Shown piece after piece: positions 1-34,369 of a stretch of DNA of 34,369 nt. Source of the stretch: a bacterium (GTDB lineage Bacteria; Lernaellota; Lernaellaia; JACKCT01); the NCBI GenBank assembly GCA_019912885.1, contig JAIOHV010000229.1, positions 67,846 to 102,214 on the forward strand, read 5' to 3'. Position 1 is the first letter of the stretch, and every line of letters begins with the position of its first letter. The translations under genes were made by a program, and so were the position numbers. The notes below the pieces were generated by a model. It ran no database searches. It was given only the letters and a program-made list of their open reading frames with translations, and was not told the DNA's origin.

Positions 1-216
1 TCGCGCGCCGGATAACGCCTCACCCATGTCATTCGTGAATGCCAGCTCGTCGGGCAGCGGCACGCCGGGCAGGTAGATTTCGTTCTCGTGCGTCGCAGCG
101 ACCGATTCCGGAAGGCCTTTATCGAACGCCCACACGCGCACCTCATGCCCCAGGCGCGACAGATACGCGCCAAGACAGGTTCCGAACGCGCCCGCGCCGA
201 CGATGCCGATACGCAC
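1..216 (-). CDS. gpsA: Glycerol-3-phosphate dehydrogenase [NAD(P)+], N-terminal part
   Basis: Partial gene; only the first 72 codons are in the window. The product would reduce dihydroxyacetone phosphate to sn-glycerol 3-phosphate for phospholipid synthesis in the cytoplasm. The N terminus reads VRIGIVGAGAFGTCLGAYLS, a Rossmann-fold GxGxxG dinucleotide-binding site, followed by the GpsA-like stretch with HENEIYLPGVPLP around residues 43-56. The start is GTG at 216, because the purine-rich GGGAGG lies just ahead of it and the Rossmann strand begins at once. It starts 10 bases after the stop of the upstream lipoprotein gene, and its ribosome binding site abuts that stop, so the two are probably co-transcribed. 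The family is clear from the N terminus; the C-terminal catalytic domain is outside the window. Confidence 0.88.
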   Translation of the reverse strand, partial: MRIGIVGAGAFGTCLGAYLSRLGHEVRVWAFDKGLPESVAATHENEIYLPGVPLPDELAFTNDMGEALSGAR

Positions 217-226
217 GTTGGCCTCC

Positions 227-2371
227 CTAGTCCGCGCTCGTGAGAAGGCCGTAGCGGCGCGCCATCCAGTAGGCGTGCAGATAGTCCGCGCCCGAATCGA
301 CGACGGACTCCACGCCGCGCGAAACGTGCAGCGGGCCGTCCTTCCACAGATGTGACGACGTGCCGAAGCGGAAATACGGTTGCGCGTACAATCCCTGGTG
401 CCGGCCGCCGTCGGCCCAGTCGAATTTCCAGAACAGCGACGGCAACGGCGACGCGCACCAGTCGGGATTGATGCGGAAGTCCATCGCAAACGCCTGGCGC
501 GGGTATGGCACCTCGCGCATGCCCCAAAGCGCTTCCTCGAAGATATCGCCGTACCCCGGCGGCGGATCGCCGAACGCATACGCCGCGATCGGGTAGAGCA
601 CGAAACGGACGCTGTGCGTGAAACGCAGGCCCGCCTCGAAGCCCTGGAGCATCGCCATCACGCGCGGCATGTCGCCGATCTCCTGCGCGATGCGAAACAG
701 CGACAGCACGCCCACGGTGTTCAGGTGCTGCCCGCTCCAGTCGGACACGCCCCACGCGTAGAACATGCCGTTGCCCGCGCGTAGCCACAGTTCGTACGCG
801 GGGTTGAATCCGGCGTGGTACGCGCCAAGGTACGCGTCGCCCGCGCCGGCGAGGTACGCGATGCCGTTCATGATAATCTCGTTGAATTCGCCATCGGCGA
901 TCTCCGGGTCGTTCGCGAGAAGCGACACGGCCCGGTCGCGGATGCCGTCGCGATAGGCGTCGTAGGCCGGATCGTCCGGCAGCGCGAGCAGCGCGGAGAG
1001 GAAGCCGTACGCGAGGCCGTCGGCCATGTCGTTGTTTTGCCCCGTGCGCCACTCAAGCCAATCCAGGTCGCCCGTGCCGGCGATCCACGCCGGGTCGCCG
1101 GGCGCGCCATCCTCGATCGGGCGCACCGTGCGAGCGAAGATCGCCGGGTTGTCGGTAATATCGACGCACACGAAAAGGCCTTCGAGCGCGCGGATCATGT
1201 TGTCGAGCGCGTCCATGTCGCCGGTCGTCTGATAGCGGAATCCCTGGCTCGCCAGATACGTGCCCGTCCAGAGCGTGGAGTCGTATTCGTCCACCCAGTC
1301 CGGCGGGTCTGAGCCGACGATGTGCCGCGCGATCATGCCCGCTTCCATGAGGAACTTTTCGGGCGCCTCGGCGTCGAACAGCGCGGCCTTCTCGCCAAGC
1401 GTGTATCCGTACGCGCGTGCGCGCAGCATCGTCTCGGTGAGGCTGATGTCATCGACAATCTTGTTCGCGACGCGCAGCTTCGTCGGATTTTCGCGATACC
1501 AGTCAAAGTCCGTGCGGAAGTGTGGGAAGAAATGAATGCCCGCTTCGAACTCGGGGCGGTCGCGGTAGTCGTCGTAGAACGGCAGCGCGTGATAGCCCGA
1601 CAAGAGCGGATAGATGAGGCCCTGTAGCCAGTCCGGCGGCGCGGGGTGTGAGGCATACCATTCGTCGTCGTAATCGAACACGGGTGTTGCGCCGGACTCG
1701 CCGGCGCGCGTGAGCGTTTCCGTCGCGGACACGAGCCCGGCGGGTGTGGATGCGTACGTTGCGGTCAGCGCGTTCGCCTTCGCGGGTGTGAACGCGCCGG
1801 TGACGACTTCCTTTTCTTTGTCGTCCTCCGTGCGCGAGAGCGTGTCGACCTGCGTGATGTAATCGTTGCGGCGAAGAGTCACTTCGGCGGTCGCGCCCTC
1901 GCCGTCGATCGTCGCGGCGCCTTCCCAGCCGGACCAGACCTCGTAGTCGTCCTCGTACAGGTCGAACGTCAGCGCCGTGTATCGCACGCTTCGCGCGAAG
2001 ACGACTTCGCCGTCTTTTTCGTAGAATTCGACTTGCCCTTCGTACGCGCCAAGCGTGTCGTCGGTGCCGGCGACGTCCCACACGCCGAGGACGGAATTGT
2101 CGATCTCCGTGTCGTCGTCGGTATCGTCGTCATCGTCCGCGTCGTCGTCGTCCGCGTCATCGTCGCCGGTGTCGTCATCCGCGTCGTCGTCGCCGGTGTC
2201 GTCATCCACGTCGTCGTCGTCAGCGTCGTCATCGAACGCGGTGTCGTCGTCCGACGGTGCGGTATTATCGTCATCGTCATCGTCGTCGTCGCCGCACGAG
2301 CACGAAGCGGCGGAAAGGCAAATCACGAGACACGCGAGAATCGCGAGCAGGTACGGCGTTCGATGGCGCAT
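227..2371 (-). CDS. Asp-rich exported lipoprotein of unknown function (paralog A)
   Basis: A 714-residue protein I cannot assign to a named family. Residues 1-23 look like a lipoprotein signal peptide (hydrophobic core, then LSAASC with Cys24); the -3 residue is Ala, so the lipobox is weak. Residues 28-88 are almost all Asp with interspersed Thr, Gly and Ala, probably a surface linker. Residues about 92-245 look beta-rich (start NSVLGVWDV). Residues about 250-714 are mainly helical with many Trp/Tyr and motifs such as WTGTYLAS, reminiscent of alpha/alpha-toroid proteins, but this is only an impression. The start ATG at 2371 has GAGGG upstream. It is a tandem duplicate of the gene at 2443-4572, with near-identical blocks through the beta domain and the helical part. 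The Asp run uses both GAC and GAT, so it is not a pure triplet expansion. Confidence 0.8.
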   Translation of the reverse strand: MRHRTPYLLAILACLVICLSAASCSCGDDDDDDDDNTAPSDDDTAFDDDADDDDVDDDTGDDDADDDTGDDDADDDDADDDDDTDDDTEIDNSVLGVWDVAGTDDTLGAYEGQVEFYEKDGEVVFARSVRYTALTFDLYEDDYEVWSGWEGAATIDGEGATAEVTLRRNDYITQVDTLSRTEDDKEKEVVTGAFTPAKANALTATYASTPAGLVSATETLTRAGESGATPVFDYDDEWYASHPAPPDWLQGLIYPLLSGYHALPFYDDYRDRPEFEAGIHFFPHFRTDFDWYRENPTKLRVANKIVDDISLTETMLRARAYGYTLGEKAALFDAEAPEKFLMEAGMIARHIVGSDPPDWVDEYDSTLWTGTYLASQGFRYQTTGDMDALDNMIRALEGLFVCVDITDNPAIFARTVRPIEDGAPGDPAWIAGTGDLDWLEWRTGQNNDMADGLAYGFLSALLALPDDPAYDAYRDGIRDRAVSLLANDPEIADGEFNEIIMNGIAYLAGAGDAYLGAYHAGFNPAYELWLRAGNGMFYAWGVSDWSGQHLNTVGVLSLFRIAQEIGDMPRVMAMLQGFEAGLRFTHSVRFVLYPIAAYAFGDPPPGYGDIFEEALWGMREVPYPRQAFAMDFRINPDWCASPLPSLFWKFDWADGGRHQGLYAQPYFRFGTSSHLWKDGPLHVSRGVESVVDSGADYLHAYWMARRYGLLTSAD

Positions 2372-2442
2372 GGAATGGTTCCCTCAAATGGCGCGGTTGC
2401 CCGCAAATCTGCCACCACGCGCGGCAAATGCAAAGCGGCGCG

Positions 2443-4572
2443 TCAGTCGCTCGCCGTCAACAATCCATATCGCCGCGCAAGCCAGTAGGCGTGCAGGTAA
2501 TCCGCGCTCGCGTCGATCCAGTTGCCCACGCCGCCGCCGCCCACTTCGAGCGGGTTGTTCGTCCACAGGCATGATGAGGAGTTCAGTTCAAAATACGGGC
2601 GCGCGTACAAGGCTTGATGCCGGCCGCCCTGCAGCCAATCGAACTTCCAGAAAAGGGCGGGCAGCGGCGAGGCGCACCAGCCCGGGTCGATGCGATAGTC
2701 CGTGTAGAACCATCCCTTGGGATATGGCACCTCACGCAAACCCCAGATCGCCTCTTCGAAGATTTTGTCGTAGCCGGGTCCGGGATCGCCGAAGGCGTAT
2801 GCGGCGATGGGGAACAACACGTATCGCGTCGCCGGTGTGTTGTGCATTCCGGCCTCCCAGCCGGCGCGGATGAGCGCTCGGCGCGGCGCGTCATCCATCG
2901 CGTCGGCGAGCAGTTGCAGGGTCAACATGCCGACCGTGTTGAGATGCTGGCCGCTCCAGTCGGAGATGCCCCACAGATAGAACATGCCGTTGCCGGCGCG
3001 CACCCAAAGCTCGTAGGCCGGGTTGAACAGGCTGTCGTAACGCTGCCGATACGTGTCGTCGCCCGTCGCGAGATACGCGATACCGCTCATGATGAGCTCG
3101 TTGAACGAGCCGTCCTTGAGCTCCGGATCGTTTTCGACAAGCGCCACCGAGCGCGCGGCAATGCCGTCACGCAGATCGTCGTACGCCGGATCGTCGGGCA
3201 AGGTGAGCAGCGCCATCAGGAATCCGTATTCGATCCCCTTGGCCATGTCGTTGTTCTGCCCGGTGCGCCACTCTAGTCCATCCAGATCGCCGGTGCCCGC
3301 GATCCAGGCCGGGTCGCCCGGAGTTCCGTCCTCGATCGGGCGCACGGTTCGCGCGAAGATCGCAGGGTCATCGGTGATGTCGACGCAGATGAATAGCGCT
3401 GACAGCGCGCGGATCATGTTGTCGAGCGCGTCGGCCTCCCCCGTCGTCTGATAACGAAACGCCTGGCTCGCCAGATACGTGCCCGTCCAGAGCGTGGAGT
3501 CGTATTCATCAAGCCAGTCGGGCGGATCGGAGCCGATCACGTATCGCGCGATCATGCCCGCTTCCATGAGATACTTGTCCGGCGTTTCGGCGTCCATCAT
3601 CGCGGCCTTCTCGCCGAGCGTGTGGCCGAAAGCGCGCGCGCGCAGCATCGTTTCGGTCAGGCTGATGTCGTCCACGATCTTGTTCGCGACGCGAAGTTTC
3701 ATCGGGTTTTCGCGATACCACTCGTAGTCCGTCCGAAAGTGCGGAAAAAAATGGATGCCCGCGTCAAACTCCGGGCGGTCGCGGTAATCGTCGTAAAACG
3801 GCAGCGCGTGATAGTTCGCGAGAAGATCGAAGAGAAGATCGTGCAGCCACGCAGGCGGCGCGGGATGCGAAGGATAAAACGTGTCGTCAAAATCGAAGAC
3901 GGGCGGCTGGCCGTTTTCGCCGGCGCGCGTCAGCGATTCCGTCGCGGACACGAGGCCCGCGGGCGTCGAGGCGTACGTTGCGGTCAGCGCGTTCGCCTTC
4001 GCGGGTGTAAACGCGCCGGTGACGACTTCCTTTTCCTTGTCGTCGTCCGTGCGCGCCAGGGTATCGACGTGCGTCACGAAGTCGTTGCGACGCAACACGA
4101 CCTCGGCCGTTGCGCCCTCGCCGGCAAGCTCCGCCGTGCCTTCCCAACCGGACCACACCTCGTAAGCACCCTCGTCGGCCACGAACGATTCCGCGGCGTA
4201 GTGGACGCTTCGCGCGAAAACGACCTCGCCGTCCTTTTTGTAGAACTCGACCTGCCCTGCGTACGCGCCAAGCGCGTCGTCCGTTCCGGTCACATCCCAC
4301 ACGCCGAGGACGGAATTATCGATCTCCGTGTCGTCGTCGGTATCGTCGTCATCGTCCGCGTCATCGTCGTCGCCGGTATCGTCATCGGACATATCGTCAT
4401 CCGCGTCGTCGTCGCCGGTGTCGTCGTCAGCATCGTCGTCGAAAGCCGTGTCGTCATCGGACGGCACCGCATCATCGTCATCGTCGTCGTCGCCGCACGA
4501 GCAAGAGGCTGCGCCGACGATCGACACAACGCACGCAAGCAAGGTGAACGCGAGACGCCATCGCAAACCCAT
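2443..4572 (-). CDS. Asp-rich exported lipoprotein of unknown function (paralog B)
   Basis: A 709-residue paralog of the downstream 714-residue protein, with the same layout: signal peptide ending at Cys24 (GAASC), Asp-rich linker at residues 28-83, beta-rich domain beginning NSVLGVWDV, and a long helical domain containing WTGTYLAS and TGQNNDMA motifs. The two differ most in the length of the Asp linker and in the last 150 residues. The start is ATG at 4572 with GGGAG seven bases upstream. The sequence upstream of both copies also shares a block around 'gcaaatgcaaagcgg' (near 2424 and 4622), so the duplication seems to have included the 5' region. The gap between the copies is 71 bases. Function unknown; lipid anchoring outside the cytoplasm is inferred from the signal. 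Confidence 0.8.
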   Translation of the reverse strand: MGLRWRLAFTLLACVVSIVGAASCSCGDDDDDDDAVPSDDDTAFDDDADDDTGDDDADDDMSDDDTGDDDDADDDDDTDDDTEIDNSVLGVWDVTGTDDALGAYAGQVEFYKKDGEVVFARSVHYAAESFVADEGAYEVWSGWEGTAELAGEGATAEVVLRRNDFVTHVDTLARTDDDKEKEVVTGAFTPAKANALTATYASTPAGLVSATESLTRAGENGQPPVFDFDDTFYPSHPAPPAWLHDLLFDLLANYHALPFYDDYRDRPEFDAGIHFFPHFRTDYEWYRENPMKLRVANKIVDDISLTETMLRARAFGHTLGEKAAMMDAETPDKYLMEAGMIARYVIGSDPPDWLDEYDSTLWTGTYLASQAFRYQTTGEADALDNMIRALSALFICVDITDDPAIFARTVRPIEDGTPGDPAWIAGTGDLDGLEWRTGQNNDMAKGIEYGFLMALLTLPDDPAYDDLRDGIAARSVALVENDPELKDGSFNELIMSGIAYLATGDDTYRQRYDSLFNPAYELWVRAGNGMFYLWGISDWSGQHLNTVGMLTLQLLADAMDDAPRRALIRAGWEAGMHNTPATRYVLFPIAAYAFGDPGPGYDKIFEEAIWGLREVPYPKGWFYTDYRIDPGWCASPLPALFWKFDWLQGGRHQALYARPYFELNSSSCLWTNNPLEVGGGGVGNWIDASADYLHAYWLARRYGLLTASD

Positions 4573-4650
4573 GACGGACTCCCGGCGAAATCTACGTTAG
4601 GCGGAATCTGCCACCGCGCCGGGCAAATGCAAAGCGGAGGAGGGCAAGTT

Positions 4651-4683
4651 GCGATGTCAGTACCGCGAGCGCCGGCGAGCGGT
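4651..4683 (+). repeat. GCGATGTCAG plus small CCGC/GCGG hairpin repeat
   Basis: The 10-mer GCGATGTCAG (4651-4660) is followed by a 23-base GC-rich segment whose ends ACCGC and GCGGT are inverted. The same 10-mer (one base changed) and a similar hairpin occur at 16952-16985, and related units lie at 12337-12443. It sits in the 168-base gap between paralog B and the DUF423 gene. This looks like a dispersed REP-type palindromic repeat. Confidence 0.5.
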
Positions 4684-4740
4684 CAACACCGCCCCACCAT
4701 GGCGACAAAACCTTCCGAAAAACGGCAAACGATACGCCGA

Positions 4741-5118
4741 TCAGCCCTTCAGCTTCCACGCACCGATCGCAAACGTGACCCAGCCCGCCAGAAACGCGAA
4801 GCCGCCGAACGGCGTGATGGCGCCAAGGATGCGCACGCCGGAAAGCGCGAGCGCGTAAAGCGACCCGGAGAAAAGCGCGATTCCGGCGAGGAAGCACCAC
4901 GCGGCGGTGGACATCCACACATTCGGCGCACGCAGCAAAAGCAGCCCCACAAGCCCAAGCGCAAGCGCGTGATACATGTGGTAGCGCGCGCCCGTCTCCC
5001 ACACCTCGATGAGATCGGGCGTCGTAACCTTGCGTAGCCCGTGCGCGCCGAATGCGCCGAGCGCGACGGCGAAAAAGCCCATGACGCCGGCGAGGATGAG
5101 GACGGTGCGGGCGGTCAT
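4741..5118 (-). CDS. DUF423 (YgdD-like) inner-membrane protein
   Basis: A 125-residue membrane protein with four predicted hydrophobic segments, about residues 6-24, 45-62, 68-88 and 96-117. It matches the DUF423 pattern: the N-terminal GALGAFGAHGL-like segment (here ALGAFGAHGLRK, residues 19-30), the middle ETGARYHMYHALAL segment (41-54) and a C-terminal PFGGFAFLAGW segment. Length is normal for the family. The molecular role of DUF423 proteins is unknown. The start is ATG at 5118; no clear Shine-Dalgarno is visible and a short-period repeat array lies directly upstream. It follows folD on the same strand after a 114-base gap filled by repeats, so co-transcription with folD is uncertain. Confidence 0.85.
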   Translation of the reverse strand: MTARTVLILAGVMGFFAVALGAFGAHGLRKVTTPDLIEVWETGARYHMYHALALGLVGLLLLRAPNVWMSTAAWCFLAGIALFSGSLYALALSGVRILGAITPFGGFAFLAGWVTFAIGAWKLKG

Positions 5119-5122
5119 CGCG

Positions 5123-5167
5123 ATTCGGAAAACCGAAAAGAGAAAAGAGCAAAGAGAGTCATCGCAA
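5123..5167 (+). repeat. 7-base purine-rich array ending in CATCGCAA
   Basis: Four imperfect 7-base units of the pattern nGAAAAn (for example CGAAAAG and AGAAAAG) run from about 5127 to 5158, then CATCGCAA follows at 5160-5167. The same arrangement of array then CATCGCRA is found at 12280-12318, 16906-16941 and 28850-28895, each with different unit sequences. It lies between the start of the DUF423 gene and the end of folD. Confidence 0.6.
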
Positions 5168-5196
5168 ACCTCCGCATTCGATTCGGCATGACCTTA

Positions 5197-5232
5197 CCTC
5201 ATTCCCCTCTGTGTCCTCTGCGTTCTCCGTGG
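5197..5232 (-). repeat. 9-base array abutting the folD stop codon
   Basis: On the minus strand, directly after the folD TAA, four 9-base units follow (CCACGGAGA, ACGCAGAGG, then two more diverged). The units are like those at 25151-25186 and 7547-7582. It is separated by 29 bases from the CATCGCAA that ends the 7-base array at 5123-5167, giving a composite element of about 110 bases. Confidence 0.6.
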
Positions 5233-6123
5233 TTAATTCTTGATCTTCGCCGCCAACTTCGCCGCGCGCAGGGTGTTGCGCATCAGCATGGCGATCGTCA
5301 TCGGGCCGACGCCGCCAGGCACCGGCGTGATCGCGCCCGCGACCTCCTTCACCGCGTCGAAATCCACGTCGCCCGCAAGCTTCGCCTTGCCGGAGGCCGC
5401 GACGCCGACGCGGTTGACGCCCACGTCGATCACGATCGCGCCGGGCTTCACCATGTCCGCTGTGATGGCTCTCGGCACGCCCGCCGCGACGATGAGGATA
5501 TCCGCGCGGCGCGTGTGCGAGGCGGTGTCGCGCGTGCGCGTGTGCGTCACGGTGACGGTGGCGTTCGCGCCGTTCGCCTTCTGCATCAGCATGATCGCCA
5601 CCGGCTTGCCGACGATATTGCTGCGCCCCACCACGACGACCTCCGCGCCCTCCGTCTTTCCGCCCGCGCGCAGGATCATCTCCTGGATGCCGGCGGGCGT
5701 GCACGGCGGGAAGATCGACTCACCGATGACGAGCCGCCCGACATTGACGGGGTGAAAGCCGTCCACGTCCTTGTTCGGATCGATCGCGTAGAGCACGCGC
5801 GTCTCGTCGATGTGTTTTGGAAGCGGAAGCTGCACGAGGATGCCGTGCGTCGCGGGGTCGTCATTGTATTTTTGCACGAGCGCGAGCAGCTCGTCCTCGG
5901 TGATCGTCGCCGGGCGCGTCTCCTGCACGGAGTGAAAGCCGAGTTCCTTCGCCGTCTTGTTCTTCGCGGCGACGTAGCTTTGCGAGCCGGGGTCCTCGCC
6001 GACAAGGATCGTGACGAGCCCCGGCGTGACGCCGTGCTCCTCGAACAACGAAGCGGTTTCGTCGCGGATTTCGGCAAGAATCTGCCCGCGGATTTCGGTT
6101 CCGCTGATGATCGTGGCGGTCAT
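5233..6123 (-). CDS. folD: Bifunctional methylenetetrahydrofolate dehydrogenase/methenyltetrahydrofolate cyclohydrolase
   Basis: 296 residues, the usual FolD length. FolD interconverts 5,10-methylene-, 5,10-methenyl- and 10-formyl-tetrahydrofolate using NADP, supplying one-carbon units for purines and formyl-Met. Visible signatures are GSQSYVAAKNKTAKE with the catalytic Tyr50/Lys54 pair, ILVQLPLP, the nucleotide-binding GRSNIVGKPV segment, DVGVNRV, and the C-terminal TPVPGGVGPMT. The start is ATG at 6123 with GAGGG four bases upstream. That GAGGG overlaps the stop codon of the HicA-like toxin gene, which ends seven bases before folD. hicB-hicA-folD are therefore probably one transcript, an unusual setting for a housekeeping enzyme. 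No terminator is seen after folD; a 9-base repeat array begins at its stop. Confidence 0.96.
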   Translation of the reverse strand: MTATIISGTEIRGQILAEIRDETASLFEEHGVTPGLVTILVGEDPGSQSYVAAKNKTAKELGFHSVQETRPATITEDELLALVQKYNDDPATHGILVQLPLPKHIDETRVLYAIDPNKDVDGFHPVNVGRLVIGESIFPPCTPAGIQEMILRAGGKTEGAEVVVVGRSNIVGKPVAIMLMQKANGANATVTVTHTRTRDTASHTRRADILIVAAGVPRAITADMVKPGAIVIDVGVNRVGVAASGKAKLAGDVDFDAVKEVAGAITPVPGGVGPMTIAMLMRNTLRAAKLAAKIKN

Positions 6124-6130
6124 GGGGCCC

Positions 6131-6361
6131 TCATTTACGCCTCACCATTTCGTCGTATTCCTCGTGCGTCAATTTGATCGTTCGGAGGATATCCATCGTG
6201 AGGCTTTTGGAAAACGTACCGGTATGGAACGGCAGCGACACGTTGCGACCGTCGGCATGCCGATAACGTGCGTGGCTCCCGACATGCCGGATTTTCTCAA
6301 AGCCGAGCCTGAAAAGAAGGCGCTCGAATTTCTTCGCCGTCAGAAGCGGCAAATGGCTCAT
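6131..6361 (-). CDS. hicA: HicA-family toxin (mRNA interferase-like)
   Basis: A 76-residue protein with the compact dsRBD-like HicA fold signature: MSHLPLLTAKKFERLLFRLG, then HVGSHARYRH (residues 26-35), in which the GSH histidine corresponds to the catalytic His of HicA ribonucleases, and a C-terminal helix. HicA toxins cleave mRNAs in the cytoplasm and are neutralised by HicB. The start ATG overlaps the stop of the upstream hicB-like gene by four bases (ATGA at 6358-6361), indicating translational coupling. Gene order is antitoxin first. folD starts seven bases downstream. Toxicity is inferred from family; the motif is intact. Confidence 0.85.
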   Translation of the reverse strand: MSHLPLLTAKKFERLLFRLGFEKIRHVGSHARYRHADGRNVSLPFHTGTFSKSLTMDILRTIKLTHEEYDEMVRRK

Positions 6362-6597
6362 CCGCGGACGATTTCTATCTCTTCAAATCCCACAAACTTC
6401 GAGGTCACTTCATTTTCGAATTTATCGAGGTCGTCAAGATAAAGCGCGACGACCTCACGCAGATTTTCGCGCAACTCCTCGAGCGTTCTCGCCTCGGTCA
6501 GCGCACCGGGAAGCGCGGGAATTTCCGCAACGAACTTGCCCGACTCGTCGTCGCGCCTAACGATCGCCACAAATTTTTGGTGCTGCGCCGTCGCCAT
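6358..6597 (-). CDS. hicB: HicB-like antitoxin, short form
   Basis: A 79-residue protein with the partial RNase-H fold of HicB/UPF0150: FVAIVRRDDESGKFVAEIPA, then LPGALTEARTLEELRENLRE (residues 28-47). The length covers only that fold. The C-terminal HTH or RHH DNA-binding domain found in longer HicB proteins is missing, so it may neutralise the toxin without acting as a classical repressor. The start ATG at 6597 has AGGAG six bases upstream. The stop overlaps the hicA start. It is the first gene of the hicB-hicA-folD unit and begins 43 bases after the end of pabC. Confidence 0.85.
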   Translation of the reverse strand: MATAQHQKFVAIVRRDDESGKFVAEIPALPGALTEARTLEELRENLREVVALYLDDLDKFENEVTSKFVGFEEIEIVRG

Positions 6598-6640
6598 GAT
6601 GCACTCCTGGGAGCGAGTATGCCCTCGAAATTCCTTCGCC

Positions 6641-7489
6641 TCAACCGTCGAATTTCCCGATTGCCGCGCGCAATCTTCGCGACACGTCCGGCGGCGCGTT
6701 TTTCGGCACGTTCGGGTCGATGAGATAGGCCACGTGGATCAGGCCGACGATGCTGTTCGTCAGGAACACCTCGTCCGCGGACGCGAGCGCCGCCTCGGGC
6801 ACGTCCTCCTCCACGTAAGGGATATCAAGCGAGGCCGCCGCGTCGCGAACGAGCGAGCGCGTCACGCCCGGCAGCAGCCCGCGCGAGTCCGGCGGCGTCG
6901 AAACGCGCTCATTGCGCACGACGAACACATTGCTCGACGCGCCCTCGACGACAAACCCGTCCGCGTCGACGAGGATCGTCTCGAACGCCCCGGCCTGACG
7001 CGCGCACTCCTTGGCGATGACGTAATCGATAAACGACACCGACTTCAGCGCCGCCGCCGGTGCGCCGTGGCGCGGGTTGATGCGCATCGTCACCGCGGGC
7101 ACGCCGGACTCGTACACCTCCGGCGGCGGCACGATAAGTTTGCGGCAGCGGATGACCCGCGTCGGCTCGGCGTCGCACGCGAACCCGGGCGCGCCGTCGT
7201 GCTCTCCGCGCGTCACCGTGAGACGCACGTACAGATCGCCGCCGCCGTTTTCGGCCACGGTGCGCATGATCGCGTCGCCCATTTCGCGCGGCGACTCGGG
7301 AACGCGGATCGCCAAACGCTCACACGCGGCGAAAAGTCGCCGCATGTGCCGATCCAGGGCGACAACGCGCCCGCCGCGGCTGCGCATCGTCTCGAACACA
7401 CCATCGCCATAGAGAAACCCGCGATCATCGACCGATACGCGCGCGTCGGCGAGCGGAACGAAGCGGCCGTTGAGATAGACGGTGTTCAA
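6641..7489 (-). CDS. pabC: Class IV PLP-dependent aminotransferase/lyase, probable aminodeoxychorismate lyase
   Basis: 282 residues from a TTG start at 7489, immediately before the VYLNGRFVPL strand that opens class IV aminotransferase folds. Reading further upstream would translate a 9-base repeat array, so that start is rejected; there is no in-frame ATG or GTG. Visible are DDRGFLYGDGVFETMR (residues 21-36), catalytic Lys149 in ALKSVSFIDYV, and the PLP-phosphate region EGASSNVFVV followed by LLPGVTR. This fold includes branched-chain aminotransferase, D-amino-acid aminotransferase and PabC. Position behind pabA and pabB favours 4-amino-4-deoxychorismate lyase, giving p-aminobenzoate plus pyruvate. 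A branched-chain aminotransferase role cannot be excluded, given the ilv genes nearby. The gap to pabB is about 100 bases and carries two repeat arrays. Confidence 0.82.
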   Translation of the reverse strand: MNTVYLNGRFVPLADARVSVDDRGFLYGDGVFETMRSRGGRVVALDRHMRRLFAACERLAIRVPESPREMGDAIMRTVAENGGGDLYVRLTVTRGEHDGAPGFACDAEPTRVIRCRKLIVPPPEVYESGVPAVTMRINPRHGAPAAALKSVSFIDYVIAKECARQAGAFETILVDADGFVVEGASSNVFVVRNERVSTPPDSRGLLPGVTRSLVRDAAASLDIPYVEEDVPEAALASADEVFLTNSIVGLIHVAYLIDPNVPKNAPPDVSRRLRAAIGKFDG

Positions 7490-7497
7490 CGACGGAC

Positions 7498-7532
7498 TTT
7501 CACCGCGAAGACGCGAAGGACGCAAAGGGAGG
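7498..7532 (+). repeat. 9-base CGCGAAGGA-type array at the pabC 5' end
   Basis: Three 9-base units (CACCGCGAA, GACGCGAAG, GACGCAAAG) read on the plus strand at 7501-7527. It lies directly upstream of the pabC start and faces the array at 7547-7582. A closely similar run occurs at 32219-32255. Confidence 0.6.
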
Positions 7533-7546
7533 AATGGAACAAATCT

Positions 7547-7582
7547 CCGTGTCCTCCGTGTCTTCCCTGTGATCCCTGTGTA
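7547..7582 (-). repeat. 9-base CACGGAGGA-type array after pabB
   Basis: Four exact 9-base steps on the minus strand (TACACAGGG, ATCACAGGG, AAGACACGG, AGGACACGG), starting nine bases after the pabB stop. Same class as 5197-5232 and 25151-25186. Confidence 0.65.
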
Positions 7583-7591
7583 CCGACGAAA

Positions 7592-8982
7592 TCATCGCCC
7601 GCCCACCGCGGCGATCATCGCGCGCGCCTTGTCCGCCGTTTCGTCGAGTTCCGCCTCCGGGTCCGAGTCCGCGACGATCCCCCCGCCCGCGTGGAACATC
7701 ACTTGCCCGCGCGTCATGACGATCGTGCGGATCACCATGTTCAGCGACAGGTCGCCGTTGTAGCCGATGTATCCGAGCGCGCCCGTGTACGGCCCGCGGC
7801 GTACCGACTCGAGTTCGTCGATGATCTCCATCGCGCGGATTTTGGGCGCGCCCGTGACCGAGCCGCCCGGAAACGCCGCGCGCAGCAGATGGATCGCGTC
7901 CATGCCCTCGTAAAGCATCCCCTGCACGGTGGAGACGGTATGGAACACCGTCGGCAGCTCGTCCACCCACGCGTGATCGTCCACGCGCACCGTGCCGTAA
8001 TCGCAAACGCGGCCAAGGTCGTTGCGCACCAGATCGACGATCATCGACAGCTCCGCGCGGTCCTTCGTACTCGAAATCAGATCCGCGACAGCATGCGCAT
8101 TGAAGTCCGCGTCGTCCGCGCGACGGGGACGCGTACCCTTGATGGGGCGCGACTCCACGCGCCGGCCCGTGCGACGTAAAAAAAGCTCCGGCGACGCGGA
8201 CGCGATCTGAAAATCTCCGCAATCGAGATACGCGCCGTATCGCGACGGCGTCGCGGCGCGCAGGCGGCGGTAAACGTCGAACGGCTCGCCGACAAGCGAG
8301 CCCGTAAATCGGCGCGCGAGGTTCACCTGGTAGATGTCGCCGTCGCGGATGTACGCAAGCGCGCGACGCACGCGGTCCAGATACTCCTCGCGCGTGAACG
8401 AACAGGAAAGCGTGATCGGCGCGGCGGGCGGCGGATCGTCGTCCACGGCGGATTGGGCGGCTACCGCAACATCGGCCTCGACCGCATCGAGCAGCGGCTC
8501 GGGGCTCGCGTCTCCGAACGCGCACGCGGAGGCATACCAGGAACGCGAGAGGTTGTCGTAAACGATGGCGCGGTCGTAGAGCCCAAGCGAGACGAGCGGC
8601 AGCTCGGGCTCGCCGTTCGCGCGATGCGGCAGGCGCTCGATCAGCCCGCCGAGGTCGTACGAAAAATATCCGACCGCGCCGGCTAGAAACGGCGCGGGCG
8701 CCCCGGCCGGCACCTCGACCGCGCGCTCGCGAAGTACCTCGCGCAGCGCCGCGAAAACGTCCGGGCCGATCGCTCGCCACGTGCCGCCCTCACGCAAACG
8801 CGCACCTTCGCGCGTCGCCTCGAAGATGGCGCGCGGCTCCCATAATAGAAAGGAATAGCGCCCGAGCTGCGCGGAGACCTGCGACGAATCCAGAAACGCG
8901 AGGCGGTCCCGCCCGCCGAGCGCGCCGGCGAGCGCCGGCGGGCTCGCGTCGATCGAAAGCGCGCGGAACGCGACGCGGCCGC

Positions 8983-8986
<4 letters not shown>
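7592..8986 (-). CDS. pabB: Aminodeoxychorismate synthase component I
   Basis: 464 residues from a GTG start at 8986 that overlaps the pabA stop (GTGA), chosen over a TTG five codons upstream because of this typical coupling. With PabA it converts chorismate and glutamine to 4-amino-4-deoxychorismate. The N-terminal half is the Anth_synt_I_N-like region (FLAGAVGYFSYDLGG). The C-terminal half is the chorismate-binding fold with DGDIYQVNLARRF, SPELF, PIKGTRPR (about residues 281-288), ELSMIVDLVRNDLGR, FPGGSVTGAPKIRAMEII and a C-terminal GGGIVADSDPEAE. The PIKGT motif with Lys is the feature that separates PabB from TrpE-type enzymes, which have PIAGT. Length matches E. coli PabB. It is the middle gene of pabA-pabB-pabC. 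Confidence 0.94.
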
Positions 8987-9570
<584 letters not shown>

Positions 9571-9626
9571 CCGGGCACCCTTGGTCCGCGCCGGCCGGCC
9601 GTGACCGCAAACGGACAAGGGGTATG

Positions 9627-9667
9627 CCTAAAACGAATCGGAATCGCCCGCAAGGGCGAACGATTCC
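9627..9667 (-). terminator. Possible Rho-independent terminator after the flippase-glycosyltransferase gene
   Basis: On the minus strand, GGAAT at 9667-9663 pairs with ATTCC at 9644-9640, and CGCCC at 9658-9654 pairs with GGGCG at 9650-9646, closing a TTGC loop with a 4-base bulge. GATTCGTTTTAG follows; the T run is short. It lies between the stop at 9711 and the pabA start at 9570. Confidence 0.45.
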
Positions 9668-9710
9668 GCCGTTTCGCGAAACCACCAACCGCTATCGACC
9701 GGTATGCGCC

Positions 9711-12263
9711 TCACGCCTCCCCGCGCCGGGCGAGGCTTTCGTAAATCCGCTCCATCTTGCGCGCGGCCGTTCGCGGATCGTACGACATGTGCACGTGGCG
9801 AATCAGGTCCTGGGGTGGAATCGACGCGGGCGCCTCGAAAAACTCCAGGACGCGGCGCGCCAGGCCGCCATCGTCGTGCGCGATCAGCCTGTCGCGCAGC
9901 GCCGGCGGAACGACCTCGTTTTGCGGCGACCGGTCAAGCATGAACACGGGAATCCCCCGCCCCATGGCGGCGAGCGCGGTGAGCGCCGTATCCGTCTCCC
10001 CGTCCGGCGATTCGCACGGCAGAAGCAGCGCGCTTTGAAGCGCGAGCAATTCGTCGAACGCATTTTGTCCCAGGTGCAGGCTCGCACGGTCGCAAAACGC
10101 CGACAGGTGCCGCGCGTAGTAGCGCTCGGCGCGATCGTTCGTGCCCGCCGCGCGCGACACAACAAAAAGATGGAAGTGGATGCGCTCCGAGCGCCCGAGT
10201 ACCGTCGGCGCGATGTTGATGAGGTGCGGCATCGCGCCGTCGCGCCACAGATCGCCGACGTACATGATATGAAAGGCCGCCGGCGAAAGGGCGAGACGCC
10301 GGCAAAGCTCCGCCCGGTCCGCTTTGACGATGCTCGCGTCCACCGCCGGGCGCACCAGATGCACGTCCGCGTCGCCGCGAAGGAGCTTGACGAGCTGCAC
10401 GTCCTCCTCGCTCGCGGCGGTGACCGCGTCGGCGAACAGCCCCACGCGCCGGTGCGACGGCGGCGAGGGGTGATGCATCAGCGTCTGGATGAACGGCATG
10501 CGCGGCGTGGCGATGCGCAAAAGGCGCAACCCCGCGCGCATCACGGCGCCGGGCTCGAAAAGAAAATGGATCGCCGTGAAACGCCCGCGATTGGCGAACA
10601 AAAACGCGAACAGCCGCGCCATGTTCGCGTGCCCGCCGAGCGGCCCGAGCGTCGCGGCGGGGTAGATGCGATACGGGCGCAGCACGTTGTCGGTCAGGCC
10701 GTAGCCGCGATGCCCGCGCGGCAGCACCACGGCAAGCGTCCCCGGCGCGATGTGACGCGCGAGCGAGGCGACCAGAAGGTTGCCCGCGTCGTGCGTGTTC
10801 GTGTGGCGCGGCGACGGCACAAGCAGGATGCGGCGCGGCTCGTCGCGTTCGACAACGGGCATCGACAGGCCGCCGAGCGCGAGGATGGCCACGTGCGCCG
10901 CAAAGCCGAGGCCCGCCGCGAGCGCCGCGGTGACGAATCCCGGCGGCGACAGCGCGGCGACGGTCCACGACACGCCGTACGCGCTCACGCCTCCGGCGCC
11001 GATTGCGACGAGCGCGCGTCCGGGAATGCGCGCGTCCAGATGGCGGACAAGGAAATACGCGATGGCGCCAAGCGCGGCGACGCACCCCGCGGCGGTCGAC
11101 CAGGCCGCGCCCTCGACGCCGCCGCGCGGAATCAGGAGCGTCGCGCATCCGGTCTGCACGGCGAGCGCGGTCAGCAATATGCCGGCAGAAACGCCCGGCC
11201 GGCCGACGCCGCTCGCGATGCTCGTCCCCACGTTCACGAGAGCCAGCATCGCCATCGTGACTAGCAGGATTTTCGTCGAGGGAACGGCGGGCGCAAAGGT
11301 GTCGGGGTATAGCCCGGTGACGATCTCGCCGAGCACCGGCCACGCGGCCAGCACCATGCCCGCCACGGCGGCGAGCGTCATCGTCATCGCGGTCGAGGAG
11401 CGCGCGGCCATAAGGCGCGCGGCTTCGGGCGTCGTGCCGCGCAATTTCGCGACGGCGGGGAAGATCACAAGCGCCATCGCGGTCATGAGGAAAAACGGAA
11501 TCCGTGCGATCGATTGCGCGGCGGTGTAGTAGCCGGCCAGAAGGCTCGCGTTCGCCTCGTGCGACAGGCGCTTCAAAAGCAGCAGATCGTTTGTCATCAG
11601 CACGTGCAAAAACAGCGCGACGGTCATGACCGTGACGCCGTACGACGCCAGCCGGCGCGCGCCGAGATCCACGCGCGCGGTCACGCCCCGAAGGTCGATG
11701 ACGAGCATCGAGGCCAGGAAGACGAACAGTGCGGCGAGCATCGTGCCCGCGAGCGCGCCGTGCACGCCATAGCCGATCGCAACCAGATAAATCACCGTGC
11801 CGACGCGCACGACTTGAAATGCGATATCGATCGCCGCCTGCTTGCCGAAGCGCGCGCGCCCGTTGAGATATCCGAGATTGACGGCGAGAAGCGCGTACAG
11901 GACGGCGATGATGCCAACCCAGCGAAAAAACAGCGTCATCGCCGCGTCGCGGAAAAACGCGGCGACAAGCGGCGCGGCGAACGCGAACGCCACGCCGACC
12001 GGCGCCGCGAACGCAAGCTGCGTAAGCGCCGCAAGCCGCCACACGCCGCCCTCCTGCCCCGGCTTGCCGGCGACGAAGTGGCTGACGGTCTGCGTCGCCC
12101 CGACGACGAAAACCATGTTCACGATGGAAAGGACGGCGAAAACGACGCCGTACAGGCCGAATTGTTCGGTCGAGAGCATCCGCCCCATCGCGAGATACAG
12201 CGCGTATCCCGCGACAAGGAAAACGATCCTCGATATCAAGAGCGCGCCCGTGCCCGTCCGCAT
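9711..12263 (-). CDS. Flippase (MOP/Wzx-like) fused to a GT-B-type glycosyltransferase
   Basis: 850 residues from ATG at 12263. A longer frame to 12329 would translate an 8-base repeat array, so the shorter start is preferred, though it lacks a clear Shine-Dalgarno. Residues 1-465 carry about 12-14 hydrophobic segments beginning LLISRIVFLVAGYALYLAMG and LSTEQFGLYGVVFAVLSIVN, the pattern of polysaccharide-biosynthesis flippases of the MOP superfamily. Residues about 475-850 form a soluble domain starting RRILLVPSPRHTNTHDAGNL, with MYVGDLWRDGA, a C-terminal SALLLPCESPDGETDTALTALAAMGRGIPV-type segment of GT4-like enzymes, and a final helix. Residues S752, D754 and E756 in CESPDGETD fit the family's sugar-nucleotide binding loop. 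The fusion would couple glycan assembly on the inner face to export of a lipid-linked glycan. The substrate is unknown. No other glycan genes are adjacent. Confidence 0.8.
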   Translation of the reverse strand: MRTGTGALLISRIVFLVAGYALYLAMGRMLSTEQFGLYGVVFAVLSIVNMVFVVGATQTVSHFVAGKPGQEGGVWRLAALTQLAFAAPVGVAFAFAAPLVAAFFRDAAMTLFFRWVGIIAVLYALLAVNLGYLNGRARFGKQAAIDIAFQVVRVGTVIYLVAIGYGVHGALAGTMLAALFVFLASMLVIDLRGVTARVDLGARRLASYGVTVMTVALFLHVLMTNDLLLLKRLSHEANASLLAGYYTAAQSIARIPFFLMTAMALVIFPAVAKLRGTTPEAARLMAARSSTAMTMTLAAVAGMVLAAWPVLGEIVTGLYPDTFAPAVPSTKILLVTMAMLALVNVGTSIASGVGRPGVSAGILLTALAVQTGCATLLIPRGGVEGAAWSTAAGCVAALGAIAYFLVRHLDARIPGRALVAIGAGGVSAYGVSWTVAALSPPGFVTAALAAGLGFAAHVAILALGGLSMPVVERDEPRRILLVPSPRHTNTHDAGNLLVASLARHIAPGTLAVVLPRGHRGYGLTDNVLRPYRIYPAATLGPLGGHANMARLFAFLFANRGRFTAIHFLFEPGAVMRAGLRLLRIATPRMPFIQTLMHHPSPPSHRRVGLFADAVTAASEEDVQLVKLLRGDADVHLVRPAVDASIVKADRAELCRRLALSPAAFHIMYVGDLWRDGAMPHLINIAPTVLGRSERIHFHLFVVSRAAGTNDRAERYYARHLSAFCDRASLHLGQNAFDELLALQSALLLPCESPDGETDTALTALAAMGRGIPVFMLDRSPQNEVVPPALRDRLIAHDDGGLARRVLEFFEAPASIPPQDLIRHVHMSYDPRTAARKMERIYESLARRGEA

Positions 12264-12279
12264 GAGCGAAGAATAGACT

Positions 12280-12318
12280 GGAAGGCGGGAAGACGGGAAG
12301 GCGGGAAGGACATCGCAA
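12280..12318 (+). repeat. 8-base GGAAGGCG array ending in CATCGCAA
   Basis: Four 8-base units: GGAAGGCG at 12280, GGAAGACG at 12288, GGAAGGCG at 12296 and GGAAGGAC at 12304, with CATCGCAA at 12311-12318. It begins 16 bases upstream of the flippase-glycosyltransferase start codon. Confidence 0.75.
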
Positions 12319-12336
12319 CCGGTTCCCATGAATACG

Positions 12337-12429
12337 AACCGCGACCGTCAGGGAGCGGGTCTACCGTTGGAACCGCGACCGTCAGGGATCGGGTCTACCG
12401 TTGGAACCGCGACCGTGAGGGAGCGGGTA
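12337..12429 (+). repeat. 34-base tandem repeat, 2.7 copies
   Basis: Copies at 12337-12370 and 12371-12404 differ at one base; a third, truncated copy runs 12405-12429 with one further change. Each unit starts AACCGCGACCGTCAGGGAGC and ends CTACCGTTGG, with a CCGC/GCGG inverted pair in its first 24 bases. The related 10-mer GCGATGTCAG follows at 12434-12443, as at 4651. Confidence 0.85.
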
Positions 12430-12577
12430 CGCTGCGATGTCAGTCAGCAAGCGCTCTCCCCGTCCGTCCCGACTGACGGCATCTTGGGAATGCCACTTCG
12501 CTTCACGGCTCCTTGCGTCCGCTTCTCAGTGAACTTGAAAAACCACACCGGCCGTTGACGCCACGCGGCGACACCCT
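12430..12577. other. Gene-free spacer with remnants of dispersed repeats
   Basis: Part of the 533-base gene-free stretch 12264-12796. It holds GCGATGTCAG (12434-12443) and a TTGGGAATGCCA block (12484-12495) that also occurs in the array at 16924-16935. I find no credible reading frame, promoter or RNA gene here. Confidence 0.5.
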
Positions 12578-12654
12578 GGGACCGCAGGTGTCCTCACCTG
12601 CTTATATTGCGATTCGAGGATTCCTCCGAAGCAGGTGAGGACACCTGCGGTCCC
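12578..12654. repeat. Perfect 26-base inverted repeat with each arm itself palindromic
   Basis: The arm at 12578-12603 is the exact reverse complement of 12629-12654; the 25-base centre contains GAGG and CCTC. Within each arm GCAGGTG and CACCTGC are inverted around four bases, so either two small hairpins or one long cruciform can form. The layout resembles a REP doublet (BIME). No T-run follows, so it is not a classical terminator. Confidence 0.85.
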
Positions 12655-12760
12655 GGGGATGCGCCTTCGCGGGAAAACATGCCGCCGGTTTTTGAAAGCG
12701 CCCCTTGGATACGCAGCAAAATGCACCGCCGGGATACCGCCCGCTTGACTCCCCAGCCTT

Positions 12761-12769
12761 TGGTATTAT
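12761..12769 (+). promoter_or_regulatory. Extended -10 promoter for the RHH/MazF pair
   Basis: TGGTATTAT at 12761-12769 matches the extended -10 pattern TGnTATAAT at all but one base. It sits 27 bases before the antitoxin start, and transcription would start near 12776. A TTGACT at 12745 is too close to serve as a normally spaced -35. Confidence 0.5.
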
Positions 12770-12796
12770 CATTTCTCCTACCAACGGGAGCGCACC

Positions 12797-13033
12797 ATGC
12801 CGATGACAAAAATCGCCGTGACGATCGACGAAAAAGACGCGGTCGAAATCGATCGCCTCGTCGCCGCCGGCCATTATCCCAACCGCAGCAAAGTCATTCA
12901 GGAAGCCCTCAAAAGCATCCTTCGCGATTCAAAAATACGCCGCCTCGCCGCCGAATGCGCCAAGCTGGATCCGGCGGAGGAGCAGGCGATGGCGGAGGAG
13001 TTTCTCGGGAGCGATTCATGGCCCGAATACTGA
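12797..13033 (+). CDS. Ribbon-helix-helix antitoxin (CopG/MazE-like)
   Basis: A 78-residue protein. TKIAVTIDEKDAVEIDRLV forms the N-terminal beta strand and first helix, followed by NRSKVIQEALKSILRD as the second helix of a ribbon-helix-helix DNA-binding domain (residues about 4-45). The acidic C-terminal tail (LDPAEEQAMAEEFLG) is likely the toxin-binding part. It would bind its own promoter and neutralise the MazF-type toxin. The start ATG at 12797 has GGGAG six bases upstream. The gene overlaps the toxin gene by 16 bases. Antitoxin assignment rests on fold plus neighbour. Confidence 0.88.
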   Translation: MPMTKIAVTIDEKDAVEIDRLVAAGHYPNRSKVIQEALKSILRDSKIRRLAAECAKLDPAEEQAMAEEFLGSDSWPEY

Positions 13034-13353
13034 GGGGCGACATTTGGTGGGCTGATCTTGATCCCGTAAAGGGACACGAACAAGCCCGGAAGCGTCCCGT
13101 GCTCATCATCAGTCACGGCATCTTCAACAACCGATCCGGTACGATCATCGCACTTGCGATTACGAGCCAGGAACCGCGCGCGGGGTTCCCGCTGACTTAT
13201 CGTATCGATTCCGCGGGCATGCCGAAAGCATCCTGGGTCAAAATGAGTCAGGTCCGCACGATTTCCATCGAACGGCTCGGGCGGCGGATCGGGAACGTGT
13301 CGGGGGACGAACTCGATGAAATCGTTGGCGGTTTTCTGGAATTGATTGCATAG
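13018..13353 (+). CDS. mazF: MazF/PemK-family endoribonuclease toxin
   Basis: 111 residues. The start ATG at 13018 lies inside the end of the antitoxin gene with GGGAG about eight bases upstream, giving the usual overlapping antitoxin-toxin order. The N terminus reads MARILRGDIWWADLDPVKGH, the MazF SH3-like barrel signature (RGDIWWADLDP), then QARKRPVLIISHGIFN with the conserved RPVLII segment containing the catalytic Arg position, and KASWVKMSQVRTISIERLGRRIG with the conserved Q-R-T/S block. MazF toxins cut mRNA at short sequence motifs. Full length, with no sign of decay. Confidence 0.92.
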   Translation: MARILRGDIWWADLDPVKGHEQARKRPVLIISHGIFNNRSGTIIALAITSQEPRAGFPLTYRIDSAGMPKASWVKMSQVRTISIERLGRRIGNVSGDELDEIVGGFLELIA

Positions 13354-13422
13354 CGAAATCGTCCCTCCTACCGGGCGGGCGTGCAGGCGTTCGATTGTCG
13401 CGAATTGCCGCCATTTGCGGGG

Positions 13423-13451
13423 TTGACACCCACGCCCCCACTGTGGATATT
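13423..13451 (+). promoter_or_regulatory. Sigma70-type promoter of the ilv operon
   Basis: TTGACA at 13423-13428 is a perfect -35; a 17-base spacer leads to GATATT at 13446-13451 (4 of 6 matches to TATAAT). The predicted transcript start is near 13458, one base before the leader-peptide ATG. Confidence 0.65.
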
Positions 13452-13458
13452 CGTCCCG

Positions 13459-13512
13459 ATGCGACGCTTTGAAGGCCTTTTTATTCTCGTCCTTCTGGGG
13501 GTTCCGGGCTAA
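13459..13512 (+). CDS. ilv attenuator leader peptide
   Basis: A 17-codon reading frame, MRRFEGLFILVLLGVPG then TAA. Seven of the 17 residues are Leu, Ile or Val, five of them consecutive (ILVLL, residues 9-13). The stop codon is followed at once by the antiterminator segment at 13513. This is the layout of branched-chain amino acid leader peptides, in which slow decoding of Ile/Leu/Val codons sets read-through into ilvB. No Shine-Dalgarno is seen, and the predicted transcript starts next to the ATG, so it may be translated as a near-leaderless message. Confidence 0.8.
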   Translation: MRRFEGLFILVLLGVPG

Positions 13513-13582
13513 CCGGGGTCCGAGTCGCTAAAGCTCGCGAGAGCGGAAGAAGACCGACCCCGGATTCGGGGGCGGTTTTTTT
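13500..13582 (+). terminator. Transcription attenuator upstream of ilvB
   Basis: Segment 1 (13500-13507, GGTTCCGG) can pair with segment 2 (13513-13521, CCGGGGTCC) with one bulge. Segment 2 (13513-13520) is a perfect 8-base complement of segment 3 (13556-13563, GACCCCGG). Segments 3 and 4 form the terminator: CCGACCCCG at 13554-13562, loop GATT, CGGGGGCGG at 13567-13575 with one A-G mismatch, then seven T at 13576-13582. Terminator and antiterminator are mutually exclusive, as in ilv/leu attenuators. A GCTC-GCGA-GAGC minihairpin (13533-13544) lies between. Confidence 0.85.
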
Positions 13583-13597
13583 GTTTTGGAGACCAAG

Positions 13598-15418
13598 ATG
13601 CAAAAGCACGAGGACGACACGGCCCGCGCCGAAGCCGAAACCGGAATCGAGGATGCGCCGGGCGACGCCGCGGCCGAATTGACCGAGCGGCAAAAGATGG
13701 CGCTCGACGACTCCCGCTTCATCAAGCACAACGGCGCGACCTCGCTGATCCGCTCGCTGGAGTACGAGAACGTCGAGGTCATCTTCGGCTATCCCGGCGG
13801 CGCGGTGCTGCCGATCTACGATGCGATCATCGAATCGACGATCCGCCACGTGCTGGTGCGTCACGAGCAGGGCGCCTCGCACATGGCCGACGGTTACGCG
13901 CGCGCGTCCGGCAAGGTCGGCGTGTGCCTGGCGACCTCCGGCCCCGGCGCGACGAACCTCGTGACCGGCATCTGCAACGCGCACATGGATTCCATCCCGA
14001 TGGTTGCCATCACCGGCCAGGTTCCGACCTACCTGATCGGCACGGACGCGTTTCAGGAGGCGGACATCTTCGGCATCACCATGCCGATCGTGAAACATAG
14101 CTGGCTCATCAAGGACGCCGAAGAAATTCCGCTTGTCATCCACCAGGCGTTTCACATCGCGCGCACGGGCCGGCCCGGGCCGGTACTGGTGGATATCCCC
14201 TCCGACGTGAGCAAGGCGCTCGTCACCTGGAAGCCGAACACGGAAGGGCCGAAGCTCCCCGGATTCAAGCCGAACACCGAGGGCCACCCCAAGCAGATCC
14301 GCGCAGCCGTGAGCGTCATCCGCGAAAGCAAAAAGCCCATCATCTACTGCGGCGGCGGCGTCATGCGAGCCGGCGCGGCGCGCGAAATCCGCGACTTGGC
14401 CAACGCCATCAACTGCCCCGTCACCACCACGGTGATGGGTCTTGGCGCCTACCCGGAGGACGACCCCAAGTCGCTCGGCATGCTCGGCATGCACGGAACG
14501 AGCTACGCGAACTGGGCGATCACCCGCGCGGATACGATCCTCGCGATTGGGGTGCGTTTTGACGATCGCGTCACGGGCAACAAAGCGACGTTCGGGCGCC
14601 AGGCGAAGATCGTGCATATCGACGTGGACCCCGCGGAGATCGAAAAAAACGTGCCGGTGAAGGTGCCGATCGTCGGCGACGCGAAGACCGTCTGCCGGCA
14701 GATCCTCGACCTGCTCGCCGAGGAGCCGATCCACGAATCGCGCGCCGAGTGGTGGGAGGCGATCGACCAGATTCGCAAGAAATATCCGCTCGACTACGCG
14801 CGCAAGCCGCACGAACTGAAGCCGCAATACGCGATTCAGCGCGTTGCGGCGCTCGCGGACCCGGAGGCGATCGTCGCGGTGGATGTCGGCCAGCACCAGA
14901 TGTGGGCCGCGCAATATTACGGCTTCAAGACGCCCGACCGTTTCCTGTCCTCGTCGGGTCTCGGGACGATGGGCTACGGCCTGCCCGCGGCGATCGGCGC
15001 GCAGGTGGCGCGGCCCGACCGGCAGGTCGTTTGCCTGTCGGGCGACGGGTCGATCCAGATGTGCATCCAGGAGCTGGCCGTGATGGCGATCGAGAAGCTG
15101 CCCGTGAAGCTCATGATCATCAACAACGGGTACCTGGGCATGGTGCGCCAGTGGCAGGAGCAGATGTACGACCACCGCTACTCGTCGGTCGCCCTGCCCT
15201 ACGACGCGCCCCCGGATTTCGTGAAGCTCGCGCAGGCCTACGGCATCCGCGGCGAGCGCGTCACCGACGCGGAAAAGCTCGACGACATGCTGCGCGACGT
15301 GCTCGCGCACGATGGCCCGGTGCTTCTGGACATTCGCGTGACCGAGGAGGAAAACGTGACGCCGATGGTCAAGCCCGGCGGCTCGGTGCGCGAGCAGGTG
15401 GAGGATGAGCTCGTATGA
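13598..15418 (+). CDS. ilvB: Acetolactate synthase large (catalytic) subunit
   Basis: 606 residues. Condenses two pyruvate, or pyruvate and 2-oxobutyrate, to the first intermediates of valine/leucine and isoleucine synthesis, using thiamine diphosphate, Mg and FAD. The first ~40 residues are an acidic extension not typical of the core. Then come GATSLIRSLEYENVEVIFGYPGG, the catalytic Glu90 in VRHEQGASHMADGYAR, SGPGATNLVTGI, and the ThDP/Mg motif GDGSIQMCIQEL ending in NN (LMIINNGYLGMVRQWQE). The start ATG at 13598 has GGAG six bases upstream; an in-frame TTG at 13586 lies before the Shine-Dalgarno and is rejected. Expression is probably controlled by the attenuator just upstream. The stop overlaps the ilvN start by four bases. 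Confidence 0.97.
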   Translation: MQKHEDDTARAEAETGIEDAPGDAAAELTERQKMALDDSRFIKHNGATSLIRSLEYENVEVIFGYPGGAVLPIYDAIIESTIRHVLVRHEQGASHMADGYARASGKVGVCLATSGPGATNLVTGICNAHMDSIPMVAITGQVPTYLIGTDAFQEADIFGITMPIVKHSWLIKDAEEIPLVIHQAFHIARTGRPGPVLVDIPSDVSKALVTWKPNTEGPKLPGFKPNTEGHPKQIRAAVSVIRESKKPIIYCGGGVMRAGAAREIRDLANAINCPVTTTVMGLGAYPEDDPKSLGMLGMHGTSYANWAITRADTILAIGVRFDDRVTGNKATFGRQAKIVHIDVDPAEIEKNVPVKVPIVGDAKTVCRQILDLLAEEPIHESRAEWWEAIDQIRKKYPLDYARKPHELKPQYAIQRVAALADPEAIVAVDVGQHQMWAAQYYGFKTPDRFLSSSGLGTMGYGLPAAIGAQVARPDRQVVCLSGDGSIQMCIQELAVMAIEKLPVKLMIINNGYLGMVRQWQEQMYDHRYSSVALPYDAPPDFVKLAQAYGIRGERVTDAEKLDDMLRDVLAHDGPVLLDIRVTEEENVTPMVKPGGSVREQVEDELV

Positions 15419-15891
15419 AAATGATGATTTCCGCCACGGTGGAGAACAAGCCCGGCGTGCTGACGCGCATCTCCGGCCTGTTCGCGCGGCGCGGGTTCAA
15501 CATCGACTCGCTCGCGGTGGGTCCGACGGAGGACCCGGACATCTCGCGCATGACGATCGTCGTCAACCAGGCGCAGCACCCGATGGAGCAGGTCGAAAAG
15601 CAGCTCCACAAGCTCGTCAACGTCCTTAAGATCAGCCACATGGACCCGGCGGGCTCCGTCGGCCGCGAGCTGATGCTTTTGAAGGTCCACGCGCCGGCCG
15701 CCAAACGCGTGGAGCTGCTCGACATCATCAATACCTTCCGCGGCAAGGTCGTCGATCTTTCGCGCAACACGCTCATCGCCGAGGTCACGGGCGACAGCGA
15801 AAAGATGCGCGCGTTTCAGGAAATCATGACGCAATACGGCATCATTGAAATCGCCCGCACGGGCAAGGCGGCGCTCGGGCGCGGCCGTTAA
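15415..15891 (+). CDS. ilvN: Acetolactate synthase small (regulatory) subunit
   Basis: 158 residues, the normal size for the IlvN/IlvH regulatory subunit. The N-terminal ACT domain (MISATVENKPGVLTRISGLF, then RRGFNIDSLAVGPTEDPD) mediates valine feedback; residues about 85-158 form the ALS_ss_C domain (RELMLLKVHAP ... FRGKVVDLSRNTLIAEVTGD). It binds and activates IlvB. The ATG overlaps the ilvB stop (ATGA), consistent with equimolar translation. ilvC follows after 18 bases. Confidence 0.97.
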   Translation: MKMMISATVENKPGVLTRISGLFARRGFNIDSLAVGPTEDPDISRMTIVVNQAQHPMEQVEKQLHKLVNVLKISHMDPAGSVGRELMLLKVHAPAAKRVELLDIINTFRGKVVDLSRNTLIAEVTGDSEKMRAFQEIMTQYGIIEIARTGKAALGRGR

Positions 15892-15909
15892 AACGAGGAG
15901 CATCGGGTC

Positions 15910-16902
15910 ATGGCGAACGTGTTTTACGAAAAGGACTGCCCGCTTGACGCGCTGTCGGGCAAGACCGTCGCGATCATGGGCTACGGCAGCCAGGGGCACG
16001 CGCACGCGCTGAACCTCAAGGACAGCGGCGTCAACGTCGTCGTCGGGCTGCGCGCGGGATCGAAATCCGCCGGCGCCGTCAAGGCGGCGGGGCTGGCGGT
16101 CGCCCCGCCTTCGGAGGCCGCGAAAAGCGCGCAGGTCGTGATGATGCTCGTGCCGGACATGGCGCAAAAGAAGTTGTACGAGGAGGCGGTGCGGCCGAAT
16201 CTCGATGCGGGCGACGCGCTGCTTTTCGCGCACGGATTCAACATCCACTTCGGGCAGATCGTCCCGCCGGATGACGTCGATGTCGGCATGATCGCGCCCA
16301 AGGGCCCCGGCCACATGGTCCGCCGCGTGTACGAAAACGGCCAGGGCGTGCCGGCGATCATCGCGGTGCACCAGGACGCGACGGGCAAGGCGTGGGACAT
16401 CGTGAAGGCGTACGCCGCGGGCATCGGCGCCGCGCGCGCGGGACTCATCGAGACGACGTTCGCCGAGGAGACGGAGACGGATCTTTTCGGCGAGCAGGCC
16501 GTTCTTTGCGGCGGCACGTCGGAGCTGATCCGCGCGGGATTCGACACGCTGATCGGCGCGGGCTACCAGCCGGAGGTCGCGTATTTCGAGTGCCTGCACG
16601 AATTGAAGCTCATCGTCGATCTGATCTACGAGCAGGGCATCGCCGGCATGCGCGCGTCGATTTCCGAGACGGCCAAATACGGCGACGTGATGAAGGGCCG
16701 CGAGATCATCACCGACGATACGCGCGCGACGATGAAGCGCCTTCTCGCGGACATCCAGTCCGGCAAGTTCGCAAAGGAGTGGATCGCGGAAAACGAGGCC
16801 GGCCTGCCGGTTTACACGAAGCGCCTGGCCGAGGATGCGGAACACCCGGTGGAACAGACCGGCAAGAAGCTGCGCGCCATGATGGGATGGCTGAAGAAGT
16901 AG
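15910..16902 (+). CDS. ilvC: Ketol-acid reductoisomerase, class I
   Basis: 330 residues, the short class I form. Converts acetolactate or acetohydroxybutyrate to the dihydroxy acids with NADPH and Mg. The N terminus carries the Rossmann motif [17 protein letters not shown] (residues 24-40), and [11 protein letters not shown] supplies the Arg and Ser residues typical of NADPH preference. [12 protein letters not shown] and [11 protein letters not shown] follow, and the C-terminal knotted helical domain has the metal ligands in [16 protein letters not shown] and [12 protein letters not shown]. The start ATG at 15910 has GAGGAG nine bases upstream. A 7-base repeat array begins four bases after its stop. 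Confidence 0.97.
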
Positions 16903-16905
16903 TGC

Positions 16906-16941
16906 GGAATTGGGAATTGGGAATTGGGAATGCCATCGCAA
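16906..16941 (+). repeat. 7-base GGAATTG array ending in CATCGCAA
   Basis: Three exact GGAATTG units at 16906, 16913 and 16920, a changed fourth (GGAATGC) at 16927, then CATCGCAA at 16934-16941. It starts three bases after the ilvC stop codon. Confidence 0.85.
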
Positions 16942-16951
16942 GCGGCATTTT

Positions 16952-16985
16952 GTGATGTCAGAGCCGCAAACGAAGCGCAGCGGAG
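16952..16985 (+). repeat. GTGATGTCAG plus CCGC/GCGG repeat
   Basis: GTGATGTCAG (16952-16961) is followed by a 24-base segment with CCGC near its start and GCGG near its end, matching the element at 4651-4683 in layout. It lies in the 187-base ilvC-leuA gap. I see no clear promoter or terminator in that gap. Confidence 0.5.
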
Positions 16986-17089
16986 TGCGCGGTCTGCAAC
17001 GCGACAGGAAAATACGCGTCATTCGGGGTCGCGAGCCCGCGCGCTGATTTTCGCACGGGCACGGGGCCGGTAACGATACGGAGTTGGTT

Positions 17090-18658
17090 ATGGACAAGGT
17101 CCTCTTTTTCGACACGACACTTCGCGACGGCGAGCAGTCGCCGGGCATCAACCTGAACGCGGGCGAAAAACTTGAGATCGCCGAACAGCTCGCGCGGCTT
17201 CGCGTCGACATCATCGAGGCCGGCTTCCCGATCGCGTCCGAGGGCGATTTCAACGCCGTGAAAGCGATCGCCGATCGCGTGCGCGGGCCGGTCATCTGCG
17301 CGCTCGCGCGGGCGAACGAGGCGGACATCGCGTGCGCGGGCCGCGCGATTGCCGGCGCCGAAAAACCGCGCATCCACACGTTCATCTCAAGCTCGCCCTC
17401 GCACCTGAAACACCAACTCAAGAAATCCGAGGCCGAGGTGCTGGAGATCGCGGTGCGTTCCGTACGTCAGGCGAAGGCGCTTTGCCGCGATGTCGAGTTT
17501 TCCGCGATGGACGCGACGCGCTCGGACGTGGACTACCTCATCCGCATGTTCAACGCGGCGATCGAGGCGGGCGCGACGACGATCAACGTGCCGGATACCG
17601 TGGGCTACGCGCTGCCGGATGAATACGCCCATCTCATCGCGACATTGCGGCGCAAGGTGAAAGGCGCGGGCAAGGTCGTGTGGAGCGTGCATTGCCACGA
17701 CGATCTCGGCCTTGCGGTCGCGAATTCCCTCGCGGCGATCGCCAAGGGCGCGCGCCAGGTGGAGGTCGCCATCAACGGCATCGGCGAGCGCGCGGGCAAC
17801 GCCGCGCTCGAGGAGGTGGCGATGGCGATCCGCACGCGGCGCGATCTGATGAAGGTGGACACGAACCTCGACGTCGCGCACATCGGCGACACGTCGCGCA
17901 AGGTCAGCCGCCTGACGGGCTATCCGATTCCGCGCAACAAGGCGGTCGTCGGAACGAACGCGTTCTTGCACGAGTCGGGCATCCACCAGGACGGCGTGCT
18001 GAAGGAGCGCAGCACCTACGAGATCATGCAGCCGGAGCAGATCGGCCATCGCGCCGACAACATCGTGCTCGGCAAGCACTCCGGCCGGCACGCGTTTTCG
18101 AAAAAGCTCGAAGAGCTCGGCATCCACCTGGCGGGCGACGACCTTGAACGCGCGTTCAAGAAGTTCAAGGACACCGCGGACGCGAAGAAAAACGTGGCGT
18201 ATCAGGAACTCGAGGCGATCGCCTACGACGTGCTCGGCGTGGTGCCCGACGAGTTGCAGATCGAGACGTATCAGTCGCTCGGCGGCATCAACCTGATTCC
18301 GTACGCCGTCGTGCGGCTTTCGAAAAAGGGCCGCGCCCACGAGGCAACCGCGAGCGGCGACGGGCAGATCGACGCGCTCTACCGCGCGATCGCCAAGGCC
18401 GCGCGCTTCAAGGGCCGCCTGCTTCGCTATCACGTCGAGGCGGCGACGCAAGGCCAGGACGCGATGGGCGAGGTGACGGTGACGGTATCCGACGGCGACC
18501 TCGTCATGCAGGGGCGCGGATCGTCCACCGATGTCGTCGAAGCGTCCGCGCGCGCGTACCTGAACGCCATCAACCGCCTGGCGAAAAAGAAGGCGATGCC
18601 CAAAACGCTTGGCCGCGCCGAGCGCGCCGCCAAGGCGGCCGTGCGTGCGGCGTCGTGA
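17090..18658 (+). CDS. leuA: 2-isopropylmalate synthase
   Basis: 522 residues. Condenses acetyl-CoA with 2-oxoisovalerate in the first leucine-specific step. The N-terminal TIM barrel starts LFFDTTLRDGEQSPGINLN, the HMGL-like metal and substrate motif. The metal-binding VHCHDDLGLAVANSLAAI and GIGERAGNAALEEV follow, with a linker domain (FLHESGIHQDGVLKERSTYE). The C-terminal ~130 residues form the LeuA dimer domain that binds leucine for feedback inhibition. The length fits the bacterial type with regulatory domain. The start ATG at 17090 has GGAG six bases upstream; an in-frame TTG two codons earlier overlaps the Shine-Dalgarno region and is rejected. leuB follows after 10 bases. Confidence 0.96.
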   Translation: MDKVLFFDTTLRDGEQSPGINLNAGEKLEIAEQLARLRVDIIEAGFPIASEGDFNAVKAIADRVRGPVICALARANEADIACAGRAIAGAEKPRIHTFISSSPSHLKHQLKKSEAEVLEIAVRSVRQAKALCRDVEFSAMDATRSDVDYLIRMFNAAIEAGATTINVPDTVGYALPDEYAHLIATLRRKVKGAGKVVWSVHCHDDLGLAVANSLAAIAKGARQVEVAINGIGERAGNAALEEVAMAIRTRRDLMKVDTNLDVAHIGDTSRKVSRLTGYPIPRNKAVVGTNAFLHESGIHQDGVLKERSTYEIMQPEQIGHRADNIVLGKHSGRHAFSKKLEELGIHLAGDDLERAFKKFKDTADAKKNVAYQELEAIAYDVLGVVPDELQIETYQSLGGINLIPYAVVRLSKKGRAHEATASGDGQIDALYRAIAKAARFKGRLLRYHVEAATQGQDAMGEVTVTVSDGDLVMQGRGSSTDVVEASARAYLNAINRLAKKKAMPKTLGRAERAAKAAVRAAS

Positions 18659-18668
18659 CGGCGGGCTT

Positions 18669-19727
18669 ATGAAAACGTACGACATCGGCGTCATCGGCGG
18701 AGACGGCATCGGCCCGGAGGTGACGGCGGAAGCTACGAAGGTCCTACGCGCCGTCGCGGATCGCCGCGGATTTTCCGTGCGCCTTCATCATCATCCGCTC
18801 GGCGGCGAACATTTCATGAAGACTGGCGAGCTTGTCTCCGGCGAACGCCTGCGCGAGCTCGCGGAACTTGATTCCGTGCTGCTCGGCGCCGTCGGCCATC
18901 CGGACGTGAAACCCGGCGTGCTCGAACAGGGCATCCTTTTGAAGATGCGCTTTGATCTCGATCTGTACATCAACCTGCGTCCGGTGAAGCTGCTCCCCGG
19001 CGTGCCCTGCCCGCTTGCCAAGGCGCCCGTCGGCCTCGATTTCGTTGTCGTGCGCGAGAACACTGAGGGCCTGTACGCGGGCGCGGGCGGATTCCTCAAA
19101 AAAGGCACGGCCGACGAAGTGGCGACGCAGGAATCCATCAACACGCGCAAGGGTGTGGAGCGGTGCGTGCGGTATGCTTTCGATGTCGCGGCAAGGCGCG
19201 AGCGCAAGTTGCTCACGCTTTGCGGCAAGACGAACGTGCTGACTTACGCTTGGGATCTGTGGGAGCGCACGTTCAATGAGGTCGCGCGCGAATACGACGG
19301 TGTGAAAACCGAATACCAGCACGTGGATGCGCTTTCGATGTTCCTGCTCATGAACCCGGATCGCTTTGACGTGATCGTCACGGACAACATGTTCGGCGAC
19401 ATCGTCACGGACGCCGCCGCGATGCTGCAAGGCGGGCTGGGGCTTGCGCCAAGCGGCAACATCCACCCGGGCGGCGCGGCGATCTTCGAGCCGGTGCACG
19501 GGTCCGCTCCGCAATTCACCGGAAAGGGCGTCGTCAATCCGCTGGCCGCGATCGCGTCCGTGCAGATGATGCTGGAACACCTCGGCGAAAACGGCGCCGC
19601 GGCGGACATCGAGCGCGCGACGATTGCGACCATCCCCTTCGTGGGCGGCATGAATATCGGCGAGATGAAGCTGTCGACCTCCGAGGTTGGTGGCGCGGTC
19701 ATCGCGCATCTTGCGGACGCGTCATGA
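18669..19727 (+). CDS. leuB: 3-isopropylmalate dehydrogenase
   Basis: 352 residues, family beta-decarboxylating dehydrogenases. Oxidises 3-isopropylmalate to 2-oxoisocaproate with NAD. Visible are GVIGGDGIGPEVTAEA at the N terminus, the substrate-binding Arg region NLRPVKLLPG, VVRENTEGLYAG, DNMFGDIVTDAAAMLQGGLGLAPSG (metal-binding Asp residues) and EPVHGSAPQFTGKG near the cofactor. The start ATG at 18669 gives the exact family N terminus; the ribosome binding site is weak. Its stop overlaps the cimA start (ATGA). Related tartrate or isocitrate dehydrogenases cannot be fully excluded by sequence, but the operon context makes LeuB the best call. leuC and leuD are not in the window. Confidence 0.92.
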   Translation: MKTYDIGVIGGDGIGPEVTAEATKVLRAVADRRGFSVRLHHHPLGGEHFMKTGELVSGERLRELAELDSVLLGAVGHPDVKPGVLEQGILLKMRFDLDLYINLRPVKLLPGVPCPLAKAPVGLDFVVVRENTEGLYAGAGGFLKKGTADEVATQESINTRKGVERCVRYAFDVAARRERKLLTLCGKTNVLTYAWDLWERTFNEVAREYDGVKTEYQHVDALSMFLLMNPDRFDVIVTDNMFGDIVTDAAAMLQGGLGLAPSGNIHPGGAAIFEPVHGSAPQFTGKGVVNPLAAIASVQMMLEHLGENGAAADIERATIATIPFVGGMNIGEMKLSTSEVGGAVIAHLADAS

Positions 19728-21304
19728 GCGATAACGGACGCATCATCCTGTACGACACAACGCTGCGCGACGGCATGGCGCGCGAGGGCGTGACGCTGTC
19801 GGTCAACGACAAGATCAAGATCGCTCACGCGCTCGATGATTTCGGCATCGACTACATCGAGGGCGGCTACCCGCACTCGAACCCGAAGGAGCTGGAATTT
19901 TTCCGGCGCATGACCGCCGCGCCGCTTGCGCGCGCGCGGCTGACGGCGTTTGGCTCCACGCGGCGCAAGGACACCGCTCCCGGCGATGACGACAATCTGC
20001 GCTCGCTTCTCGACGCGAAAACGCCCGCGGTGTGCATCTTCGGCAAGACGAGCGAGTTTCAGGTGAAGGTCGCGCTTGCCACGACGCCGGCCGAGAATCT
20101 CGCGATGATCCGCGATTCCGTCGCGTTTTTGCGCGAGGCCGGGCGTGAGGTGATTTACGATGCCGAGCACTTTTTCGACGGCTACAAACAGGATGCCGAC
20201 TACGCAAAACAGACGCTCGCCGCCGCGCGCGACGCAGGCGCCGCGTTTCTCGTCTTGTGCGACACGAACGGCGGCACGACGCCCGGCGAAATCGAGCGCG
20301 TCGTGCGCGATCTGTCCGCCGCGGGTTTTGCGAATCTGGGCATCCACACGCACAACGACATCGAGTGCGCGGTGGCCAATTCGCTCGTCGCGGTCGAGGC
20401 GGGGTGCGTCATGGTGCAAGGCACGATGAACGGCCTTGGCGAACGGACGGGCAACGCGAATCTGTGCAGCATCATCCCGACGCTCGAGTTGAAGATGAAT
20501 CGCCCATGCCTGCCGCAAGGCCGGCTCGCGCGCCTTGTGGAGTTGTCGCACTTCGTCTCCGAGACGGCGAACCTTCAGCACAATCCGTATCAAGCCTACG
20601 TCGGCAAGAGCGCGTTCGCGCACAAGGGCGGCGCGCACGGCTCGGCGGTAAGCCGCGACCCCTCGACATACGAACACATCGACCCGTCACTCGTCGGCAA
20701 CGAGCGCAAGCTCGTCGTTTCCGAGATCGCAGGGCGCTCGATGATCATGGACCGTGCGGAGAAGCTCGGCATCACGTTCACGCCCGATCAGCTCAAGCAC
20801 CTGCTCGCGCGCATCAAGGAATTGGAGTACCAGGGCTACACCTTCGAGGCGGCGGACGGGTCGCTTGCGCTGTTGTTGATGGAAGAAGCCGGTGTGCGGC
20901 GGCGCTTTTTCGAGGTCGAGGGCTACCACGTCCATCTGCACCGCCGCTCGCGGACCGACGGACTTGTCGACGCGACGATCAAGATCAAGGTCGGCGACAA
21001 ACGCTTCGTCACCGCCGCGGAGGGCAACGGCCCGGTAAACGCGCTCGACGGCGCGCTCAGGCGATGCGTCGAGGAGATTTACGAGGAGACGAAGCAGATC
21101 GAGCTTCTCGACTACAAGGTGCGCGTCATCGAGGGCAGCCACGGCACCGCCGCGGTGACGCGCGTTCTCATCGAATCCGGCGACGGCCACGAAACCTGGG
21201 GCACGATCGGCGTGCACGAAAACATCATCAAGGCAAGCTGGGACGCGCTGTACGACGCCATCGAATACGGCCTTCATCGCCTGCGTCCGGCGCAAAACGC
21301 ATGA
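19724..21304 (+). CDS. cimA: (R)-citramalate synthase
   Basis: 526 residues, a LeuA homologue of the CimA type. Condenses pyruvate with acetyl-CoA to citramalate, the entry to isoleucine synthesis that bypasses threonine. The N terminus LYDTTLRDGMAREGVTLSVNDKIKIA carries the HMGL DTTLRDG motif with the citramalate-type EGVTLSVNDK. IHTHNDIECAVANSLVAVEAG holds the metal His residues, then GTMNGLGERTGNANL. The C-terminal LeuA-type regulatory domain spans about residues 390-520. The start overlaps the leuB stop and its stop overlaps the start of the aromatic fusion gene. Having both leuA and cimA in one operon suggests isoleucine is made from pyruvate here. Confidence 0.93.
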   Translation: MSDNGRIILYDTTLRDGMAREGVTLSVNDKIKIAHALDDFGIDYIEGGYPHSNPKELEFFRRMTAAPLARARLTAFGSTRRKDTAPGDDDNLRSLLDAKTPAVCIFGKTSEFQVKVALATTPAENLAMIRDSVAFLREAGREVIYDAEHFFDGYKQDADYAKQTLAAARDAGAAFLVLCDTNGGTTPGEIERVVRDLSAAGFANLGIHTHNDIECAVANSLVAVEAGCVMVQGTMNGLGERTGNANLCSIIPTLELKMNRPCLPQGRLARLVELSHFVSETANLQHNPYQAYVGKSAFAHKGGAHGSAVSRDPSTYEHIDPSLVGNERKLVVSEIAGRSMIMDRAEKLGITFTPDQLKHLLARIKELEYQGYTFEAADGSLALLLMEEAGVRRRFFEVEGYHVHLHRRSRTDGLVDATIKIKVGDKRFVTAAEGNGPVNALDGALRRCVEEIYEETKQIELLDYKVRVIEGSHGTAAVTRVLIESGDGHETWGTIGVHENIIKASWDALYDAIEYGLHRLRPAQNA

Positions 21305-23355
21305 CGAAAATACCGACGAAGCTGGACGAGATCCGCGCCGAGCTCGATTGCGCGGACGAGGAGCTGCTTTCCGCGCTGCGCCGGCGCATGGAGCTGGTGG
21401 AACATGTGGCCGCGGAGAAACTTGCGCATCCGCAGACGAGCCTGCGCGACAAAAATCGCGAAAAGGAATTGCTCGCGGCGCTGCAAAAAAAGGCGCGTGA
21501 GCGCGGTCTGAATCCGTATTACGTCGGGCGCATCTTCAACGACATCATTGAATATTCGATGGACGAGCAGCAGCGCCTGCTCTCGCGAGCGGACGCGCAG
21601 GCCGACGCGAAGCTCGTGCGCGTCGGCTATCAGGGCGTCGAGGGCGCCTACAGCTTTCTGGCCGCGAACAAATATTTCGCGAGGCAGCTCGACCACTGCG
21701 CGTTCGTCGGTTTTCGCACGTTCCGCGAGGTGGTGGCCGCGTGCGAGGCGGGCGACCTGGATTTCGCCGTGCTGCCGATCGAAAACACGATCGCCGGTTC
21801 GATCAACGCGACCTACCGCCTTCTCGACGAAAGCTCGCTGTCGGTCGTCGGGGAGGAAGTGTGGCAGGTCGTGCATTGCCTGATCGGCCTCGAAAACGTT
21901 CCGCTCGGGCACATCCGCCACGTCGCCTCGCACCCGCAGGCGCTGTTGCAATGCGGCGAGTTTCTCTCGCAACTGACCAACTGCACCATCGAAAGCTTCA
22001 CCGACACCGCCGAAGCGGTGCGCCGCGTGAAGGAGCGACAGGACATCACGCACGCCGCGATCGCAAGTGAGGACGCGGCGGATTTGTACGGCCTCGCGGT
22101 CGTCAAACGCGACATTGCCGATCAGCGTGAGAACTACACAAAGTTCGTCGTCGTCTCGAAAAAGGCGATCGCGTACGATCGGCGCATCCCGTGCAAGGTG
22201 TCGTTCGTGTTGATGACCGATCACACCGAGGGCGCGCTGCTTTCGTGCCTGCGCCCGTTCCACGATCACGGCCTGAACCTCGTCAAGCTCGAGAGCCGGC
22301 CGATGCTGCACGTGCCGTGGGAGTATCAGTTCTTCATCGACGTGGAGGGACACCTGGACGATCCGAAGATGTCCGCCGCGCTTGACGAGGTGCGCCAGCG
22401 CGCGCGGCACCTGAAGATTTTGGGCTGCTATCCCATACGCGCGAAGGGCTTCGACGCGGTGAGCGTGCCGCCCGAGGCGGAACCGTTCGCGCCGACCGGT
22501 GAGGCCGCGCCCGAGGAAGAGCCGAAACCCGCCAAGCCCGCGCCCTACAAGCTCGCGGCGCGCGTGCCGGGCCGGAAGGACACGCAGATCAGGATCGGCG
22601 ACGCCGTCATCGGCGGCGGCGGTTTCACGATCATCGCCGGCCCGTGCGCGGTGGAATCGAAGGAGCAGATCGGCGAGGCGGCGCGCATCGTGCGCGAACG
22701 CGGCGGTCAGCTTTTGCGCGGCGGCGTGTTCAAGCCGCGTTCGTCCCCCTACGCATTCCAGGGCATGGGCTACGAGGGGCTCGACATCCTCGTCGAAGCG
22801 GGGCGCACGGTCGGACTGCCCGTGGTGACGGAAGTGCTGCACCCCAACGATGTCGCGAAAGTGGCCGCCAAGGCCGACATGCTGCAAATCGGCGCGCGCA
22901 ACATGCAGAACTTCTCGCTGCTGGCCGAGGTCGGGCGCGTGCGCCGCCCGGTGCTGCTCAAACGCGGGATGATGGCGTCCGTCGAGGAATTGCTGCTCGC
23001 GGCGGAGTACATCCTGGCCGGCGGCAACACGCAGGTGGTCCTGTGCGAGCGCGGCATCCGAACGTTCGAAACCGCGACGCGCAACACGCTCGATCTTCAG
23101 GCGGTGCCGGTGCTGAAAAAGCTGACGCACCTGCCGGTGATCGTCGATCCGTCGCACGCGGCGGGCGACCGCACCATCATCAACGCCATGGCTCTATCGG
23201 CCATGACCGCGGGCGCCGACGGTATCATCGTGGAGGTGCATCCGCACCCGGACGAGGCGTTGTGCGACGGCCCGCAGGCGCTGACGCCGGAGCTGTTCGC
23301 GGACCTGACGGCGAAACTGCGCGCCGTGGGGAAAGCGCTGGGAATCGAAGATTGA
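21301..23355 (+). CDS. Chorismate mutase / prephenate dehydratase / DAHP synthase trifunctional fusion
   Basis: 684 residues, three enzymes in one frame. Residues about 5-90 are an AroQ chorismate mutase (LDEIRAELDCADEELLSALRR). Residues about 105-285 are prephenate dehydratase (VGYQGVEGAYSFLAA, PIENTIAGSINATYRLL); its TRF active-site motif reads TKF at 280-282. Residues about 298-375 are a Phe-type ACT domain with ESRP at 331-334. A Pro/Ala/Glu-rich linker at about 385-420 leads to a type I-beta DAHP synthase at about 430-684, with IIAGPCAVES (Cys449), RGGVFKPRSSPYAFQG, LQIGARNMQNFSLL, LCERGIRTFETATRNTLD, VDPSHAAGD and EVHPHPDEALCDGPQ, so all metal ligands are present. The start is ATG at 21301 overlapping the cimA stop; the reading frame stays open further upstream, but only as a shadow of cimA. 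It joins the first shikimate-pathway step to two phenylalanine steps. Confidence 0.93.
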   Translation: MTKIPTKLDEIRAELDCADEELLSALRRRMELVEHVAAEKLAHPQTSLRDKNREKELLAALQKKARERGLNPYYVGRIFNDIIEYSMDEQQRLLSRADAQADAKLVRVGYQGVEGAYSFLAANKYFARQLDHCAFVGFRTFREVVAACEAGDLDFAVLPIENTIAGSINATYRLLDESSLSVVGEEVWQVVHCLIGLENVPLGHIRHVASHPQALLQCGEFLSQLTNCTIESFTDTAEAVRRVKERQDITHAAIASEDAADLYGLAVVKRDIADQRENYTKFVVVSKKAIAYDRRIPCKVSFVLMTDHTEGALLSCLRPFHDHGLNLVKLESRPMLHVPWEYQFFIDVEGHLDDPKMSAALDEVRQRARHLKILGCYPIRAKGFDAVSVPPEAEPFAPTGEAAPEEEPKPAKPAPYKLAARVPGRKDTQIRIGDAVIGGGGFTIIAGPCAVESKEQIGEAARIVRERGGQLLRGGVFKPRSSPYAFQGMGYEGLDILVEAGRTVGLPVVTEVLHPNDVAKVAAKADMLQIGARNMQNFSLLAEVGRVRRPVLLKRGMMASVEELLLAAEYILAGGNTQVVLCERGIRTFETATRNTLDLQAVPVLKKLTHLPVIVDPSHAAGDRTIINAMALSAMTAGADGIIVEVHPHPDEALCDGPQALTPELFADLTAKLRAVGKALGIED

Positions 23356-23377
23356 AGATTGCGGATTGAAGATTACC
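23343..23377 (+). repeat. 7-base GATTGAA array overlapping a stop codon
   Basis: Five 7-base steps: AATCGAA, GATTGAA (23350), GATTGCG, GATTGAA and GATTACC. The first two units contain the last codons and the TGA of the aromatic fusion gene, so the array encodes its final residues (IED). The remaining ~165 bases to 23540 hold a second array and nothing else that I recognise. Confidence 0.75.
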
Positions 23378-23505
23378 CACGGCCGTTGTGGCGCTTCGGG
23401 TGTCGATCAAAATAATCGGGGCGTTTCCGGTTTGAGTGGCCAGGCGACGCTCGACGACAAGGCGTGCAAATTCCCGCCGCGCTTGCCTTGATCGCCGCGC
23501 TTACT

Positions 23506-23540
23506 CCCAATCTTCAATCTCCAAACCTCCATCTTCATTC
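23506..23540 (-). repeat. 7-base array directly after the stop of the Ntn-hydrolase-like gene
   Basis: On the minus strand five 7-base steps follow the TGA at 23543-23541 without a gap: GAATGAA, GATGGAG, GTTTGGA, GATTGAA, GATTGGG. Units are more diverged than at other loci, but the register is kept. Confidence 0.65.
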
Positions 23541-25037
23541 TCAACAGCCGCAGCCTTCCATTTCGCCTTCCGGCGCGCTGTCCTCTTCCGCTGCAGCGCC
23601 GTCCGCGGCGGCATCGTCATCCGCGGCCGCGTCGTCGTCATCTGACGCATCGTCATCGTCCGACAAATCATCGTCATCGTCGGCCGCATCATCGTCACCG
23701 GACGCATCGTCGTCGTCCGCGTCGTCGTCCGCGGTGTCGTCATCGCCCGCGTCATCGTCGTCGTCGTCGCCGGGGATAGGCGGCGAAAAGAGATCCTCGA
23801 AGTCGTACCAGACGTTGTTTTCGGCGGGCAAATTGTCGAAGTCGTTCCAGAACGAGGCGCCGACGCGCATCGCGTCCGGAAGCCAGATCATCGAGTGCAA
23901 CGTGACGGAAACATCGCGCGCGCCCGCGCCGGCCAGCAGGAAGCCCCAGATCGATTCGAGGTTCACCTTCTTCTGGTAGTCGTTGATGACGTTCAGCGAG
24001 TAGTTGTAGCGGAACTGGTGGAAGAACGGCCGCGTCGGGAAAAGCTTGTCTTCCCAGTTGAGCGTCAGGATCTGATTGGGCGCAAGGTTCGGATCATCGC
24101 CCGGCAGTCGCGAGGCGCGCGTGAGGTTGTTGATCTCGAGCGCGGCCGTCGGCGGCTGGAAATTCGCCGCCGGGCCGAACGCCTGGACGATGATCGACGC
24201 GTATTGCCGCACCTCGTCGGCGTAGTAATCGTGGATGTCGAGGATGTTGTTTTCGCCGTCGCCGTTGTGGTCGGCGAGGCTGATCGCGCGCCGCGTCTCG
24301 AACACCCCGATGTCGGGCTTGGGATCGAGGATCATGTCGTCCGGATCGGGGCGAAACGAACCGCGGTTGATCACGATTCCGACGCCGTGCTCGTTCATGC
24401 CCGAAACCATGCCGAGAAATCCTGGAAAGCCGATCGACGCGTAGCGCTGCCGCGCCGGGTCGCCCGGTTCGTACGCGAAGATGACGCCGTGTTCGCCGGC
24501 GTGAAACGGCGAGACGTCGATGAGGTTGTAGTCCGTGTTGTGGCCGATCGCGAGGCCACCCGCGATTTCCGGATCCGCCTCCGTCGCCGTGCCCCAGCCC
24601 GCCCACGTCGAGCACCAAAGCCCCGCCAGCTCGCGCGTGCCGGTCAGCGCGATCAAGTCGCCGAGGTTCAAGTCGCGGCCGATCGACGGCACATCGAGAT
24701 CGACGCCCGAGGCGACCATGCCGTCGTAAACGCCCTGCACCTCCTGGGCGAATTCCGGGTGAAACGAGAGCGTCGCGAGCGACGTGTCGCGGATGAACTC
24801 GTATTCCGGCGCGGTGTAGCGCCCACCGGGATAGAGGTAAACATCCATGTTGTCCAGGATGTCCTGCGCCAGCAGATAGCCGTGCGCATAGCCCATCTCG
24901 TAGTCCGTGCCCCAGATGTGCAGGACGCGCTGGTTGCCAACGGCCCACAGCTCGCCGTTGACCATCTCGGCGGCAAACGCGGGCATGGCCGCGAGGGCGG
25001 CAAGAAGGATCGTTGCGACGATGACTCGACGGTTCAT
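23541..25037 (-). CDS. Exported Ntn-hydrolase-like (C45/acyltransferase-type) protein with Asp-rich C-terminal tail
   Basis: 498 residues. Residues 1-22 are a Sec signal peptide (MNRRVIVATILLAALAAMPA, then FAAE) without a lipobox. The body resembles the C45 peptidase/acyl-CoA:6-APA acyltransferase and phospholipase B-like group: DYEMGYAHGYLLAQDI near the N terminus, a likely nucleophile Cys142 in LAGLWCSTWAGWGTAT, then GGLAIGHNTDYNL (160-172) and GFLGMVSGMNEHGVGIVINR (206-225). Residues 256-267 (DHNGDGENNILD) look like a calcium-binding loop. Residues 424-475 are an Asp/Ala-rich tail, and the protein ends EGCGC. In contrast to the other Asp-rich proteins here, the acidic run is C-terminal. 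The substrate is unknown; in C45 enzymes the Cys becomes N-terminal by self-cleavage, which I cannot verify here. Start ATG at 25037, with GGGAGG upstream. Confidence 0.72.
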   Translation of the reverse strand: MNRRVIVATILLAALAAMPAFAAEMVNGELWAVGNQRVLHIWGTDYEMGYAHGYLLAQDILDNMDVYLYPGGRYTAPEYEFIRDTSLATLSFHPEFAQEVQGVYDGMVASGVDLDVPSIGRDLNLGDLIALTGTRELAGLWCSTWAGWGTATEADPEIAGGLAIGHNTDYNLIDVSPFHAGEHGVIFAYEPGDPARQRYASIGFPGFLGMVSGMNEHGVGIVINRGSFRPDPDDMILDPKPDIGVFETRRAISLADHNGDGENNILDIHDYYADEVRQYASIIVQAFGPAANFQPPTAALEINNLTRASRLPGDDPNLAPNQILTLNWEDKLFPTRPFFHQFRYNYSLNVINDYQKKVNLESIWGFLLAGAGARDVSVTLHSMIWLPDAMRVGASFWNDFDNLPAENNVWYDFEDLFSPPIPGDDDDDDAGDDDTADDDADDDDASGDDDAADDDDDLSDDDDASDDDDAAADDDAAADGAAAEEDSAPEGEMEGCGC

Positions 25038-25150
25038 GGGAACGAGCGCCTCCCGGGCGAAATAAAGTCAGAATTTTACAGAATTTGGCGCTGAAGGGCT
25101 ATGAGGGGCAGATTGCAAATTTGGAATCGCAGGAATCGCAATTCGGCGGA

Positions 25151-25186
25151 ACACTGAGCGCACGGAGAAGACACGGAGGACACGGT
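25151..25186 (+). repeat. 9-base CACGGAGNA array
   Basis: Four 9-base steps on the plus strand: ACACTGAGC, GCACGGAGA, AGACACGGA, GGACACGGT. Counted on the minus strand it lies 31 bases beyond the CATCG that follows the 7-base array at the neighbouring stop codon, as in the composite element at 5123-5232. The rest of the 217-base gap 25038-25254 shows no gene. Confidence 0.65.
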
Positions 25187-25217
25187 GGTTCTTCTCGTCA
25201 TAAAACGGCGAACGACA

Positions 25218-25254
25218 CGATGCCACTCGGTCCTCAATCCTCAATCCTCGATCC
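25218..25254 (-). repeat. 7-base GGATTGA array directly after a stop codon, followed by CATCG
   Basis: On the minus strand the TGA at 25257-25255 is followed without a gap by GGATCGA, GGATTGA twice and GGACCGA, then GTGG and CATCG at 25222-25218. Confidence 0.8.
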
Positions 25255-26646
25255 TCACTCGAAATACGGCGTGATATAGAACTGCGTGATGCACATCTCG
25301 TCGTCGAGACCCTCGCCCCAATAGATCGGCCCTTTCGCGCCGCGCGTGTCATACGTGCACGACAGGCGCATCGTGTCGCCGACCTTCGCGGGGATCGCCT
25401 CGCTGTACGTCGCATAACCCTGCCAGTGAAAATCCCATTTGTTCACCTGGAGCAGGCACGTTTCCTCGTCGTTTCGCCACGCTCCGATGCGTTGTTCGGT
25501 CGCGAAAAAATGCATGTGTGGAAACACGCCGTGGAACAGGACGTCGTCGCCGGCCGTCGCGCCCGGGATCGGAAATTCCTTGGTGATCGTCACGCGCTCC
25601 TCGCCCGGCGGCAAATAAAACTGATCGTTGAACGCGAGGAGAATCAGCCCTTCGATCTCCACGGACGGCGCGAGCGTGACATCCACCGTCGTGCGATCCG
25701 GCCCGACGTACCGGCGCAAGTCGTAGTGCACCTGAATGACGACCGGCCGGCCCGCCACGAGGCGCAGGCCCGTGCGCTCGGGGTAGGGTTTCGCGCCGCC
25801 GCCGCCGGCCCACGACATCAGCCAGCGCGCGCCCTGGACGCCCGAATCGCCAAAGCACGCGTAGCCGGGAATCGCATCCTCACGATCCAGCGCTCGCGCT
25901 TTGGCTTCGTGCATCGCGGTGTCGAGCGCGTACACGATAACGTGGTGAACCATGCGCAAATCGCCGGGCTTGATCTGAAACGCGGTGATGAACTGGTCCT
26001 CGGTCAGGGCGGGATCGAGATCGACGATGAAGCACCGGTAGTCATCGTCCACCGACGCGTCCGGCACGAAGTCGATGCCGGGGTCGATCACGTGCGTCAC
26101 CGTGTCGAGCCCCTCGGGCGGATCGGGGAAATCGGGTGCCTTGGCGGGATCGCCCTCGGGCCGGCCGCCGTCCACCCAATCGCCGATCGTTTTGATCTGG
26201 GCGTCGGTCAGCCAGCGCGCGTCTTCGTACGTGTTGCACGCGCCGCTGTTGTCCGGGTTCCACGGCGGCATGGCGCGCGACGCGGTTTGGGATTTGATGA
26301 GCGGCGCGAAACGCACCGCGTCGTCGTACGTCTCGAGCGCCATCGGCGCAAGGCCGCCGGTCTGATGGCAGTCCAGGCAATTGTTGTAAATGATCGGCGC
26401 GACGTCTTCCCAAAAACGCGGCGCGTCGTCCGAAACGTCGTCGTCATCGTCATCGCGGGCGTCGTCATCGCCGGCGTTCGTATCGTCGTCCCCGCCGTCG
26501 GCGGGGTCGTCGTCGGCCGCCGCGGTGTCGTCATCCGCCGCGCCTGTGTCCGGATCGGCGCCGTCGCCCAGATCGCCGCACGCCGCAACGAGCATCGCGC
26601 CCGCGAGCGCGGCGAAAATCGCCATCAGAAAAATTGCGCGCGTCAT
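25255..26646 (-). CDS. Lipoprotein with c-type heme site and PHM-type copper monooxygenase domain (copy 1)
   Basis: 463 residues. Signal peptide with lipobox VAAC (Cys23), Asp-rich linker at about 31-74, then a short cytochrome-like segment with NNCLDCHQ (C90, C93, H94), a CxxCH heme-binding motif. Residues about 200-463 match copper type II ascorbate-dependent monooxygenases (PHM/DBH): MVHHVIVY (H234, H235) and IQVHYD (H307) for the first copper site, FPHMHF (H377, H379) and DEMC (M451) for the second. All six copper ligands expected from PHM are present. Substrate unknown; the family hydroxylates C-H bonds using O2 and two electrons, which the heme might deliver. The start ATG at 26646 overlaps the stop of the upstream paralog (ATGA). 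A longer in-frame extension is only a shadow of that paralog. Confidence 0.85.
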   Translation of the reverse strand: MTRAIFLMAIFAALAGAMLVAACGDLGDGADPDTGAADDDTAAADDDPADGGDDDTNAGDDDARDDDDDDVSDDAPRFWEDVAPIIYNNCLDCHQTGGLAPMALETYDDAVRFAPLIKSQTASRAMPPWNPDNSGACNTYEDARWLTDAQIKTIGDWVDGGRPEGDPAKAPDFPDPPEGLDTVTHVIDPGIDFVPDASVDDDYRCFIVDLDPALTEDQFITAFQIKPGDLRMVHHVIVYALDTAMHEAKARALDREDAIPGYACFGDSGVQGARWLMSWAGGGGAKPYPERTGLRLVAGRPVVIQVHYDLRRYVGPDRTTVDVTLAPSVEIEGLILLAFNDQFYLPPGEERVTITKEFPIPGATAGDDVLFHGVFPHMHFFATEQRIGAWRNDEETCLLQVNKWDFHWQGYATYSEAIPAKVGDTMRLSCTYDTRGAKGPIYWGEGLDDEMCITQFYITPYFE

Positions 26647-28106
26647 GGCGCAACCCATCCCGGCGCGATGTAGAAAAGGTTGTTGCACATCTCGTCCGCG
26701 GTCCCCTCGCCGAATGTCGTGACCACCTCGCGATCCGTGGTGTCGTATCCGCAACTCACGCGGAAGATGTCGCCGCCCACCACATGCAGCGGCGTTTCGT
26801 AGAGATTGAAATTCTGCCAGTGGAAGTCCCAGTCGAATACATCCAGAACGCACTGCGTTTCCTCGCCCTCGCGATCGAACTCGACGTGCATGATCTTGCC
26901 AGCCTCGTGCATGTGCGGCGCGACGCCCCACAAGGTGGCGTCGGACAGTTCGGGCGGGATGACGAACTCGGAGGTTTCGACGATGAGCGGTTCTCCCGCC
27001 GGCAAAAAGATGCTCCAGTCCACGAATCGGTAGAAAAACGCGGGGTTATCGACGCCCGGCCGAAGTTTCATGTCGATCGCCGTGTTATCCGTCGTGACGC
27101 CGTTGATGAGGTTGTAATGCACCTGCATCACAAGCTTGCGCCCCGCGAGCATCTTGATGCCCGTGCCTTCGGGGAAATACGTCGGCCCGCTGCCGGGTCC
27201 CCAGCCCATGATGTAACTTGCGCCCGTCGCGCCCGGGCCGCCGTAGCAGGTGTATCCGGGGCGTTCGTCCCCGGCGTCGAGCGCGGCCACCTGCGCCTCG
27301 GCGGCCGCGTCCGGCAGCGCGAACACGACAACGTGATGCACCATCGTTTTTGCGCCGGGGCGGATGTCGAAGGCGACGAGATACGCGTCCGCCGACAGAT
27401 CGGGGTTCATGACGAAGCAACGGTTGTCGTCGAGATCCTCGTCGTCGGGCTCGTAATCGACGCCCATGTTCACGCTTGCCGTCACCTCGTCAAGGCCGGG
27501 TGGCGGATCGGGAATCGCGGGCGCCATCGCCGCGTCGCCCTCGAGCCGGTCCCCGCGCGCCCACGCGACGATCGTTTCGATCTCGTCTTCGGTCAGCCAG
27601 CGCGCGTCCTTGTAGGTATTGCAGTCGCCGCTGTTGTCGACGTTCCACGGCGGCATGTTTCGCTCTTCCACTTCGTTCGCGATGAGCGGCGCGAAACGCA
27701 CGGCGTCGTCGTAGTCCTTCAACTCCATCGGCGCGATGCCGCCTTCCGTGTGACAGGACAGGCAATTCTTGTACACGATCGGCGCGACGTCTTCCCAGAA
27801 CAGCGGGCCGGCGGAGTCATCGTCGTCATCCATGTCGTCATCATCGACGCCGGCGGTGTCGTCATCGTCGATGACGGCGTCGTCGTCCGCCGCGTCGTCG
27901 TCGCTACCGGAGGGCGGTGTCCAATCGACCGCCTCGCGGCCCTCGGATACGCGCATGTCGCCGCACGAAACCACACCGGCGAACATGAACGCGGCGCCGA
28001 TCGCCAGAAGGAAAGCGAGCGCCTTGCCACTCGACGCGCCTGGCGCCGGGCGGCCTACCTCGTGATGAACGCGAAAGATCGTCGCACCCTCCGATATCGA
28101 AGCCAA
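26643..28106 (-). CDS. Lipoprotein with c-type heme site and PHM-type copper monooxygenase domain (copy 2)
   Basis: 487 residues if read from TTG at 28106. Layout as in copy 1: lipobox VVSC (Cys48 in this numbering), Asp-rich linker at about 69-97, heme motif KNCLSCHT (C115, C118, H119), then PHM-type ligands H257-H258 (MVHHVV), H330 (MQVHYN), H398 and H400 (PHMH) and M473 (DEMC). The start is uncertain: there is no in-frame ATG or GTG that leaves a complete signal peptide. TTG at 28106 gives a long 28-residue n-region with a weak Shine-Dalgarno, whereas a strong GGAGGG (28092-28087) points to an ATC codon at 28079. The two paralogs overlap by four bases and are probably translated together. 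They are diverged duplicates sharing the same order of motifs throughout. Confidence 0.83.
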   Translation of the reverse strand: MASISEGATIFRVHHEVGRPAPGASSGKALAFLLAIGAAFMFAGVVSCGDMRVSEGREAVDWTPPSGSDDDAADDDAVIDDDDTAGVDDDDMDDDDDSAGPLFWEDVAPIVYKNCLSCHTEGGIAPMELKDYDDAVRFAPLIANEVEERNMPPWNVDNSGDCNTYKDARWLTEDEIETIVAWARGDRLEGDAAMAPAIPDPPPGLDEVTASVNMGVDYEPDDEDLDDNRCFVMNPDLSADAYLVAFDIRPGAKTMVHHVVVFALPDAAAEAQVAALDAGDERPGYTCYGGPGATGASYIMGWGPGSGPTYFPEGTGIKMLAGRKLVMQVHYNLINGVTTDNTAIDMKLRPGVDNPAFFYRFVDWSIFLPAGEPLIVETSEFVIPPELSDATLWGVAPHMHEAGKIMHVEFDREGEETQCVLDVFDWDFHWQNFNLYETPLHVVGGDIFRVSCGYDTTDREVVTTFGEGTADEMCNNLFYIAPGWVAP

Positions 28107-28451
28107 GTAGTTTACCCGGAAGACGAAAAAGCGCCAAATGTTTCGGGGCGGCAAATAGCGCGAGACGCGCGCGGCCGCACGAGCGGGTTTGTGCCGAACT
28201 GGGGCACGGCGTTCCCAGGCGAGAGGCGAGCGGCGTGGAGGCGGGGGCTCATTCGGGCACGGACAAGCGCCCCTTTGCGACGATCTTTCAGACTTCCAGA
28301 CATTCAGACTTTCAGACTTCCGGATTATTTGCTCAGTGCTTGATCGCGCGTCTCGCAACACGACTTGCGGCCGGCGTTGCCCGTGCTTACCTTTGACGCA
28401 ACGCACCGCGCGCTTGCCCCGGCGCGCCGAAGCAGCATCAAGGAGTCCTCC
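28107..28451. other. Divergent intergenic region between PHM copy 2 and osmC
   Basis: 345 bases without a convincing reading frame. It holds the 8-base array at 28275-28321 and must carry the promoters of two divergent genes, but no hexamer pair stands out. The AT-richer stretch near 28321-28345 is the most promoter-like part. Confidence 0.4.
28275..28321 (-). repeat. 8-base GGAAGTCT array followed by ATCGTCGCAA
   Basis: On the minus strand: GGAAGTCT (28321-28314), GAAAGTCT, GAATGTCT, GGAAGTCT, then GAAAG and ATCGTCGCAA at 28284-28275, close to the CATCGCAA seen after other arrays. It is not next to a stop codon, unlike most members of the class. Confidence 0.75.
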
Positions 28452-28850
28452 ATGAAAATGACGATCACATTCCCCGGCGGCGCGAAGGTCGACGCGGCGT
28501 GGGACGGCTACGTCGTGCACACCGATCAGCCCGTCGCGTTCGGCGGCGAGGAGAGCGCGCCAAGCCCGATGTCCTTGTTTCTCGCGTCGCTCGGCGCGTG
28601 CGCGGGCTACTACGTGCAGGCGTTTTGCCGCGGGCGCGAGCTTTCCGTCGAGGGCATTCGCGTCGTTCAGGAAAACGTTTGGGACAAGGACGCCAAGCGC
28701 TTTTCCGACATCCGCATCCGCGTGGAAACGCCGCACGAGTTTCCGGAGAAGTACCGCGAGCCGATGATCCGCGCCGTGTCGCAGTGCTCGGTGAAAAAGG
28801 CGCTGGCCGATCCGCCGAATATCGAGGTGGCCGTCGTCACGACGGAGTAG
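28452..28850 (+). CDS. OsmC family protein
   Basis: 132 residues, typical OsmC/YhfA-like size. KMTITFPGGAKVDAAWDGYVVHTDQP forms the N-terminal strands; GGEESAPSPMSLFLASLGACAGYYVQAF contains the conserved first Cys (GAC, residue 57), and AVSQCSVKKAL the second Cys (residue 117) of the thiol pair that in OsmC/Ohr proteins reduces organic peroxides. The YhfA-like subgroup lacks a proven substrate. The start ATG at 28452 has AGGAG six bases upstream, which excludes the longer frame. Single gene facing away from the PHM lipoproteins; a 7-base array begins at its stop codon. Confidence 0.88.
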   Translation: MKMTITFPGGAKVDAAWDGYVVHTDQPVAFGGEESAPSPMSLFLASLGACAGYYVQAFCRGRELSVEGIRVVQENVWDKDAKRFSDIRIRVETPHEFPEKYREPMIRAVSQCSVKKALADPPNIEVAVVTTE

Positions 28851-28895
28851 GAACGAGGATATAGGAAAAAGGAAAGAGGAAAGAGGCCATCGCGA
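28850..28895 (+). repeat. 7-base GGAAAGA array starting at the osmC stop, ending in CATCGCGA
   Basis: Five 7-base units from 28850 (the last base of the stop TAG): GGAACGA, GGATATA, GGAAAAA, GGAAAGA, GGAAAGA, then GGC and CATCGCGA at 28888-28895. Confidence 0.8.
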
Positions 28896-28952
28896 GGAGT
28901 GTCGGCGATTGGCGGGCGACGACGTATCATGCCGAAGTCGCGAATCCGACTC

Positions 28953-29891
28953 CTACCAATATTCCTCGAAGTGGATGTTGCCGGTCTCGCGTTTGTGGTC
29001 GGCCGCGAATCCGAGATTTTCGAGCACTTCGACGAGGCCCTTGGTCGCCGGATACGTCTTTGTGCCGTCGCTTCGTGTCGGCAGGCCGATCATCGCGGGA
29101 TTGCCGCACAGGTAGTAGTGCGTTCGTGCGGGATCGGCAAAACCCGCGTGCCGCTCGAACAGATGCCCCTCCTCGACAAAGGACTGGATGTACATCTTCC
29201 GGCCCGGCGTGTCGCGCGTGGTGATCTCGACGAAGTCGTAGTTTGGATAAAGTTCCGCGAGCCGCCGGTGCATGTTCGCGTAGCCCATGTCGGCGCGGTA
29301 GCGCGAGCACATGATCGAAAAGAGCCGACCCTTGAAGCCCCGGCGCAGAAGATCCCAGATCATCACGTGGTGCGGCGCCTCGCCCGTTCCCGTGGAGACG
29401 AACACGAGATTCAGGTCGTCGCCGTGCCTCGCCATGTCCTCGGCGCAGGTGTCGAGCGTGTATTTGCCGACCACGCGCGGCGCGCAGAAAATCCGCGAAC
29501 CTTCCGAAAGCGCGAAAAGGCGCGGGGTGAGAAGCGGCGGCTTGTCGGGCGCGGCTTCCCGGATGAGTACGATGAAAAATTCCAGATAGCCGAGCGGATG
29601 CGGCGCGAGCGCTGCCGGATCGGCGTCCGAAAACACCGGATGGCAGATCGAATACGCGCGCTTGACCATTTTGCCCGCCTCGCCGGGTTCGTACGGATCG
29701 TCCTGGCATTCGGGCGCACGCGCCTCGCCGCGCAGAAGACCGAGCGTCGTGTATTGGCCCGGCTTGTATTCCGGGACGCCGTCATCCGGACGCACGCGAA
29801 TGATCGCGAGGTCGGGATTGCAAAATTTGAACGACGTTATTGTCGCGTTGTACGCCGCGCGCGCTTCGATGAGATGGTCCGTATCAGGCAA
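28953..29891 (-). CDS. Ferredoxin-NADP reductase-like flavoprotein
   Basis: 312 residues. Two-domain FNR fold: FAD domain with YKPGQYTTLGL (residues 42-52) and KRAYSICHP (the RxYS FAD-binding motif), then an NADP domain with VFVSTGTGEAP (nucleotide loop) and YYLCGNPAMIG. The C terminus HFEEYW ends in an aromatic residue that would stack on the flavin, as in bacterial Fpr enzymes. An insertion of about 25 residues after the first motif (ECQDDPYEPGEAGKM) makes it longer than E. coli Fpr (about 250). It would pass electrons between NADPH and ferredoxin or flavodoxin. The start is TTG at 29891, supported by GGGAGG six bases upstream. The ATP-grasp gene lies 93 bases upstream on the same strand. 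Confidence 0.87.
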   Translation of the reverse strand: MPDTDHLIEARAAYNATITSFKFCNPDLAIIRVRPDDGVPEYKPGQYTTLGLLRGEARAPECQDDPYEPGEAGKMVKRAYSICHPVFSDADPAALAPHPLGYLEFFIVLIREAAPDKPPLLTPRLFALSEGSRIFCAPRVVGKYTLDTCAEDMARHGDDLNLVFVSTGTGEAPHHVMIWDLLRRGFKGRLFSIMCSRYRADMGYANMHRRLAELYPNYDFVEITTRDTPGRKMYIQSFVEEGHLFERHAGFADPARTHYYLCGNPAMIGLPTRSDGTKTYPATKGLVEVLENLGFAADHKRETGNIHFEEYW

Positions 29892-29984
29892 GGAATTCCT
29901 CCCGCGGGATTCGCGATATCCGGGGTGCGGTCGCTACCGTAACCGCCGCGCGTCGGTTGTGCCAAATCCGCCGCCGCTTCGCAA

Positions 29985-31361
29985 TCATCGCGCCGGCGCC
30001 TTTTCGATTCGGACGGCAAGCCTCGCGAAGGCGTCGCGCAGCGCCGCCTCCACCTCGTCCGGCGTTTGGCCCGCCGCGAAGAGAAAGCCCAGATAGTGCG
30101 AGCCCTCCGGCAGGCGGCGAACGTGCTTGCCGGCCGGGACTGCGATCGAGACATCGACGATACCCGGCACGGCCGCCGCGTCTTCCTGGCCGTCCACGCC
30201 GGCCAGCACGCCGTCCGCGGGAATGGGCAACATCATGACGCCGGAGGCGTGCGCATGGCCCGGTTCGGGGATCGCGCGGCCGATCGCGTGCGTGAGGATG
30301 ATTTCCTCGAGCGACGCGCCGCCCGCGAACCGGAAGACGTTCGAGCACGAGCCGCCCATGGTGCGCGCGGCGATCTCCACGATGAATGCGCCGCGCGGCG
30401 AAAGGCGGACCTCCGCATGCACCGGGCCTTCGGCAAGGCCAAGCGCGCGCGCCGCGCGTTCGGCGCACGCAACAATCGCCGCCTGCTCGTCGAGCGTGCG
30501 CCGCGAGGGGGTGACGTAGATCGTCTCCTCGAAAAACGGGCCGACGAGCGGATCGGGCTTGTCGAAAATCGCGAGCACGCGCAGATCGCCGCCGGACAGC
30601 ACGCCTTCGACGGCGAACTCGTCGCCCACGATATACTCCTCGACAAGCAGCGACGCGATCGCATCGTCGCGGGCGTTGTCGCTCTCCCCGCCCTTTCCGC
30701 CATCCTCGCTCTTGCCGCCGGTCCGCGCGGGCAACGGTACGACGGCGTTCTCCGACGGCCCCAGATCGCCCGCGCCCGCGCCGCATCCGGGATCGAGCAG
30801 CGGGAACGGATCGCGGACGATGGCCGACGACCGCGAAAGCGCCGCCTCGAGCGACGCGCGATCGTCGGCGCGGATCACGCCCTGGCTCGCCGCGAGAAAT
30901 CGCGGCTTGACGACGCACGGAAAGCCGATCGCGTCCGCCGCGCGGTCGGCCTCCTCCGGGCCGGTCACGAGCACGAACCGCGGCGATCCCAGGGCCGCGT
31001 CGTGTGCGAATCGTTTGCGCTGTTCGAGCTTGTCCTGCGTCGCGGCGGCGGCGTCCGGCGGGTTCGCGGGAAGGCCAAGCGCCTTGCCGATGGCGGCCGC
31101 GGCCACGACGCCGTGCGCGTCGAGCGAGACGATCCCGTGGATCGGATGCTCCCGCGCGTATTCCGAAACGACGCGCGCCGCCTCGTCCAGGTCGTCAAAC
31201 GGCACCGTGATGTTGCCGGCCGGGTCGAGTTTCGCGAGGTAGTTTTCCTCCGGCAGCCCGACCGTCAGTTCCAGTCCGAGCGTGCGCGTCGCCGAAACGA
31301 ATGCCCCCGCCCGGTAAGTCGAGGTCCGCATCAACAGAAGAACGCGTTTTCTATCGCCCAT
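29985..31361 (-). CDS. ATP-grasp domain ligase of unknown substrate
   Basis: 458 residues. N-terminal Rossmann-like preATP-grasp domain (KRVLLLMRTSTYRAGAFVSA), then an ATP-grasp fold: VVKPRFLAASQGV with the ATP-binding Lys152, LLVEEYIVGDEFAVEGVLSGG (hinge and nucleotide contact), HAEVRLSPRGAFIVEIAARTMGG with Mg-binding Glu residues near 317 and 329. The layout resembles carboxylate-amine ligases such as L-amino-acid ligases. Residues about 188-234 are a Gly/Asp/Ser-rich insertion between two ATP-grasp strands that looks disordered. A C-terminal ~110-residue domain follows. It would form an amide or peptide bond via an acyl phosphate; the substrates cannot be read from sequence. Start ATG at 31361, no clear Shine-Dalgarno. 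Confidence 0.82.
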   Translation of the reverse strand: MGDRKRVLLLMRTSTYRAGAFVSATRTLGLELTVGLPEENYLAKLDPAGNITVPFDDLDEAARVVSEYAREHPIHGIVSLDAHGVVAAAAIGKALGLPANPPDAAAATQDKLEQRKRFAHDAALGSPRFVLVTGPEEADRAADAIGFPCVVKPRFLAASQGVIRADDRASLEAALSRSSAIVRDPFPLLDPGCGAGAGDLGPSENAVVPLPARTGGKSEDGGKGGESDNARDDAIASLLVEEYIVGDEFAVEGVLSGGDLRVLAIFDKPDPLVGPFFEETIYVTPSRRTLDEQAAIVACAERAARALGLAEGPVHAEVRLSPRGAFIVEIAARTMGGSCSNVFRFAGGASLEEIILTHAIGRAIPEPGHAHASGVMMLPIPADGVLAGVDGQEDAAAVPGIVDVSIAVPAGKHVRRLPEGSHYLGFLFAAGQTPDEVEAALRDAFARLAVRIEKAPAR

Positions 31362-31405
31362 CGCGTCACGATAGCCTCGGCCGGGCGAGCGTCAACGCGC
31401 GGGAC

Positions 31406-31425
31406 ATATCGAAATCGGTCGATAT
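31406..31425. promoter_or_regulatory. 7-base inverted repeat upstream of yceI, possible operator
   Basis: ATATCGA (31406-31412) and TCGATAT (31419-31425) are exact inverted arms around six bases, within the AT-rich part of the 196-base divergent gap between the ATP-grasp gene and yceI. A regulator binding site is possible; nothing else supports it. Confidence 0.35.
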
Positions 31426-31499
31426 TGTTAGTTATCTTACCAATTTATGCGAGATCGCGACTTGCCAATCGGCCGCATCGTACTTTCATTACGGATGTC

Positions 31500-31521
31500 G
31501 GCGACGCAATCAGGCGTCGCC
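31500..31521 (+). other. 8-base hairpin in the yceI leader
   Basis: GGCGACGC (31500-31507) and GCGTCGCC (31514-31521) are perfect arms around a 6-base loop, 26 bases ahead of the yceI Shine-Dalgarno. It could be a leader RNA hairpin; no T-run follows. Confidence 0.4.
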
Positions 31522-31557
31522 TTCCAATTTCCCGATGACACATTCGTAGGAGGCTCC

Positions 31558-32139
31558 ATGAAACGGCGAATTCTGGTTTTGTTTGCGGTGGTGGCGTTTG
31601 CGCTGTCCGCGTCCGCGGCGGTGGCGGCCGAGTGGCAGTTCGACGCAACGCACACGTCCCTGGGCTTCAAGGTGAAGCACCTGGCGCTGGCGTCGGTGTC
31701 CGGCGTGTTCGAGGACTTCACCGGCACCCTGGACTGGGATGGCAAGATGGACGCGGGCAAGGTGACGCTGACCATCGACGCCGCCAGCATCAACACGCGC
31801 AACGAGAAGCGCGATCAGGATCTGCGCGAGAATTTCTTTGATGTGGCCAAGTACCCGAAGATCACGTTCGAGAGCACGAAAGTCCAGAAGGTCAGCGACG
31901 ATACGGCCAAGGTGACGGGCAACCTGACGATCCGGGGTGTCACGAAGCCGGTGACGCTCGATGTCACGAAGCTCGGCTACGTCGAAAAGGATCCGTGGGG
32001 CATGACGCGCGCGGCGTTTCACGTCGAAGGGTCGATCAGCCGCAAGGATTTCGGCGTGAAGTCGGGCAATGCGATGTCCGATGCGGCCGTCGGCGACGAA
32101 ATCAAATTCGACATCGATACCGAGACGACCAAAAAGTAG
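31558..32139 (+). CDS. YceI family periplasmic protein
   Basis: 193 residues with a Sec signal peptide (MKRRILVLFAVVAFALSASA, cleavage near AVAAEW). The mature part is a lipocalin-like YceI barrel: EWQFDATHTSLGFKVKHLAL, GVFEDFTGTLDWD, INTRNEKRDQDLRENFFDVAKYP and the C-terminal strand VHVEGSISRKDFGVK-type segment (here FHVEGSISRKDFGVK). YceI homologues bind isoprenoid or other amphiphilic ligands in the periplasm; the ligand here is unknown. The start ATG at 31558 has a strong AGGAGG four bases upstream, so the longer frame is rejected. Followed by a good terminator. Confidence 0.93.
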   Translation: MKRRILVLFAVVAFALSASAAVAAEWQFDATHTSLGFKVKHLALASVSGVFEDFTGTLDWDGKMDAGKVTLTIDAASINTRNEKRDQDLRENFFDVAKYPKITFESTKVQKVSDDTAKVTGNLTIRGVTKPVTLDVTKLGYVEKDPWGMTRAAFHVEGSISRKDFGVKSGNAMSDAAVGDEIKFDIDTETTKK

Positions 32140-32164
32140 CGACGGCCTCGGCCGCCTGCCCAAA

Positions 32165-32199
32165 ACGCCCCGCGGCGCGAAAGCGCGCGGGGCGTTTTT
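32165..32199 (+). terminator. Rho-independent terminator of yceI
   Basis: A 13-pair GC-rich stem with one bulged G and a GAAA tetraloop (32165-32194), whose last T begins the T-run GTTTTTG at 32194-32198, lies 25 bases after the yceI stop. The best intrinsic terminator in the window besides the ilv attenuator. Confidence 0.88.
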
Positions 32200-32218
32200 G
32201 CGTGGACGAATCGCGCGT

Positions 32219-32310
32219 TACCGCGAAGACGCAAAGAAACCGCAAAGAACGCAACGTGTTTGATTCATCCTTGCGTTCGTCGCGCGTGAATTTGCGCCTT
32301 TGCAGTGAAA
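32219..32310. repeat. Two facing 9-base CGCAAAG-type arrays
   Basis: TACCGCGAA, GACGCAAAG and further 9-base steps run on the plus strand at 32219-32255; a diverged array of the same type runs on the minus strand at about 32310-32270 (CACTGCAAA, GGCGCAAAT, then TCACGCGCG). The two face each other across about 15 bases, close to the 7-base array at 32325-32359. Confidence 0.55.
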
Positions 32311-32324
32311 ATGCGGTTCCTCTC

Positions 32325-32359
32325 GATCCTCGATCCTCTATCCTCAATCCTCAATCCTC
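32325..32359 (-). repeat. 7-base GAGGATT array
   Basis: On the minus strand five exact 7-base steps: GAGGATT twice, GAGGATA once, GAGGATC twice. It ends 16 bases before the start codon of the GT-C-like gene, so its pyrimidine strand is the leader of that gene. Confidence 0.85.
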
Positions 32360-32375
32360 GTTTAACGTGCGCGCG

Positions 32376-33923
32376 ATGCCCCTGTCCGCCGACCTTCCGG
32401 ACGACCGCCGGCTCGCGGAGCTTTCCGCGTGGCTCGGCCGGCGGTGGATGCCGATCCTCGCTTTGTGCCTTGTCGGCATCACCGCGGTGTTCGCTCCGGC
32501 GCTGAACCTTCGCCTTTACGCAGACGATTTCCACTCCTGGAACACGGTGGCGCAGACCGCGCACGAGTCCGTCGCGGAGCTGTTTCTCGAGACGTACAAC
32601 CCGGAGTTCTACCGCCCGTTCGAGTTCCTGCTCATCCGTCTGAACTATCAGCTCATCGGGCGGAATCCGGCCTTCTACCATGCCGCCGCCATCCTCGGGC
32701 ATCTGCTGGGGAGCCTCGCGGTGCTGATGCTCTGCCTGCGCCTGGGTTTCGGCCGCGTCGCCGGCACGGCGTCCGCCGTGTTTTTCGGCCTGCATCAAAC
32801 CAATGCGATGGCGGTCCTGTCCGCGGATGCGGCAAGCCAGGTGTGGTCGACGACCTTCGGCCTGCTCGCGCTTTGCGTTCTGCTTCCGCGCGATGCGGCG
32901 GGATACCGCCATGCCGCCGCGGCGTTTTTCTTTTTGCTGCTCGCGCTTTTCTGGAAGGATTCCGGCGTCACATTTGCGATGCTCGCGCTCACGCTCGTGG
33001 CGCTGCACTTGTGGCGGATCGACCGGCGCGCGGCGATCGCCTGCGGCCTCGCCGTTGCCGCCGCGCTTGCCCTCTACCTGTTCATGCGGCACCAGGCGGG
33101 CGTCGTGCCGATGGTTTACGGCTACCGCTCGCGCTACGAACTGTGGCTAGGCGCGAACGTGCCGAAAAATATCGGCCTGATGCTGCTTTCGCTGCTGTCG
33201 CCCGTCGGTTCGACGATCATCGTCCTTCGCAAGGCGAGCCTGCCGTTTGCGATCGCGACGGCCGTCGTCATCGCCGTCGTGGCGTCGTGGCTCGCCGTCG
33301 GCGTGGTGCGTTTCGCGCGGCGCGATCCGCGGCATCGCACGTCGCTCGCGATCCTGTTCGCGCTGATGGCGCTGTCGTTTTTCCCCGACGCGCTCGCGAC
33401 GCGCGTTTCCGAGCTATACACCTACAAGTCGGCCGCGTTTTTCGCGATCTTCCTGGGGCTTGGCGTGCTCGACATCCACGACTGGGGCCTCGCGCGCGGG
33501 CGCCGCGCGTTCACCGTGCTGACCGCGGCGATGGTCGCCCTCGTGCTTGCATGCCACGTGCTGTCGATCAAGCACAAGGAATTCCTGATGCGCTCGAATG
33601 GCGAGATGGCCTGGCACATCCTGCGTCAGATCAAACAGGACGTGCCCGAGCTCGCCGACGGCGCCGACGCCGTGCTCGCCAACGCGCGCCCGGGCCCCGC
33701 GCCGTTGTATTCGATCTTCTACATGGAAGGCGTGAACGTGCTCGGCGGCAAACACGCGCTCGAGATGATCTACGAGACGCGCATCAACCACTACAACATC
33801 GTGGAGCCCGAAACGCTCAACGCGCGCTGCCGCGCCGCGAAAAACGATTGCCTCGCGATCCTCTATGACCGGGGCGACATCGACGCGCGGCGGTTCGACG
33901 CGAGCGGCGTGCCGGAGACCTAG
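32376..33923 (+). CDS. Polytopic membrane protein, GT-C glycosyltransferase-like
   Basis: 515 residues from ATG at 32376 (GTG at 32367 is an alternative). About ten or more hydrophobic segments begin at RRWMPILALCLVGITAVFAP. The first extracytoplasmic loop has LRLYADDFHSW with the acidic pair D50/D51, as in GT-C (PMT/ArnT-like) enzymes, followed by EFYRPFEFLLIRLNYQLIG, a pattern common in bacterial membrane glycosyltransferases of this shape. The C-terminal ~100 residues are soluble (HILRQIKQDVPELADGADAV onward). It might transfer a sugar from a polyprenyl carrier; donor and acceptor unknown. It ends in a CTAG that also provides the stop codon of the convergent htrA-type gene. No Shine-Dalgarno is evident, since a repeat array fills the leader. 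Confidence 0.75.
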   Translation: MPLSADLPDDRRLAELSAWLGRRWMPILALCLVGITAVFAPALNLRLYADDFHSWNTVAQTAHESVAELFLETYNPEFYRPFEFLLIRLNYQLIGRNPAFYHAAAILGHLLGSLAVLMLCLRLGFGRVAGTASAVFFGLHQTNAMAVLSADAASQVWSTTFGLLALCVLLPRDAAGYRHAAAAFFFLLLALFWKDSGVTFAMLALTLVALHLWRIDRRAAIACGLAVAAALALYLFMRHQAGVVPMVYGYRSRYELWLGANVPKNIGLMLLSLLSPVGSTIIVLRKASLPFAIATAVVIAVVASWLAVGVVRFARRDPRHRTSLAILFALMALSFFPDALATRVSELYTYKSAAFFAIFLGLGVLDIHDWGLARGRRAFTVLTAAMVALVLACHVLSIKHKEFLMRSNGEMAWHILRQIKQDVPELADGADAVLANARPGPAPLYSIFYMEGVNVLGGKHALEMIYETRINHYNIVEPETLNARCRAAKNDCLAILYDRGDIDARRFDASGVPET

Positions 33924-34369
33924 TCGCGCGGGCTGGCGAGCGTGAACGCCACGCGCACCGGCTCGCCCTTGCGCGTCACGTCGAGCGTGATGCGGTCGCC
34001 GGGCTTGGCGACGGCGATCTTGCGCGAGGCGTCCATGGCGGAATCGATCTTCTCGCCGTCGATCGCGACGATCACGTCGCCCGCGCGAAGGCCCGCGACG
34101 CCGGCCGGGCCGCGCTCGTCCACGCGCACGACGACCGCGCCGGAATCGGCCTTCACGCGGCGGGCGATGGCGGGGTTCACGTCGGCAAGGCCGATGCCCG
34201 CGTAGCCGCGGCGGATACGCCCTTCGCGCGCAAGCCCCGGCAAAAGGCTCTTGGCCATGTTCGACGGCAGCGCGAATCCGATCCCCTGCGCGTGCTTGAC
34301 GATGGCGGTGTTCACGCCGACCACCTCGCCGGCGAGATTCAGAAGCGGCCCGCCGGAGTTGCCGGGGTT
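33920..34369 (-). CDS. HtrA/DegP-type serine protease, C-terminal part with PDZ domain
   Basis: Partial: 149 codons up to the window edge. The visible N-terminal end reads NPGNSGGPLLNLAGEVVGVN, containing the trypsin-like GNSGGP motif with the catalytic Ser at visible residue 5; IGFALPSNMAKSLLPGL closes the protease domain. A PDZ domain follows from about residue 57: RRGYAGIGLADVNPAIARRV, then GAVVVRVDERGPAGVAGLRAGDVIVAIDGEKI. The protein ends after one PDZ domain, as in DegS-like or single-PDZ HtrA proteases. Function would be periplasmic protein quality control. His and Asp of the triad are outside the window. The stop overlaps that of the convergent upstream gene. Confidence 0.92.
   Translation of the reverse strand, partial: NPGNSGGPLLNLAGEVVGVNTAIVKHAQGIGFALPSNMAKSLLPGLAREGRIRRGYAGIGLADVNPAIARRVKADSGAVVVRVDERGPAGVAGLRAGDVIVAIDGEKIDSAMDASRKIAVAKPGDRITLDVTRKGEPVRVAFTLASPRD

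Follow-up and report, generated by a model that had tools for sequence, protein, structure and literature searches.

Tandem lipoproteins of a Lernaellota bacterium that combine a c-type cytochrome domain with a PHM-type dicopper monooxygenase core

Two overlapping lipoprotein genes

The window analyzed here is the whole stretch of 34,369 nucleotides taken from contig JAIOHV010000229.1 of a bacterium of the Lernaellota (assembly GCA_019912885.1; positions 67,846 to 102,214). Both open reading frames described by the original prediction were found on its minus strand, and the overlap of four bases that it had reported between them is present as an ATGA:

26643-28106, minus strand: upstream gene P0002, encoding a cytochrome c / PHM-type lipoprotein (TTG start, uncertain)
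25255-26646, minus strand: downstream gene P0001, encoding a cytochrome c / PHM-type lipoprotein (ATG start)
26643-26646, minus strand: overlap of the two reading frames, ATGA, four bases, read from the sequence

It seems likely that translation of the two genes is coupled, as suggested by this four-base overlap. Their products are 48% identical across the shared domains and are built from the same parts in the same order, beginning with a lipobox-bearing signal that is followed by an Asp-rich linker, a CxxCH domain, and a PHM-like core. The co-occurrence of lipid anchor and CxxCH on one chain that had been proposed for both paralogs is borne out by their lipoboxes (VVSC in P0002 and VAAC in P0001) and heme-binding motifs (CLSCH and CLDCH, respectively). 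The N-terminal parts of the two chains are located as follows:

27957-27974, minus strand: lipobox of P0002, VVSC-GD
27810-27956, minus strand: Asp-rich linker of P0002 (approximate)
26572-26589, minus strand: lipobox of P0001, VAAC-GD
26425-26571, minus strand: Asp-rich linker of P0001 (approximate)

We regard it as virtually certain that P0001 and P0002 each carry a heme domain and a complete PHM-type dicopper core on a single lipid-anchored chain.

Copper core, heme domain, and their packing

The dicopper core and its metal ligands were assigned in both genes:

26646-27497, minus strand: PHM-type dicopper monooxygenase core of P0002 (approximate bounds)
27333-27338, minus strand: His258-His259 of P0002, CuH ligands (PHM H107-H108)
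27117-27119, minus strand: His331 of P0002, CuH ligand (PHM H172)
26907-26915, minus strand: His399-x-His401 of P0002, CuM ligands (PHM H242, H244)
26688-26690, minus strand: Met474 of P0002, CuM ligand (PHM M314)
25258-26112, minus strand: PHM-type dicopper monooxygenase core of P0001 (approximate bounds)
25942-25947, minus strand: His239-His240 of P0001, CuH ligands
25726-25728, minus strand: His312 of P0001, CuH ligand
25510-25518, minus strand: His382-x-His384 of P0001, CuM ligands
25294-25296, minus strand: Met456 of P0001, CuM ligand

All six copper ligands of rat PHM (H107, H108, H172, H242, H244, and M314) are aligned with identical residues in both window proteins, in agreement with what had been claimed for the two paralogs. 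The Pfam model Cu2_monoox_C matches the two window proteins clearly (E = 1.2e-10 and 8.3e-14, or 41.5 and 51.8 bits versus a cut-off of 23), and Cu2_monooxygen scores 29.6 and 30.1 bits versus a cut-off of 30. PHM is found in the PDB at 1.3e-8 by single-sequence search and at 6e-29 with a profile of the family, and no solved structures other than those of PHM and DBH are convincing relatives at the sequence level. These matches go far beyond what chance would give.

The region between linker and copper core has the properties of a c-type cytochrome:

27510-27809, minus strand: cytochrome c-type domain of P0002 (approximate bounds)
27750-27764, minus strand: heme-binding motif of P0002, CLSCH
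27645-27656, minus strand: MPPW motif of P0002, with Met152 as probable sixth heme ligand
26125-26424, minus strand: cytochrome c-type domain of P0001 (approximate bounds)
26365-26379, minus strand: heme-binding motif of P0001, CLDCH
26260-26271, minus strand: MPPW motif of P0001, with Met131 as probable sixth heme ligand

This Met lies 32 residues downstream of the heme His in both proteins, a spacing shared by 66 of the 78 rows of an alignment of fused relatives and extended to 40-45 residues in the others, all rows having been selected for the Met. At the level of Pfam models, Cytochrome_CBB3 reaches the two window proteins at E-values of 0.006 and 0.002, under the Pfam cut-off, and is found at E <= 0.01 in 42 of the 78 relatives (Haem_bd in 7). 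Matches of the heme domain in the PDB are mostly c-type cytochromes, all of them weak. In both AlphaFold2 models, helices at positions 4-15, 33-38, 40-48, and 74-85 surround CxxCH and Met at high pLDDT, and the succession of a helix, CxxCH, two helices, the Met loop, and another helix follows the class I cytochrome pattern. Compared to class I cytochromes c themselves (cytochrome c6, CcoP-like proteins, and Cytochrome_CBB3), which end in a C-terminal helix after the Met loop in the same way, the window domain gives weak sequence matches and differs in being fused and in its conserved MPPW motif. The original prediction had named buried CxxCH disulfides as an observation against it; as far as sequences and models allow a judgment, they point the other way, with CxxCH placed in a helical, cytochrome-like domain whose Met ligand is invariant. 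A maturation system is also present in the genome, with matches to Cytochrom_C_asm at 8.5e-35 and 5.4e-31 for cytochrome c assembly proteins.

Models of both two-domain chains are of high confidence, with a mean pLDDT of 94.8 and pTM of 0.91 for P0002 (AlphaFold2, 78 relatives) and a mean pLDDT of 94.4 and pTM of 0.90 for P0001 (AlphaFold2, 66 relatives). The best Foldseek matches are PHM for the P0002 model (E 4e-18) and DBH for the P0001 model (E 1.9e-16), at a probability of 1.00 and with a wide lead of PHM and DBH over all others; rather than departing from the PHM arrangement, as would have spoken against the original prediction, the copper ligands align with those of PHM in a PHM-like fold. 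By TM-score, the P0001 model is best superposed on 6ALA (TM 0.76, rmsd 2.8 Å), and it is closer to chain A than to chain B of DBH. Both 6ALA and DBH chain A are closed forms with their copper sites brought together (PMC6123673, PMC4846438), and the better fit to them may be a quirk of metal-free prediction. The heme domain is likely to be held in a defined packing against the copper core in these models because such pTM values are hard to obtain with a floating domain.

Columns that show no variation among the 78 fused relatives are those of the heme residues C, C, H, and M, the copper ligands H, H, H, H, H, and M, and P53, W83, Q332, and E373, the last two (alignment numbering) being the equivalents of PHM Q272 and E313. 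These rows had been picked for CxxCH and Met, and the invariance of the heme columns is thus a result of selection, with the copper part alone unbiased. The distance from the heme His to the first copper ligand is 134-154 residues in the same alignment. One pair of Cys residues, of which one lies in each domain, attracted our attention:

27621-27623, minus strand: Cys163 of P0002 in the loop after the heme Met, co-occurring with Cys420
26850-26852, minus strand: Cys420 of P0002, a CuM-domain residue proposed to pair with Cys163 in a disulfide
26236-26238, minus strand: Cys142 of P0001, equivalent of P0002 Cys163
25456-25458, minus strand: Cys402 of P0001, equivalent of P0002 Cys420

In alignment numbering (Cys63 of the heme domain and Cys320 of the CuM domain), both residues are present in 26 of 78 rows and both absent in 52, with no row carrying either one singly (0/0), and every other Cys pair tested shows exceptions. 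This co-occurrence is suggestive of an inter-domain disulfide that would clamp the heme domain onto the CuM domain; the evidence stays suggestive because the pattern goes back to 2-3 changes on the tree, a number that does not allow statistics.

Distribution of the fusion and origin of the two copies

The genome encodes a total of four cytochrome c/PHM proteins with an identical order of parts, and CxxCH is present in all of them. Scanning of further genomes showed that the fusion also exists in Nannocystis (Myxococcota), Acidobacteria, Verrucomicrobia, and Flavilitoribacter (Bacteroidota). The fusion profile has matches in genomes of the Acidobacteria phylum (28 of 149), the Bacteroidota phylum (23 of 148), and the Verrucomicrobia phylum (6 of 145), some of these matches being copper core only, and matches per genome go up to about 15. 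The copper domain is present in 98 of 189 Myxococcota genomes. All 100 of the 100 recovered relatives have the six copper ligands intact. Among 39 Myxococcota loci chosen by the copper domain alone, 30 also encode CxxCH and Met, 6 are complete without them, and 3 are broken or cut; the heme domain is thus present in 30 of the 36 complete proteins. As the six complete homologues without it show, the fold does not strictly require heme. The P0001/P0002 pair is therefore no unique construct, as is apparent from these counts, but an instance of a large bacterial family. A search of the accessible literature found no description of a bacterial cytochrome c/PHM fusion, which is probably already visible in domain databases since the domain models exist.

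Several members of the family deviate from the common layout. The Myxococcota copper cores without a heme domain (L024, L025, L026, L040, L042, and L047) include the three top scores of the Pfam model. Inspection by eye revealed additional parts flanking the heme-copper unit in other homologues, namely thioredoxin/redoxin-like N-terminal domains (L087, L097, L062, L105, and L014), TPR-like C-terminal repeats (L006, L078, L086, and L091), and type IX-secretion-like C-terminal signals (L010 and L058). A homologue in a related genome (G002:C1:271273-272437; L011, L107, and L111) is broken into two frames where the heme domain meets the copper domain, be it by an assembly error, as a pseudogene, or by a frameshift.

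P0001 and P0002 are each other's nearest relatives in the tree and, for this reason, are best described by their sequences as a local tandem duplication of one gene. The original prediction had suggested that the two copies could form a heterodimer or act on different substrates, an idea for which we found no positive evidence. That they are heterodimer halves with divided labor would fit with the coupled translation suggested by the ATGA overlap and with the recurrence of tandem same-strand pairs in Acidobacteriota (e.g., G354:C5, G453:C1, and G480:C6), but seems improbable given that both copies are complete, that they arose by local duplication, and that the genome's other two copies stand alone. 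Furthermore, the window holds an unrelated pair of tandem lipoproteins at 227-2371 and 2443-4572 (both minus strand) that are 75% identical over 627 residues and have an Asp-rich linker like that of P0001 and P0002; neither has a Pfam match.

Electron supply, substrate, and gene neighbors

PHM and DBH, whose two-copper core serves animals in the production of peptide hormones and noradrenaline, are textbook ascorbate enzymes. Enzymes of the PHM type need two single electrons that are taken up at CuH and spent at CuM, with ascorbate as the donor in animals. For P0001 and P0002, the best reading is that the heme probably serves as electron donor to the dicopper core in place of ascorbate. The two proteins would then be exported, lipid-anchored dicopper monooxygenases of the PHM/DBH type with a covalent c-heme domain, whose heme would be attached by the genome's own cytochrome c maturation system. 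The heme domain would dock on the copper core, a docking held in this subfamily by the putative disulfide to the CuM domain, and electrons from a respiratory or periplasmic pool would pass singly from heme to CuH and on to CuM, where O2 would be activated for hydroxylation of a C-H bond of a small substrate. The step from heme to copper is chemically reasonable because the copper of bacterial LPMOs has been shown to be reduced by a Cellvibrio c-type cytochrome domain in place of ascorbate (PMC8981238). This domain, CjX183 of Cellvibrio japonicus Cbp2D, is a c-type electron source for a copper monooxygenase, as the heme domain of the window proteins would be, but LPMOs have a different fold with one copper, and CjX183 serves a separate protein rather than a core on the same chain (PMC8981238). 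How electrons are delivered to the two distant coppers of PHM and DBH and how they cross between them is still debated (PMC4846438, PMC6123673). Of the earlier suggestion that heme is a substitute donor, the joining of a heme domain to a PHM core is thus well supported, and the flow of electrons from one to the other is what we infer.

An opposite direction of flow has been considered as well, in which the copper core oxidizes a substrate and the c-heme accepts the electrons for their exit to the respiratory chain, making the protein a dehydrogenase and not a monooxygenase. Lipid-anchored c-type domains commonly pass electrons into respiratory chains, and a fixed fusion is compatible with both directions. 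However, conservation is strict at both the O2-activating mononuclear CuM site (H, H, M) and CuH, and extends to the equivalents of PHM Q272 and E313, and we know of no dehydrogenase in the PHM/DBH fold, all of which makes an acceptor role quite unlikely. It is also rather unlikely that the heme domain is a sensor of oxygen, NO, or redox state or a structural module, with ascorbate-like small reductants still acting as donors. Bacterial homologues with a PHM core alone do exist, and the core of animal DBH, the same dicopper core as in the window proteins, is likewise adjoined at its N-terminal side by an extra domain, the heme-free DOMON domain with a cytochrome-like fold, the same as that of the cytochrome domain of cellobiose dehydrogenase (PMC4846438). 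Against such a role, the invariant Met suggests a six-coordinate electron-transfer heme, and the heme domain is kept at a nearly fixed spacing from the first copper ligands. The DOMON domain differs in fold from the heme domain of the window proteins, and DBH, with ascorbate as its donor, dimerizes through a C-terminal domain that they lack: Pfam found neither DOMON nor C-terminal dimerization domains in P0001 and P0002, and the chains end at the core.

The nearest solved sequence relatives include PHM, which would speak for amidation of peptides, as carried out by animal PAM, as the activity of P0001 and P0002. They share with PHM the fold, both copper sites, the equivalents of Q272 and E313, and two of five disulfides (C81-C126 and C293-C315), but are bacterial lipoproteins with an N-terminal c-type heme domain and about 20% identity that lack Arg240, Tyr318, the lyase domain, and the three other PHM disulfides. 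Arg240 and Tyr318, which we take to be the peptide-binding residues of PHM, are replaced by Ala or Phe and by Leu or Gln, respectively, in the two window proteins, and no lyase (PAL) domain was detected on either chain by Pfam. Because the peptide-binding Arg240 is absent, peptide amidation is highly improbable, and we rejected it on account of these missing substrate residues.

If heme is indeed the donor to the copper core, a one-electron heme on a PHM-type chain would make the electron step directly measurable by optical spectroscopy, a function class could be given to widespread, unstudied exported proteins of bacteria, and a self-contained catalyst of C-H hydroxylation might be at hand. 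More tentatively, and with some doubt on our part, bacteria might hold a large self-sufficient PHM-type family whose electron donor to CuH is a tethered cytochrome c and not ascorbate, and the ascorbate-dependent enzymes of animals would derive from a core that is heme-wired elsewhere.

A possible functional neighbor of the gene pair lies 217 bases downstream:

23541-25037, minus strand: secreted C45-like (Ntn) acyltransferase/hydrolase with an Asp-rich GCGC tail

A gene for a secreted PHB-depolymerase/esterase-like protein follows the cytochrome-PHM gene at three other loci (L120:11612-13729, L121:782-2764, and L122:5278-7215), beside both single-copy relatives in the genome and one in a related genome. 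Faintly, these hydrolase and esterase neighbors may point to some exported or environmental compound that is broken down in two steps. We decided against assigning a function from the neighbors, because genes of ordinary biosynthesis (branched-chain amino acid, tryptophan-type, and folate genes) are found in the wider window.

The C45-like hydrolase and the three esterase-like proteins, all secreted, end in an Asp-rich stretch with GCGC (or GCCGC) at the stop. This tail has no matching sorting-signal model in NCBIfam and, judged by its sequence, may be an undescribed C-terminal signal for sorting or lipidation. Counts for the GCGC-stop pattern are 52 in the genome versus 9 in a backward control and, for its Asp-preceded form, 140 versus 0 (overlapping counts), and the pattern is present in 7 of 7 genomes of the phylum.
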